Of a stretch of DNA of 51,749 nt, positions 1 to 51,749 are shown piece by piece. The notes under the pieces are model-generated. The model made no database searches, was not told the origin of the DNA, and saw only the letters and a list, made by a program, of their open reading frames with translations. The DNA is taken from the NCBI GenBank assembly GCA_028292245.1, contig JAQGMS010000104.1, positions 1-51,749 on the forward strand, in the 5' to 3' direction. Each line of letters starts with the position of its first letter. The first letter of the stretch is position 1. Source of the DNA: Ramlibacter sp. (GTDB taxonomy: Bacteria; Pseudomonadota; Gammaproteobacteria; Burkholderiales; Burkholderiaceae_C). The translations under genes and the position numbers were made by a program.

Positions 1-47
1 AGTGGCCAGCGACGGAACCGTATTCTGAAAGAACGAAGGCACAACCC

Positions 48-677
48 ATGGGCAATGTCCACCTGATCGAACACCCGCTGGTGCAGCACAAGCTCACGCT
101 GATGCGCAAGAAGGAAGCCAGCACCAACAGCTTCCGGCGCCTGCTCAACGAGCTGGCGATGCTGATGGCCTACGAAGTCACGCGCGACATGGCGATGCAG
201 GAAGTGGAGATCGAGACCCCGATGGAAAAGATGAAGGCCAAGGTCATCGACGGCAAGAAGCTGGTCTTTGTCTCGATCCTGCGCGCGGGCACTGGCATCC
301 TCGACGGCATGCTCAGCGTCGTGCCGGGCGCCCGTGTGGGCCACATCGGCCTGTACCGCGACCCGAAGACGCTCACCGCCGTCGAGTATTACTTCAAGAT
401 GCCGCAGGGCATGCAGGACCGCGACGTGGTGGTGGTGGACCCGATGCTGGCAACCGGCAACTCCGCCATCGCCGCGGTGGAGCGGCTGAAGGAGCTCAAC
501 CCCAAGTCGATCAAGTTCGTCTGCCTGCTGACCTGCCCGGAAGGCATCAAGGCATTGCAGACCGCACACCCCGACGTGCCGATCTACACCGCCGCGATCG
601 ACCGCCAATTGAACGACCACGGCTACATCCTGCCCGGCCTGGGCGACGCCGGCGACCGCATTTTCGGGACGAAGTGA
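48..677 (+). CDS. upp: Uracil phosphoribosyltransferase
   Basis: This cytoplasmic enzyme makes UMP from uracil and PRPP in pyrimidine salvage. The 209-residue length is the family norm. The PRPP-binding loop DPMLATGNS lies at residues 131-139, the SILRAGTG segment at about 76-83, and the C-terminal uracil-binding region [12 protein letters not shown] near residue 193. A Shine-Dalgarno GAAGG sits about 10 nt before the ATG. No uracil permease follows. The gene stands about 5 kb upstream of a nucleoside/base import operon with a cytosine deaminase, whose product (uracil) is this enzyme's substrate; the functional link is inference. Confidence 0.97.
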
Positions 678-715
678 GCTGGATCGTCAAGTTAGATGGC
701 ACCTTGCATGGGTCC

Positions 716-853
716 TTTTGAACGCAGAGGGCGCAGAGGAGTCGCAGAGGACGCAGAGAAGTCGGAAAGAGAGAAACTTCTACTGGCTTCCTTGAATTTA
801 CTTTGAATTCCTCTGCGTCCTCTGCGTAACCTTTGCGCCCTCTGCGTTCAAAA
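716..853. repeat. Long imperfect inverted repeat of CGCAGAGG-type units
   Basis: Two arms of about 46 nt (716-761 and 808-853) are near-perfect inverted copies, each built from irregular repeats of a CGCAGAG(G) core and bounded by TTTTG/CAAAA. They could fold into one long hairpin with a roughly 46-nt AT-richer loop. The element fills most of the gap between upp and the TPR gene and ends just before that gene's start. Similar CGCAGAGG-rich inverted repeats are, from general knowledge, scattered in many proteobacterial genomes; no function is shown here. It could act as an upp 3' end structure. Confidence 0.75.
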
Positions 854-894
854 ATACGGTGGCGCCTGACGCGCCTTCGCTAGACTTCCCGCCA

Positions 895-2076
895 ATGCCG
901 TTAAAAACTCTCGTGATCTTGCTCGCGCTGGGCTGCAGCACAGCGTTTTCCGCCCCGTTCACTCCCGCCAACGACGCCGACGTCGTCGAGCGCCTGCCCT
1001 CCACCGCCAGCGACCCATCTGTGCGCCGCGTCGACTCGCTGCGCAAGCAGCTCGCCGCCCGCCCCGACGACGGTGCGCTGCGCATTGAAATCGCGCGGCG
1101 CTACTTCGACATGGCGATGGCGCAGGGCGATCCGCGCTACGTGGGCTACGCCTCCGCCGCGATCGGCCCGATGGCCGGGTCCGCCGCCAACAACGCCGGC
1201 TATTGGCTGGCCAAGGGCCTGATCCAGCAATACAGCCACGACTTCGCGGGCGCGCTTCAAAGCTTAAGCAAGGCAGGCGAGCTGGACCCGCAATCGCCGG
1301 AGCCCATCGCCTGGCGCGCCGCGATTCACATGGTGCAGGCGCGCTACGCCGAGGCGCTGTCCGAATGCACGCGCCTGGTCCCGTTGACTCACCCGCTGCA
1401 GACGCAGGGATGCACGGCGTACGTGCAAGCCAGCACGGGGCAACTCGCGGCCGCCTATGACGCGCTCGGCAAGGAGCTCGCGGCCAGCGGCGCCACCGCG
1501 CCGGAACTCGCGCTGTGGGTGCAGACGCGGCTGGCCGAAATGGCGATCCGCCTGCAGCGCAGCGCCGACGCCCAGGCGCATTTCAACAACGCACTCAAGC
1601 AAGGCGTGACCGACCAGTTCCTGCTTGGAGCGTATTCCGACTTCCTGCTGCAACAGAAGCGCCCGGCCGAAGTGATCACGCTCCTGGCCGACTGGGAGCG
1701 CTCCGACATTCTCCTGTTGCGCCTGGCGCTGGCCGGAAAGGCGCTGAACGACAAGCGCGCCGCCGATTGGGCCGCGCAATTGCGCGATCGCTTCGCCGCT
1801 GCGGCGCTGCGCGGCGACCGCCTGCACGAACAGGAAGCGGCGCGCTTCGAGCTCGACGTCGAGGGCCATCCCGACAAGGCGCTGGAACTGGCGTCGCGCA
1901 ACTACACCGCGCAAAGGGAAGCGCGCGACGCCGAAATCCTGTTGCGCGCCGCGCTCGCGGCCAACCAGCCCAAGGCCGCGCAGCCGGCGCTCGACTGGCT
2001 GCGCACTTCTCGCTACGAAGACCCGGCGCTGGCGCGCGTCGCTGACCAGCTCGGGGCGAAGGGAGCAACGCGATGA
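895..2076 (+). CDS. Secreted TPR-repeat protein
   Basis: The product is a predicted exported protein of 393 residues. A signal peptide covers about residues 1-20 (MPLKTLVILLALGCSTAFSA), followed by helical tetratricopeptide-like repeats from about residue 55 to the end (for example around DPRYVGYASAAIGPM and DFAGALQSLSKAGELDPQSPEP). I chose the ATG at 895 because the signal peptide begins there; an in-frame GTG at 859 would add 12 unlikely residues. The stop overlaps the next gene's ATG (ATGA), so it is probably translationally coupled to the HupE/UreJ-like membrane protein. It may be a periplasmic scaffold for that protein; the exact role is unknown. Confidence 0.85.
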   Translation: MPLKTLVILLALGCSTAFSAPFTPANDADVVERLPSTASDPSVRRVDSLRKQLAARPDDGALRIEIARRYFDMAMAQGDPRYVGYASAAIGPMAGSAANNAGYWLAKGLIQQYSHDFAGALQSLSKAGELDPQSPEPIAWRAAIHMVQARYAEALSECTRLVPLTHPLQTQGCTAYVQASTGQLAAAYDALGKELAASGATAPELALWVQTRLAEMAIRLQRSADAQAHFNNALKQGVTDQFLLGAYSDFLLQQKRPAEVITLLADWERSDILLLRLALAGKALNDKRAADWAAQLRDRFAAAALRGDRLHEQEAARFELDVEGHPDKALELASRNYTAQREARDAEILLRAALAANQPKAAQPALDWLRTSRYEDPALARVADQLGAKGATR

Positions 2077-3236
2077 AGCGGCTCCCGTTCGGGCTGAGCC
2101 TGTCGAAGCCCCTGCTCCCTTTCATCGCCCTGCTGCTGCACCTCACGGCTTGGGCCCACAAGCCGAGCGACAGCTACCTGACGATGCGTGCCGACGGCGA
2201 CAGCAGCCAGCTCGCCGTGCGCTGGGACATCGCGCTGCGCGACCTGGACTATGTGCTGGAGCTCGACCGCGACGGCAACGGCGAGCTGACCTGGGGCGAA
2301 GTCCGCTCGCGTGGCGACGACATTGCACGCTACGCCGTCGCGCACCTGCGGCTCACGGCCGACGACAAGGCCTGCGAGCTGCAACCGGTAGCGCCGATGA
2401 TGCTGGACCATCACAGCGACGGCACTTATGCCGTGCTGACGCTCAGTGCGAAATGCGCGAGCTTCGAACGCGGCCTGAAGGCCCATTACTCGCTGCTGTT
2501 CGACGTCGATCCGACCCACCGCGGCCTGGTGCAGTGGATCGCGCCGGGCGGGCTGGCGTCGCAGCCACTGGTCTTCAGCGCCGACTCCGCCGAGCAGTCG
2601 CTTCAGCTGAAGGCGCCGAGCGCTTGGGAGACGCTAAGGCAATACATCATCGAGGGCGTGTGGCACATCTGGCTGGGCTACGACCACATCCTCTTCCTGC
2701 TCTCGCTGCTGCTGCCCGCGGTGCTGATGCGCATCGGCAATCGCTGGGAACCGGCCTCGAGCCTGAAAGGTTCGTTGCTCGAGGTGCTGAAGGTGGTCAC
2801 CGCCTTCACGCTCGCGCATTCGATCACGCTCAGCCTGGCCGTTCTGGGTTTCGTGAGCCTGCCTTCGCGCTTCGTCGAATCGACCATTGCCGCCTCGGTG
2901 GTGTTCGCCGCACTCAACAACATCCGCGGCTCGATCGAGAAGAGGCGTTGGGTGATGGCCTTTACCTTCGGCCTGATCCACGGTTTCGGCTTCGCCTCCG
3001 CGCTCGCGGACCTGGGCTTGCCGCAGGGCGCGCTGGCGTTGGCGCTGGTCGGCTTCAACCTGGGCGTGGAAGTGGGGCAGATGGCGATCGTCGCCGCCTT
3101 CGTGCCGCTGGCGTTCTGGCTGCGCGGCACCGGTTTTTACCGCAAGGTCTTCACCCCCGTCGGCTCGATCGTCATCGCGATCATCGCCACCTACTGGTTC
3201 GTCCAGCGAGCGTTCGATTTCCGCGGGCCGTTCTAG
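2073..3236 (+). CDS. HupE/UreJ-family membrane protein with EF-hand-like loop
   Basis: The protein has 387 residues. A signal peptide lies at about 1-28. A periplasmic domain follows to about residue 190, and the C-terminal part carries some six or seven membrane segments of the HupE/UreJ_2 type, with conserved-looking histidines in WLGYDHILFL, AHSITLS and LIHGFGFAS. HupE/UreJ proteins are associated with nickel or other metal transport; the substrate here is unknown. Residues 65-76 (DRDGNGELTWGE) match a canonical EF-hand calcium loop at positions 1, 3, 5, 6, 8 and 12. The start overlaps the TPR gene stop by 4 nt. Codons 5-13 are encoded by a repeat-family sequence (see 2086-2110). Confidence 0.88.
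   Translation: MKRLPFGLSLSKPLLPFIALLLHLTAWAHKPSDSYLTMRADGDSSQLAVRWDIALRDLDYVLELDRDGNGELTWGEVRSRGDDIARYAVAHLRLTADDKACELQPVAPMMLDHHSDGTYAVLTLSAKCASFERGLKAHYSLLFDVDPTHRGLVQWIAPGGLASQPLVFSADSAEQSLQLKAPSAWETLRQYIIEGVWHIWLGYDHILFLLSLLLPAVLMRIGNRWEPASSLKGSLLEVLKVVTAFTLAHSITLSLAVLGFVSLPSRFVESTIAASVVFAALNNIRGSIEKRRWVMAFTFGLIHGFGFASALADLGLPQGALALALVGFNLGVEVGQMAIVAAFVPLAFWLRGTGFYRKVFTPVGSIVIAIIATYWFVQRAFDFRGPF
2086..2110 (+). repeat. REP-like repeat inside a signal-peptide coding region
   Basis: The stretch containing TTCGGGCTGAGCCTGTCGAA encodes the peptide PFGLSLSKP within the N-terminus of the HupE-like protein. From general knowledge this is one of the commonest interspersed repeats in betaproteobacteria and other proteobacteria, normally intergenic, and PFGLSLSKP is its familiar translation. 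Here it lies in frame directly after the start codon, just before the hydrophobic core of the signal peptide. Confidence 0.65.
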
Positions 3237-3280
3237 CCATCCACCTGCCCGAATTGACGTAAGCGGGCCACGCGTCCAAA

Positions 3281-3302
3281 CTCTGATCCCTGCCCATCAG
3301 AG
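3281..3302 (+). promoter_or_regulatory. Leader hairpin next to the Shine-Dalgarno
   Basis: CTCTGAT (3281-3287) and ATCAGAG (3296-3302) form a perfect 7-bp stem with an 8-nt loop. The 3' arm runs into the GAGGG Shine-Dalgarno of the gene starting at 3312, so folding would partly mask ribosome binding. Whether it regulates is inference; it has no T-run, so it does not look like a terminator. Confidence 0.4.
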
Positions 3303-3311
3303 GGAAACAGC

Positions 3312-4862
3312 ATGAGTTTTTTTCGCCTACTCGCAGGCCTGTGCGCCGCCCTTTGCGGCCCGGTTGGGGCCGCCGACGCCTACGACGCGGGGGCCAACCA
3401 ACTGTCGATCCCCAAGGTGCAGGTGGGCAACATCTTGTACAACGACGTCGTCGTTCAGCTCGGCGCCTTCCAGGTCGCCAGCGTTGGCAGCCACGCATTG
3501 TTGCCGGGCATCGACACGTACGATCCCTCGAACCGCCGCCTGACGCTGCCCGGGGTCCGCGTGGGTACGACCGTCTATGGGAACGTGGTCCTGCAACTGG
3601 GAGGCGACTTCGCGGTCCTCGCGGTGGGTGGCTCGAGAACCTCTGCGCCCCCAACTCCCGCCACACCGCACATTGCCCGAATTTCAGTCACCGGGCAGCC
3701 TGTGCTGGTCTTCGACCACCTCACCGACAAGCGCGAACCTTTCCACCTGCCCGACCTGCCCGCCACGGCGTGGAAGGACGCCGACGGGATGGTAAACCTG
3801 CCGGTGATCGGTTCCGAGAACTACCGGATGCGAGGCCCCGACCTCGAGCACCTCACATCCGATCCGACACCGACGTTCAGCTCGTCGACCATGGCCTCCC
3901 AAATTGTTGAAGCGAACTACAACTACCACCACTGGATCGGTTCGCCCTACACCTTCGACGGGCGCATCGTGCACGCGCTCGTGCACTCCGAGTGGTATGC
4001 GTGCCTACTGAACAACGACTGCAACGTGACGGTGCCCGCCACCGCCCTGTCCACGGGCAGTTACCAGCTCAACAGCTGGGCCAACACCATCACTTCCTTC
4101 AAGTCGCTGGACGGCGGGGCGTCGTGGTCGGCCAACGGGGTGGACAACGCACACGTAGTCGCAAACGAAAGCTGGACGTGGACAGGCTCGGCCGCGTTGG
4201 CCGATGCCGTCTATCGCAGGGCCTTGAACCACACGGGACTGATGTCGCCTACACGCATCGTGAAGGAAGGCGACTGGTATTACTCAATCGGCTTTCTGGT
4301 GCATCGCAACCCTGCGACATTGGAGGCCGGCACAGGGCAGGCGCCGATCGACAAGAACGGATGGGTGCTCATGCGCACCACCGACGTTTCCGTGCCGTCC
4401 AGCTGGCAAGCCTGGGGCCAGGCGGGCTATGCGCCGATGTCGTCGCACGCGCTCATTAACTTCATTCCAAAGTTGAACGGCGCGGACCTCAACTCGGGGC
4501 ACCCGCAGCTCATTTACGACACGAACGCGAAGGTGTACGTGGTGATGTTCGCGGTATTCGGGGGCACCCAGCTGCACTACGTCACCACGCCGAGCCTGAC
4601 CAACCCGGTGTGGTCAAACGCCGCTGTCGTGGCCGGCTCCGGTACTCTGGCAACGGACCCGCGAAGCGCGTCCGCGACGTGCCCAACAGGGTTCGTGCCC
4701 GTCAACTATCCGTCAGCCATCGACTCGCACTCAAACGGTTTGAATTTCGAATTCACGGATGGCGACCCGTGGCTGTTCTATGTGGTGAACCCGGCCTTGT
4801 GCGGCGGCGACAACCTGGCGCGCGACTTGTATCGACTCCAGCTCGCAATCGAGTATGAGTGA
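3312..4862 (+). CDS. Secreted protein with N-terminal tandem repeats and sialidase-like propeller region
   Basis: The product is a 516-residue exported protein of unknown function. A signal peptide covers about residues 1-21. Two degenerate tandem repeats of about 36 residues follow (from about 24 and 72), each of the form YD..(N)..L..P.V.VG...Y..VV.QLG, a pattern I associate with secreted Burkholderiales proteins. After a Pro/Thr-rich linker, the C-terminal ~400 residues contain BNR/Asp-box-like SLDGGASWS and several WYYSIGF- and PQLIYD-type blades, resembling five-bladed glycosidase or sialidase-like propellers. I cannot name a substrate. It ends 64 nt before the start chosen for the nucleosidase-like lipoprotein. 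Confidence 0.7.
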   Translation: MSFFRLLAGLCAALCGPVGAADAYDAGANQLSIPKVQVGNILYNDVVVQLGAFQVASVGSHALLPGIDTYDPSNRRLTLPGVRVGTTVYGNVVLQLGGDFAVLAVGGSRTSAPPTPATPHIARISVTGQPVLVFDHLTDKREPFHLPDLPATAWKDADGMVNLPVIGSENYRMRGPDLEHLTSDPTPTFSSSTMASQIVEANYNYHHWIGSPYTFDGRIVHALVHSEWYACLLNNDCNVTVPATALSTGSYQLNSWANTITSFKSLDGGASWSANGVDNAHVVANESWTWTGSAALADAVYRRALNHTGLMSPTRIVKEGDWYYSIGFLVHRNPATLEAGTGQAPIDKNGWVLMRTTDVSVPSSWQAWGQAGYAPMSSHALINFIPKLNGADLNSGHPQLIYDTNAKVYVVMFAVFGGTQLHYVTTPSLTNPVWSNAAVVAGSGTLATDPRSASATCPTGFVPVNYPSAIDSHSNGLNFEFTDGDPWLFYVVNPALCGGDNLARDLYRLQLAIEYE

Positions 4863-4926
4863 CAAGGTCACGAAGGCGGCTCCGAGCCAGCGTGTATGCC
4901 GAATCCATGCCACGAAAGGGAACGCA

Positions 4927-5841
4927 ATGCGCAACTGGCTTTCATCGCTCGCAGCTGCCTGCGGACTCGTCCTGGCGGGCTGCGCAACACAGGCGCCGGG
5001 CCTCGATCCAACCCCGCGTGTCGCGGTCATCTCCGCCTTCCAGCCCGAACTCACGCTGTTGCTCTCGAAGGTCGAACAGCCGAAGAGGCATTCGGTCAAC
5101 GGTGTCGAGTTCACGACCGGCACGCTGCAAGGCAAGCCCGTCGTACTGTTCTTGAGCGGCGTCAGCATGACCAACGCCGCGATGAACACGCAGTTGGTGC
5201 TGGACCGCTTCAAGGTCACCCATCTCGTCTTCAGCGGCATCGCCGGCGGCGTGAACCCCTCCCTGAAAGTCGGCGACGTGGTCGTGGCGCAGCGTTGGGG
5301 CCAATACCTTGAAGTGCTGGCGGCGCGTGAGACCGCGCCCGGCCGCTACCAGGCGCCCGGCTGGATGAACGACGTGAAGCTGCCCAATTTCGGGATGCTC
5401 CATCCCAGGCCGGTCGCAGTGCGTTCCGCCGGCCACGCGGGCATCGAAAACAAGTTCTGGTTCGACGCCGATCCTGCACTGATGGAGATCGCGCGGCGCG
5501 CCGCCGGCGTTGCGCTGGAGCGCTGCGACAGCCAGCGCCAGTGCCTCAGCCACGAGCCACGCGTGGTGCTCGGGGGCAATGGCGTTTCGGGCCAGGCCTT
5601 CGTCGACAACGCGGCGTTCCGCGAGTACACCTTCAAGACCTTCGAAGCCAACGTGCTCGACATGGAAACGGCCGCGACGGCAATGGTGGCCTACAGCAAC
5701 GGCGTACCCTTCATCGCGTTCCGCAGCCTGAGCGACCTGGCCGGTGGCGGCGAAGGCGAAAACGAGATCGGCACCTTCTTCAAGATCGCCGCGGACAACT
5801 CCGCCCGCGTCTTGCTGGCGTTTCTATCGGCCTGGAAATAA
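4927..5841 (+). CDS. MTA/SAH-nucleosidase-like lipoprotein
   Basis: This is a nucleoside phosphorylase/MTA-SAH nucleosidase-fold protein (PNP_UDP superfamily) of 304 residues. It keeps the glycine-rich FSGIAGG segment, an acidic residue at E41 aligning with E12 of E. coli MTN, the NVLDMETAA ribose-binding motif (E247) and RSLSD (D270, aligning with the catalytic D197). Residues 1-19 form a lipoprotein signal ending LAGC (Cys19), so it should be membrane-anchored outside the cytoplasm, whereas classical MTN is cytosolic. I chose ATG 4927 for its Shine-Dalgarno (GAAAGGG) and signal peptide; the frame is open back to 4855. It precedes the nucleoside ABC operon, suggesting it splits nucleosides in the periplasm before uptake (inference). 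Confidence 0.85.
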   Translation: MRNWLSSLAAACGLVLAGCATQAPGLDPTPRVAVISAFQPELTLLLSKVEQPKRHSVNGVEFTTGTLQGKPVVLFLSGVSMTNAAMNTQLVLDRFKVTHLVFSGIAGGVNPSLKVGDVVVAQRWGQYLEVLAARETAPGRYQAPGWMNDVKLPNFGMLHPRPVAVRSAGHAGIENKFWFDADPALMEIARRAAGVALERCDSQRQCLSHEPRVVLGGNGVSGQAFVDNAAFREYTFKTFEANVLDMETAATAMVAYSNGVPFIAFRSLSDLAGGGEGENEIGTFFKIAADNSARVLLAFLSAWK

Positions 5842-5847
5842 TCAGTA

Positions 5848-5896
5848 ATGGTTACACCATCAGTCCGCCCGGCCGCTGGTACAAAACCTTTTTGGT
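5848..5896 (+). promoter_or_regulatory. Possible enhancer-binding-protein dyads upstream of sigma-54 promoter
   Basis: Two small dyads lie 20-70 bp upstream of the sigma-54 element: ATGGT-TAC-ACCAT at 5848-5860, and ACC-TTTTT-GGT at 5886-5896. Both carry ACC/GGT-type half-sites that loosely recall NtrC boxes, but neither matches the TGCACC-N5-GGTGCA consensus well. They are recorded as candidates only. Confidence 0.25.
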
Positions 5897-5915
5897 CGGT
5901 AGCATGCCCCTGCGC

Positions 5916-5930
5916 TGGCATGACGCTTGC
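5916..5930 (+). promoter_or_regulatory. Sigma-54 promoter (-24/-12)
   Basis: TGGCATGACGCTTGC matches the sigma-54 consensus TGGCAC(G/A)-N4-TTGC at nearly every informative base, with correct spacing between the GG (-24) and GC (-12) dinucleotides. Transcription would start at about 5942, giving a leader of about 25 nt before the ATG at 5967 with AGGAGA as Shine-Dalgarno. Sigma-54 with NtrC commonly drives nitrogen-scavenging genes, which fits the importer plus cytosine deaminase downstream. Confidence 0.75.
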
Positions 5931-5966
5931 GAGCTTGCACAAAACCGATTTCACAGGAGAAGAACC

Positions 5967-6962
5967 ATGTCGATCGCCCTCACAACGAGAAGAACCCTCA
6001 TAGCGCTGGCCCTGGCCACGGCCCTGCCCGGCATGGCGCTGGCCCAGGCCAAATTGAAAGTCGCGGGCATCTACACCGTGCCGTTCGAGCAGCAGTGGGC
6101 CGGCCGCATCCACCAGGCCCTGAAGGCGGCGGAAGCGCGCGGTGAGATCGAGTACAAGGCCAGCGAGAACGTCTCCAACGCCGACTATGAGCGCGTGATG
6201 CGCGAATACGCCACCGGCGGCAGCCAATTGATCATCGGCGAGGCGTTTGCGGTCGAACCGGCGGCCCGCAAGGTGGCCAAGGACTTCCCCAAGACCTCCT
6301 TCCTGATGGGATCGTCGGGCAAGCCGCAGGCGCCCAACTTCAGCGTGTTCGACAACTACATCCAGGAGCCGGCCTACCTCACCGGCATGGTGGCCGGCGG
6401 CATGACCAAGACCAACAAGATCGGCATGGTCGGCGGCTTCCCGATTCCGGAAGTCAACCGCCTGATGCACGCCTTCATGGCCGGCGCCAAGGAAACCAAC
6501 CCCAAGGTGGAGTTCACCGTGAGCTTCATCAACAGCTGGTTCGACCCGCCCAAGGCCAAGGAAGCCGCCTTCGCCATGATCGACAAGGGCGCGGACGTGC
6601 TGTACGCCGAGCGCTTCGGCGTTTCGGACGCGGCCAAGGAAAAGGGCAAGCTGGCGATCGGCAACGTGATCAACACGCAGGACAAGTACCCCGACACCGT
6701 GATCGCCTCTGCGCTGTGGAAGATGGAGCCGACGGTCGACCGCGCGATCAAGATGGCCAAGGACGGCAAGTTCACCGCCGAGGAATACGGGCAGTACTCG
6801 ATGATGAAATACAAGGGCTCGGAGATGGCGCCGCTGGGCACCTTCGAGAAGAAAGTGCCGGCCGACATCGTCGCCAAGGTCAAGGCCAAGGAACAGGCCA
6901 TCCGCGACGGCAAGTTCACCGTGAAGGTGGACGACACGCAGCCCAAGTCCACCGCGAAGTGA
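5967..6962 (+). CDS. BMP/PnrA-family ABC transporter substrate-binding protein
   Basis: This 331-residue periplasmic binding protein has a signal peptide at about residues 1-27 ending in ALAQA. It belongs to the BMP (basic membrane protein/PnrA/Med) family, which binds purine or pyrimidine nucleosides. Family features include KVAGIYTVPFEQQW near the mature N-terminus, IGEAFAVEP, the NKIGMVGGFPIPEVNR block and ADVLYAERFGVSDAAKEKG. The ATG at 5967 follows AGGAGA. It heads an operon with an ATPase, two permeases and a cytosine deaminase, and lies just behind a sigma-54 promoter. The exact ligand (nucleoside or base) cannot be read from sequence. Confidence 0.92.
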   Translation: MSIALTTRRTLIALALATALPGMALAQAKLKVAGIYTVPFEQQWAGRIHQALKAAEARGEIEYKASENVSNADYERVMREYATGGSQLIIGEAFAVEPAARKVAKDFPKTSFLMGSSGKPQAPNFSVFDNYIQEPAYLTGMVAGGMTKTNKIGMVGGFPIPEVNRLMHAFMAGAKETNPKVEFTVSFINSWFDPPKAKEAAFAMIDKGADVLYAERFGVSDAAKEKGKLAIGNVINTQDKYPDTVIASALWKMEPTVDRAIKMAKDGKFTAEEYGQYSMMKYKGSEMAPLGTFEKKVPADIVAKVKAKEQAIRDGKFTVKVDDTQPKSTAK

Positions 6963-6968
6963 CCGGCT

Positions 6969-7001
6969 CCCTCTCCCTCTGGGAGAGGGCTGGGGTGAGG
7001 G
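6969..7001 (+). repeat. REP-like hairpin that also supplies a Shine-Dalgarno
   Basis: CCCTCTCCC (6969-6977), loop TCT and GGGAGAGGG (6981-6989) form a perfect 9-bp stem six bases after the binding-protein stop codon, followed by CTGGGGTGAGGG. This composite is, from general knowledge, a very common proteobacterial interspersed repeat. Its GAGGG tail (6997-7001) is the only Shine-Dalgarno for the GTG at 7006. Such hairpins can stabilise the upstream mRNA and lower downstream expression, fitting a binding protein needed in excess. Confidence 0.7.
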
Positions 7002-7005
7002 CAGC

Positions 7006-8523
7006 GTGCCAGTAGCCCCACCCGTCCTCCGGCTTTCCGGCATCACCAAGCGCTTCGGCGCGCTCACGGCCAACGACGCGATCTCGCTGGAGCTGCACTC
7101 CGGCGAGGTGCTTGCGCTGCTGGGCGAGAACGGCGCGGGCAAGTCCACGCTGGTCTCCATCCTGTTCGGCCACTACACGGCCGACGAGGGCTCGATCGAA
7201 GTGTTCGGCCGGCCGCTCGCGCCCGGCAATTCGGCGGCCGCGCTGGCCGCCGGCATCGGCATGGTCCACCAGCACTTCACGCTGGCCGACAACCTCACCG
7301 TGCTGGACAACGTGATGCTGGGCAGCGAGCCGATGTGGCAGCCCTTCACCCGCCGCGCCGCGGCCCGCGCCAAACTGGTGGAGGTGGCGCAACGCTTCGG
7401 CCTGGCGGCGCAGCCCGATGCATTGGTGGCCGGCCTCTCGGTCGGCGAGCGGCAGCGGGTGGAGATCCTCAAGGCGCTGTACCGCGGCGCGCGCATCCTG
7501 ATCCTGGACGAACCCACCGCCGTGCTGACGCCGCAGGAAGGCGAAGCGCTGTTCCGCACCCTGGGGCAGATGGTGGCGCAGGGCCTGTCGATCATCTTCA
7601 TCAGCCATAAATTGGGCGAGGTGCTGCGTGTATCGCACCGCATCGCCGTGCTGCGCGCCGGCAAGCTGGTGGCGCAGGCGCCCACGGCGGGAACTACACA
7701 AGCCCAACTCGCGCAATGGATGGTGGGCCAGGAAATCGCGCCGCCGCAACGCTCGCCGGCCGCGGCTGTCGGCGATGCAACCTGCGTTCTGGACGCCGTG
7801 ACCGCCGGCAGCGGACGCGAGCGGCTCGAACAGGTTTCGCTGGCCTTGCACGCGGGCGAGATCACCGCCATCGCCGGCGTCTCCGGCAATGGCCAACTGG
7901 CGCTTGCGCAATTGCTTTGCGGCACCTTGCCCGCCGAGTCGGGCAACGTGACGCTGTTGGGCGCGCCCTTGCGCGCGCAACCGGCCTGGCTGGTCGCGCA
8001 AGGCGTGGCCCGCATTCCCGAGGACCGCCATGGCGTCGGCGTCGTCGGCGACTTGCCGGTTTGGGAGAACGCCGTGTCCGAGCGGCTGCGCACCGCTTTT
8101 TCTCGCGGGCCGTGGATCCGCCGCCGGGCAGCGCGGGCTCATGCCCGGCGCATCGAGGAAGCGTTCGACGTGCGCGGCGCCGGCCTGGACACGCAAGCGC
8201 GCTCGCTCTCCGGCGGCAACATGCAGAAGCTGATCCTGGGCCGCGCGCTGCTCGCGCCCGACGGCGGCACGCCGCGCCTGATCGTCGCGCACCAGCCGAC
8301 CTGGGGGCTGGACATCGGCGCCGTCGCGTATGTGCAGCGGCAATTGGTTGCGGCACGCGATGCGGGCGCGGCCGTGCTGCTGGTTTCGGATGACCTCGAC
8401 GAGGTGCTGGCGCTGGGTGACCGTGTCGCTGTGATGCACGCGGGCCGCCTGACGCCGACGCGCCCGGCCTCCGACTGGACGCGCGAAGCCATCGGCCTGG
8501 CGATGGCGGGAGTGGCGCCTTGA
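7006..8523 (+). CDS. Nucleoside ABC transporter, tandem ATPase subunit
   Basis: This 505-residue protein has two fused ABC ATPase domains, as usual for BMP-type nucleoside and sugar importers (YufO/RbsA style). Domain 1 has Walker A GENGAGKS (40-47), signature LSVGERQR (144-151) and Walker B ILILDEPT. Domain 2 has a degenerate P-loop (AGVSGNGQ, no GKS/T), an LSGGNMQK signature, and a Walker B region VAHQPTWGLD lacking the usual Asp-Glu pair, so it is probably catalytically weak, which is typical of the second half in this family. The start is a GTG served by the GAGGG of the preceding repeat. The stop overlaps the next gene's start as TTGA. Confidence 0.93.
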   Translation: MPVAPPVLRLSGITKRFGALTANDAISLELHSGEVLALLGENGAGKSTLVSILFGHYTADEGSIEVFGRPLAPGNSAAALAAGIGMVHQHFTLADNLTVLDNVMLGSEPMWQPFTRRAAARAKLVEVAQRFGLAAQPDALVAGLSVGERQRVEILKALYRGARILILDEPTAVLTPQEGEALFRTLGQMVAQGLSIIFISHKLGEVLRVSHRIAVLRAGKLVAQAPTAGTTQAQLAQWMVGQEIAPPQRSPAAAVGDATCVLDAVTAGSGRERLEQVSLALHAGEITAIAGVSGNGQLALAQLLCGTLPAESGNVTLLGAPLRAQPAWLVAQGVARIPEDRHGVGVVGDLPVWENAVSERLRTAFSRGPWIRRRAARAHARRIEEAFDVRGAGLDTQARSLSGGNMQKLILGRALLAPDGGTPRLIVAHQPTWGLDIGAVAYVQRQLVAARDAGAAVLLVSDDLDEVLALGDRVAVMHAGRLTPTRPASDWTREAIGLAMAGVAP

Positions 8524-9581
8524 GATTGGAACGCCGCACCGCCGTCTCCCCCGCCGCGCTGGTGCTGGCACCGGTGGCGGCCATCGCCTTCACCCTGCTC
8601 GTGAGCTCGTTGCTGGTGCTGTGGGCCGGCGCGCCGGTGGCGCCAACCTGGGCGGCGCTTGTTCGTGGCGGCTTCGGCTCGGTGTTCGCCTGGAGCGAAA
8701 CACTCACCCGCGCCACGCCGTTGATCCTCACCGGCCTGGCCGTGACGGTGGCGTTCAAGGCCCGGCTGTTCAACATCGGCGCGGAAGGCCAGCTCTATGC
8801 CGGCGCCTTGGCCGCCGTCGCGGTAGGCGGCCTGCACGGCGGCACCGGTTTCGACGCGCCGCCGGCTTTGCTGTTCGTTCTCATGCTGATGGCTGCGGCG
8901 TTGGCCGGTGCGCTGCTGTTGCTGGGCCCGGCGCTGCTCAAGGTGCGGCTCGGCGTCGACGAAGTGGTGACGACGCTGTTGCTGAATTTCATCGTGCTGC
9001 TCGGCGTTTCAGCCTTGTTGGACGGCCCGCTGAAGGACCCGGCCGCCTTGGGCTGGCCGCAAAGCGTCGCGCTGAAGGACGATCTCGAATTGTCGAAGCT
9101 GGTGGCCGGGACGCGGGTGCACACGGGCCTGCTCGGCGGGTTCGCGCTGGCGGTCGCCTTGTGGGGCCTGTTCAAGTACAGCCTGCCGGGCTTCGACATG
9201 CGGGCTACGGGCGCCAACACGCGGGCCGCGGCATTCGCCGGGGTGCCGATCACCCGGACCATGGTGCTGGTCTCGTTGCTGTCCGGCGGGCTGGCGGGTT
9301 TGGCCGGCGCGGTCGAAGTGGCCGGGCGAGCCGGCTACGTGACGCTGGACATGTCGCCGGGCTACGGCTACACCGGCATCGTCATCGCGATGCTCGCGGG
9401 CCTGCATCCGCTGGGCGTGCTCGCCGCCGGCGTGTTCGTGGCCGGCGTGCTGGTGGGCGCCGACAGCATGAGCCGGGCGATCAATGTCCCCAGCTACATC
9501 GCCGACGTGATCGTGGCGGCATCGCTGATCTCGGTGCTGGTGGCCACGCTGCTCACGCAGTACCGGGTGCGCAGGTCATGA
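8520..9581 (+). CDS. Nucleoside ABC transporter permease 1
   Basis: This 353-residue inner-membrane permease belongs to the BPD_transp_2 family (YufP/NupB type). It has about 8-10 hydrophobic segments and the family block LFNIGAEGQLYAGALAAV, followed by GVDEVVTTLLLNFI. The TTG start overlaps the ATPase stop (TTGA), implying translational coupling; the longer frames around it are shadows. It pairs with the next permease to form the heterodimeric channel. Confidence 0.92.
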   Translation: MRLERRTAVSPAALVLAPVAAIAFTLLVSSLLVLWAGAPVAPTWAALVRGGFGSVFAWSETLTRATPLILTGLAVTVAFKARLFNIGAEGQLYAGALAAVAVGGLHGGTGFDAPPALLFVLMLMAAALAGALLLLGPALLKVRLGVDEVVTTLLLNFIVLLGVSALLDGPLKDPAALGWPQSVALKDDLELSKLVAGTRVHTGLLGGFALAVALWGLFKYSLPGFDMRATGANTRAAAFAGVPITRTMVLVSLLSGGLAGLAGAVEVAGRAGYVTLDMSPGYGYTGIVIAMLAGLHPLGVLAAGVFVAGVLVGADSMSRAINVPSYIADVIVAASLISVLVATLLTQYRVRRS

Positions 9582-10501
9582 GCGACATCCTCGCGCTGCT
9601 GGCCAATCCCGAGTTCTGGGTGGCGGTGCTGCGCATCGGAACGCCGTTGATTCTGGGCACGCTGGGTGTGCTGCTGTGCGAGCGCGCCGGCGTGCTCAAC
9701 CTGGGCATCGAAGGCATCATGGTCGCCGGCGCCTTCAGCGGCTGGCTGGCGGTGTACCTGGGCGCGAACCTGTGGGGCGGCGTCGCGGTGGCCGCGCTGG
9801 TGGGCGGCGCTTTCGGCTTGCTACACGCTTTCCTCACCGTGGGACTGGCGCTGTCGCAGCATGTTTCGGGGCTGGGCATCACTCTCTTGGCATCCGCGCT
9901 CAGCGCGTACGGCTACCGCGTGAGCTTTCCCAAGGTCAGCACGCCGCCGACCATCACCACCTTCGAGCCGATGCACTGGCTGGGCGTCCCGGTGCTGTCG
10001 GCACAGACGCCGCTCACGTTGCTGGCGCTGTTGCTGGTGCCGGTGGTGGGCTGGATGCTGTATCGCACGCCGGTGGGCCTGGCGCTGCGGATGGTGGGCG
10101 AGAACCCGCAAGCCGCCGAGAGCCAGGGCATCCGGGTGGCGGCCGTGCGAACGGGCGCCATCGTCGCCGGCTCGGCGCTGATGGGCGTGGCCGGCGCCTT
10201 TCTCACGCTGTCGGCCTTCAACTCGTTCTACTTCAACATGGTCAACGGCCGCGGCTGGATCTGCGTGGCGCTGGTGGTGTTTGCCTCATGGCGGCCCGGC
10301 AAGGCCCTGCTGGGCGCGCTGCTGTTCGCCTTCTTTGACGCGCTGCAGTTGCGCCTGCAACAATCCAACGATGCCGTCCTGCCCTACCAGATGTACCTGA
10401 TGCTGCCCTATGCCCTGTCGATCCTCGCCCTGGTGCTGGTGGCGCGCAAGGCCGCGTATCCGCAGGCCCTCATGAAACCGTACCGCAAAGGCGAACGCTG
10501 A
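9578..10501 (+). CDS. Nucleoside ABC transporter permease 2
   Basis: This 307-residue permease is of the YufQ/NupC type. It has about eight or nine hydrophobic segments, with family-typical ERAGVLNLGIEGIMVAGAF near residue 33 and LRMVGENPQAAESQGI near residue 195. The ATG lies in an ATGA overlap with permease 1, and its stop overlaps the deaminase start (TGATG), so the whole cassette is tightly coupled. It completes the importer with the tandem ATPase and the BMP binding protein. Confidence 0.92.
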   Translation: MSDILALLANPEFWVAVLRIGTPLILGTLGVLLCERAGVLNLGIEGIMVAGAFSGWLAVYLGANLWGGVAVAALVGGAFGLLHAFLTVGLALSQHVSGLGITLLASALSAYGYRVSFPKVSTPPTITTFEPMHWLGVPVLSAQTPLTLLALLLVPVVGWMLYRTPVGLALRMVGENPQAAESQGIRVAAVRTGAIVAGSALMGVAGAFLTLSAFNSFYFNMVNGRGWICVALVVFASWRPGKALLGALLFAFFDALQLRLQQSNDAVLPYQMYLMLPYALSILALVLVARKAAYPQALMKPYRKGER

Positions 10502-11784
10502 TGCTCGACCTCCTCATCACCAACGCCACCCTCCCCGACGGCCGCACCGGCATGTCGGTCGCCGTGCAGGCCGGCCGCATCGCCGAGGTCACGGCGGGCC
10601 TGACCGCACCGGCCGCCGAAACCATCGACGCCGGCGGCCAGCTCCTCTCGCCGCCGTTTTGCGATCCGCACTTCCACATGGACGCGACGCTCAGCTATGG
10701 CCTGCCGCGCGTCAACGAAAGCGGAACGCTGCTGGAAGGCATCGCGCTGTGGGGCGAGCTCAAACCGACGCTCACCGCCGACGCGATGATCGAGCGCGCC
10801 CTCACCTATTGCGATTGGGCGGTGGCAAAGGGCTTGCTCGCGATCCGCAGCCATGTGGACACCAGCGACGCGAGCATGCTGCCGGTGCAGGCGCTGCTGG
10901 AAGTCAAGAAACGTGTCGCCCCTTACATCGACCTGCAACTGGTCGCCTTCCCGCAGGACGGGGTCCTCAGGACGCAAGGCGGCGTCGACAGCCTCAAGCG
11001 CGCGCTGGCCATGGGCGTGGACATCGTCGGCGGCATCCCGCACTTCGAGCGGACCATGAGCGAAGGCGCGGCCAGCGTGAAACTGCTGTGCGAGATCGCA
11101 GCGCAGCAGGGCAAATTGGTCGACATGCATTGCGACGAGACCGACGACCCGATGTCGCGCCACATCGAGACGCTGGCCTTCGAGGCGCAGCGCCTGGGCC
11201 TGCAGGGCCGCGTCAACGGCAGCCACTGCACCTCCATGCACAGCATGGACAACTACTACGTGAGCAAGTTGATTCCGTTGATCGCCGAATCAGGCGTCAG
11301 TGTCATCGCCAATCCGCTGATCAACATCACGCTGCAAGGCCGGCACGACACCTACCCCAAGCGCCGCGGCATGACGCGCGTGCCCGAGCTGATGGCCGCC
11401 GGCGTCAACGTCGCCTTCGGCCACGACTGCGTGATGGACCCCTGGTACGGCATGGGCAGCGCCGACATGTTGGAGGTGGCGCACATGGGCTTGCACGTGG
11501 CGCAGATGACGAGCCAGGCGGGCATCAAGGCCTGCTTCGACGCGGTGACGGTCAATGCGGCGAAGGTGATGCACCTGCAAGGCTATGGAATCGAGCCGGG
11601 CTGCGATGCGAGCTTCGTGCTGCTGCAGGCGCGGGACAAGATCGAGGCGATCCGGCTCAGGGCGAATCGGTTGAAGGTGTGGAAAAGAGGGAAGCTTCTA
11701 GTGCAAACGCCGGAAGTAACACCGACTTTCATTCACCCCATTGCCCGACCTGTCAAAGCTTCGAACAGTTCTGGATTTCCGTAG
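10501..11784 (+). CDS. codA: Cytosine deaminase-type amidohydrolase
   Basis: This 427-residue amidohydrolase closely follows E. coli CodA, which converts cytosine to uracil and ammonia. With a constant offset of four, its residues align to CodA: H57/H59 (PHFHMD), Q152, H210 and E213 (HCDE), H242 and D309. The strong segments TLQGRHDTYPKRRGMTRV and HMGLHVAQM support the call. One difference is Cys310 where CodA has Asp314, a position known to affect substrate choice, so a related substrate is possible. It shares one base with the permease 2 stop, so import and deamination are co-expressed. The 3' end overlaps the convergent lipoprotein gene by 32 nt. Confidence 0.87.
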   Translation: MLDLLITNATLPDGRTGMSVAVQAGRIAEVTAGLTAPAAETIDAGGQLLSPPFCDPHFHMDATLSYGLPRVNESGTLLEGIALWGELKPTLTADAMIERALTYCDWAVAKGLLAIRSHVDTSDASMLPVQALLEVKKRVAPYIDLQLVAFPQDGVLRTQGGVDSLKRALAMGVDIVGGIPHFERTMSEGAASVKLLCEIAAQQGKLVDMHCDETDDPMSRHIETLAFEAQRLGLQGRVNGSHCTSMHSMDNYYVSKLIPLIAESGVSVIANPLINITLQGRHDTYPKRRGMTRVPELMAAGVNVAFGHDCVMDPWYGMGSADMLEVAHMGLHVAQMTSQAGIKACFDAVTVNAAKVMHLQGYGIEPGCDASFVLLQARDKIEAIRLRANRLKVWKRGKLLVQTPEVTPTFIHPIARPVKASNSSGFP

Positions 11785-12505
11785 ACAGTCCTTTAACTGT
11801 TTCGCCGGCTTGGTTGCGCGCAGCTTGTGCCGAATCCTGCTCATTGGCAACGGCAACCTGTGTGTTAACACGATACGTGTTAATCAGCGCGAGCAGTTCT
11901 TCGCGGGACGGCACAGTTGGGGACAGACCTAACAGCCCGTTGGTATATTCGCCACGGACGTAGTCCACTGCGGCGACCACCGTCTTCACGAAGTTGTAAG
12001 CCGCCGTCTGTGCCGCCAGATCGCTTGCACCCTGTGCGAGTATCACCGTCGTATCGTTCGCCGAATTAACTTTCCCCGTGATGCACGCCAAGCGCTTGAG
12101 CGCGCTCACGTAGAGTTGCGTCTGGTCATGAAAGCGGTAACGCGTGGAATTGGTGAGCCCGATGGCCGCGATGCCAGCACCCCAGTTGAGTAGCCCTATC
12201 CTGTGCCCCAATGCGCCGGCGACGGCGGCGAGGCCGCCGTACGTCGTCAAGCCCGAAGACTCCCACTCCAGTCGGCTGCGATCGAGCGCACGGGCATAGA
12301 TTTCGTCGCGGTACTTCACAAGTTCCCGCTGCATGTCTGCCACTTGGGTGCGAACGCCGTTTTCTCTCGGGGCAGCAGCCCAGCGGTCAGCAAACGATGT
12401 AAGTTCTCTGTCCGACGGGAAAGGCGCCCACTGATTGGTCACCGTGGAACACCCGGCCAATGCCAACGTCGAGGCTAGAGTAGTAGTTAGCACAAATCGT
12501 TTCAT
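11753..12505 (-). CDS. Lipoprotein of unknown function
   Basis: This 250-residue protein has a clear lipoprotein signal: MKR, a hydrophobic stretch, then LAGC with Cys at about residue 19. The mature part is mostly helical, with a small-residue-rich hydrophobic patch near the middle (GGLAAVAGALGHRIGLLNWG) and no motif I recognise. A Shine-Dalgarno (GAAGGGGAA) precedes the ATG. It is transcribed divergently from the protease operon at 12684, with about 180 nt between, so it may share regulation with that operon. The C-terminus overlaps the end of codA. Confidence 0.7.
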   Translation of the reverse strand: MKRFVLTTTLASTLALAGCSTVTNQWAPFPSDRELTSFADRWAAAPRENGVRTQVADMQRELVKYRDEIYARALDRSRLEWESSGLTTYGGLAAVAGALGHRIGLLNWGAGIAAIGLTNSTRYRFHDQTQLYVSALKRLACITGKVNSANDTTVILAQGASDLAAQTAAYNFVKTVVAAVDYVRGEYTNGLLGLSPTVPSREELLALINTYRVNTQVAVANEQDSAQAARNQAGETVKGLSTEIQNCSKL

Positions 12506-12683
12506 TGCTATTCCCCTTCGTCGAGGATTGTGGAGTCAATCAGGCGGCTAAAGCATCCTCCATATTGAGGAGAGAACAACCGGAACTCCCGAATTTCCTT
12601 GCTCCGCCCGGACCCACGCCCTATGCTTGCACAAAAAAGAAATCCGTGAATTTGCAGATCACGTGAAAGTCAAGGAGGACCCC

Positions 12684-13709
12684 ATGAACATCCTGCCTAT
12701 ACGCTTGGCCTTGCGCGAGTGCAGGCGCTATCTGTGCTGTGCCCTCATAGCCGCGGGCATCAGCGATGTCGCCGCCCAGCCGACGCCAGTTGCCCCCACA
12801 CAGCTCAGACCCTTCGTATTCCGTCTTTCGGCGGACTTGCTGGACGATTCGCGCGTCCAGGTCACCAACGGCGTCGACGTTATCGCAAGCCATTGGCCGG
12901 CCCTCATCATCGCCTCCTATGAGCAGCAAACGGTCTTTGGGCGGCGCACCGGCACCTGCACAGCGTCGCTGCTCGGCCCCAACGTCGCGCTCATGGCGGC
13001 GCACTGTGTCGACGACCAGGGCGAATCGGGAGGAAAGCCCCTTACGCCGACGTTGCTAGTCGGCGACCGGGAAATGGCGTTCACATGCGAGATTCACCCT
13101 GACTACCTGAAGCGGCCCACGCGGTTCCGTTCCCCACGTGGCAGCGAAGACTACGCGCTATGCGTGCTCAACGACTCAGGCGTGCGTCCCGAATTGCTAA
13201 AGACGATGCGTTTCGAAGTACTCGATGCCGATGCACCGCTCAAGCACGGCGACTCGGTGCTGATGACGGGATATGGCTGCGCCGACCTTCACACCGTGGA
13301 TGGCGAGCCCGTCTATACCAAGGCGGACGGGCAACTGCGCCTGGGCGACGCGGCGATCGATTTGGCAACGGCCTCCGTGCCCGACGCCGCGACGTACGCC
13401 ACGATCCGATCACGGCAAGGCATGGAGCCCGCGCTATGTCCCGGGGATTCCGGCGGGCCCTTGCTAAGCGGAATCACGTCCAAGAATCCCGACAGGCTGC
13501 GCCGCGTGCGTGGCGTCAACTCCAGCGTTGCTACCGAACGCATCCCCGGCACCACACCCGCGCGCTACGATTTCGTGTCAAGCGTCGCCGCCACCGGGAC
13601 TAAGGTATTCAGGGACTGGGCGGAGGGTTGGCTGCGCCGCAACAGCGCGAGCAAGCCCGAACTTTGCGGACTCAACGTCAAGCCGGGAGATGGGTTATGC
13701 AGAAACTGA
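12684..13709 (+). CDS. Exported trypsin-like (S1) serine protease
   Basis: This 341-residue S1 peptidase has an intact triad: His107 in MAAHC, Asp156 in SEDYALCVL and Ser256 in PGDSGGPL. A signal peptide ends near AAQP (residue 32). Several cysteines (for example C92, C108, C135, C160) suggest disulfides and an exported location. ATG 12684 is chosen for its AAGGAGG Shine-Dalgarno; an upstream ATG at 12627 would add 19 charged residues and spoil the signal. Its stop lies 13 nt inside the next gene, a subtilisin-like protease, so the two are co-translated. The substrate is unknown. Confidence 0.87.
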   Translation: MNILPIRLALRECRRYLCCALIAAGISDVAAQPTPVAPTQLRPFVFRLSADLLDDSRVQVTNGVDVIASHWPALIIASYEQQTVFGRRTGTCTASLLGPNVALMAAHCVDDQGESGGKPLTPTLLVGDREMAFTCEIHPDYLKRPTRFRSPRGSEDYALCVLNDSGVRPELLKTMRFEVLDADAPLKHGDSVLMTGYGCADLHTVDGEPVYTKADGQLRLGDAAIDLATASVPDAATYATIRSRQGMEPALCPGDSGGPLLSGITSKNPDRLRRVRGVNSSVATERIPGTTPARYDFVSSVAATGTKVFRDWAEGWLRRNSASKPELCGLNVKPGDGLCRN

Positions 13710-15760
13710 CCAAACTGGCTTACGGATGCACCGCACTTGCCGCGGCATCGGCTTTAGCGCAGCCCGTGGATTCCAACAAGGTCGTTACGCTCCGCGCCGT
13801 CGGTCCGCACCTCAACGACCTGGTCATCCGGCACGTCGCCAAGAACGCGGAGCCGGTGGTGTTGGGTCATGCCCAATTCCCTGACGCTCGAGCCACGACA
13901 CCGCGGCAGATCGTTACAAAGCTATGTGGTGACGTTCGGGCCGCGTACATCGACGAAGCGGCGCGCGCCAACGGGCTCAAGAGCCTTGCGCTGGACGAGC
14001 CGCTCGGCAGCGCGGCCAGTACCTTTTCCTGGCCCGCGTGCCTGTTCGTGAGCCCCACGCCGCGCGACAAGAGCGTTGTCGTCAAGGCCGGGGACAAGGC
14101 TATCGAAATCTACCAGGCCTATACAGGTGGGGGAGGCTCAAAGGAAGCGCTCGGCAAGTTCTTCGAAAAAACTCCGGCACAACTCGCCAACCTTAAGCCC
14201 GGAGAGACCCTTCGGATCGCGTCGGTGAGCTTTACCGTGCCTCTCGTTGCGCGCAGCGGAACGGGTGCCCAACTGGCCGAAGAAATTCGGCGGCTCGATC
14301 CCAAAGGGACGATGGTGCGCGAGGTGGCTAGCCAAGAAGGCGACATCGTGCTGGGGATGGCGGGCGCCGACGGCACCACTGCGGCCGGCCCGGATTGCCT
14401 TGGATCCGCTGGCTCGCCGTTCAACGTCGCCAGAACGGTCGAAGCCTACAACTTCGCGACGGAGGCGGCCAAGCGCAGCAATGTGCTCGTCACTGGCGGC
14501 CGTTCCGAGGTCGCGATCGTCGACAACGGCTTCTTCGGGGCGAAGACCCAGCCCGATGGCTCCGACGCATTCGCCGGCAGCCCTTTTACCGCGCGCTTCT
14601 TCAAGCCAGACCCGAACTACACGATATCCGCTGCGATCATGATGGGCACGGCAGTCATGCCCTTGAACTATTCGAACAGCTTGCTGCCCGATCTGCAAAG
14701 CGGTCATGGCACGCACGTTGCCGGCCTGGTTCTCGGGGGCCCCGATTTCGTGACGCAACGCGAAACGCTGACGCCGACACCCTGGGTCTCGCTGACGATC
14801 CTTAACGTCGGGCGTGGCGCCAAGACCTTGCTCAAGGGCGCACCCGGCCTCCTGGCTTCGCGCCTCACGGCGGATGGCGGCTCGCGCATCGTGAACCTTT
14901 CAATCGCCCACGATGGGCGCGCGGACTTAGAGGTGGGCAATACCTACGAGACGCTGTTCGACTCCGCGCTGCGCAACACCCTGTTTGTGGTGGCCGCGGG
15001 GAACTACGGCCGCGACGTCGGCGACCAGGGCATCTATCCCGCTGCCTATGGAGGCCTCGCCAAGGCCAACGTCATCACGGTCGCGGCGCTGGACGTAGCA
15101 GGAAAGCTCGCGAGTTTCAGCAACAGAAGCGAAAAGCTCGTCGACCTGGGCGCACCCGGTTGTCAGATCCGCTCCTGGATCGACAAGGACCGGCCCCCGG
15201 TGGCAATGAGCGGAACCTCGCAGGCAGCACCCCTTGTAACGTTTGCCGCGGCCTTGCTGCGATCCATCGCCTCCTCTGCGCGACCCGCAGCCCTGAAGAA
15301 TCGCATCATCGTCAGCGGCGACCTGCTGGACGAGAGCGAGCGCGGGAGCACGGCCTTCGAGGTCAAGTTGAACATTCCGCAGGCGCTGATGTGGTTCGAT
15401 GACTACCTGAAAGTCAAGGACAGCACTCAAGAGCTCGAATATCTCGGGTCGATCCGCAGCTTGACCACCCTTCGCTGCCAGGAGAAGAGCGGCGCGAACG
15501 AAAAGAATCAGTCCGATATGTGGGCGCTCAAGCGCAGCGACGCTGGTATCTCGTACTTCTATCCTGGCTTTTTCTCCAGGCGCGCGTTGAGCCCGTGCCG
15601 GGTCGTGGAGGACGACGCCATCACGCTGTCTTTCGTGGCGACGCACCAGGTGGCGAGCAATGGCAAGGTCGAACGCTTGCCGCAAGAAATCAACCAGCGT
15701 TGGACACTCAAGCAGATCCAGAACTTGGTTGCCAGGACACCACTTTCAGAATTGCGTTGA
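13697..15760 (+). CDS. Exported subtilisin-like (S8) protease with LysM-like domain
   Basis: This 687-residue protein has a signal peptide (about 1-22). A LysM-like stretch near residues 127-175 (VVKAGDKAIEIYQ...LKPGETLRI) may bind peptidoglycan. A peptidase S8 domain runs from about 268 to 560 with Asp276 (AIVDNGF), His337 (GHGTHVAG), oxyanion Asn436 (AAGN) and Ser508 (MSGTSQAAP), all intact. A C-terminal ~130-residue domain is unrecognised. The ATG at 13697 has GGGAGA upstream and overlaps the trypsin-like gene. It may process or be processed by the neighbouring protease; that is inference. Confidence 0.86.
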   Translation: MQKLTKLAYGCTALAAASALAQPVDSNKVVTLRAVGPHLNDLVIRHVAKNAEPVVLGHAQFPDARATTPRQIVTKLCGDVRAAYIDEAARANGLKSLALDEPLGSAASTFSWPACLFVSPTPRDKSVVVKAGDKAIEIYQAYTGGGGSKEALGKFFEKTPAQLANLKPGETLRIASVSFTVPLVARSGTGAQLAEEIRRLDPKGTMVREVASQEGDIVLGMAGADGTTAAGPDCLGSAGSPFNVARTVEAYNFATEAAKRSNVLVTGGRSEVAIVDNGFFGAKTQPDGSDAFAGSPFTARFFKPDPNYTISAAIMMGTAVMPLNYSNSLLPDLQSGHGTHVAGLVLGGPDFVTQRETLTPTPWVSLTILNVGRGAKTLLKGAPGLLASRLTADGGSRIVNLSIAHDGRADLEVGNTYETLFDSALRNTLFVVAAGNYGRDVGDQGIYPAAYGGLAKANVITVAALDVAGKLASFSNRSEKLVDLGAPGCQIRSWIDKDRPPVAMSGTSQAAPLVTFAAALLRSIASSARPAALKNRIIVSGDLLDESERGSTAFEVKLNIPQALMWFDDYLKVKDSTQELEYLGSIRSLTTLRCQEKSGANEKNQSDMWALKRSDAGISYFYPGFFSRRALSPCRVVEDDAITLSFVATHQVASNGKVERLPQEINQRWTLKQIQNLVARTPLSELR

Positions 15761-15783
15761 CCGACATATTGAAAGGAATCGCC

Positions 15784-17526
15784 ATGAAGCGCCGCGAATT
15801 CATGATGGCGACAGGCATGGGCACGGCTTTACTCGCCGGTGGTTGCGAAACCGGCCCGGGTCTGGCGCCACTGCCACCGTCGAAACTGCAATTGATCGAC
15901 GTGCACTCGCACGTTTTCAACGCCAGCGATCTGCCGGCGGTGCGCTTCATCAAGATCGTCTTCCTGAAGCACTACCCGAAACAGGCCCTGCGAGTCCTCG
16001 ACATCGACGATCCCGATATGGTCGATCAGTTACTCACGCTGCTGACCGCCATCGTCGGCAGCACCAAGGCGCCCTCCGCGTCCGAGGAAACCAGGATTCT
16101 TGACCTCGAAACCCCCCTTGTTTTGTCTAACGGCAGCACCGTTGAAAATGAAAAGGCCGTCATCGCGGCCATAGCGTCTTTCACGATGGACCGCGGGATG
16201 GCGGTGTCGGCGGAGAATGGCACACCCATCAATACGCGTAGGATGCGAAGCGCGATTTTCAAGGCCGCAGGTGAGACGGCGCTCAGCACGAGCGACGAGG
16301 CGCTGACGCAAGGGCAGGCTCTGGTAGTCGCCCAGCGCGCGTACCGCTCGCTTGACCTGGGCCTTGTCCTACGATGGTTCGGGCTCTTCACGCGCTATCG
16401 GCACGCACTGGCCGAGCAACTCGCGTCCGACCATGCCCGGCAGGGATTCACCGCGTCGATTCTCTGCCCCGCGCTGGTCGACTACGACCACTGGCTCGGC
16501 GAATATGTTTCAGTGTCGCCCTTGCCCGCTCAAGTCACCGTGATGGGCCGGATTGCCAGGCGCAAGACCGGGCCGGTCGTGCACGGCTACGTGGGCTTTG
16601 ATCCGCTGAGGCAAGTTGCCTACGAGGCGGGCATCTTCCAGGGGTACGAACCGCTTGCGCTGGTTCGCAAGGCGATCCGTGAAGAGGGGTTTGTTGGCGT
16701 CAAGCTGTACCCGCCCATGGGCTACAGGCCCATGGGCAACGCGGACAAGTGCCAGACCTACCCCGAGGAGCAGAACAACACCATGAGGCGGCTGCTGGCC
16801 GGTGCCGCGCAAGACCCATCAACAGCCGGGTGCACCCCGCGCCCGGCTGACGGATCCGCCGCCATTGGCCGCAAGCTGGACAATGCCATGTCGCGCCTCT
16901 TCGACTCATGCGTCCTCGAACACGCGGTTGTGATGGCGCACACGAACGACAGCAATGGCGCCAACAAGAACTACAGCCATCGCGCCGACCCCGCCTACTG
17001 GTTGGACGTATTCAGGAACTGGCCAGCGTTGCATGTGGGGCTTGCGCACTTCGGATCCTTCGACGCAGAATCCGTGGCCAAGCCGCCCGGCGCCACCGGC
17101 GCGAAAGCAAGCTGGGAGTGGACGTTGGGCCGGTTCCTCTCGGCCAATCCGGCGGCCCCGGTGTACTCCGACATCAGCTACCTAGTGGAAATTGTCGGAA
17201 ATGTCGCGGCAGACCAGAAGGACTACGACAAGAACCTGGCGGCGTGGGTGAGCGAGTTCGACCCGCAGTGCAGGCACCTGATGTTCGGTACCGACTGGAT
17301 GATGCTTGGGCTTGATCCGGCCTATGAAGGCTACACGGAGCGCGTATACCAGTACTTCAGGAGGAACATCGGTTTTGATGAAGCCATGCTCAATCGCCTA
17401 TTCTCGGGCAACGCAGCGGCTTTCCTGGGCTTGGGCAAGGATGATGCGGTGCGCCAAAGGCTTCTCAAGTTCTACAGGAAGCACAGCGTGCCAGAAGCGC
17501 GGTTACCGGCGTTCGACAGAACCTAG
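15784..17526 (+). CDS. Amidohydrolase-family lipoprotein
   Basis: This 580-residue protein begins with a twin-arginine-like, lipobox-bearing leader (MKRREF...LLAGGC, Cys21), suggesting Tat export and lipid anchoring. The mature part looks like a TIM-barrel amidohydrolase (Amidohydro_2): metal motif HSH at 41-43, GVKLYPPMGYRP, MAHTND, LAHFGSF, and FGTDWMM near the C-terminus supplying the usual late Asp. An approximately 150-residue insertion after the first motif is unassigned. ATG 15784 has GAAAGGA before it and lies 23 nt after the subtilase, so this is the third gene of the exported operon. The substrate is unknown. Confidence 0.8.
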   Translation: MKRREFMMATGMGTALLAGGCETGPGLAPLPPSKLQLIDVHSHVFNASDLPAVRFIKIVFLKHYPKQALRVLDIDDPDMVDQLLTLLTAIVGSTKAPSASEETRILDLETPLVLSNGSTVENEKAVIAAIASFTMDRGMAVSAENGTPINTRRMRSAIFKAAGETALSTSDEALTQGQALVVAQRAYRSLDLGLVLRWFGLFTRYRHALAEQLASDHARQGFTASILCPALVDYDHWLGEYVSVSPLPAQVTVMGRIARRKTGPVVHGYVGFDPLRQVAYEAGIFQGYEPLALVRKAIREEGFVGVKLYPPMGYRPMGNADKCQTYPEEQNNTMRRLLAGAAQDPSTAGCTPRPADGSAAIGRKLDNAMSRLFDSCVLEHAVVMAHTNDSNGANKNYSHRADPAYWLDVFRNWPALHVGLAHFGSFDAESVAKPPGATGAKASWEWTLGRFLSANPAAPVYSDISYLVEIVGNVAADQKDYDKNLAAWVSEFDPQCRHLMFGTDWMMLGLDPAYEGYTERVYQYFRRNIGFDEAMLNRLFSGNAAAFLGLGKDDAVRQRLLKFYRKHSVPEARLPAFDRT

Positions 17527-17601
17527 CACACCTAGCACGGCCTTGCCATTCGACGAAGGCGAGTTGGGGCGCTCATCGATGTCGAAAAATAGGACCGTCG
17601 A

Positions 17602-18600
17602 TCACTCCGCCTGCACGCCCGCTTCCTTGACGATCAGCGTCCACCTCGCGATATCGGCCACCAGGAACTTGCGCAGGTCTTCGCTGCTGCCCAGCCAGGG
17701 TTCGGACGCCACCGCCGCCAGCTTCGTGGCGTATTCGGGGGTGCCGGCAACCTTGATCACGGCTTCGTTCAGCCGCACCACGATGTCGGCCGGCGTGCCG
17801 GCCGGCGCGAACAGGCCCATCCAGACTCGCGGATCGAAATTGGGCACGCCCTGCTCGCCCAGCGTCGGCACATCGGCGGTGCCCGAATAGCGCTGCGCGC
17901 CGGTCACGCCCAGCAGCCGCACCTTGCCGGCGCGCGCCTGCGGCAGCAGCGAACCACCGGCATCGAAAGCAAACGGGATCTGCCCGCCCATCACGTCCTG
18001 CAGCACCATCGGCGAGCCGCGGTACGGCACGTGCGCCATCTCCATGCCGGTGGCCCGCTTGAGCAGTTCCATCGACAGGTGCTGGGTGGTGCCGGTGCCG
18101 CCCGAGCCGTACGACACCTTGCCCGGCCGCGCCTTCACGTAGGCGACCATCTCCTTCAGGTTGGTCACCTTCGTGTCGTTGTTGGCGTACAGGAACAGCG
18201 GGCCGCGCAGCACGGGGCAGATCGGCACGAAATCCTTCAGCGGGTCGTACGACAGTTTTTCCTTGTAGAGCGCCGGGTTGATCGACATCGGCCCGCCGGT
18301 GGAAACCAGCAGCGTATAGCCATCGGGCGCGGCCGCCTTGGCCGCGGCGCCGACGATCATTCCGTGCGCGCCGGGCCGGTTGTCCACGATCATCGACTGC
18401 CCCAGCAGCGGCGAGAGCCCGGCCACCAGCGTGCGCGTCCAGCCGTCGGCGGTGTCGCCGGGCGGCGTGCCGATCAGGACGCGGATCGGCCGGTTGGGAT
18501 AGGCGGCCTGGCCGAACGACAAAGCGGGATAAAACGATGCGGCGGATGCCACGGCCACACCGGCGCGAAGCAGCGAACGGCGTTGGGGGTTGTGAATCAT
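17602..18600 (-). CDS. Bug/TctC-family tripartite tricarboxylate receptor
   Basis: This 332-residue periplasmic binding protein of the Bug/TctC family has an RR-containing signal peptide ending FGQA. Family hallmarks are YPNRPIRVLIGTPPG, VDNRPGAHGMIVGA, KVSYGSGGTGTTQH, VPYRG and GQIPFAFDAGG. I chose ATG 18600 for GAGAGA just upstream; the frame is open to 18627. It follows the DUF4387 gene by 23 nt and is probably the last gene of that operon, supplying its substrate. No TctA/TctB membrane genes are nearby, which is usual for orphan Bug genes. Confidence 0.9.
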   Translation of the reverse strand: MIHNPQRRSLLRAGVAVASAASFYPALSFGQAAYPNRPIRVLIGTPPGDTADGWTRTLVAGLSPLLGQSMIVDNRPGAHGMIVGAAAKAAAPDGYTLLVSTGGPMSINPALYKEKLSYDPLKDFVPICPVLRGPLFLYANNDTKVTNLKEMVAYVKARPGKVSYGSGGTGTTQHLSMELLKRATGMEMAHVPYRGSPMVLQDVMGGQIPFAFDAGGSLLPQARAGKVRLLGVTGAQRYSGTADVPTLGEQGVPNFDPRVWMGLFAPAGTPADIVVRLNEAVIKVAGTPEYATKLAAVASEPWLGSSEDLRKFLVADIARWTLIVKEAGVQAE

Positions 18601-18623
18601 GTTGTCTCTCTCATTCATGTTGT

Positions 18624-18929
18624 TCAAAGCTCGACATCCAGCAGCCGCACATATTGCTGGCCGCCGTGCATGTCCCGCTCCATCGCGCCGCCCTGGGGGT
18701 GGCGCCGTGGATAGGAAATTTTCAGGATCCGCAGGTCGGCGATCGGGAAGTGCTTCACCAGCGCCACATCGACGCCGTAGAGCGCGCCGATCGCATCGGG
18801 CTGGAGTTGCGGCGCGTTCGCGTAGCGCTCGAACGCTTGCTGGTCGTTGAACGACAGGTCGAGCGTGATCCAGAAAGGACCGGCGTTCTTGGACCGCACG
18901 TCGTGGCAGACTTCGTGGACCTTAGGCAT
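18624..18929 (-). CDS. DUF4387 family protein, AtuA partner
   Basis: This 101-residue protein matches DUF4387: VRSKNAGPFWITLDL near the N-terminus, ALYGV in the middle, and KISYPRR...MERDMHGGQQYVRLL at the end. Proteins of this family are found next to AtuA-like (DUF1446) proteins and are thought to act with them. The ATG at 18929 overlaps the AtuA-like stop by 8 nt. The biochemical role is not established to my knowledge. Confidence 0.87.
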   Translation of the reverse strand: MPKVHEVCHDVRSKNAGPFWITLDLSFNDQQAFERYANAPQLQPDAIGALYGVDVALVKHFPIADLRILKISYPRRHPQGGAMERDMHGGQQYVRLLDVEL

Positions 18930-20313
18930 GTTCGGCCACCCTCTCCTGCGCGAACACCGTCCGCACCAGTTCGAAGGGGTCGGCCACATGCACGACGTGG
19001 TTGAGTTTGAACTCGAACACCTGGCCGCGCTCGACTTCCGCCGGCGAGAACGGGAACGCGTAGCTGGGCAGCTCCCCCTCCTCGTTGAGTGGCAGGTGGA
19101 ACAGCCACGGGTTGCAGGTCTTGGCGATCTGCGTCGCGATCTCCTGCGTGGCCGCCGTCGCGACGAACAGCAAACCGATTTCCCTTGGCGGAGCGCCGGA
19201 AGCCTCCACCTCGATGCCGCTCACGGCGTTCCAGCCATAGGGGCGCAGCGAGATATCGAAATCGCCGGCTGCGGCGCCCATGGTCTCGCGCACGCGGCCC
19301 ACCAGCACGCCGTGCATCTTCTGGACGAAGCGGTCGATCTCCGCCAGCACGCCGCGATCCTGGATACCGACCAGCATGATGGTCTGGAAGCCGCTGCCGG
19401 CGGCACCTTCCAGTTTCATGGTGTAGGGCTTGGGCAGGAACTTCGAGCCGGTCACCTGCACCACGCGCTCGTCGACCTCGTGATAGCGCGCGGCGGTGAC
19501 GTCCAGCACACCGCCCGGCTCGGTCAGCACGAAGGGGTCGCTGTTCTCGTACAGCATGTGGGCCGAGACGGTTTCGGCGGTGCAGCGCACGCCGGGCGTC
19601 AGCGGCTCGACCTCGAAGGCGTCCTTGCCGACGCGGATCATCACGCCGCCGGAGCGCGGTTGCGTCGTGCAGAGCGAGCCGCACTCGGCCGTCTTGCCGG
19701 CATGCCAGGTGGCGCCGAGCCCGGCGCCGCGGCGCAACGGAACGGCCGCCAGCACGGCGGTGTCGGTGGTGCGGCCGCCGAGCACGATGTCGGCCCCCGC
19801 GTCGAGCGCCGCCATGTAAGGCTCCGGACCCATCAGGGCGACCACGTGATCGCATTCGCCGAACAGGGCCGGGTCGATCGATGTCATCGGTGCCAGCGGC
19901 GTCACCCGGCCCTGCGCGGCAAGGCGGGCCAACTGGCCACGGTCCTGTTCCGAATAAAGCAGCGCGATGCGCGGGTTGAGGCCGTGCTCGAGTGCGATCT
20001 CCTTGGCGATTTCGTGGGTCCAATCCAGCGCGGCGTCGCTGCCCGAGGTGCCGCAGGAGCCGATCAGGAGCGGGATGCCTGCCTTGGCCTGCGCGCGCAT
20101 CAGGATGGCGAGGTCGTGCTTGACCGACGCGCGCGAGTATTTGGCCAGGCCGGTGGCGAGGTAAGCGGGGCCGCTGTCGGTGGAGCCGGCGTCGCAGGCG
20201 ATGGCGTGCGCGCCTGCCGCGATGCCGGCGGCGACCGCGGCCTCCGTCACGCCGATGCCGAGGGCGCCCGTGGGCACCAGGATGTTGACAGTGTCGGCCA
20301 ATCGTTGTTGCAT
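18922..20313 (-). CDS. AtuA-like (DUF1446) acyclic terpene/organic acid utilisation protein
   Basis: This 463-residue cytoplasmic protein belongs to the DUF1446/AtuA family. Typical segments are VPTGALGIGVTEAA at the N-terminus, ACDAGSTDSGPAYL, IGSCGTSGSDAALDW, GADIVLGGRTTDTAV and PYGWNAVSGIE. AtuA is needed for acyclic terpene (citronellol/geranyl) use in Pseudomonas, but many family members sit in other catabolic operons with a Bug receptor and DUF4387, as here. The substrate is unknown. It starts 70 nt from the divergent GntR regulator, whose candidate operator lies in its promoter region. Confidence 0.86.
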   Translation of the reverse strand: MQQRLADTVNILVPTGALGIGVTEAAVAAGIAAGAHAIACDAGSTDSGPAYLATGLAKYSRASVKHDLAILMRAQAKAGIPLLIGSCGTSGSDAALDWTHEIAKEIALEHGLNPRIALLYSEQDRGQLARLAAQGRVTPLAPMTSIDPALFGECDHVVALMGPEPYMAALDAGADIVLGGRTTDTAVLAAVPLRRGAGLGATWHAGKTAECGSLCTTQPRSGGVMIRVGKDAFEVEPLTPGVRCTAETVSAHMLYENSDPFVLTEPGGVLDVTAARYHEVDERVVQVTGSKFLPKPYTMKLEGAAGSGFQTIMLVGIQDRGVLAEIDRFVQKMHGVLVGRVRETMGAAAGDFDISLRPYGWNAVSGIEVEASGAPPREIGLLFVATAATQEIATQIAKTCNPWLFHLPLNEEGELPSYAFPFSPAEVERGQVFEFKLNHVVHVADPFELVRTVFAQERVAEHA

Positions 20314-20336
20314 GGTTCGTTTCCTTGTAAGATGCG

Positions 20337-20350
20337 GATTGTAGACAATC
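20337..20350. promoter_or_regulatory. Candidate GntR/FCD operator
   Basis: GATTGT-AG-ACAATC is a perfect 6-bp inverted repeat in the 70-nt gap between the divergent AtuA-like operon and the GntR gene. FadR/VanR-type GntR regulators commonly bind short palindromes of the TTGT..ACAA kind. It would sit over both promoters, so the regulator may control itself and the operon. Confidence 0.6.
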
Positions 20351-20383
20351 CATGCACTTCGTCAACACATTTAAAGTTCACCG

Positions 20384-21061
20384 ATGGCCAAGACCGCAAC
20401 CGAACCCAGCGTCCTGATCGACGACACCGTCGCCCGGCTCGAGGAGATGATCGTGCGCGGCGAACTGCTGCCCGGTGCAAGGCTGCCGGAACAGTCGCTG
20501 GCCGACAGCCTGGGCGTGAGCCGCGGGCCGCTGCGCGAAGCCATCCGCACGCTGGAGGGCCGGCGGCTGATCGAGCGCGTACCTCATGCGGGTGTGCGCG
20601 TGGTCCAGCTTTCGATCGAGGACCTGGAGCAATTGCTGGTGACCCGTGAATCGCTGGAAGGCATGGCCTGCCGGCAGGCGGCCGAGAACATGACGGTGCC
20701 GGAGATCAAGAAGCTGCGCGAAACGGCAGAGCTGATCGGCAAGATGCTGCAGCGCTCGCCCGGCGCCGTGTTTGCCGGCGGCGCGGACAACGATTTCCAC
20801 CGCCAGATCGCCATCGGCAGCCGCAACCGCTGGATCGCGCGGCTGCTGTGCGAGGACTTGTACTCGCTGGTACGGCTCTACCGCGTGCAGGCCATCTTCA
20901 GGCCGGCGGCGAAATCAAAGGCGACGCACCGCGAGCACCTGGACATCATCGACTGCATTCACGCACGCGACGGCGACGCGGCCGAGGCGGCGATGCGGCT
21001 GCACGTGCGCAACGGACGGGAGCGGCTGATGGCGCAGATCAAGACGGGCAGTTCGCGCTGA
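20384..21061 (+). CDS. GntR-family transcriptional regulator (FCD type)
   Basis: This 225-residue regulator has an N-terminal winged helix-turn-helix (about residues 10-75; QSLADSLGVSRGPLREAIRTLEG) and a C-terminal FCD all-helical effector domain. Metal/ligand-site residues typical of FCD are visible in DNDFHRQIAIGSRN and in THREHLDIIDCIHARD...AMRLHVRNG. It is divergent from the AtuA-like/DUF4387/Bug operon and probably its repressor, with an organic acid as likely effector (inference). No strong Shine-Dalgarno is seen before the ATG. Confidence 0.92.
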   Translation: MAKTATEPSVLIDDTVARLEEMIVRGELLPGARLPEQSLADSLGVSRGPLREAIRTLEGRRLIERVPHAGVRVVQLSIEDLEQLLVTRESLEGMACRQAAENMTVPEIKKLRETAELIGKMLQRSPGAVFAGGADNDFHRQIAIGSRNRWIARLLCEDLYSLVRLYRVQAIFRPAAKSKATHREHLDIIDCIHARDGDAAEAAMRLHVRNGRERLMAQIKTGSSR

Positions 21062-21179
21062 GTCAGGAAAAATATCGCATCTGGCGGTCTTTTTGATGTG
21101 AATGGGCGAACCAATGCCGCCGGCCTGCGGTCTTATCCGACACTTGAGCATTGTCCCGCCCGGGATCCGAACTTCAGCC

Positions 21180-22289
21180 ATGACGCAAACCGACCACCTC
21201 CTCGAAAACGAGTGCCCCAGCACCGGCTGCCAGTGCTCCGAGGCAGCCCAGCGATTCGCCGACATATTCGACCGCTTGGCCGATGGCTTCTTCACCCTCG
21301 ACGCCCAGTGGCGTTTCACATACCTCAACCCTGCCGCGCGCAAGGCTTTTCGTGCCGGCGACGACCTGCTTGCCCAGCCGATCTGGGCGGTATTTCCGGA
21401 TGCACGCGCCACCATCTTCGAGGAAGAGTTCCATCGTGCGATGGAAACCGGCGCTACCGCCGAGTTCGAGGCCTTCTATCCCGGCCTGGACATCTGGCTG
21501 CGCGTCAACGCGTTCCCCTTCGACCAGGGCCTCGCGGTGTCCTTTGCGGACATCACCGAGGCACGGCAGACCCAGCAGCAGCTGGCCGACCTGACCCGGG
21601 AACTTCAGGACCGCACGCGCGCGCAACACGAGATCGAATCTTTCGCCCACACGGTGGCCCACGACCTGCGCTCGCCGCTGATGGCCATTGTCGGCTTCAG
21701 CCAGGCAATGTCCGAGGCCGCGGTCAACGAGCTCGGCCCGCGCAGCGCGCACTACCTGCGCCGCATCCGCAGCGCGGCCCACCAGATGGATGAGATGACC
21801 GCGGCGATCCTGACCCTGTGCCGCCTCGATAGCGCCGAGGCGAAGCGCAGCTTGGTCGACCTCAGCCCGATCGCGCTGGAATGCATCGCGAACCTGCGCG
21901 AAGCCGAGCCCGGGCGCCAGGTCACGGTCTCGGTCGCGCCCTGCATGTGGGCCGATTGCAACCCGCCGCTGATGAAGCTGGCCCTGCACAATCTCTTGTC
22001 CAACGCCTGGAAGTACACCGGACGCGAAGGCGAACCGGCGATCGAAATGGGGATCGAGCTCGGCCCGGAGAAGGAAATCAGGTACTTCGTCAAGGACAAC
22101 GGCATCGGGTTTGCCCCGGCCGAAGCGCAAGGCGTGTTCGAGCCGTTCCAGCGCCTGCATGGCGACAGCTTCGCCGGCGAAGGCATCGGCCTGGCCACCG
22201 TGAAGCGCATCGTCGACAAGCATGGCGGCGCGCTGTGGGCGGTGTCGCAGCCGGGCCTGGGCTCGACCTTCTACTTCACTTTGCCCTGA
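21180..22289 (+). CDS. Soluble PAS-domain sensor histidine kinase
   Basis: This kinase of about 369 residues has no membrane segments. A PAS domain (about 22-125; GFFTLDAQWRFTYLNPAA) is followed by a coiled linker, HisKA with phosphoacceptor His161 (TVAHDLRSPL), and HATPase_c with N-box Asn275 (HNLLSNAWKYT), G1 DNGIGF (306-311) and G2 GEGIGLATVK. The short Cys-rich N-terminus (ECPSTGCQCS) might bind a metal. The start is uncertain: ATGs at 21102 and 21114 are in frame, and none has a good Shine-Dalgarno. No response regulator is adjacent; the next gene encodes a MEDS sensory protein. Confidence 0.85.
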   Translation: MTQTDHLLENECPSTGCQCSEAAQRFADIFDRLADGFFTLDAQWRFTYLNPAARKAFRAGDDLLAQPIWAVFPDARATIFEEEFHRAMETGATAEFEAFYPGLDIWLRVNAFPFDQGLAVSFADITEARQTQQQLADLTRELQDRTRAQHEIESFAHTVAHDLRSPLMAIVGFSQAMSEAAVNELGPRSAHYLRRIRSAAHQMDEMTAAILTLCRLDSAEAKRSLVDLSPIALECIANLREAEPGRQVTVSVAPCMWADCNPPLMKLALHNLLSNAWKYTGREGEPAIEMGIELGPEKEIRYFVKDNGIGFAPAEAQGVFEPFQRLHGDSFAGEGIGLATVKRIVDKHGGALWAVSQPGLGSTFYFTLP

Positions 22290-22385
22290 CACGATTCGTA
22301 GCTGCGCCGGCAACCGCCGGGCGGCGTTCGCTGACAAGACTGCCGAGCTACGCTCTGGTACGCTCCCAGCAATGGGGCGCTACTC

Positions 22386-23057
22386 ATGAGCCAATTGTCA
22401 CCCGCGGTTTCCACGCGGCTCAAGGGCTCCGAACTGGTCGGGCCGTGTCACGCTTGCGCGTTCTTCAGCGACCCCGAAGAGGAGTATCGGGTCCTCCTGC
22501 CTTTCGCATCGGACTGCGCGCAGTGCGGGGAAAGGTGCCTGCTTTTCCTTGACCCGGCGCATGAGCAGGAGCGGCGTGAGCGGCTGATCGACGCCGGAAT
22601 CGAAATCGGCGTCACACCCGCAGTTGGCGTGGCGGAACTGCGCATTTGGGATGATGTCTACCTGCGCGGTGGCCGCTTCGACCAGCATGAGATGCTCTCG
22701 TTGATCGAAGAGGCCCTGCGCGGCGGCAGGCAGTCCGGCCGGACGCGCCTGTGGGCGAACATGGAATGGGTGCTGAAAGGCTTGCCGGGCAGCGAAGACC
22801 TCATCGAATACGAGGCCCGCCTCAACCCGCTCGTGGAGCAGCACACCGACATCGTCATCTGTGCCTACGAACACGGCAAGTACAGCGCGAGCGTCGTCAT
22901 GGACATCCTGCGAACCCACCCCATGATGGTTGTCGGTGATTCGGTGCAGCCCAACCCGCTGTACGTGCCCACCCAACAATTCCTGAAAGACTTGCGGCAG
23001 CGCCGCGCTGCGCGCCCTGGGCTGCGCAGCGAACCTCGCGCCCCAGGGGAAGCCTAG
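22386..23057 (+). CDS. MEDS-domain (DcmR-like) protein
   Basis: This 223-residue soluble protein matches the MEDS domain (methanogen/methylotroph DcmR sensory domain): HACAFFSDPEEEYRVLLPF at the N-terminus, CGERCLLF, the LIEEALRGGR helix and DIVICAYEHGKYSASVVMDILRTHPMMVVG. MEDS proteins are predicted ligand or protein sensors and often accompany histidine kinases; here it lies 96 nt after one. A notable set of cysteines (C21, C24, C43, C46 and C51 by rough count) could bind metal. The C-terminal tail is Arg/Pro-rich. Confidence 0.82.
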   Translation: MSQLSPAVSTRLKGSELVGPCHACAFFSDPEEEYRVLLPFASDCAQCGERCLLFLDPAHEQERRERLIDAGIEIGVTPAVGVAELRIWDDVYLRGGRFDQHEMLSLIEEALRGGRQSGRTRLWANMEWVLKGLPGSEDLIEYEARLNPLVEQHTDIVICAYEHGKYSASVVMDILRTHPMMVVGDSVQPNPLYVPTQQFLKDLRQRRAARPGLRSEPRAPGEA

Positions 23058-23081
23058 AGCTTCTGCGTCAACGCGCCGCGA

Positions 23082-23528
23082 TCAATTCGGGCTCTCGTGC
23101 GCATGGCGGCGGTGAGCGAAACCCGCCTCAGCCGGCTTGCGGTCCCGCAGCCACGCATCGACGCTCCAGGGCCCGCCCCCCGCCGCCGACATATAGAGGA
23201 AGACGAAGCAATACATAACCGCCAGCTCGCCATGATTGAGAAGCGGCCAGAACCCTTGCGGGGCGTGCGCGATGAAATACGCAAACGCCATGAACCCCGA
23301 CAGCACGAAGGCCATCGGCCGCGTGAACAGCCCCATCAACAGCAACAGGCCACCCACCAACTCGAGAATGCCGGAGATTCCGACCATCGACATCAGGTGG
23401 GTCGGTGACTGAGCGGGCGCCGGGAAATCGAGCCACTTCTGCATGCCGTGCTCCACGAACAGGAATGCGGTGACGATGCGCAGGATGCTGAGAAGCTGCG
23501 GGGTCCAACGGGTGGTGATCGAATTCAT
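23082..23528 (-). CDS. DoxX family membrane protein
   Basis: This 148-residue, four-helix membrane protein is of the DoxX type: LLSILRIVTAFLFVEHGMQKWLDF near the N-terminus, GGLLLLMGLFTRPMAFVLSGFMAFAYF, and HAPQGFWPLLNHGELAVMYCFVFLY. DoxX proteins are linked to redox or quinone processes and thiosulfate metabolism, but roles vary. I chose ATG 23528 because the membrane helix starts soon after; the open frame upstream to 23636 overlaps the lactonase promoter. It is convergent with the MEDS gene and divergent from the lactonase gene. Confidence 0.87.
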   Translation of the reverse strand: MNSITTRWTPQLLSILRIVTAFLFVEHGMQKWLDFPAPAQSPTHLMSMVGISGILELVGGLLLLMGLFTRPMAFVLSGFMAFAYFIAHAPQGFWPLLNHGELAVMYCFVFLYMSAAGGGPWSVDAWLRDRKPAEAGFAHRRHAHESPN

Positions 23529-23594
23529 GGATGGGCTCGCTTGTGAAAGGAATATTTCACGTTCGAACCAAAGCCACCGCGAATGGTTCCCGCG

Positions 23595-23623
23595 TTGACA
23601 GGCTGCAAAGCCTCCCCAACAAT
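23595..23623 (+). promoter_or_regulatory. Sigma-70-like promoter of the lactonase gene
   Basis: TTGACA (23595-23600), a 17-nt spacer and AACAAT (23618-23623, 4 of 6 matches to TATAAT) form a plausible housekeeping promoter. Its start would fall at about 23630, only some 5 nt before the ATG at 23635, and no Shine-Dalgarno is visible. The mRNA may be nearly leaderless. Confidence 0.45.
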
Positions 23624-23634
23624 CCGCGATTTGC

Positions 23635-24663
23635 ATGACAACCTTACAAATCCGCCCCGCCGTCGCCTACGTGGCCAACGCGGACAGCCGCGACATCAGC
23701 GTGCTGAAGCTCGACCGCGACAAGGGCACCGTGCAGGTGATGCAGACGCTCGACGTGGGCGGCACCGTGATGCCGATGGCGTTCAGCCCCGACAAGCGCT
23801 TTCTCTACGCGGCGCTGCGCTCCGAGCCGTACAGCGTCGCGACCTTCTCGATTGATCCGCGCACCGGCGCGCTCGCGCGCATCGGCACCGCGGCGCTGCC
23901 CGACAGCATGGCCAACATCATGACGGACCGCACCGGCCGCTGGCTCTTTGCGGCCTCGTACGGCGGCAACAAGATCAGCGTCAGCCCGATCGGCGCGGAC
24001 GGCGTGGCCGGCACCGCCACCTCGGTGATCCCCACCGGCAAGAACGCGCACGCGGCGGTCATCGATGCCGCAAATCGCAACCTGCTGGTCACCAATCTCG
24101 GCAGCAATCAGGTGCTGCAGTACCGCTTCGACCCGGCGACCGGCAGGCTCACGCCGAATGAGCCGCCCGCCTTCGCCACGCGTGCCGGCGCCGGCCCGCG
24201 CCACATCGTGCTGCACCCCGACGGCAAGCACGCATACCTGCTGCACGAGCTGGACGCCTCGCTCGACGTGCTGGCCTGGGACGCGCAGCGCGGCACGCTG
24301 AGCCTCATCAAGACCGTGTCGACGCTGCCCGCAGGCTTTCGCGACAAGCCATGGGCCGCCGATCTGCACCTCACGCCCGACGGCCGCTACTTGTACACCA
24401 GCGAGCGCAACTCGCACACGCTGGCGATGTGGGCGGTCGACGCGGCCAGCGGCGACGTGAGATTGATCGGCCACCAGCCGACGGAAAAACAGCCGCGCGG
24501 ATTCCAGATCGATTCGACCGGCACCTGGCTGCTGGCGGTGGGCCAGGCATCGCACGGCCTGACGGCGTATCGCATCGACCCCGCGACAGGCAAGTTGACG
24601 GCGCAAGCGCAACTGCCGGTCGGCAAGAACCCGAACTGGGTCGAGATCGTCGACTTGCAGTAG
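23635..24663 (+). CDS. Lactonase family protein (6-phosphogluconolactonase-like beta-propeller)
   Basis: This 342-residue protein is a seven-bladed YbhE/Pgl-type lactonase without a signal peptide. Blade motifs include MAFSPDKRFLYAALR, MTDRTGRWLFAASYGG, GPRHIVLHPDGKHAYLLHE, ADLHLTPDGRYLYTSER and FQIDSTGTWLLAVGQ, plus the late Gln-rich end VGKNPNWVEIV. The enzyme would hydrolyse 6-phosphogluconolactone in the oxidative pentose-phosphate route, or a related sugar lactone; no zwf/edd neighbours confirm this. It ends 10 nt from the convergent RraA-like gene. Confidence 0.87.
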   Translation: MTTLQIRPAVAYVANADSRDISVLKLDRDKGTVQVMQTLDVGGTVMPMAFSPDKRFLYAALRSEPYSVATFSIDPRTGALARIGTAALPDSMANIMTDRTGRWLFAASYGGNKISVSPIGADGVAGTATSVIPTGKNAHAAVIDAANRNLLVTNLGSNQVLQYRFDPATGRLTPNEPPAFATRAGAGPRHIVLHPDGKHAYLLHELDASLDVLAWDAQRGTLSLIKTVSTLPAGFRDKPWAADLHLTPDGRYLYTSERNSHTLAMWAVDAASGDVRLIGHQPTEKQPRGFQIDSTGTWLLAVGQASHGLTAYRIDPATGKLTAQAQLPVGKNPNWVEIVDLQ

Positions 24664-24673
24664 CGGTGTTCGC

Positions 24674-25324
24674 TCAAAACTTCCCGAACTGCAAATAGGC
24701 CTTCTGCGGATCCATACCTCCAAGAATCGCGGTGCGCACCTTGCTCTCGGTCGCCATCGCGATCTCCGCCAACTCCACCACTGCGCTCACGATCGCCTTC
24801 GGCACGCGCAATAGGCCGTCGCGGTCGCCGAGCAGGTAGTCGCCGGGCGCCACCACCACGTCGCCGATGCGGATCTCGACTTCCACCGCGCGCGGCAGCC
24901 AGTAGCCGACGATGTCGCGCGGCGTGAAGCCGCGCGACCAGGTCTGGAAGCCCATCTCGATCAGGAAGTCCACATCGCGCACGAAGCCGTCGGCCACGCA
25001 GCCCAGCACGCCCTTGTTGCGCAGCGTCTCCGCCGACAGCTCGCCCATGTGCGCGACCACCCGGTCATTGGGCTGCGACACCCAGATGTGGCCCGCTTTC
25101 GCCTGAGACAGCAAACCGGTCCAGGCCACCAGCGTCTCGTGCGGGTCGACCCCGGGGTCGACCTTGCCGTCGATGGTGAAAGCCGGGCCGGCCAGCCGGC
25201 GCTCGGGGAACAGCGGCCGCAGCTCGGGAGGAAAGGTGAAGTCGCGCAGGCCCATGGCGCGCATGACGTCGTGGACGACGCCGGTGTAGCACTTGGAGAG
25301 GCGATCGGAGATGGGATCGGTCAT
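24674..25324 (-). CDS. RraA-like family protein
   Basis: This 216-residue protein has the RraA/HMG aldolase fold. Visible features are VVHDVMRAMG near the N-terminus, RLAGPAFTI, GELSAETLRNKGVLGCVADGFVRDVDFL (the conserved G-E-L...G.V.DG..RD region), and VVVAPGDYLLGDRDGLLRVP. Family members are either 4-hydroxy-4-methyl-2-oxoglutarate/oxaloacetate aldolases or RNase E inhibitors. The intact DG..RD and GD..G..R motifs favour an aldolase-like or unknown metal-dependent lyase role. It stands alone, convergent with the lactonase gene. Confidence 0.85.
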   Translation of the reverse strand: MTDPISDRLSKCYTGVVHDVMRAMGLRDFTFPPELRPLFPERRLAGPAFTIDGKVDPGVDPHETLVAWTGLLSQAKAGHIWVSQPNDRVVAHMGELSAETLRNKGVLGCVADGFVRDVDFLIEMGFQTWSRGFTPRDIVGYWLPRAVEVEIRIGDVVVAPGDYLLGDRDGLLRVPKAIVSAVVELAEIAMATESKVRTAILGGMDPQKAYLQFGKF

Positions 25325-25378
25325 GCGCGCTGCTCCTGGAGGTTCTGCTCCCGTTGTAGCAGAGCGCGCAGGCGGGCG

Positions 25379-26950
25379 CTAGGGGCAGCTCGTCACCGAC
25401 CAATAAGACGGGGTCCACTCCGGCGGGCTGTTCACGTTCCAGACCGAATTGGACTTTGCGGTCGCGGTGTAGAGCGTGCCATTGCGCAGCACCCGGTCAC
25501 CGGACATGTAGCGGGTGGTGGTGTTCCACGCGGGCGCGCTGCACGCGGGAGCCGGAGCCGGCGCCGGGGACGGCGCAGGCGTGGGTGCCGGTGCGGGCGC
25601 GGGAGCCGGCGCCGGTGCCGGCGCGCCGCAGCTCGTCACCGACCAATAGCTCGGTGTCCACTCCGGCGGGCTGTTCACGTTCCATGCGGATGCCGATGCG
25701 TCGGTCGCCACGTACATGGTGCCATTGCGCATCACGGTGTCGCGCGGCATGTAGCGCGTGGTCGTATTCCACGCAGGCGGGTTGCAACTGGGCGCGGGGG
25801 CCGGTGCGCTCGCCGCACCCGTCGTGTACAAGAGCCCGGCCGACTGCGTGTCGAAGCCGCCCGCTGCGACGGCCGCGCGGTCGGCAGCGGCGGACATCGT
25901 GACCGCTCGCCAGTTGGTGTCGGTGCCGGGCATGGCCTGCGCGGTGAAGCTTGCGCCTCCGTTGGTGGACAGCAGCACGCGCCCGGCCGTGGAGCCGGTG
26001 TTGGAAACCGTGGCGCCGATGGTCTGCCCGTCGCCGGACATGGCCAGGAAGGTGTAGTCGGCGACCAGGCTGTAGCCCTTGGTCCAACTGCCGCCGCTGT
26101 CGTGGGAGACATAGATACCGGTCCCCGGTCCGCCGCCGAAGCTGTTGGCCACCACGGCGATCGTTGCGCCGTCCGCCGAGACCTTCACGCGGTACCAGTG
26201 CTCGGCCACAGCGGCCGCGGGCGAGCCCACCAAAACGGTGACGGCCTTCCAGGTGGCGCCAGTGTCACGCGACAGGTAGATCTCGCCGTTGTGCGAGACG
26301 GCCACCAGGACGCGCCCGTCCGCCGAACTGTCGAGCCAGCGCCACCACCGCTCCTGCGGCGCGTCGGGCAGCGTGGCCGCGTGCCAGGTGGCACCGGCGT
26401 CATTGCTGAGGACGATGCGCCCGTTCTGGATGGCGGCTGCGACGTGTTGCCCGTCCTGCGACACGCTCACCGCCTCGAATGCGATGCCGTTGGGGTCGTA
26501 GACCAGCGGGCTGCTGGTCACCTGCAGCCAGGTGCGGCCGCGGTCGGTGCTGGTGTACATGCCGACGCCGTACTGCACCGCGAAGATGCGGTCGCCCGTG
26601 GCCGACATCGCGCTGGAAATCCAGGTGCCCGACGGGCTGTTGCCCGCGGTCCAGGATGCGCCGCCGTCGGCCGAAACGTAGATCGCGCCACCCGCCGTCC
26701 CCGCTGCCAGGACGTCGCCGGCCGCGCTGGACGAAAGCGAATGCCAGATCTGCGGCGTCGAATACGCCACGCTCCAGGACGGCGCCGAAGTCGCTGCCCG
26801 CAGCGGCACGGCAGCGCTCATCGGCGCGCCCAATGGCGTCGGCGCATCGGTCGGCACCCCGCCGTCCCCACCGCCACCGCAAGCGCTCAGCCATAAGGCC
26901 GCGAGGGCGACGCTGGTGAGCCGAAGGCGGGGGTGGGACAGCTGCTGCAT
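25379..26950 (-). CDS. BNR-propeller lipoprotein with two C-terminal CBM5/12-like modules
   Basis: This 523-residue protein has a lipoprotein signal ending LSAC (Cys24) followed by a Gly-rich tether. Residues about 55-365 form a propeller of BNR/Asp-box repeats (SADGGASWT, STDRGRTWL, SNDAGATWH, SRDTGATWK, SHDSGGSWT, STNGGASFT). Two nearly identical 53-residue modules (389-441 and 470-522, W..TTRYM..D.V.RNG..Y.A) resemble CBM5/12 chitin-binding modules and are joined by an Ala-Pro linker. It is likely surface-anchored and polysaccharide-binding. The ATG at 26950 begins the signal; upstream open frame is a shadow. The Shine-Dalgarno is poor. Confidence 0.8.
   Translation of the reverse strand: MQQLSHPRLRLTSVALAALWLSACGGGGDGGVPTDAPTPLGAPMSAAVPLRAATSAPSWSVAYSTPQIWHSLSSSAAGDVLAAGTAGGAIYVSADGGASWTAGNSPSGTWISSAMSATGDRIFAVQYGVGMYTSTDRGRTWLQVTSSPLVYDPNGIAFEAVSVSQDGQHVAAAIQNGRIVLSNDAGATWHAATLPDAPQERWWRWLDSSADGRVLVAVSHNGEIYLSRDTGATWKAVTVLVGSPAAAVAEHWYRVKVSADGATIAVVANSFGGGPGTGIYVSHDSGGSWTKGYSLVADYTFLAMSGDGQTIGATVSNTGSTAGRVLLSTNGGASFTAQAMPGTDTNWRAVTMSAAADRAAVAAGGFDTQSAGLLYTTGAASAPAPAPSCNPPAWNTTTRYMPRDTVMRNGTMYVATDASASAWNVNSPPEWTPSYWSVTSCGAPAPAPAPAPAPAPTPAPSPAPAPAPACSAPAWNTTTRYMSGDRVLRNGTLYTATAKSNSVWNVNSPPEWTPSYWSVTSCP
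25385..25543. repeat. 159-bp direct repeat, copy A (carbohydrate-binding module)
   Basis: This 159-nt unit encodes the C-terminal 53-residue CBM5/12-like module and recurs in the same orientation at 25628-25786. Most bases are shared, with blocks of perfect identity at both ends, pointing to a recent internal duplication. Confidence 0.8.
25628..25786. repeat. 159-bp direct repeat, copy B (carbohydrate-binding module)
   Basis: This is the second copy of the module-coding unit at 25385-25543, separated from it by an 84-nt GC-rich linker coding for Ala-Pro repeats. Its encoded module differs from copy A mainly in the central loop (DASASA instead of AKSNSV). Confidence 0.8.
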
Positions 26951-27119
26951 TGCAGGGATTCTGTTTGCATGCTTGTGGTCGCCCGCGTAAGCAAACGCCG
27001 CAAACGCCCGCCTGCCTTTTCGCACACGAATCGTCACAGTGGAACACTTGCAGCGGCGCCAAGCGTGCCCATCTTTGCCGCAGGTGCCTGTGGAGGCGCC
27101 ATCACGACAAGGCCCTGCC

Positions 27120-27395
27120 ATGTGGAAACGCCTGCCCCTGCTCTGGACCGTGCTGCGCGGTGACGCGCGGCAACTGTGGTTTGCGCTGCGCCACCCGGCC
27201 GCACCGGGCTGGCTGAAGTGGGGCACCTTGCTGATCGTGCTGTACGTGGTCTCGCCGATCGACCTGATCCCGGACTTCATCCCCTTCGTCGGCTTCCTCG
27301 ACGACATCGTGCTGGTGCCGCTGGCCGTCCGCTGGCTGCTCAAGCGCCTGCCGCCGGAGATTGCGCAGGCGGCGGCGAGCCGGCGCGCCAGCTAG
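27120..27395 (+). CDS. YkvA-like DUF1232 membrane protein
   Basis: This small 91-residue protein carries the DUF1232 core: WLKWGTLLIVLYVVSPIDLIPDFIP followed by VGFLDDIVLVPLAVRWLL, that is, two hydrophobic segments with the conserved SPIDLIPD turn. Its function is unknown. I chose ATG 27120 as the family-typical start; a frame upstream to 27039 is open but adds unlike sequence. It is divergent from the propeller lipoprotein gene. Confidence 0.85.
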   Translation: MWKRLPLLWTVLRGDARQLWFALRHPAAPGWLKWGTLLIVLYVVSPIDLIPDFIPFVGFLDDIVLVPLAVRWLLKRLPPEIAQAAASRRAS

Positions 27396-27498
27396 AGGCT
27401 CAGAGCATCCTCCTACAGCACGGCTGCCGTCGCGCTGACGGCGCTCGTGCGTCGCGCGCCTAGGATCGGTGGCATATCCAACCCACGGAGGAACCCGC

Positions 27499-27669
27499 AT
27501 GCCCGACCTCAACGACGCCACCCCCGAGCCGCCGCCGGAATCCAAAGCCAAACTGGAAAAGGCGGAGGAAGAAAGCCGCAAGCTCGACTCGCCCGAGCGC
27601 ACCAACGACTCCACCATCGACCCCGACCGGCCGGTGAAAGACATCCTCAAGGGCTATCACGGAGGGTAG
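27499..27669 (+). CDS. Small hydrophilic protein of unknown function
   Basis: A 56-residue, highly charged and probably disordered protein (rich in Pro, Glu, Lys, Asp and Ser) ending DILKGYHGG. A good GGAGG Shine-Dalgarno lies 7 nt before the ATG at 27499. It has no domain I recognise. It stands between the DUF1232 gene and the SGNH hydrolase gene, about 60 nt before the latter. Confidence 0.6.
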   Translation: MPDLNDATPEPPPESKAKLEKAEEESRKLDSPERTNDSTIDPDRPVKDILKGYHGG

Positions 27670-27732
27670 TTCAAATAGAGGGCGACACGGCGTCGCGGCG
27701 GCGATATAAAGCCCCTGCAACAAGGGGAACAC

Positions 27733-28596
27733 ATGCCGCTGCCCGCCATCACCATCACGCCCGGCCAATACCTTGGCGGCGGTGAAGTCCCGCCCTACCC
27801 CATCGAGCAATTCACCCACCGCTGCCTGGCGCAAGGCGACTCGTGGTTTTCGATCGGTGCGTTTCCGCCCTACCTCACCACCAACCTGCTATTCGGGCTG
27901 AAGCTGGCCGCGTCCACCTGCATCGTCAATTGCGCCGTGCCGGGCAAGGTGCTGCAGCACATGACAGACACAACCACCAGCGACACGTTCCTGCAGATGC
28001 TGAACGGCGCACTGCAGGCGAAGTTCGACGGCATCCTGCTTTCGGGCGGCGGCAACGACCTGATCGACGCCCTGCAGTCGACCGATGCCGATCCCGCCAA
28101 ACGCTTGCTGCGACTGCAAGCCGAGTGGGGACCGCCCGGAACTGGCGGCGCCAGGTACATCAGCGACGCGGGCTGGACCGTCTTCGAATCGCACCTCCAG
28201 GACGTCTTCAGCCGCTTCATCACGGCGCGCGACCAGGGCGTCAACCAGAACGTGCCGGTGATCTTCCACACCTATGACATGGCGGCACCGCGGCCCGCGG
28301 GCGCCGGCTTCGGCTTTGGTCCCTGGCTCTCGAAGGCGCTGACGGCGTTCAACGTGCCGGGGCCGGACTGGAACGATGTTTCGACAGAGCTGTTCGACAG
28401 GCTGCACCAGTTGCTCTCGCGCCTGGAGCAGATCCACGCCAACGTGCATCTGGTGGACACATTGGGCACGCTGACCAGGGCCGGCAACAGCGACCCCGGC
28501 GCGACCGCGGACTGGCAGAACGAGATTCACCCGACCAAGGCGGGGTACAAGAAATTGTCGGCGAAATGGGCGGTGATGCTGGACGCGGTGCTGTAG
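27733..28596 (+). CDS. SGNH/GDSL-type hydrolase
   Basis: This 287-residue protein has SGNH blocks in order: GDSW with the putative nucleophile Ser37 (block I), GGGND at 105-109 with the oxyanion Asn (block III), and NEIHPT with His266 near the C-terminus (block V). It lacks a signal peptide. The substrate (an ester or acyl/acetyl group) is unknown. AAGGGGAA serves as Shine-Dalgarno. It is convergent with the RTX/FG-GAP gene, with a 27-nt gap. Confidence 0.75.
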   Translation: MPLPAITITPGQYLGGGEVPPYPIEQFTHRCLAQGDSWFSIGAFPPYLTTNLLFGLKLAASTCIVNCAVPGKVLQHMTDTTTSDTFLQMLNGALQAKFDGILLSGGGNDLIDALQSTDADPAKRLLRLQAEWGPPGTGGARYISDAGWTVFESHLQDVFSRFITARDQGVNQNVPVIFHTYDMAAPRPAGAGFGFGPWLSKALTAFNVPGPDWNDVSTELFDRLHQLLSRLEQIHANVHLVDTLGTLTRAGNSDPGATADWQNEIHPTKAGYKKLSAKWAVMLDAVL

Positions 28597-28623
28597 CCCG
28601 AGTCCGGACAGAAGCCGCCGCGC

Positions 28624-30990
28624 CTATTGATACGCAAGACCGTGCGCAGCCAACCCAACCAAGTCGATGTGGGCGAGATTGAACGAGGTATCTGCCGCCA
28701 TCCTGGCCAAGGCGGCTTGCGTGTACGCGCCGCTGTCGAGGAGGCCCTTGTAATAGGCCAGGTCGCCGGCCGGCGGCGCCGAGCCCACCACGTTGGTGTA
28801 CAGCGTCGTCACCAACGTTGCGTTTGCAATATTCGCTCCCAGGCGGGCCTGCAGCGCAAGTTGCATGAGATCGTCCTGCCCCATCCCCGCGTCGATCAGC
28901 GACAAGCCGATGCCCACGTACGCCGCGTTGCCGACCGAAGCCGCGCCGAACACCGCGCCCAGGTACCGGGCCACCGTGCCCGCATGGCCGTCCAGGTCGA
29001 GCGCGAGCTTGGTGTCGGCGAATTGGAGCCGCTCGATTGCCGAGAGATGGTCCGTGTTGAAGGCGCCGTTGCCCACGGTCCAGCCGTCGGCGACGTGGCT
29101 CACGCTGGCCTGCGCCATCGGCGTGGCATAGACGACCTTGTCGACGCCGGCGGACCCGGCGATATGGTCGGCACGCGGTCCGGCATGGAACACCAGGCCG
29201 GTGGCGTTGCCCGTGAAGATGTCGTTGCTGTAGACCGTCAGGCTTGAATCGGTGGCCCCCACGAGTTCGGGGATTCCATCGCCATCCACATCCATGGCGT
29301 GCATGCTCGTATAGCCGGCGAAGGTGCGGGCCACCGTGAAATGGCCGGCGCCGTCGTTGAGCAGCAGGTCGGCGCTGTGCGTCGAGCCATCCGTCACCGC
29401 GAGGATGTCGTCGGCGCCGTCGCCGTTGAAATCCACCACTTCCACGAACTTGTACCAGTAGCCTGCGTGGTCGGCCGGGTCTTGCGCGAACCGCGGCTGC
29501 GTCTCGTCGGAAAAATTCCCGCCGCCATGATTGACCAGGAACTGAAGGTACGGCACTTGATAGAACTGCGAACGTTCACCGCCGTTGGTTGCGGACACAA
29601 CGAGGTCGCGCAGCCCGTCGCCGTTCAGGTCGATGCCGGTGATCGCCACGATGTTCTCACTCGAAACGCCGGTCAAGGGAAGCGCGTGGACGCCGCTGGC
29701 GGGGAACACCCCGGGCGCCGACGCCAGCAACAGTTGCGAAGGCGTGCCCGTCCGGCCCTCCCAGGTGCCGAGCACTATATCGGCGCGGCCATCCGCATTC
29801 AGGTCGCCGATGTACGACCAGGTGTTGCCGGGGGTATATGTGCCCACAACCTGCACGGACGCCGGGAACAAGGCGGAGTTCGTCGTGAATCCACCGGCGC
29901 CGTTGCTGAAGATCACCTGGTTGGCCTTGCCGCCGGGATCGTTCAAGCCATCCACCAGCACATCGGGTGAGCCGTTGCCGTCGATGTCGCCGATCGAAAG
30001 GCCATGGCCCTGCGTCAGCCGCTGCTCCAATTGCGCGCTTTGGTCGGTGAGCTTGCCGCCCGCGGAGACGAAAAGCCGGTTCTGCCCCCCATTGAAAGGA
30101 GGCTTGTCCGCGCCGAAATCCGGCACGAACACGTCGGTGATGCCGTCGCCGTTGAAATCGGCCCCGCCGACGCGCGCCGCGTAGTTGACGCTGGGGATCG
30201 CGCCCGCGAAAACGGAAGCGGTGCCGTCGGTGAACCCGCCGTGGCCGTCGCCCAGCACGATCTGCACCGGGCTGGCGACTTCCCCGGTGGACGGGCCGTC
30301 GATGCGGTTGACCCACAGGTCGCCAAAGCCGTCGCCATTGAAATCGCCTTCCAGCAGTTGCTGCACCCCGTTGCCGCCGGGAATGGCGACTGTCTGGTGG
30401 GAGCGGAACGGGCCGGTGAAATCCGCCACGCCCAGTGTCTCGACGATGTTGTCCGCTCCCCAGAACCGGAGCGTCTCCACATGTGCCAGCACGTCCGTGC
30501 CCGTGACGCCGTTGGCGAAGTGCTTGACCACCGTGAACGCGGCGGTTGCAGGGTCGTAGCTGACCGTCGCCTGGGAACTGCTTGCGCCGTAATAAATGAC
30601 GGTGTCACTGCCGCCGCCCAGGTCCATCGCGTTGCTGCTGGGGCCGGTCGGCCAGACGGAGTCATTGGCCGCCGAGCCGGTGATGCTGTTGTTGCCCGGC
30701 CCGAGTTGGAGGACATGGATGTTGACGAGCGTGTCGACCGTACCCCAACCGTCCTGCACCTGGCCGGTGACGAGGTTCACCACGATGGGCGAAGGCGAAT
30801 CCCAATACACGGCGGAGGACCAGGGGCTGGTGCCGATCAGCGTGTCGTTGCCCTGCTGGCCGAGCGCGTTGCCTACGGCGATGGTGATCGCGTCGTTGCC
30901 GGCGCCGCCATAGATGTTTGTGCCGTCCGCCAAACCCAGCGACGACTGGTTGATCACATCGTCGCCTGGCGTTCCGTTGTAGTTGCTCAT
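28624..30990 (-). CDS. RTX-like/FG-GAP repeat protein with C-terminal DUF4214
   Basis: This 788-residue protein is probably secreted by type I export, since it has no N-terminal signal. RTX-type nonapeptides are seen near residues 28-52 (GGAGNDAIT, GQQGNDTLI). The middle holds at least seven VCBS/FG-GAP calcium-loop repeats such as DFNGDGITD, DIDGNGSPD, DLNADGRAD, DLNGDGLRD and DVDGDGIPE, indicating an integrin-alpha-like propeller. The C-terminal ~100 residues resemble DUF4214 (LVTTLYTNVVGSAPPAGDLAYY). No exporter genes lie beside it. It may be an adhesin or S-layer-like matrix protein. Confidence 0.78.
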   Translation of the reverse strand: MSNYNGTPGDDVINQSSLGLADGTNIYGGAGNDAITIAVGNALGQQGNDTLIGTSPWSSAVYWDSPSPIVVNLVTGQVQDGWGTVDTLVNIHVLQLGPGNNSITGSAANDSVWPTGPSSNAMDLGGGSDTVIYYGASSSQATVSYDPATAAFTVVKHFANGVTGTDVLAHVETLRFWGADNIVETLGVADFTGPFRSHQTVAIPGGNGVQQLLEGDFNGDGFGDLWVNRIDGPSTGEVASPVQIVLGDGHGGFTDGTASVFAGAIPSVNYAARVGGADFNGDGITDVFVPDFGADKPPFNGGQNRLFVSAGGKLTDQSAQLEQRLTQGHGLSIGDIDGNGSPDVLVDGLNDPGGKANQVIFSNGAGGFTTNSALFPASVQVVGTYTPGNTWSYIGDLNADGRADIVLGTWEGRTGTPSQLLLASAPGVFPASGVHALPLTGVSSENIVAITGIDLNGDGLRDLVVSATNGGERSQFYQVPYLQFLVNHGGGNFSDETQPRFAQDPADHAGYWYKFVEVVDFNGDGADDILAVTDGSTHSADLLLNDGAGHFTVARTFAGYTSMHAMDVDGDGIPELVGATDSSLTVYSNDIFTGNATGLVFHAGPRADHIAGSAGVDKVVYATPMAQASVSHVADGWTVGNGAFNTDHLSAIERLQFADTKLALDLDGHAGTVARYLGAVFGAASVGNAAYVGIGLSLIDAGMGQDDLMQLALQARLGANIANATLVTTLYTNVVGSAPPAGDLAYYKGLLDSGAYTQAALARMAADTSFNLAHIDLVGLAAHGLAYQ

Positions 30991-31110
30991 GGCTGTACTC
31001 CGCCGTAATCCGGTGCGGTCATGATACGTCGGGACGCGGTAAACGCGAACCTAGACTGAGGACGCTACGCCCGGTAGGATGCGCCAAGGTATTACGTCAG
31101 GCGAAAACCC

Positions 31111-31458
31111 ATGTCGGATTTGAAGTCCCTTACCCAGAAGATCGTGCAGTTCCGTGACGAAAGGGACTGGGCGCAGTTTCACAACCCCAAGGACGTGGCG
31201 CTTTCACTGATGCTGGAGGCCGCCGAGGTTCTCGAGGTGTTCCAGTGGAAGGAAGGCCAAGCCATAGCGGCGACCGCCGGGCAACGGCAAGGCGATCTCG
31301 CCGACGAACTGGCGGACGTCCTGTACTACACGCTCCTGATGGCGCACGACCTCAAGATCGACCTGGTGCCTGCGCTCGAAGCCAAACTTCTGCGAAATGC
31401 GGAGAAATACCCTGTCGACAAGGCCAAGGGCTCCAACAAGAAGTACACGGAGCTGTAG
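31111..31458 (+). CDS. MazG-like nucleotide pyrophosphohydrolase
   Basis: This 115-residue, all-alpha NTP pyrophosphohydrolase of the MazG/dCTPP1-like type has metal-binding ExxE at E36/E39 (LEAAEVLEVFQW) and ExxD at E66/D69 (DELADVLYY). It would hydrolyse (d)NTPs, often non-canonical, to the monophosphate and PPi. Its stop lies 3 nt before the GTG of the helicase-S24 gene, so the two form a unit. In that setting it may deplete or sanitise nucleotides during phage or DNA-damage stress; that is inference from context. Confidence 0.88.
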   Translation: MSDLKSLTQKIVQFRDERDWAQFHNPKDVALSLMLEAAEVLEVFQWKEGQAIAATAGQRQGDLADELADVLYYTLLMAHDLKIDLVPALEAKLLRNAEKYPVDKAKGSNKKYTEL

Positions 31459-31461
31459 GCT

Positions 31462-33888
31462 GTGATCATTTACCAAGCCGAGAAGAAGCAGTTTCTCGAC
31501 GACGTATTCAAGAACGACATCGAAGCGGTCGTTCTCGACTCCTTCAAGAAGCGCACCGGACACACAGTCTCCAAGGAGGAGATGCGCGCCTGGACGTCAT
31601 CGCTCGGATACATGGGCAAGGTTCTCAACGACGACGGTGTTCCGGACGACTGCGGCGTCGCCATTGAATACACGATCCCCCAAACGTCGAAGCGTGTCGA
31701 TTTCCTGTTGACCGGGAAAAGTGCGGGCGACCAATCGTGCGTAATCATCGTGGAGCTCAAGCAGTGGGAACATGCGACGAAAACCGAGAAGGACGCGATT
31801 GTCTCGACGCGGTTTTCGCGTGGAGAGGCAGAAGTTAGCCACCCGTCGTACCAGGCGTGGTCATATGCCGCTCTCTTGCAAGGCTTCAATGAAGCGGTCT
31901 ACGACGGTGGCATCGAGCTGAAGCCCTGCGCGTACCTGCATAACTATCCCCTCCCCGGGGGTGACATCAACGATCCGTTCTATGCCGATCACATAAAGCG
32001 GGCGCCGGTGTTTCTGAAGGGCGATTCTGAGCGCACACGACTGCGCGAATTCATTCAGCGGCACGTCCGCTTCGGAGACAAGGGCGAGGCACTGTATCGG
32101 ATGGAGAAGGGACGAATCCGCCCATCCAAGAGCCTTGCCGACGGCTTGGCTGGAATGCTCAAGGGCAACAGCGAATTCGTGCTCGTTGATGACCAGAAGC
32201 TTGTCTACGAAACCGCATTGCAGCAGGCCAGGCAGGTCCAGGAGAAAGGCAAACGCGTCCTGATCGTCGAAGGTGGACCCGGGACGGGTAAGTCGGTCGT
32301 TGCGATCAACCTGCTCGTGGGCCTGACCGAAGCCGGGCTCGTTGCCAAGTACGTGACCAAGAATGCAGCCCCTCGCGCCGTCTACGAAGCGCGGCTTGTC
32401 GGCACCTTCAAGAAAACCCACATCTCCAATCTGTTTACCGGGTCTGGCGCTTTCACGTCCGCTGCCGAGAACGAGTTCGACGCATTGGTGGTCGATGAGG
32501 CGCACCGCCTCAACGAAAAGTCCGGCCTGTATGCCAACCTTGGCGACAACCAGATCAAGGAGTTGATCCAGGCGTCCCGCTTTTCGGTTTTTTTCATCGA
32601 CGAATCGCAGAAGGTGACGCTGAAGGACATTGGCGACAAGGAAACGATCAAGCGCTGGGCAAAGCACTTCGGGGCAAAGGTCAGCCAGATGGACCTGGCT
32701 TCGCAATTCCGTTGCAACGGCTCTGATGGCTATCTCGCCTGGCTCGATCACAACCTGCAAGTGCGGGAGACAGCGAATGAACTGCTGGACGTGGCCGAAT
32801 TCGACTTCAGGATCGTCGATTCGCCCGTGCAGTTGCGCGACCTCATCGTCGACAAGAACAAGGAGCGCAACCGTGCAAGGATGGTTGCCGGTTATTGCTG
32901 GAGCTGGCCGAGCAAGAAGGACCGCAAGGCCTTCGACATCGTCATCCCCGAACACGACTTCAAAGCCCGCTGGAACCTGACGCAGGACGGCGGCCTTTGG
33001 ATTGTTTCACCCGACTCGGTCAATGAAATTGGCTGCATCCACACGTGCCAAGGGCTGGAGGTCGACTACATCGGCGTCATCATTGGCGATGACTTGATCG
33101 TCAGGGATGGGAAAGTCGTCGTGCGACCGGACAGGCGCGCGAGCTCCGACAAATCCATTCACGGATTGAAGCAGCTCACGAAAGAAAATCCCGCAGAGGC
33201 CGCCCGTCAGGCCGACGCCATCATCAAGAACACCTACCGGACCCTGATGACGCGCGGCATGAAGGGCTGCTACGTGTACTTCACGGACGAAGAGACGGCT
33301 GACTACTATCGTTCGCGCCTGAGGGGTTGGCGCCCAACGGTCATTGAGACGCAAAGGCCGTCCGTTGCTTCTCGCCTTCAAGAACTCGTGGATCCTCGCC
33401 CGTTTCGCGTGATCCCGAACGCCACAGTCATACCGTATCGAAACGCCGTACCTGTCATTCCGCTCAAGATGGCGGCTGGCACATTCTCCGGGGCGCAGAT
33501 TTTGGATCCCGAAGCTGTTGAATGGGCAGTTCCTGAAGGAATTTCAATTGGCCCAGACATGTTCATTGCCCAGGTCGTTGGTGAATCGATGAACCGGCGG
33601 ATACCGAACGGCGCCTGGTGCCTGTTCCGTGGAAACCCGGTAGGCACACGCCAAGGCAAGGTCGTGCTCGCGCAACATCGTGATATAGCCGATCCGGAGA
33701 CTGGCGGCACTTTCACCGTCAAGATTTATTCGAGCGAAAAGGCAGGAGACGGTCACAAAAGCTGGGCGCACACCCACATTACCCTGTCTCCCAGTTCGAG
33801 CGACGCAGCGTTTCAGCCCATCGTGCTTCAGGCGCAAAGTGCGACTGAAGTGACCGTGTTGGCCGAACTGATAGCAGTTTTGGCTTGA
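31462..33888 (+). CDS. Nuclease-DUF2075 helicase fused to a LexA/UmuD-like S24 peptidase domain
   Basis: This 808-residue fusion starts with a PD-(D/E)XK-like segment (E69, D80 in KRVDFLL, E98-x-K100 in IVELKQW). A DUF2075/Schlafen-group superfamily-1 helicase follows, with Walker A GGPGTGKS (271-278), Walker B LVVDEAH and late motif TCQGLEVDYIGV. The C-terminal ~130 residues resemble S24 self-cleaving peptidases: Ser709 in VVGESMNRRIPNG, Lys754 in FTVKIYS, and an upstream MAAG whose Ala672-Gly673 lies 37 residues before the Ser, like LexA's cleavage site. The start is GTG, with GGAG overlapping the end of the MazG-like gene. A defence or damage-response role is inferred. Confidence 0.8.
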   Translation: MIIYQAEKKQFLDDVFKNDIEAVVLDSFKKRTGHTVSKEEMRAWTSSLGYMGKVLNDDGVPDDCGVAIEYTIPQTSKRVDFLLTGKSAGDQSCVIIVELKQWEHATKTEKDAIVSTRFSRGEAEVSHPSYQAWSYAALLQGFNEAVYDGGIELKPCAYLHNYPLPGGDINDPFYADHIKRAPVFLKGDSERTRLREFIQRHVRFGDKGEALYRMEKGRIRPSKSLADGLAGMLKGNSEFVLVDDQKLVYETALQQARQVQEKGKRVLIVEGGPGTGKSVVAINLLVGLTEAGLVAKYVTKNAAPRAVYEARLVGTFKKTHISNLFTGSGAFTSAAENEFDALVVDEAHRLNEKSGLYANLGDNQIKELIQASRFSVFFIDESQKVTLKDIGDKETIKRWAKHFGAKVSQMDLASQFRCNGSDGYLAWLDHNLQVRETANELLDVAEFDFRIVDSPVQLRDLIVDKNKERNRARMVAGYCWSWPSKKDRKAFDIVIPEHDFKARWNLTQDGGLWIVSPDSVNEIGCIHTCQGLEVDYIGVIIGDDLIVRDGKVVVRPDRRASSDKSIHGLKQLTKENPAEAARQADAIIKNTYRTLMTRGMKGCYVYFTDEETADYYRSRLRGWRPTVIETQRPSVASRLQELVDPRPFRVIPNATVIPYRNAVPVIPLKMAAGTFSGAQILDPEAVEWAVPEGISIGPDMFIAQVVGESMNRRIPNGAWCLFRGNPVGTRQGKVVLAQHRDIADPETGGTFTVKIYSSEKAGDGHKSWAHTHITLSPSSSDAAFQPIVLQAQSATEVTVLAELIAVLA

Positions 33889-33908
33889 GCCCTCCTCAGA
33901 ATGCCGCG

Positions 33909-35999
33909 TCAATCGCTGACGATCCTTTGAACAACTTCATTCATGCCTTCTGGTCGGTAATTGGCATCTCGCATGCGTGTCAAAAGTAGGTTGCGAAACA
34001 CTTCGTAGCTGACTGACTTTGCGCGCGTACCGGCGAACCGTTTAAGTATGTCTCTTCCTCTGAAAACCCGTACCCATGTACCATCGGCCAAGCTTTCTTG
34101 GTATCGCGCCATAAGCCTTTCCTCTTCGGTAACCAAACTTTCGAGCTTGAGCCGTTTCTCGTTTGTGTCGTTGATGCGCAAAACAGATCTCTGTATTGCC
34201 TCATACAGTTCAGTAGTCAAGTCCGAGCTTGCCGGGTCTGTCTTCATGTTGATCGACGACATGATGGCAGCATTAGCGTACTCCGCCAGATCGTGCCGGA
34301 TTAGTTGTGGAAGCGTGTCAACTGCGCATTGTCGCAAGTCATCCCACACGGCGGCTTCACTGGGAAACTTGGTCTCATTTAATGAGGACAACACCTGCAA
34401 GATAAATTGCGGAGCTAAGAAGTAGTTTTCAATGTGATAGGCATCCCACATAAAGTTATTCACGGGAGATGTTTGTTGGGTGCTTTGACCATCCCTGTCC
34501 GTTATTGCATAGAACTTAAACGGCAGGAGGCCTTTTTTGGAGGCGTTGTCCAGAGTCTCGTGCAGAGCTCGAACGCGAACCTTGTTACTGCCAGAGATCA
34601 AATTCGCCTGCTGTTGGAGCTCCGGAAATAGCGTTCCGGTCACTCTTTGATCAAAATCCGAGTCGCCTCCACCTTCGAAAATCACAACCTTCCCGCCCGG
34701 TCTGTAAGCGGCAAGATCGCCCACGAGATCAACTAGCGCCAGTTCCAAATCAGCCGTAGCTGATAGTGGTTTTAGTTGACTCTCGCCCTTGGGCACGCTG
34801 CCCGATGGAAACATATGGAAGACGTTGTAGTTTTCACGCCCAACTACCTCGCGCAACAAAGCGTCCGAATGAGTCACCAGCCAAATCTGATTCCCAAGAA
34901 TTTCGCCGAGGTTCTTTCTATAGAACTGGGGCAATCCCCGTATCAGTCGAGGATTCAAGTGCAATTCAGGTTCGTCAAGAAGGATAATTGAATTGTGGGG
35001 CGCCGAATTTCTAATTCGAAGATACCCATACAAAATCTCCTTTTCGCCCGCACTCAATTCGTCCAAGTCATGCACGCTTCCAGAAGCGGTCCGCACGGGA
35101 AAGCTCAAACTTCCGTCGGGCCGTGGACGCGGGCCTAAGAATTCCTTTTCCGGGAAGAATGTGGCGAATAACTCCTTAAGAGTATTTGACAGTGTTGCCT
35201 TGGAGGTCTGGGCCACGCCTGCTTGTTCGGCAAGCAGCTCTTTGATGAACGACGAGGCCATCTCACTTTTGACGTTATTGTATTTAGCGGCAGAGTTATA
35301 GAGAGCAGTTTGAGTTCTGATTTTTTCCGTTGCATCTAAGTTGAGATTGATGCCCTGCACCGACTCTCGCCCATAGTGACGCTGTGCCCCGTGATAGTCA
35401 ATTACGCCCACGTACTCGGGACGGAAAGTGCAAAAGATCACAGACAGCGCAAGGGAGTTGTTTATTGTTGGCGTTCCTCCCAGGGGAATAAAGAAATGTC
35501 CGGGAAGCGTCTGTGCAGCCAACTCCGCCATCAGTGCCGGGTACTCTTCGGTCGCGCGCTTAGCGACTTCGGGTCCGCGTTCTCTGAATTGAGCAGCAAA
35601 TGATGCCATTCTGAAACCGCCCCATTCATAGGCCTCAGGGAGAATCGTCCGCCAGATCTTTTCCTGCAAGAGCTCAATCGCGTTAGCTTGCAGATAAGTT
35701 CTCTCTGCTGGCGCAAGTCTGAAATTGCAGGAAATTGTCAATGGCTTGGTTGGATCGTTGAGCAACGGAGTGAAATCGCTTGCACGATTTGATATCGGAA
35801 TCTGAAATTCGCCCATCCATTGCTGCCACTCATTTGCTTGATAGCCACCGTACACTGATTTCAAGAGACGAATTGCATCGAAGATGCATGACTTACCCGA
35901 TCCATTCTGGCCCGCGATGATTACCATCCCACCTAAGTTGTTGAGGACAACCTCCTTGATGCCGCGAAAGTTGCTTACTACTAGCGAGTCGATTTGCAT
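33909..35999 (-). CDS. AAA ATPase fused to DUF4435 TOPRIM-like domain (merged PARIS/OLD-like)
   Basis: This 696-residue protein has an ABC-like AAA domain: Walker A GQNGSGKS (30-37), LSAGEK signature (315-320), Walker B IILLDEPELHL and switch THSDALL. From about residue 435 a DUF4435 TOPRIM-like domain follows, with VIFEGGGDSDF (acidic E442), ITDRDG (D501, D503) and DAYHIENYFL. In the PARIS anti-phage system AriA (AAA) and AriB (DUF4435) are separate or fused; this matches a fused form, although a class of OLD nuclease is an alternative. Its composition is near 50% GC by eye, far below its neighbours, a sign of transfer. It faces the helicase-S24 gene, 20 nt apart. Confidence 0.8.
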   Translation of the reverse strand: MQIDSLVVSNFRGIKEVVLNNLGGMVIIAGQNGSGKSCIFDAIRLLKSVYGGYQANEWQQWMGEFQIPISNRASDFTPLLNDPTKPLTISCNFRLAPAERTYLQANAIELLQEKIWRTILPEAYEWGGFRMASFAAQFRERGPEVAKRATEEYPALMAELAAQTLPGHFFIPLGGTPTINNSLALSVIFCTFRPEYVGVIDYHGAQRHYGRESVQGINLNLDATEKIRTQTALYNSAAKYNNVKSEMASSFIKELLAEQAGVAQTSKATLSNTLKELFATFFPEKEFLGPRPRPDGSLSFPVRTASGSVHDLDELSAGEKEILYGYLRIRNSAPHNSIILLDEPELHLNPRLIRGLPQFYRKNLGEILGNQIWLVTHSDALLREVVGRENYNVFHMFPSGSVPKGESQLKPLSATADLELALVDLVGDLAAYRPGGKVVIFEGGGDSDFDQRVTGTLFPELQQQANLISGSNKVRVRALHETLDNASKKGLLPFKFYAITDRDGQSTQQTSPVNNFMWDAYHIENYFLAPQFILQVLSSLNETKFPSEAAVWDDLRQCAVDTLPQLIRHDLAEYANAAIMSSINMKTDPASSDLTTELYEAIQRSVLRINDTNEKRLKLESLVTEEERLMARYQESLADGTWVRVFRGRDILKRFAGTRAKSVSYEVFRNLLLTRMRDANYRPEGMNEVVQRIVSD

Positions 36000-36095
36000 G
36001 GGCTATCCAATGTGCCTGCTACGGCATTCCTCGGTCCAAGTGACGCGAGGGGGTATAGATACAAAGCCCAGATAGTACGCCGTTGTTACGAGCTG

Positions 36096-36120
36096 TCGTC
36101 CTCAAGTCTGTGGAGGACGA
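36096..36120. promoter_or_regulatory. Hairpin between the Bug operon end and the AAA gene
   Basis: TCGTCCTC (36096-36103) and GAGGACGA (36113-36120) form a perfect 8-bp stem with a 9-nt loop. It lies downstream of the leftward Bug operon and upstream of the leftward AAA gene. No T-run follows on either strand, so it may be a rho-aided end or an operator rather than an intrinsic terminator. Confidence 0.35.
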
Positions 36121-36154
36121 ACTCGCTCTGGTCCAGTAAGTGAAATTGGTTGAG

Positions 36155-37114
36155 TCATTCCCCCGTAATCCCATTCCTCCGAATCAACTCCCCATACTTC
36201 GCCAACTGCGCCTTAGTCGCCACCCCCAGCTCCTCCGGCGTCGTCCCCTTCGGCGTCAGCCCCTGCGCATTCAACTTCTCCTTCACCTCCGGGTCGTCCA
36301 GCGCCTTCTTCACTTCTGCGGCCAATTGATTCACGATGGCCTTGGGCGTGCCGGCCGGCGCCATCAGCGCGAACCATGAATTGAATTCGAAGCCGGGCAT
36401 GCCCGTGTCGCTGACCGTGGGCACGTCGGGGAACTGCGGCATGCGCCTGGGCGTGGTGACGCCGACCAGGCGCACCTTGCCGGCCTTGATCAGCGAATTG
36501 ACGGACGAGATGCCCATGAACGCCGTGTCCACTTCGTGGCCGGCCACGCCCATCGCCGCCTGTGTCGCGCCCTTGTACGGCACGTGCGTCATCTGCACGC
36601 CGGCTTGCGATGCAAACAGCGCCATCGCGATGTGCTGCGGGCTGCCGTTGCCGCCCGAGCTGTAGTTGATCTTGCCGGGCGCCTTCTTGGCTTCGGCGAT
36701 CAGGTCGGCCGCGCTTTTCATCGGTGCCTCGGCGTTGACCACCAGGCCCCACTCCACCGTGGCCACCAGCGACACCGGCTCGAAGTCCTTGACGATGTCC
36801 CACGGCATCTTGGCTTGCATGTTGGGCACCATGGTCATGATGCTGTCGTTGAAGCCGCCCAGGGTGTAGCCGTCGGGTTGCGCCTTGGCTACCGCGCCGG
36901 CGCCGATCAGGCCGGCCGCGCCGGGCTGGTTCTCGATGACGATGCCCTGGCCCATGTTGCGGGACATCTTTTCCGCGACGATGCGGGCGGCGTTGTCGAC
37001 CGCGCTGCCGGCGGCGAGGGGGACGATGATCTTGATGGGTTTGCTGGGGTAGGTTTGGGCGTGGGCCATGCCGGTGGTGAGCAAGGCCGAGAAAAGGATC
37101 GCTGCGTACTTCAT
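36155..37114 (-). CDS. Bug/TctC-family tripartite tricarboxylate receptor
   Basis: This 319-residue periplasmic binding protein has a signal peptide ending AHAQ. Bug-family marks are YPSKPIKIIVPLAAGSAVDN, VIENQPGAAGLIGAG, INYSSGGNGSPQH, HVPYKGATQA and a FVPDVPTVS-like PDVPTVSDTGMPGF. Its ATG overlaps the stop of the Ldh2-type dehydrogenase (ATGA), so it is the last gene of a racemase-like/Ldh2/Bug operon and probably captures that pathway's organic acid. Confidence 0.92.
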   Translation of the reverse strand: MKYAAILFSALLTTGMAHAQTYPSKPIKIIVPLAAGSAVDNAARIVAEKMSRNMGQGIVIENQPGAAGLIGAGAVAKAQPDGYTLGGFNDSIMTMVPNMQAKMPWDIVKDFEPVSLVATVEWGLVVNAEAPMKSAADLIAEAKKAPGKINYSSGGNGSPQHIAMALFASQAGVQMTHVPYKGATQAAMGVAGHEVDTAFMGISSVNSLIKAGKVRLVGVTTPRRMPQFPDVPTVSDTGMPGFEFNSWFALMAPAGTPKAIVNQLAAEVKKALDDPEVKEKLNAQGLTPKGTTPEELGVATKAQLAKYGELIRRNGITGE

Positions 37115-38172
37115 GTTGTCTCCTGGATGCGGGGGATGCCTAAATCTTTGGCGACGGTGTCTAACTGCGCCAGCAGCGCCGGCGACATCGCCAGCCCATC
37201 GCGCTCGTTCGCGATGCGCTTGGCGTGGCTTTGCTCGCCGGGCAGCCAGATGCGGTCCACGCCGGGCATGCGTTCGCTGGCGCGCAGCTCGCGGATCAAT
37301 TTGTCCACGCGGGCCTTGAATTCGTCGATGTCGCCGAACGCGTCGGGGTCGATCACGACGATGGCCTGGCCGGTGTTGGTCACCGACACGTCGTCCTTGT
37401 TGAAGTCGATGGTCTCGCTGCCCATCGCGGCGCCGTTCAGCGTGCCAGCCAGGATGCCGACGACCAGCGCCAGCCCGTAGCCCTTGTAGCCGCCGATGGG
37501 CATCAAGAAGCCCTCTTCCGCGTGCTTGGGGTCAGTCAGCGGCTTGCCTTGCCGGTCGATCATCCAGCCCTCGGGCATCTGCTCACCGCGCTGCGCCTTG
37601 GCCTTCACCTTGCCGTAGGCGGCGACGGTGGTCGCCATGTCCAGCACGATGGCCGGCTCCTCGCCCGCAGGCACGGCCACAGCGATGGGGGTGGTGGAAA
37701 GCAGCATGTCCGGCCCGCCCCAGGGCGGCAGGTGGTTGGCGTTGCCCACCGCGTAGTACATGCCGATCATGTCTTGCGCCAGCGCCATGCGTGCGTACAG
37801 CGACGCCGGGCCCGCGTGGTTGGACAGGCGCGCGCCGACCCAGGCGATGCCGCATTGCCGCGCCTTCTCGATGGCGATCTGCGCGGCGCGCTGCATCACC
37901 AGGTGGCCCATGCCGTTGTCGCCATCCAGCAGCGCCATCGCGGCTTTCTCCTTGACCACGTGGATGTCGGGCTTGAGGTTGATGCCGCCGGCGCGGATGC
38001 GTCGCGCGTACGGCGCCAGGCGGATCGCGCCGTGGCCGTCGGAGCCTTGCACTTCGGCCTCGGTCATGAGGTCGGCCACGATGCCGGCGTCGGCTTCGGG
38101 CAGGCCGAGCTTGGACATCGCGGCGGCGATGAAGCCGCGCAGTTGCGCGGCGGGGATGCGGGTTTCAGGCAT
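37111..38172 (-). CDS. Ldh2-family malate/L-lactate/ureidoglycolate-type dehydrogenase
   Basis: This 353-residue NAD(P)-dependent oxidoreductase of the Ldh2/MdH family acts on 2-hydroxy acids. Characteristic segments are EVQGSDGHGAIRL, the RLSNHAGPASLYA region (catalytic-type His), MATTVAAYGKVK, and GYKGYGLALVVGILAGTLNG. The substrate in the family ranges from malate and sulfolactate to delta1-piperideine-2-carboxylate, so it cannot be assigned. It overlaps both neighbours (8 nt with the racemase-like gene, 4 nt with Bug), indicating strict co-translation. Confidence 0.9.
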   Translation of the reverse strand: MPETRIPAAQLRGFIAAAMSKLGLPEADAGIVADLMTEAEVQGSDGHGAIRLAPYARRIRAGGINLKPDIHVVKEKAAMALLDGDNGMGHLVMQRAAQIAIEKARQCGIAWVGARLSNHAGPASLYARMALAQDMIGMYYAVGNANHLPPWGGPDMLLSTTPIAVAVPAGEEPAIVLDMATTVAAYGKVKAKAQRGEQMPEGWMIDRQGKPLTDPKHAEEGFLMPIGGYKGYGLALVVGILAGTLNGAAMGSETIDFNKDDVSVTNTGQAIVVIDPDAFGDIDEFKARVDKLIRELRASERMPGVDRIWLPGEQSHAKRIANERDGLAMSPALLAQLDTVAKDLGIPRIQETT

Positions 38173-38842
38173 CGGCGGACATTGTTTGCTTCAGGGCCAG
38201 CACCGCGCAATCGGGGCTGCTGAGGACTGGACACTTTAGTTCTTTCCGCACGGCCGGTTGGGCGGCCGTCATCGAAAACTGCGCGAGCATCACCGCGTCG
38301 CAATCGGCGAGTTGGCGCGACGCTTGCGCGATCTTGCGGTGGTGGTCTTCGGCGCGGCCTTGGGCCAGGTCGTCCATGGCTTCGGAGACGAACACCGTGC
38401 GCAGGTCGATCGCGACGCCCTGCTCCTGCGCCATCACCTGCAGCTCTTCGCTCATGGACCCGATGGAGGCCAGGAAGGTGGCGACGAGGCCGAGCTTCAA
38501 CGCCCTGCCTTGAGTGGCCAGCGCAAGGGCCTGCTCGAACATCGCTTCGTTGGGCTTGAGCGTCGGCACGCCGCTGGCATTGGCGGCCGCCTCGATGGCC
38601 GGGCCGAAGGCTGAGCAGGTGAAGAGGATGCCGGTGCAGCCGGCGCTGACGGCGTAGAGCGCCAGGTCGACGAAGCGCAAGGTCATCTCGTCGGTTAGCT
38701 TGCCGTCGCGGGCGCGGTCGGCCGAGAGGCTGTCGTCGAGCAGGTTCATGCGCTCGGCCTGCGGCCAGTGGCGCGCGAAGGCGGCGTTGATCGGCTCGAT
38801 CGCGAGCGGCGTGGCGTGGATCAGGGCGATGCGGGGAGGCAT
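38165..38842 (-). CDS. Aspartate/glutamate racemase-family protein
   Basis: This 225-residue cytosolic protein has the Asp/Glu racemase fold. The first catalytic-type cysteine is in GILFTCSAFGPAIEA; the second half carries VMLAQFSMT and VLSSPDCAVLAL, where Cys occurs close to the usual position. The family includes racemases, maleate isomerases, hydantoin racemases and arylmalonate decarboxylases. Being first in an operon with an Ldh2 dehydrogenase and a Bug receptor, it may isomerise a hydroxy or amino acid before oxidation (inference). Confidence 0.8.
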   Translation of the reverse strand: MPPRIALIHATPLAIEPINAAFARHWPQAERMNLLDDSLSADRARDGKLTDEMTLRFVDLALYAVSAGCTGILFTCSAFGPAIEAAANASGVPTLKPNEAMFEQALALATQGRALKLGLVATFLASIGSMSEELQVMAQEQGVAIDLRTVFVSEAMDDLAQGRAEDHHRKIAQASRQLADCDAVMLAQFSMTAAQPAVRKELKCPVLSSPDCAVLALKQTMSADA

Positions 38843-38876
38843 GGTGGCAGTCTAGCGAATACATGGTTAGCGTGCC

Positions 38877-38906
38877 AACATGGATTGCGGGTCGAGCCCG
38901 CAATGA
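38877..38906. repeat. REP-like palindrome TGCGGG-TCGAG-CCCGCA
   Basis: A hairpin TGCGGG (38886-38891), loop TCGAG, CCCGCA (38897-38902) with flanks GGATTGCGGG...CCCGCAATGAC looks like a common betaproteobacterial interspersed repeat (from general knowledge). It separates the racemase-like operon from the DMT exporter and contains an in-frame ATG (38903) that can mislead start calls for the latter. Confidence 0.6.
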
Positions 38907-38920
38907 CAGAGAATCGCCGC

Positions 38921-39832
38921 ATGCAAAAAGACCGACAGATGGCCGCGCCGTGGAAGAACAAGGCCATCCCGCTGGTCTTCATCCTCACGCTGGTGTGGGG
39001 CACCAACTGGCCGCTGTTCGCCATCGCCGTGCGCGAGGTGTCGGTCTGGACCTTTCGTGCGGTGAGCCTCATCGGCGCCGGCCTGACGCTGTTGGCGTTT
39101 GCGCGCTTTCGCGGCGAGTCGCTGCGCATCCCGCGCGCGCACTGGGGCACGGTGGTCAGCGCGTCGCTGGCCTACCTGGTGGTCTGGAACATCGCCAGCA
39201 CCTATTCCGCCATCCTCATCCCGTCCGGCCAGGCCGCGATCCTGGGCTTCACGATGCCGCTGTGGGCGGCGCTGATCGCCTGGGCCTTCCTGGGCCAGCG
39301 GCCGGGCCGGCGTGTGCTGATGGCGCTGGCCATCGGCGGGCTGGGCGTGGCGCTGCTGATCGTCAATGGCATCGATGCCTATGCCAAGGCGCCGCTGGGC
39401 TTCGGGCTGGGTCTGCTCGCGGGTTTGGGTTGGGCGGTGGGAACGCTCATCCTCAAGCGCCGTCCGGTGCCGGCGCCCGCGCTGGTGCTGACGGGCTGGC
39501 AATTGCTGGTGGCCGCGCTGCCGATGGTCGCCGGCGCAGTCGCGTTCGGCACGGGCGAGTGGTTCATGCCCTCGGCCACCACGATCCTGGTGATCGCCTA
39601 CATCACGTTCGTGCCGATGGCGATCGGCAATGCCGCCTGGTTCTCCATCGTCGGCATGCTGCCCGCCAACATCGCCGGCCTCTCGTCGGTGATGGTGCCG
39701 GTGGTGGCGATGGTGGCCGGCGCGCTGGTCCACCAGGAACCGCTGGGCCTGGTGCAGTGGGCATCGATGCTGTGCTGCGGCATCGGGCTCGGGCTGGCGC
39801 TGAGCCAACCGCCCCCGGCGTCCAACCGCTAG
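38921..39832 (+). CDS. DMT-superfamily (EamA) transporter
   Basis: This inner-membrane protein of about 303 residues has ten hydrophobic helices in two EamA halves (each about 130 residues). It begins PLVFILTLVWGTNWPLFAIA and has GQAAILGFTMPLWAALIAW at the end of half 1 and IAGLSSVMVPVVAMVAGAL in half 2. It probably exports a metabolite or amino acid; the substrate is unknown. The start is ambiguous: ATG 38903 lies in a repeat, while 38921 and 38942 are alternatives. I chose 38921, behind AGAGA. Confidence 0.87.
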   Translation: MQKDRQMAAPWKNKAIPLVFILTLVWGTNWPLFAIAVREVSVWTFRAVSLIGAGLTLLAFARFRGESLRIPRAHWGTVVSASLAYLVVWNIASTYSAILIPSGQAAILGFTMPLWAALIAWAFLGQRPGRRVLMALAIGGLGVALLIVNGIDAYAKAPLGFGLGLLAGLGWAVGTLILKRRPVPAPALVLTGWQLLVAALPMVAGAVAFGTGEWFMPSATTILVIAYITFVPMAIGNAAWFSIVGMLPANIAGLSSVMVPVVAMVAGALVHQEPLGLVQWASMLCCGIGLGLALSQPPPASNR

Positions 39833-39833
39833 C

Positions 39834-42092
39834 TCAGGCCTTGGGCGGCGCTCCGGCGTTGGCCTGCTGCTGCGCGAGCCCTTCCAGCACCTTGTCCAAC
39901 GTCAACGGGTAATCGCGAATCCGCACGCCGGTGGCGTTGAAGATCGCGTTGGCCACCGCTGCGCCGGCGCCGCTGATGCCCAGTTCGCCGACGCCCTTGA
40001 TCTTCAGCGGGTTGGTCTTGTCGTCCACCTCGGGCAGGAAGATCGCCTCGATGGCCGGGATGTCGGCGTGCACCGGCACGTGGTATTCGCCCAGGTCGTG
40101 GTTGACGAAGAAGCCGTGGCGCGCATCGACGACGGCCTCCTCGTGAAGTGCGTTGCCGATGCCCCAGATCATTCCGCCCAGCGCCTGCGAGCGCGCGGTC
40201 TTGGCGTTCAGGATGCGGCCGGCCGCGAAGACGCCGAGCACGCGGCGCACGCGCACTTCGCCGGAATCCATGTCCACCGCCACCTCGGCGAACTGTGCGC
40301 CATAGGCTTGCTGCGAGAACTTCTTCTCCATATCGCCGGGCTTGACCTCGCCGTCGGCTTCGATGCCCGAAGCACCGGCCAGGCCGGCCAGCGTTGCCGT
40401 CTTGCCGGCACCGCTGACCTTGCCGCCTTCGAAACGCGCCTGCGCCGGATCGATGCCCGCGCCTTGCGCCAATTTCTTGCGCAGGTTCTCGCAAGCGTCG
40501 TAGAGGGCCGAGCCGGCACTGGCCGCGCCGAAGGAGCCGCCGGATCCGGCCGTCGGCGGGAAGTCGCTGTCGCCGAGCTGCACGTTCACCTTCTCCGGCG
40601 GCAGGCCCAGCATCTCGGCGGCGATCTGCGTAAAGATGGTGTAGCTGCCGGTGCCGATGTCGGTCATCGACATCTTGGCCGTGAGCGTGCCGTCGCTCTT
40701 CATCTGCACCTTGCACTGCGACGGGCGCAGCAGGTTGCCGCGCGTGCTGGCGCACATGCCCATGCCGACCAGCCAGCGCCCTTCGCGCACCTGGCCCGGC
40801 TCGGCATTGCGCTTGTTCCAGCCGAAACGCCGCGCACCCTCTTGCATGCACTGGACCAGCTGGCGCGTGGAATAGGGGACGTTCTTTTCCGGGTCTTGCT
40901 TGGGCTCGTTGCGCAGCCGCAGATCCACCGGGTCGAGGCGCAACTGGTGCGCCAATTCGTCGATCGCGCACTCCAGCGCCAGCAGGCCCACGGCCTCGCC
41001 GGGCGCGCGGGCGGAGTCGGACACCGGCAGGTCCAGCTTGACTACGCGCTGCTGCGTCATGCGGTTGGCCGCGGCGTAGAGCGACCGGGTCTGCTTGGCG
41101 GCGGTTTCGTAGAAATCATCGAAGCGCGCGCTGTGCGACACCGCCTCGTGGCCGATGGCGACCAGCACGCCCTCGCGCGTCGCGCCCAGCCGAACGCGCT
41201 GGATGGTGTCGCTGCGATGGGTGGTGACGTGGAACATCTGCTGGCGCGTCAGCGCCGTTTTCACCGGCCGCCCGAGCTGGCGCGAGGCCAGCGCCGCCAG
41301 GATCACGTCGCCATAGATCGGCAGCTTGCCGCCGAAGCCGCCGCCGATGTAGCGGCTGACGATGCGCACTTTCTCCTCGGGCATCTGCAGCGTGTGGGCC
41401 ACGCACTTCTGCGCGCTCTCCAGCAACTGCGATGAGCAGTGGACGACGACGCGGTCGCCCTCCCACCACGCCAGGCTGGCATGCGGCTCCATCTGCGCGT
41501 GGATGTGGAACGGCGTGGTGTAGGTGGCGTCGACCTTGACGGCCGCGCCGGCGAAAGCCCCGCTGAAATCGCCCACCGCACTGTCCGGCTCGCGGTCTTC
41601 CGAGCTCTTGGGCTTCTCGGCCTTGGTGATGTTGCGGGCGAGTTCATAGTCGCCCTTCTCTGCCGCGTAGCTCACGCGCACCAGGCGGGCGGCCGCGCGC
41701 GCCTGCTCGAGAGTTTCGGCGACGACGAACGCGACGGGCTCGCCGTAGTACTGCACTTGCGCGCTATCGAGTTGCGGGCGGGGCCGGGCGAAGCGGTCCT
41801 CGCCTTCCAGCGAAAACGGTGCCTGCTTGGGCGCATTGCGGTGCGTCATCACCAGCACCACGCCCGGCGCCTTCTCGGCGGCCTGCGTGTCCAGGCCGGA
41901 GACGCGGCCCTTCGCGATCGTGGCTTCCACCAGCCAGCCGTAGAGCGGTTTCGCTCCTTCCTTCACGTCATGGGCGTACGGCGCGCGGCCGGTAACTTTC
42001 AAGCGGCCGTCGACGCGGTCCAGCGGCTTGCCGATCAGGCCTTGGCGGTTCTGGTCGAGCGCGTTGGGCGGTGCGGGTTGATTCATTTCCAT
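39834..42092 (-). CDS. paoC: Molybdopterin-binding subunit of aldehyde/xanthine-type oxidoreductase (PaoC-like)
   Basis: This 752-residue large subunit of a xanthine oxidase-family molybdenum hydroxylase is of the PaoC/YagR type. It has the N-terminal IGKPLDRVDGRLKVTG region, SRYIGGGFGGKLP (Moco contact loop), DLRLRNEPKQDPEK, GSGGSFGAASAGSA, and a C-terminal GVGELGISG whose Glu is the expected active-site base. PaoABC oxidises aromatic aldehydes to acids in the E. coli periplasm. It is the third gene of a leftward paoA-B-C-like operon, 12 nt after the FAD subunit gene. Substrate identity is inferred. Confidence 0.9.
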   Translation of the reverse strand: MEMNQPAPPNALDQNRQGLIGKPLDRVDGRLKVTGRAPYAHDVKEGAKPLYGWLVEATIAKGRVSGLDTQAAEKAPGVVLVMTHRNAPKQAPFSLEGEDRFARPRPQLDSAQVQYYGEPVAFVVAETLEQARAAARLVRVSYAAEKGDYELARNITKAEKPKSSEDREPDSAVGDFSGAFAGAAVKVDATYTTPFHIHAQMEPHASLAWWEGDRVVVHCSSQLLESAQKCVAHTLQMPEEKVRIVSRYIGGGFGGKLPIYGDVILAALASRQLGRPVKTALTRQQMFHVTTHRSDTIQRVRLGATREGVLVAIGHEAVSHSARFDDFYETAAKQTRSLYAAANRMTQQRVVKLDLPVSDSARAPGEAVGLLALECAIDELAHQLRLDPVDLRLRNEPKQDPEKNVPYSTRQLVQCMQEGARRFGWNKRNAEPGQVREGRWLVGMGMCASTRGNLLRPSQCKVQMKSDGTLTAKMSMTDIGTGSYTIFTQIAAEMLGLPPEKVNVQLGDSDFPPTAGSGGSFGAASAGSALYDACENLRKKLAQGAGIDPAQARFEGGKVSGAGKTATLAGLAGASGIEADGEVKPGDMEKKFSQQAYGAQFAEVAVDMDSGEVRVRRVLGVFAAGRILNAKTARSQALGGMIWGIGNALHEEAVVDARHGFFVNHDLGEYHVPVHADIPAIEAIFLPEVDDKTNPLKIKGVGELGISGAGAAVANAIFNATGVRIRDYPLTLDKVLEGLAQQQANAGAPPKA

Positions 42093-42104
42093 GGTGATTG
42101 CCTT

Positions 42105-43088
42105 TCAGGCCCTCGCCGCTTCGGCCAGCACTGCCGCCAGCACCCGTTTGAGCAACGGAATCTTGAAGTCGTTGTGGCCCTGGCCTTGCGCGCCTTGCAG
42201 CACGGCGTCGCCGGCCGCGGCAAACGCGACCTGCCCCGCCTTGGCGTTGGCCAACGCGGATTCGGCGACGGGCACGCGCCAGGGCTTGTGGGCCAGCCCA
42301 CCGAAGGCCATGCGCGCGCCGCGGATGGTGCCGCCTTGCGCGTCCACGATGGCGGCCACCGATACCAGCGCGAAGGCATAGGAAGCACGGTCGCGCACCT
42401 TGCGGTACAGCTGCACGCCGGGAGGCGGCGGTGGCAGCGTGACGGCGGTGATGAATTCGCCGGCCTGCAGGTTGGTGTCCTGCTGCGGCGTGTTGCCCGG
42501 CAGCCGATGGAAATCGGCAATCGGGATCACCCGGCGGCCGCCCTGTGGCAGCGCGGTTTCCACCTGCGCGTCGAGCGCGCGCATCGCCACCGCCATGTCC
42601 GACGGATGCACCGCGATGCACTGGTCGCTGGCGCCCACCACGGCATGGATGCGGTTGAACCCTCCGATGGCGGAACAGCCGGAGCCAGGCTGCCGCTTGT
42701 TGCACGGCTTGCTGGTGTCGTAGAAGTAATAGCAGCGAGTGCGTTGCAGCAGGTTGCCGCCGGTGGTGGCCTTGTTGCGCAATTGGCCCGATGCGCCGGC
42801 CAGCAGGGCGCGTGACAGCACCGGGTATTGCCGCCGCACGCGCATGTCGGCCGCCAGGTCGCTGTTGCGCACCAGCGTGCCGATGCGGAGGCCCCCTTCG
42901 GGTGTGGGCTCGATGCGGTCCAGGCCCGGAATGCGGTTGACGTCGACCAGGTGAGCCGGCGCCTCGACCTCCAGTTTCATCAGGTCCAGCAGGTTGGTGC
43001 CGCCGGCGATGAACTTGCCGCCGGGGCGCATCGCGCCCGCAATCGCCGATTCGGCCGAGGCGGCGCGTTCGTAGCTGAAGGCCTTCAT
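42105..43088 (-). CDS. paoB: FAD-binding subunit with extra [4Fe-4S] cysteines (PaoB-like)
   Basis: This 327-residue medium subunit has FAD loops [13 protein letters not shown] near residues 27-39 and [17 protein letters not shown] cysteine-bearing insertion ([25 protein letters not shown], then [10 protein letters not shown]) matches the additional 4Fe-4S site known in E. coli PaoB. The ATG at 43088 overlaps the 2Fe-2S subunit stop (ATGA). The longer frame reaching 43994 is a shadow of the paoA region. Confidence 0.9.
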
Positions 43089-43759
43089 GTCCGCGCTCCC
43101 GCGGCATCCTGGATGGCCGCGACGATGTTGGGGTAGCAGCTGCAGCGGCAGATGTTGCCGCTCATGCGCTCGCGGATCTCTTCGGGCGTCAGTGCGCCGG
43201 GCCGCTGCAGGTTGCCGCTGACGTGGCTGGGCATGCCGGCCCGCGCTTCCTCCACCATGGCCACGGCCGAGCAGATCTGCCCCGGCGTGCAATAGCCGCA
43301 CTGGAAGCCGTCGTGCTTGATGAAGGCGGCCTGCAGCGGATGCAGTTGCTCGCCGCGGGCCAGCCCTTCGATGGTGGTGACCGACTGGCCGTCGTGCATC
43401 ACCGCCAGGGTGAGGCACGCATTGATGCGCCTGCCGTCCAGCAGCACCGTGCAGGCGCCGCACTGTCCGTGGTCGCAGCCCTTCTTGCTGCCGCCCAGGC
43501 CCAAGTGCTCGCGCAGCGCGTCGAGCAAGGTGGTGCGCGGATCCAGGGCCAGTTCGCGCGGCTGGCCGTTGACGGTCAGTCTCAAGGTGACGGGCTGGCC
43601 CGCGCCAAGCGGAGCCGGAGGGCGCGCGATCGCGGGAGCGGCGGCGGACTGTGCTTGGGCTGACATAGGGACTCGTGCTGCGACCAATGCGGTGGCTCCT
43701 TGAAGGATCGTGCGGCGCTTGATGTCGCCGTCCGACGCACCCTTGGGTTTTTCGTCCAT
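43085..43759 (-). CDS. paoA: 2Fe-2S subunit with Tat signal (PaoA-like)
   Basis: This 224-residue small subunit has a twin-arginine leader ([16 protein letters not shown]) that would carry the folded complex to the periplasm. A plant-type 2Fe-2S domain ([16 protein letters not shown], with the fourth Cys in NACLTL) is followed by a helical 2Fe-2S domain (CGYCTPGQ and [12 protein letters not shown]). ATG 43759 is chosen because AGGAGG lies just upstream. It is the first gene of the operon. The maturation factor PaoD is not seen in the window. Confidence 0.92.
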
Positions 43760-43923
43760 CGGACCTCCTGGAACAAGCAAGCCACTCTAGGCGCTGGCGC
43801 CCGGCGCGCGGGCCGGAAGGGTCTGACAGCCGCGTCCGATGGCGCTTACGTCGAGCTGCCCTGTCGCCCAGACACCGACATCGCCATTGCGTCTTGTCCG
43901 ACACGGCACATCGCTGCCGCGTT

Positions 43924-43936
43924 GCACTCTGAGTGC
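43924..43936. promoter_or_regulatory. Perfect palindrome in the divergent paoA/glycine-zipper gap
   Basis: GCACTC-T-GAGTGC is a perfect 6-bp inverted repeat with a 1-nt centre. It lies in the 246-nt space between the leftward paoABC-like operon and the rightward gene at 44006. It could be an operator; nothing else definite is visible in this gap. Confidence 0.35.
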
Positions 43937-44005
43937 TGAGTGTTCGGCCGGTGTTTGCGCCGAGCTGCTCATCATCATGATCAGCCAAGACCAAGGAGAT
44001 ACTTC

Positions 44006-44506
44006 ATGACAGCAAAGAACCCAACCAATGCAGATCCCATCAGCGGCAAACCCGGCGCGCATCCCGTCGGAACCGGTTTAGGCGCGGCCGGCGGCGCTGC
44101 GACCGGCGCGGCCATCGGCTCGATGGCGGGGCCCGTGGGCACCGTCGTAGGCGGCGCAGTGGGCGCCGTGGCCGGCGGCCTTGCGGGCAAGGGCGCCGCT
44201 GAAGGCGTGAACCCGACCGCCGAGGACAGCTACTGGCGCGAGAACTACACCAAGACGCCCGGCTACAAGAAGGACTACACGTACGACGACTACGCGCCCG
44301 CGTTTCGCACCGGCTACACCGGCTGGGAACGCGCCCGCGCTTCGGGCGAGAGCTTCGACGCCTATGAGCCGAAGCTGCGCAGCGACTACGAGAGCATCAA
44401 GGGCAAGTCGCGCCTGAACTGGGAAGAAGCCAAGGACGCGACGCGCGCCGCCTGGCACCGCGTCGAGCGCGCCATCCCGGGCGATGCGGACAAAGACGGC
44501 CGCTGA
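44006..44506 (+). CDS. Glycine-zipper protein of unknown function
   Basis: This 166-residue protein has a Gly/Ala-rich zipper (about residues 15-65; GAAGGAATGAAIGSMAG...GGAVGAVAGGLAG) typical of membrane-inserting hairpins. A charged, Tyr-rich C-terminal half carries YWRENY, YKKDYTYDDYAPAFRTGY and GKSRLNWEEAKDATRAAWHRVE. Similar short proteins are common in betaproteobacteria and often stress-linked, but no function is known to me. AAGGAGAT precedes ATG 44006, and a strong terminator follows at 44528. Confidence 0.8.
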   Translation: MTAKNPTNADPISGKPGAHPVGTGLGAAGGAATGAAIGSMAGPVGTVVGGAVGAVAGGLAGKGAAEGVNPTAEDSYWRENYTKTPGYKKDYTYDDYAPAFRTGYTGWERARASGESFDAYEPKLRSDYESIKGKSRLNWEEAKDATRAAWHRVERAIPGDADKDGR

Positions 44507-44527
44507 GATTCCACGCGCTGAATGAAG

Positions 44528-44554
44528 GCAGGCCCGCCGGGCCTGCTTTTTTTT
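44528..44554 (+). terminator. Rho-independent terminator
   Basis: GCAGGCCC (44528-44535), loop GCC and GGGCCTGC (44539-44546) form a perfect 8-bp GC-rich stem directly followed by eight T residues (44547-44554). It ends the glycine-zipper gene's transcript 21 nt after its stop codon and insulates the Bug gene behind it. Confidence 0.93.
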
Positions 44555-44565
44555 GCCTGCCCGGG

Positions 44566-44583
44566 CGAATCTGAGAGACTCGG
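44566..44583 (+). repeat. 18-bp direct repeat, left copy
   Basis: CGAATCTGAGAGACTCGG here recurs with one mismatch at 47030-47047 in the same orientation. The copies bracket exactly the Bug receptor and acyl-AMP ligase genes. This copy ends 4 nt before the Bug ATG, so it also overlaps its ribosome-binding region. Confidence 0.6.
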
Positions 44584-44587
44584 GGCG

Positions 44588-45565
44588 ATGACATCGACCC
44601 CCTCTCGCAGAACAGTTGTCGGCGGCCTGCTCGCGATGGCCGCGTGGCGTGCTTCAGCCCAGGGCTTTCCTGGCGCGGGGCCGGTCGGCTCGCTCGTCAT
44701 TCCGCTCGGCCCAGGCACCCTTGCCGACCTCCATGCGCGCAAATTCGCGGCGCTTCTGGTCGAAGCCACCGGCTCGCCCTACGTGGTGGAAAACATCACG
44801 GGCGCGGGCGGCCTGCTCGCAGTGCGCCAAGTGTTGCGCCGGCCCGCCGATGGGCGGACCGTTCTTTGGTCCCCTTCGTCGCTGATCAATACGCCGCTGC
44901 TGTCGAAGACCGCGCCTGAATACGATCCGGTGGCCGATTTCATCCCGGTCTGCATATTCGTCAGGAGCCCGTTCGTGTTGTTCGCGGGCAAGGATTTTCC
45001 GGCGAACAACATCGACGAGTTGCAGAAGCTCGGCAAGGCCCAGGCCGAGCCGCTCACGTACGTCGCGATCGATGCGGGGAGCGCCAATCACCTGGCCGCG
45101 GAAGTGCTGCTGCAGCGTCTGGGCGTGCGCAGCGGCACGCTCATTCCCTACCGCAACAACCAGCAGGCGATCATCGACGTGTCAGAGGGGCGCGTGCAAT
45201 TGGGAGTGCTGGGCCTGTACAACGTGGCCGCGATGCTCAAGACCGGAAAGGTCAAGGTACTGGCGGTACTGGCGGACCGTCCGCTGAGCGCGGCGCCCGC
45301 GCTGCCGACGCTGCTGGCCCAGGGCTTTGGCGGTTTCGAGATGCAGGGCTGGTTCGGCCTGTTCCTGGCCAGGGGCACGCCGCTGTCCATCGTGCTCGAC
45401 TACGAAAAGCAGATGCAGCTTGCGCTGAAGAACAAGGGCTTCGTCGACCTGCTGGTCGAAACCGGGCAGGAGCCGGTTTTCTACGGCCACCAGGAAGCGC
45501 GCGCCTTCGTCATTTCGGAGACCGAGCGCTACCGCGGCGTCCTGCAGCGGCTCAAGCTCATTTAG
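44588..45565 (+). CDS. Bug/TctC-like receptor protein (divergent)
   Basis: This periplasmic binding protein of about 325 residues has a Tat-like leader (RRTVVGGLLAMAAWRASAQ). Family features are weaker than in the other three Bug genes: SLVIPLGPGTLADLHARKF replaces the usual GG..D motif, but VVENITGAGGLLAVRQVLRRPADGRTVLW, IPYRNNQQAIIDVSEGRVQLGV and PALPTLLAQGFGGFEMQGWFGL are clear. ATG 44588 comes after a terminator and an 18-bp repeat. It converges with the acyl-AMP ligase, overlapping by 4 nt. The ligand is unknown, possibly an organic acid activated by that ligase. Confidence 0.85.
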   Translation: MTSTPSRRTVVGGLLAMAAWRASAQGFPGAGPVGSLVIPLGPGTLADLHARKFAALLVEATGSPYVVENITGAGGLLAVRQVLRRPADGRTVLWSPSSLINTPLLSKTAPEYDPVADFIPVCIFVRSPFVLFAGKDFPANNIDELQKLGKAQAEPLTYVAIDAGSANHLAAEVLLQRLGVRSGTLIPYRNNQQAIIDVSEGRVQLGVLGLYNVAAMLKTGKVKVLAVLADRPLSAAPALPTLLAQGFGGFEMQGWFGLFLARGTPLSIVLDYEKQMQLALKNKGFVDLLVETGQEPVFYGHQEARAFVISETERYRGVLQRLKLI

Positions 45566-47007
45566 CCGGCCGCTGCTTTGGCCCTGTGCCGGGCGTATTG
45601 TTCGCCGATCGTGCCACGCATCACCTTGCCCATCGCGTTGCGCGGAATCTGCGTGATCCTCCAGTACACGGTGGGGCTGGCCTTCCCGAACCGTTCCCGC
45701 AGGGTCCGTCCGAGCGCATCCATGTCCAGGCCGTCGGCCGCCACGATGGCAATCGCGGTATTTTTCGAGCCGGTGGCGGTTTCCGCCGCGAAGACGGCGG
45801 CGTCTTCGACGCCGGGATAGTCGGCCACGAATTGATCGATCAGCGTCGGGTCGATCTTGCCGCCCCCGATGTTCACCACCTCGTTGTCGCGGCCGGCGAG
45901 CACCAGCGCCCCTTTCTTGTTCAGGCTGCCGCGGTCGCCGGGATAGAACCATCCATCCCGGAACGAGCGGGCCGACTCTTCCGGGCTCCTGAAATATTCC
46001 TGGACCATGAAGGCCGTCTTGATGCGCACCGACCCGACTTCGCCCACCGGCACGCGACGGTGCGATTCGTCGACGACTTCGACTTGCGCTTCGAGCAGCG
46101 GATACCCGACTTCGGCCGGATTGCTCTCCGAAGTCAACTTGTTGACGCACATACCGCCCGCCTCGGTCGATCCGTAATGGGCCACGATATTGGGAGACAG
46201 GTGCGCCTGGATGTTCTTGATCAAGGTGCGCGACGGTGCCGCCCCGGCCGTGCGAACGACCTTGAGGCTGAGCGTCTGCTTGTTGTCCATGAGGATTCGG
46301 ATCACGGCCGATAGCTGGGCCGGGGAACTGAACAGGCCGCCGATCGAGAACCGGCGAACCAGGTCGATGGTGTCGGCCGGCGATCGCGTGATATACAACG
46401 GCGCCCCGGTCACCAGGCTGTACATGACCGCATTGAAATCCCCGGCGGTCGTCATGCCCAGCGTGCTGAGCGCCGTCCAGGACCCGCGTATGGTGATCCC
46501 GACCTTGGCCCTGCCGACGAGCTGCGCGATCGTGACCGCGACCGCCTTCGGCCGCCCGGTGGTGCCGCTGGTCAGGTAAATCCTGGTGATGCTGTCGGTC
46601 GATGCGTAGTCGCGCTGCTCGATCGGCTGGTAGCTCTGGCGCGCGGACTCGATCCAGGCATCGTCCAGGACGATGGTGTTGGCGCCGGCGCCGCCCTCGG
46701 GAACGCGGTCGGTGATCATCCAGTCCCACTGCAGGGGCGGCGCAAGCTGCGTATTGTCCGAAGCCGAGCAGGTGACCGCCGCCTCGTGGAACAAGGCCAG
46801 CGTGACCAGCCAGTCGAATTCTTTCGCGCGAATCGAGGTGGCGACGAACTGGCCCGGGCGGATGCCCGCCAGCCGCAACTTGGCGGCTACCGCCTTGGCG
46901 AACGTGTACAGCTGGCCGGCACTGATGCTTCGTTCGGGCGTCTGGATCGCGACGGACGCGGGGTCGAGCCGGGCTCTGAAGGAAAGGTAGTCGAATAAAT
47001 TGGCCAT
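45562..47007 (-). CDS. AMP-dependent acyl-CoA synthetase/ligase family protein
   Basis: This 481-residue ANL-superfamily adenylating enzyme is slightly shorter than typical acyl-CoA ligases (500-550). Motifs are P-loop YLTSGTTGRPKAV, the A5 region YGSTEAGG, WFYPGDRG with the hinge GRDNEVVNIGGGKI, and the A10 Lys in IPRNAMGKVMRG. It would activate a carboxylic acid with ATP, then probably form a CoA thioester. It is transcribed towards the divergent Bug receptor, and both are bracketed by an 18-bp repeat. The substrate is unknown. Confidence 0.87.
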   Translation of the reverse strand: MANLFDYLSFRARLDPASVAIQTPERSISAGQLYTFAKAVAAKLRLAGIRPGQFVATSIRAKEFDWLVTLALFHEAAVTCSASDNTQLAPPLQWDWMITDRVPEGGAGANTIVLDDAWIESARQSYQPIEQRDYASTDSITRIYLTSGTTGRPKAVAVTIAQLVGRAKVGITIRGSWTALSTLGMTTAGDFNAVMYSLVTGAPLYITRSPADTIDLVRRFSIGGLFSSPAQLSAVIRILMDNKQTLSLKVVRTAGAAPSRTLIKNIQAHLSPNIVAHYGSTEAGGMCVNKLTSESNPAEVGYPLLEAQVEVVDESHRRVPVGEVGSVRIKTAFMVQEYFRSPEESARSFRDGWFYPGDRGSLNKKGALVLAGRDNEVVNIGGGKIDPTLIDQFVADYPGVEDAAVFAAETATGSKNTAIAIVAADGLDMDALGRTLRERFGKASPTVYWRITQIPRNAMGKVMRGTIGEQYARHRAKAAAG

Positions 47008-47029
47008 GCTCCGATGCTAGCAAAGGCCC

Positions 47030-47047
47030 CGAATCTGAGAAACTCGG
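47030..47047 (+). repeat. 18-bp direct repeat, right copy
   Basis: CGAATCTGAGAAACTCGG matches the copy at 44566-44583 at 17 of 18 positions. It lies in the 72-nt gap between the divergent ligase and GST genes. The core CTGAG-ARA-CTCGG is also an imperfect dyad, so a regulator site is another reading. Confidence 0.6.
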
Positions 47048-47079
47048 TACCCCCACAAGCCGCGCGAGCGAACTCAACC

Positions 47080-47721
47080 ATGCTGACCATCCACCATCTC
47101 GGCACCTCGCAGTCGGAGCGGATCCTGTGGCTTTGCGAAGAACTGGGCATCCCCTACGAGATGGAGCGCCACGACCGGGACCCCGTGACCCGCTGGTCGC
47201 CACCGGCCCTGCGTGCGTTGCACCCCATGGGCACCGCGCCCGTCATCACCGATGGTGACCTCGTGCTCGGCGAGTCGGGCGCGATCATCGAATACATCAT
47301 CGCGAAATACGGAGGCGGCCGGCTGGCCCTCCCGTCCGGCCACCCGGACTACGCGCAATACCTGTATTGGTTCCACTTCGCGAACTCCAGCTTGCAGCCG
47401 TTGATGGGGCGCAACATGGTGTTGAACCGAGTGAACCTGCCGGCGGACAACCCGATGGTGCTGTCGACCAGGGGCCGCCTGGAGCGCGCGCTCGACCATC
47501 TCGAAGCAAGGCTGGGGGCAGTGGACTACCTGGCGGGCCGCGAGTTTACCGCCGCGGACATCATGGCCGTGTTTTCGCTGACGACCATGCGCCTGTTCTA
47601 TCCTGTTGACCTGGCGCCCTATGCTCACATCAGGGCCTACCTGGGCCGCATCGGCGCACGCGAGGCTTACCGAAGGGCGATGCACAAGGGAGACCCCGGC
47701 ATGGCTCCTCTCCTCACCTGA
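47080..47721 (+). CDS. Glutathione S-transferase
   Basis: This 213-residue protein has the two-domain GST layout: a thioredoxin-like N-terminal domain ([25 protein letters not shown], then [23 protein letters not shown] with the ES glutathione-binding pair at about residues 67-68) and an all-helical C-terminal domain ([22 protein letters not shown]). ATG 47080 aligns with the family start. It precedes yebC by 25 nt and probably shares a transcript with it. The substrate is unknown. Confidence 0.92.
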
Positions 47722-47746
47722 CTACAACAATCGAAGGAATCTCAAC

Positions 47747-48460
47747 ATGGGTGCGCAGTGGAAAGCAAAGGGCAAGGCACAGGCCGCGGATGCCAGGGGC
47801 AAACTGTTCGGGCGGCTGGCCAAGGACATCATGGTGGCCGCGCGCAACGGCGCCGATCCGGCCTCGAACTCGCGGCTGCGGCTGGTGGTGGAGCAGGCGC
47901 GCAAGGTGTCGATGCCCAAGGAAACGCTGGACCGCGCCATCAAGAAAGGCGCCGGCCTGACCGGCGAGGCGGTGCATTTCGAGCACGTGATCTACGAGGG
48001 CTTCGCGCCGCACCAGGTGCCGCTGATGGTGGAGTGCCTCACCGACAACGTGAAGCGCACCGCGCCTGAAATGCGGGTGCTGTTTCGCGCCGGCCAGCTC
48101 GGCACCTCCGGCTCGGTGTCATGGGATTTCGACCACGTGGGCCTGATCGAAGCCGAGCCGGCGGCGGCGGGTGCCGATGCCGAAGTGGCCGCCATCGAGG
48201 CCGGCGCGCAGGATTTCGAGCCGGGCGAAGCGGAGGGCACTACGGTGTTCCTGACCGACGCCACCGATCTCGACCTGGTGAGCCGCGCCCTGCCCGCCCA
48301 CGGTTTCACTGTGCTTTCGGCCAAGCTCGGCTACAAGCCGAAGAACCCGGTTAGCGCGGCAAGCCTGGGCGCGGCCGCGCTGGAAGAAGTCGAAGCCTTC
48401 CTGGCGGCGATCGATGCGCACGACGATGTGCAGAATGTGTTTGTCGGCCTGGCCGAGTAA
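47747..48460 (+). CDS. yebC: YebC/PmpR-family regulatory protein
   Basis: This 237-residue protein of the YebC/TACO1 family is cytoplasmic and linked to transcription control and to translation of proline-rich sequences. Hallmarks are [23 protein letters not shown] near the N-terminus, [34 protein letters not shown] and a three-domain layout. The N-terminus [19 protein letters not shown] differs slightly from the canonical GHSKWA, as in the second paralogue many Burkholderiales carry. GAAGGA lies before ATG 47747. Confidence 0.92.
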
Positions 48461-48475
48461 AGGAGTTTTCTTCTC

Positions 48476-48883
48476 ATGCGTATCCTGATTTGCGCTGCCG
48501 CGCTGTCTCTCGTTTCATTTGCCGCAGCTGCGCAGCAGCCGGCCGCCGCCGTCACCACCGCAAGCGGGCTGGTGTACCAATCGCTCAAGGACGGGTCGGG
48601 CACGTCGCCGACGGCCACCGACACCGTCAAGGTCCACTACCGCGGCACCTTGGCCAACGGCACCGAGTTCGACAGCTCGTACAAGCGCGGCGAACCGATC
48701 GAGTTCCCGCTCAACCGCGTCATCAAGTGCTGGACCGAAGGCGTGCAATTGATGAAGCCGGGCGGCAAGGCGCGCCTGACCTGCCCGCCCGCGATTGCCT
48801 ACGGCGAGCGCGGAGCCGGCGGCGTGATCCCGCAGAATGCGACGCTGCAGTTCGAGGTCGAACTCATTTCTGTGCGCCACTAG
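48476..48883 (+). CDS. Periplasmic FKBP-type peptidyl-prolyl isomerase
   Basis: This 135-residue protein has a signal peptide (about 1-19, ending AAAAQ) and one FKBP domain: [76 protein letters not shown]. It speeds prolyl isomerisation during folding in the periplasm. Two Cys residues (in IKCW and LTCP) could pair. The Shine-Dalgarno AAGGAG overlaps the yebC stop codon, so the genes are coupled. The 3' end overlaps the convergent M23 gene by 20 nt. Confidence 0.93.
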   Translation: MRILICAAALSLVSFAAAAQQPAAAVTTASGLVYQSLKDGSGTSPTATDTVKVHYRGTLANGTEFDSSYKRGEPIEFPLNRVIKCWTEGVQLMKPGGKARLTCPPAIAYGERGAGGVIPQNATLQFEVELISVRH

Positions 48884-49397
48884 GCTGCCCGCCCAGGTAG
48901 GTGAAGGGGTTGATCGCCTCGCCCTTCCACCATTGCTTTTCCGGGCCGAGCCTGAAGATCGCGAAGTGCAGGTGCGGCGCGGCCGGGCTGGCGTTGCCGG
49001 TCGCGCCGACATAGCCGATCACGTCGCCGCGGCGCAATTGCTGGCCCTGTGTCAGGCCCGGCGCATAGCGGTCGAGGTGGGCGTAGTAGTAGCCCAGCTT
49101 TTCGTCGCGATCGAACTGGTAGATGGTGATGCCGCCGGGCTTGCTCAGGAACAGCTTGGCGACGCGGCCATCGTCCACGGCGCGCACCGGTGTGCCGAGC
49201 GGCGCCGGAATGTCGATGGCTTCATGGCCGCGCAGGTTGCCGCCTCGCTTCTCGGCAAAGCTGTCGCGCAACTGGCTTGCCGCCACGCCCTCCACGGGAA
49301 TCAACAAGGACGCCGGCTGGGCCAGTGCGCTGGCCGCGGCCAGCACCAGCCAGCCGAGGCGGGCCAATGCCTTCGCCCTCGACGCGCTTTCAGGCAC
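48864..49397 (-). CDS. M23-family metallopeptidase (peptidoglycan endopeptidase-like)
   Basis: This 177-residue exported protein has a signal peptide to about residue 27 (ASALAQ). Its LytM/M23 domain has intact zinc ligands and partners: HEAID (His58, Asp62), YYAHLD (His107) and PHLHF (His142, His144). It should cut peptidoglycan cross-links or act as a regulator. It starts with a GTG that overlaps the L,D-transpeptidase stop by 8 nt, so a cross-link maker and a likely cross-link cutter are co-translated. Confidence 0.9.
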
Positions 49398-50466
49398 GGA
49401 CTTCCACCGCGAAGCCGGTCTTGACCACGCGCGCCAGGCGCGACACGTCCCAATTGGTGAGGTGGACGCAGCCGTTGGTCTCGGTCTTGCCCACCCGCGC
49501 TGGCTCGGGCGTGCCGTGAATGCCCCAATGCGGCTTGGACAAGCCCAGCCAGTACACGCCCACCGGATTGTTGGGGCCGGGCCTGATGTCCACCTTGGCC
49601 TGTGCCTTGTCGGCGTTCCTCAGCAGGTCCGGGTCGTAGGTGAACACCGGGTTCTTCGCCGCGTTCTTGATTTCCATGCGGCCGACCGGCAGCGGGTCGG
49701 ATGATCCGCCGATGCTGATCGGGAAGGCCGCGACCGGCATCTCGGCGGTGTCCAGCAGGTACAGCACCCGTTCGGATTTGTCGATCAGGATCGAGGCTGC
49801 CTTGGAAGGCGGCGTTTCCTTGCCCAGCGCCGGGACCACGATGCGGTCGCCCGGCTCGAACCGGCTGCCGCGATTGACGCTCTTGAGCCAGGCCGGGCTG
49901 CAATGGAATCGCTCGCCCAGCGCCTCCTCGATCGACTCGTAGTTGAGCGCCTTGAGCTGCGCGCGTTCCATCATGTCCCGGGGTGTCTTGGTGAACGGGC
50001 CGGCGGCGTCTTCCTTGGTGATGGTGTACTGCTCGAGGATAGCGTCGGCGAAGTCGCCGGTCAGCGTCTTCCAGGTGGCCGTGTCGATGCGGCCGGAAGA
50101 TTGAATTCCATTGGAAGTCTGGAACGCGGCCACCATCCGCCGCATGTTGGCGCCGAAGGAGCCGTCCATCTCGCCGGGCGAAAACCAGGCGCGGTCCAGC
50201 AGGATCTGCGCGCGCAGCACCGCTTCATTGCGCGCGCCTTGCGCCAACAGCGGCGTGCTGGTGGCGGCGTTGACCCGCGCCATCAAGTCGGCGCCCGTCG
50301 TCGAGGACTGGGCAACGGTCTTCTTCGAGCCTTTGCCGGCGACCTTCTTCGCGCCCTTCTTCGCCGACCTGTTCGCCGGCTTGTTCGCCGCGAACGCGGC
50401 CGGGGCGCCGAAGCCGGCGGCCAGCAGGATCAACAGCGCGCGCCGCGGATTGGAAAGGATGTGCAC
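49390..50466 (-). CDS. L,D-transpeptidase (YkuD) with peptidoglycan-binding domain
   Basis: This 358-residue exported protein has a signal peptide (about 1-27, ending AFAA), a Lys-rich stretch (30-50), a PG_binding_1-like domain (about 80-135; [19 protein letters not shown]), a LysM-like or linker segment, and a YkuD domain from about 225. The catalytic motif is HGTPEP...TNGCVHL with His317 and Cys333; the usual S-x-G-C-x-R has become T-N-G-C-V-H. It forms 3-3 cross-links or attaches proteins to peptidoglycan. The start is a GTG with TTGGAG upstream. Confidence 0.9.
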
Positions 50467-50573
50467 GGGAACTCCAAGGTAGCCTGGCTCGTCAGTGAAT
50501 TAGGACACCGCTGCGGACCCAGGCGTGTAGGGCAAAGTCCATTGTTGGCTTTGGCTGCGCCGATAATCTTGGC

Positions 50574-51332
50574 GTGACGCTCGACCTTTCCCGCATACGC
50601 GCACTCTGCTTCGACGTGGACGGCACGATCGCCGACACCGACGACCATGTCGTCGCGCAGATCGCCGCCGTCCTCGACAAGATTCCGCTGGTCAGCGGCC
50701 GGCGCGCCGAGCGGCTCGCGCGGCAAGCCGTCATGGGCGCGGAGACCCCGGTGCATGCGGCCTACGAGCTGCTCGACCGGTTCGGCCTGGACGCGCCGCT
50801 GTCACGCCTTCGCAGCCGCGTGCGCGAAGTGCGCCGGCGCGGCGCCGACCCGGCCAACACACGCAACATCGAGGCGGCGGACCAGGTGCCACATGAAATG
50901 GTGGCCGGCGTGCGAGAGATGCTGCTCAAGCTGGCCGAGCTCTATCCGATGAGCGTGATCTCCACCGGCATGGCGCCGCGTGTCGAGCGCTTCCTCGAGC
51001 AGTACGGCTTGCGCCCGCACTTCACGGCGGTAGTCGGCGCGCAGACGACGGTGCGCATGAAGCCGAGCGCCGAGCCGTTGATCTACGCCGCCAAGGCGAT
51101 GGGCGTCGAGCCCGAGGCCTGCCTGATGATCGGCGACACCACGACCGACATCCGCTGCGGCGTGGCCGCCGGCGCGCAGACTGTCGGCGTGCTGTGCGGC
51201 TTCGGCACCGAGGCGGAGCTGCTGCGAACCGGGGCCGACCTGATCCTGCGCACCACCTCCGACCTGCTCGCGGTGCTGCGCCCCGAGAAAGACGAGCTCG
51301 GCAAGACGGCCAGCCCGGAGCCGAAGGCCTGA
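50574..51332 (+). CDS. HAD-superfamily hydrolase (phosphoglycolate phosphatase-like)
   Basis: This 252-residue haloacid dehalogenase-fold phosphatase has all four motifs: DVDGTIADT with nucleophile Asp14 (motif I), SVISTGM (II), MKPSAEP with Lys (III) and MIGDTTTDIRCGVAAG (IV). The helical cap between motifs I and II marks subclass I. The GTG start has no strong Shine-Dalgarno. It is divergent from the L,D-transpeptidase gene. Phosphoglycolate or pyrophosphatase-type activity is possible; the substrate is not certain. Confidence 0.9.
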   Translation: MTLDLSRIRALCFDVDGTIADTDDHVVAQIAAVLDKIPLVSGRRAERLARQAVMGAETPVHAAYELLDRFGLDAPLSRLRSRVREVRRRGADPANTRNIEAADQVPHEMVAGVREMLLKLAELYPMSVISTGMAPRVERFLEQYGLRPHFTAVVGAQTTVRMKPSAEPLIYAAKAMGVEPEACLMIGDTTTDIRCGVAAGAQTVGVLCGFGTEAELLRTGADLILRTTSDLLAVLRPEKDELGKTASPEPKA

Positions 51333-51348
51333 CGCGGCGCGACGCCGA

Positions 51349-51749
51349 TTACTTGGCCGCGGGCGCCGCCCCCAGTGTCTTGGCGATCGCGCCCCATTGC
51401 GCGAACTCGGACGCTTGCACGGCCACCAGTTTGGCGGGGCTGCCGGTCATCGCTTCGTAGCCGAAGGTCTTGCTGAAGTTCTGGAAATCGGCGGAAGCGT
51501 GGATGCGAGCGACCTCGGCATTCAGGCGGTTGGCGATGTCGTCGGGCAGCTTGGGCGGGCCGTAGAGCGCATACCAGCCGGAAGTATTGAAGCCGGGATA
51601 CGTCTCGGCGATCGTCGGCACGTTCGGCGACAGGGGATGGCGCTTTTCGCCGGTGGTGGCGATCACCTTGACCTTGCCCGCCGCGATCAGGGGAATCGAC
51701 GCGCCAACCGAGTCGAAGAAGATGTCGATGTGGCCGCCCATCAGGTCGG
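51349..51749 (-). CDS. Bug/TctC-family receptor, 3' part (runs off the window)
   Basis: About 133 C-terminal residues of a Bug/TctC periplasmic receptor. Visible marks are GGHIDIFFDSVGASIPLIAAGKVKVIATTG, SPNVPTIAETYPGFNTSGWYALYGP and the usual helical C-terminus. The 5' end lies beyond base 51749. It is convergent with the HAD gene, 16 nt apart. This is the fourth Bug gene in the window. Confidence 0.92.
   Translation of the reverse strand, partial: DLMGGHIDIFFDSVGASIPLIAAGKVKVIATTGEKRHPLSPNVPTIAETYPGFNTSGWYALYGPPKLPDDIANRLNAEVARIHASADFQNFSKTFGYEAMTGSPAKLVAVQASEFAQWGAIAKTLGAAPAAK

What the first reader, a model, noticed from the sequence alone, without database searches (positions are those of the whole stretch)
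31462..33888. Nuclease-helicase polypeptide with a LexA/UmuD-like self-cleaving domain at its C-terminus
One protein joins a PD-(D/E)XK-like nuclease segment, a DUF2075 superfamily-1 helicase and an S24 peptidase-like domain. The S24 part keeps the Ser (709, GESM) and Lys (754, TVKIY) expected of a LexA-type dyad. An MAAG sequence places Ala672-Gly673 37 residues before the Ser, close to LexA (Ala84-Gly85/Ser119) and UmuD (Cys24-Gly25/Ser60). The spacing to Lys is longer (45 against 37), so an insertion must be assumed. Autocleavage after DNA damage or phage entry would release the helicase-nuclease, a switch I do not know to be described for this family.
Basis: partly seen in the sequence, partly recalled or inferred. 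Interest (0 to 1): 0.82.

Follow-up and report, generated by a model that had tools for sequence, protein, structure and literature searches.

The report
Nuclease-helicase with built-in LexA-type switch
A predicted DNA-cutting and DNA-unwinding bacterial enzyme ends in the same kind of domain that lets the LexA alarm protein cut itself, with the cutting residues kept in nearly all the examined relatives that carry this domain, so DNA damage or phage attack would likely switch the enzyme by self-cleavage.

Summary
ORF 31462-33888 (+, 808 aa) joins a PD-(D/E)XK/RecB-like nuclease segment, a SLFN-g3 (DUF2075) SF1 helicase and a C-terminal S24 domain. A profile of that domain hits LexA (PDB, E 2e-10) and UmuD (1e-6); the predicted fold's first 22 PDB matches are LexA, lambda CI or UmuD. 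Among 237 relatives with the full region, Ser709 is kept in 236, Lys754 in 237, the residue before the predicted cut is Ala or Cys in 237, and Gly673 is kept in 234. The longer Ser-Lys spacing is an 8-residue insertion of one subtype; a second subtype, Patescibacteria where named, has LexA/UmuD spacing. Otherwise similar ~620-aa relatives lack S24, and the helicase tree needs six changes of the trait. A MazG-like gene lies next to the helicase gene in 80 of 98 loci. The window's copy sits in a low-GC island beside a PARIS (AriAB) gene. I infer RecA-stimulated self-cleavage at Ala672-Gly673 that frees the nuclease-helicase. Self-cleavage is very likely; its sign (on or off) is undecided. My nine paper searches surfaced no description of it.

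The parts
31111..31458 (+). MazG-like all-alpha NTP pyrophosphohydrolase (115 aa), conserved partner gene
   Evidence: PF12643 E 4.5e-18. Next to the helicase gene in 80 of 98 loci (76 upstream, 4 downstream; 16 without, 2 cut by contig ends), median gap 2 nt; E36/E39 and E66/D69 conserved in 79-80 of 81
31462..33888 (+). Whole nuclease-helicase-S24 gene, 808 aa
31462..32106 (+). Nuclease segment, PD-(D/E)XK/RecB-like (residues 1 to about 215; edge approximate)
   Evidence: D80, E98, K100, Q131, Y135 invariant in 86 of 86; segment fold not searched alone
31699..31761 (+). Nuclease motif D80 ... E98-x-K100
   Evidence: Invariant in 86 of 86
32251..33288 (+). SLFN-g3 (DUF2075) superfamily-1 helicase domain (residues 264-609)
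33328..33390 (+). Low-confidence, probably flexible linker (residues 623-643)
   Evidence: pLDDT below 50; S24-less relatives end near residue 620
33451..33885 (+). S24 (LexA/UmuD-type) domain (residues 664-808)
33475..33480 (+). Predicted self-cleavage site Ala672-Gly673
   Evidence: P1 Ala/Cys 237 of 237, P1' Gly 234 of 237; aligned with LexA Ala-Gly
33586..33588 (+). Predicted nucleophile Ser709 (GESM)
   Evidence: 236 of 237
33721..33723 (+). Predicted general base Lys754
   Evidence: 237 of 237
33909..35999 (-). Neighbour, not part of the protein: fused AriAB (PARIS) gene in the same low-GC island
   Evidence: PADLOC AriAB E 1.9e-201 over residues 1-696

Best explanation
A predicted nuclease-helicase ends in a LexA/UmuD-type S24 domain with its catalytic Ser-Lys pair and Ala-Gly site intact, and it is likely controlled by self-cleavage after Ala672, which would free the nuclease-helicase when RecA filaments form on single-stranded DNA. 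Shown by calls: the domain order, the S24 homology and predicted fold, near-invariance of dyad and site, S24-less sister proteins with an otherwise similar body, the MazG partner, and RecA and LexA-type genes in the same genome. Inferred, very likely: the domain cleaves itself at 672/673. Inferred, likely: activated RecA on ssDNA from damage or phage replication is the trigger, as for other S24 proteins. Inferred, least sure: the uncut protein is held back (S24 dimers on a flexible linker) and the cut 672-residue product, equal to the natural ~620-residue form plus a short tail, is the active enzyme; MazG would act on nucleotides in the same response.
Against: Nothing shows cleavage, a RecA contact, or inhibition of the uncut form. 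The low-confidence linker gives no sign of a fixed inhibitory contact. One sequence lost the Ser (P0220) and three lost the P1' Gly (P0065, P0217, P0224) while keeping the domain. No E. coli-type SOS box was found upstream of the window operon, and one weak match (L026) among the other long-form loci (other SOS motifs, as of Bacteroidota, were not scanned), so no transcriptional link to SOS is seen. The defence role rests on context, and a control set of 82 proteins also held defence-like genes.
Confidence: 0.52

Rival explanations
1. Off-switch (safety fuse): the uncut protein is the active, S24-dimerised defence enzyme, and RecA-stimulated self-cleavage ends its activity when host DNA is damaged, by loss of dimers or by exposing a C-terminal degron to ClpXP, like restriction alleviation of type I enzymes.
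For: The window product would end ...KMAA, like the ...VAA end of LexA's cut fragment (degradation of that by ClpXP is recalled, not from a call). An AA end is predicted in 94 of 152 non-redundant relatives. Restriction alleviation by ClpXP: start of an abstract seen in the listing (PMC11109961).
Against: 57 of 152 have Cys before the cut, all 38 of the second subtype among them, so an AA degron is not the conserved feature. S24-less relatives (46 of the 86 aligned) keep the invariant nuclease and helicase residues, so S24 dimers are not generally needed.
Confidence: 0.27
2. The S24 domain cleaves itself but answers a signal other than RecA, for instance the helicase's own engagement of phage DNA or ATP turnover, so sensor and switch lie in one molecule.
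For: Helicase and S24 are fused in one chain; subtype A has an 8-residue insertion absent from LexA and from subtype B, so its trigger could differ. A LexA-like protein independent of RecA (IrvR): start of an abstract seen in the listing (PMC7101444).
Against: The second subtype has the plain LexA/UmuD spacing, and S24 proteins generally use RecA (passages of PMC8565304 and PMC13148647).
Confidence: 0.12
3. The S24 domain is a dimerisation or RecA-docking module and does not cut.
Against: Docking would not need Ser, Lys and an (Ala/Cys)-Gly bond to stay near-invariant.
Confidence: 0.06
4. The S24 part is a chance or annotation artefact, such as a fused pseudogene.
For: Whole-protein Pfam score lies just under the cut-off (21.3 against 23.3).
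Against: Open frame, 240 of 337 relatives with the domain, profile hit to LexA 2e-10, fold match.
Confidence: 0.01

Closest known systems
LexA, lambda CI and UmuD (S24 self-cleaving proteins)
   Same: S24 fold, Ser-Lys dyad, Ala-Gly or Cys-Gly site at the start of a C-terminal S24 domain, cargo on the N-terminal side
   Different: Cargo is a nuclease-helicase of about 620 residues, not a DNA-binding domain or a short arm; no helix-turn-helix found; subtype A (114 of 152 non-redundant sequences) has extra residues between Ser and Lys
SLFN-g3 (DUF2075) helicases without S24
   Same: Same nuclease and helicase motifs and mostly the same MazG neighbour
   Different: End near residue 620; no S24 domain, and a broad S24 profile finds no S24 gene beside them, only two several kb away (L028, L076; 45 of 58 short-form loci reach at least 2 kb downstream)
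Gated pro-nuclease and trypsin-like protease pairs of Hachiman and AVAST (PMC12799240; abstract, start of the introduction and outline read)
   Same: A defence nuclease controlled by site-specific proteolysis, through a protease part fused onto unrelated systems
   Different: There the nuclease is metallo-beta-lactamase-like and cut by a partner trypsin-like protease; here a S24 domain in the same chain would cut in cis. A term search of that paper's main text finds no S24, LexA or DUF2075
Human SLFN11 and SLFN14
   Same: SLFN11 is the first Foldseek row for the full model (7zel E 4e-11); by VIA-align UvrD ranks first and the Schlafens follow
   Different: Different nuclease domain and no S24 domain (both recalled)

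Membership tests
S24 (LexA/UmuD-type) peptidases | Sequence and fold of PF00717 | tested here: met
S24 (LexA/UmuD-type) peptidases | Ser-Lys dyad | tested here: met
   Ser 236 of 237, Lys 237 of 237
S24 (LexA/UmuD-type) peptidases | Ala-Gly or Cys-Gly scissile bond (definition: passage of PMC8565304) | tested here: met
   Ala/Cys 237 of 237, Gly 234 of 237
S24 (LexA/UmuD-type) peptidases | RecA-stimulated self-cleavage | not testable with these tools
   Needs a bench assay; RecA gene present in the genome
LexA/CI transcriptional repressors | N-terminal helix-turn-helix DNA-binding domain | tested here: not met
   Pfam scan of the 808 aa protein lists no HTH at E <= 0.1: it may work like LexA in part but is not a LexA repressor
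SLFN-g3 helicase (PF09848) | Profile above curated cut-off, Walker motifs | tested here: met
   351.8 bits against 24; G274-T-G-K277 and D345-E346 invariant in 86 of 86
PD-(D/E)XK / RecB-like nuclease | D ... ExK plus QxxxY motif (motif recalled) | tested here: met
   D80, E98, K100, Q131, Y135 invariant in 86 of 86
PD-(D/E)XK / RecB-like nuclease | Fold | tested here: inconclusive
   The full-length searches were filled by helicases; the segment was not predicted alone
MazG-like pyrophosphohydrolase (31111-31458) | PF12643 profile and ExxE/ExxD residues | tested here: met
   65.7 bits against 27; residues kept in 79-80 of 81
Known defence systems in PADLOC (Nhi, AbiO, PDC-S41) | Full-length match to a system protein | tested here: inconclusive
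   Partial matches in the helicase part only, 38.6-59.1 bits
Gated nuclease-protease pair of Hachiman/AVAST | Metallo-beta-lactamase nuclease and trypsin-like protease | tested here: not met
   Neither among the Pfam hits of the helicase, MazG or AriAB proteins

The most novel reading that the evidence does not exclude
A LexA-style fuse built into a nucleic-acid-destroying effector itself: ssDNA-RecA filaments raised by phage replication or DNA damage make the protein cut itself and unleash a nuclease-helicase, giving bacteria a post-translational arm of the SOS response that acts with no transcription, in two S24 subtypes spread over Pseudomonadota, Bacteroidota and Patescibacteria.
Probability: 0.42. 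Interest if true: 0.87.

Novelty: new variant of a known kind. Interest (0 to 1): 0.73.

Why it matters
The S24 self-cleavers I know of carry DNA-binding domains or a polymerase accessory arm. Here the same switch sits on a nuclease-helicase beside a MazG gene, in the window on a mobile-looking island. If it works, the SOS signal would control a defence-like effector directly at the protein level, and the natural forms with and without S24 make the role of the switch directly testable.

Tried and rejected
Whole-protein PDB sequence search: no hit at E <= 1. Profile of the whole alignment: weak P-loop hits only, E 0.005-0.06. E. coli genomes, blastn: none. Phage records: 4 matches, none covering 80% of the query. 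IMG/VR: 4 loci, matches ending by residue 620. Plasmids: 41 records, 3 with a place covering at least 80% of the query.

Two independent fusions of S24: suggested by the helicase tree (type A 4 changes, type B 2) and by two S24 clades, but the AU test does not reject one clade of all fused S24 domains (p 0.498), so I do not claim it. Both trees are quick ones (SH-aLRT, no bootstrap); the helicase tree has some long branches.

A separate S24 gene next to S24-less forms: not found. The first profile gave two distant hits (L028, L076) but missed the host's own LexA-type gene, so I repeated it with a broader profile that finds that gene: the same two, 5-6 kb from the helicase gene. 45 of 58 short-form loci reach 2 kb or more downstream.

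SOS box upstream: none in the window; one weak match, in L026, among the other long-form loci. Only an E. coli-type pattern was scanned.

Defence neighbourhood: PADLOC families hit by 107 and 112 neighbour proteins were 111 and 126 against 12 for 82 control proteins. Many models are redundant, the output does not count proteins, gene calls in high-GC DNA were crude, and the control also held restriction-type and other defence models. Suggestive only. I passed 219 of the 291 neighbours listed, chosen by hand: mostly short ones and six whole loci (L009, L036, L041, L064, L066, L079) were left out. Ten window genes outside the island: no hit at E <= 1e-15.

Empty site: only one flank of the island (the genes at 36155-38842) is found in the four same-genus genomes; the genes on the other side gave no tblastn hit there at E <= 1e-20, so the exact insertion point is not shown.

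Literature: searches (listings and starts of abstracts). Five papers hold the word DUF2075, none on this by title or start of abstract. Passages of PMC8565304, PMC13148647 and PMC12839542 were read; the last speaks of Schlafen-family RNases in defence and has no hit for S24, LexA, MazG or DUF2075. [quoted passage not shown] Preprints outside PubMed Central are not held.

Rows dropped: one search left out L082, L083 (the window itself), L100, L102, L036, L097, L098 (fragments, open or interrupted frames) and all forms under 740 aa. One search used the listed proteins of 790 aa or more and loci of 740 aa or more (144). One search left out L082, L083, L100, L102 and P0001 (the window itself), and set aside 3 of 240 (P0063, P0159, P0232) without letters at the dyad columns. 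One search covers the best 120 hits of each of two protein searches plus loci, not all of the ~8000 candidates of each search.

Full report
What is there. The ORF at 31462-33888 (+) encodes 808 residues. Residues 264-609 are a SLFN-g3 helicase domain, the Pfam name now given to PF09848/DUF2075 (E 6e-105). The N-terminal segment has D80, E98-x-K100, Q131 and Y135, invariant in 86 of 86 aligned relatives, the pattern of RecB-like PD-(D/E)XK nucleases (motif recalled). The C-terminus is an S24 domain. A MazG-like gene ends 3 nt upstream.

Is it kept as an enzyme? Of 337 relatives gathered, 240 carry the domain and 237 have letters at both dyad columns: Ser 236, Lys 237, P1 Ala 142 or Cys 95, P1' Gly 234. 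Exceptions are P0220 (Ser to Phe), P0065 and P0217 (Gly to Ser) and P0224 (Gly to Thr). At under 80% identity (152 sequences): 152, 152, 152, 150. Of 168 columns, 672 alone holds only Ala or Cys. The published determinants of S24 self-cleavage are an Ala-Gly bond (Cys-Gly in UmuD) and a Ser-Lys dyad (passage of PMC8565304). These are met. The set is made of the best 120 hits of two searches plus loci, not the whole family.

Two subtypes. Type A (window; Pseudomonadota, Bacteroidota and others) has mostly 45 residues from Ser to Lys (109 of 114; range 42-47); type B (Patescibacteria where the record is named so) has 37-38, as in LexA/UmuD, with Cys-Gly in 38 of 38. On the helicase tree of 86 rows the S24 trait needs six changes. 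The S24 tree groups each type (SH-aLRT 100 and 99%), but one common clade is not rejected (p 0.498), so independent capture is possible, not shown.

The natural control. S24-less relatives end near residue 620 and share the invariant nuclease and helicase residues. A broad S24 profile finds no S24 gene beside them, only two several kb away. The predicted product of cleavage, residues 1-672, is therefore the natural short form plus a tail. That is the main argument for release of a working enzyme. The main argument for the opposite sign is the window's predicted new end ...KMAA, like LexA's degron-bearing end (recalled), but only 94 of 152 relatives would end in AA.

Setting. MazG is adjacent in 80 of 98 loci (76 upstream, 4 downstream; 16 without, 2 cut by contig ends), with and without S24. 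In the window the pair lies in a 5-kb stretch of 50-58% GC against 61-71% in the 2-kb windows outside it, convergent with a fused AriAB (PARIS) gene. Four same-genus genomes have the flanking genes at 36155-38172 with no tblastn hit to MazG, helicase or AriAB in the 18 kb fetched from each; the other flank is not shared, so the insertion point is not defined. In the family, 19 of 399 genomes (own included) have a match at E <= 1e-30, 13 of them over the full length with S24. The genome has RecA and a LexA-type S24 protein with RVAAG, GMSM and TVKRF motifs. No E. coli-type SOS box precedes the operon, so any link to SOS would be at protein level. Neighbour genes elsewhere hit many defence models, but the control was not clean.

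Verdict. A real S24-fused nuclease-helicase family, visible in databases by its Pfam domains but not described in anything my nine paper searches surfaced. Self-cleavage is very likely, RecA as trigger likely, activation by release the best single bet, and inactivation a serious rival.

Noticed in passing
window 33909-35999 (-): Fused AriAB (PARIS) gene of 696 aa, full-length PADLOC match, 20 bp from the helicase gene and convergent with it.
   Followed up: partly
window 31100-36100: Low-GC island; the flanking tctC and dehydrogenase-like genes on one side are kept without the island genes in 4 same-genus genomes.
   Followed up: partly
P0220, P0065, P0217, P0224: Rare S24 domains that lost the Ser or the P1' Gly: natural candidates for non-cleaving forms, or sequencing errors.
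   Followed up: no
P0150, P0155: One source names these helicases 'SOS-response transcriptional repressor LexA', a misleading transfer from the S24 domain.
   Followed up: no
window 25382-27343 (-): BNR/sortilin-like propeller protein with a CBM5/12-like module at its C-terminus, the latter under the curated cut-off.
   Followed up: no
window 28627-30990 (-): FG-GAP repeat protein with a DUF4214 domain, just outside the island.
   Followed up: no
window 12627-15757 (+): A trypsin-like and a subtilase-like protein side by side; the frames called overlap slightly.
   Followed up: no
S24 type A, window residues about 736-750: Subtype-specific insertion between Ser and Lys, in a stretch often reading DPETGG; its role, perhaps a different trigger contact, is unknown.
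   Followed up: no
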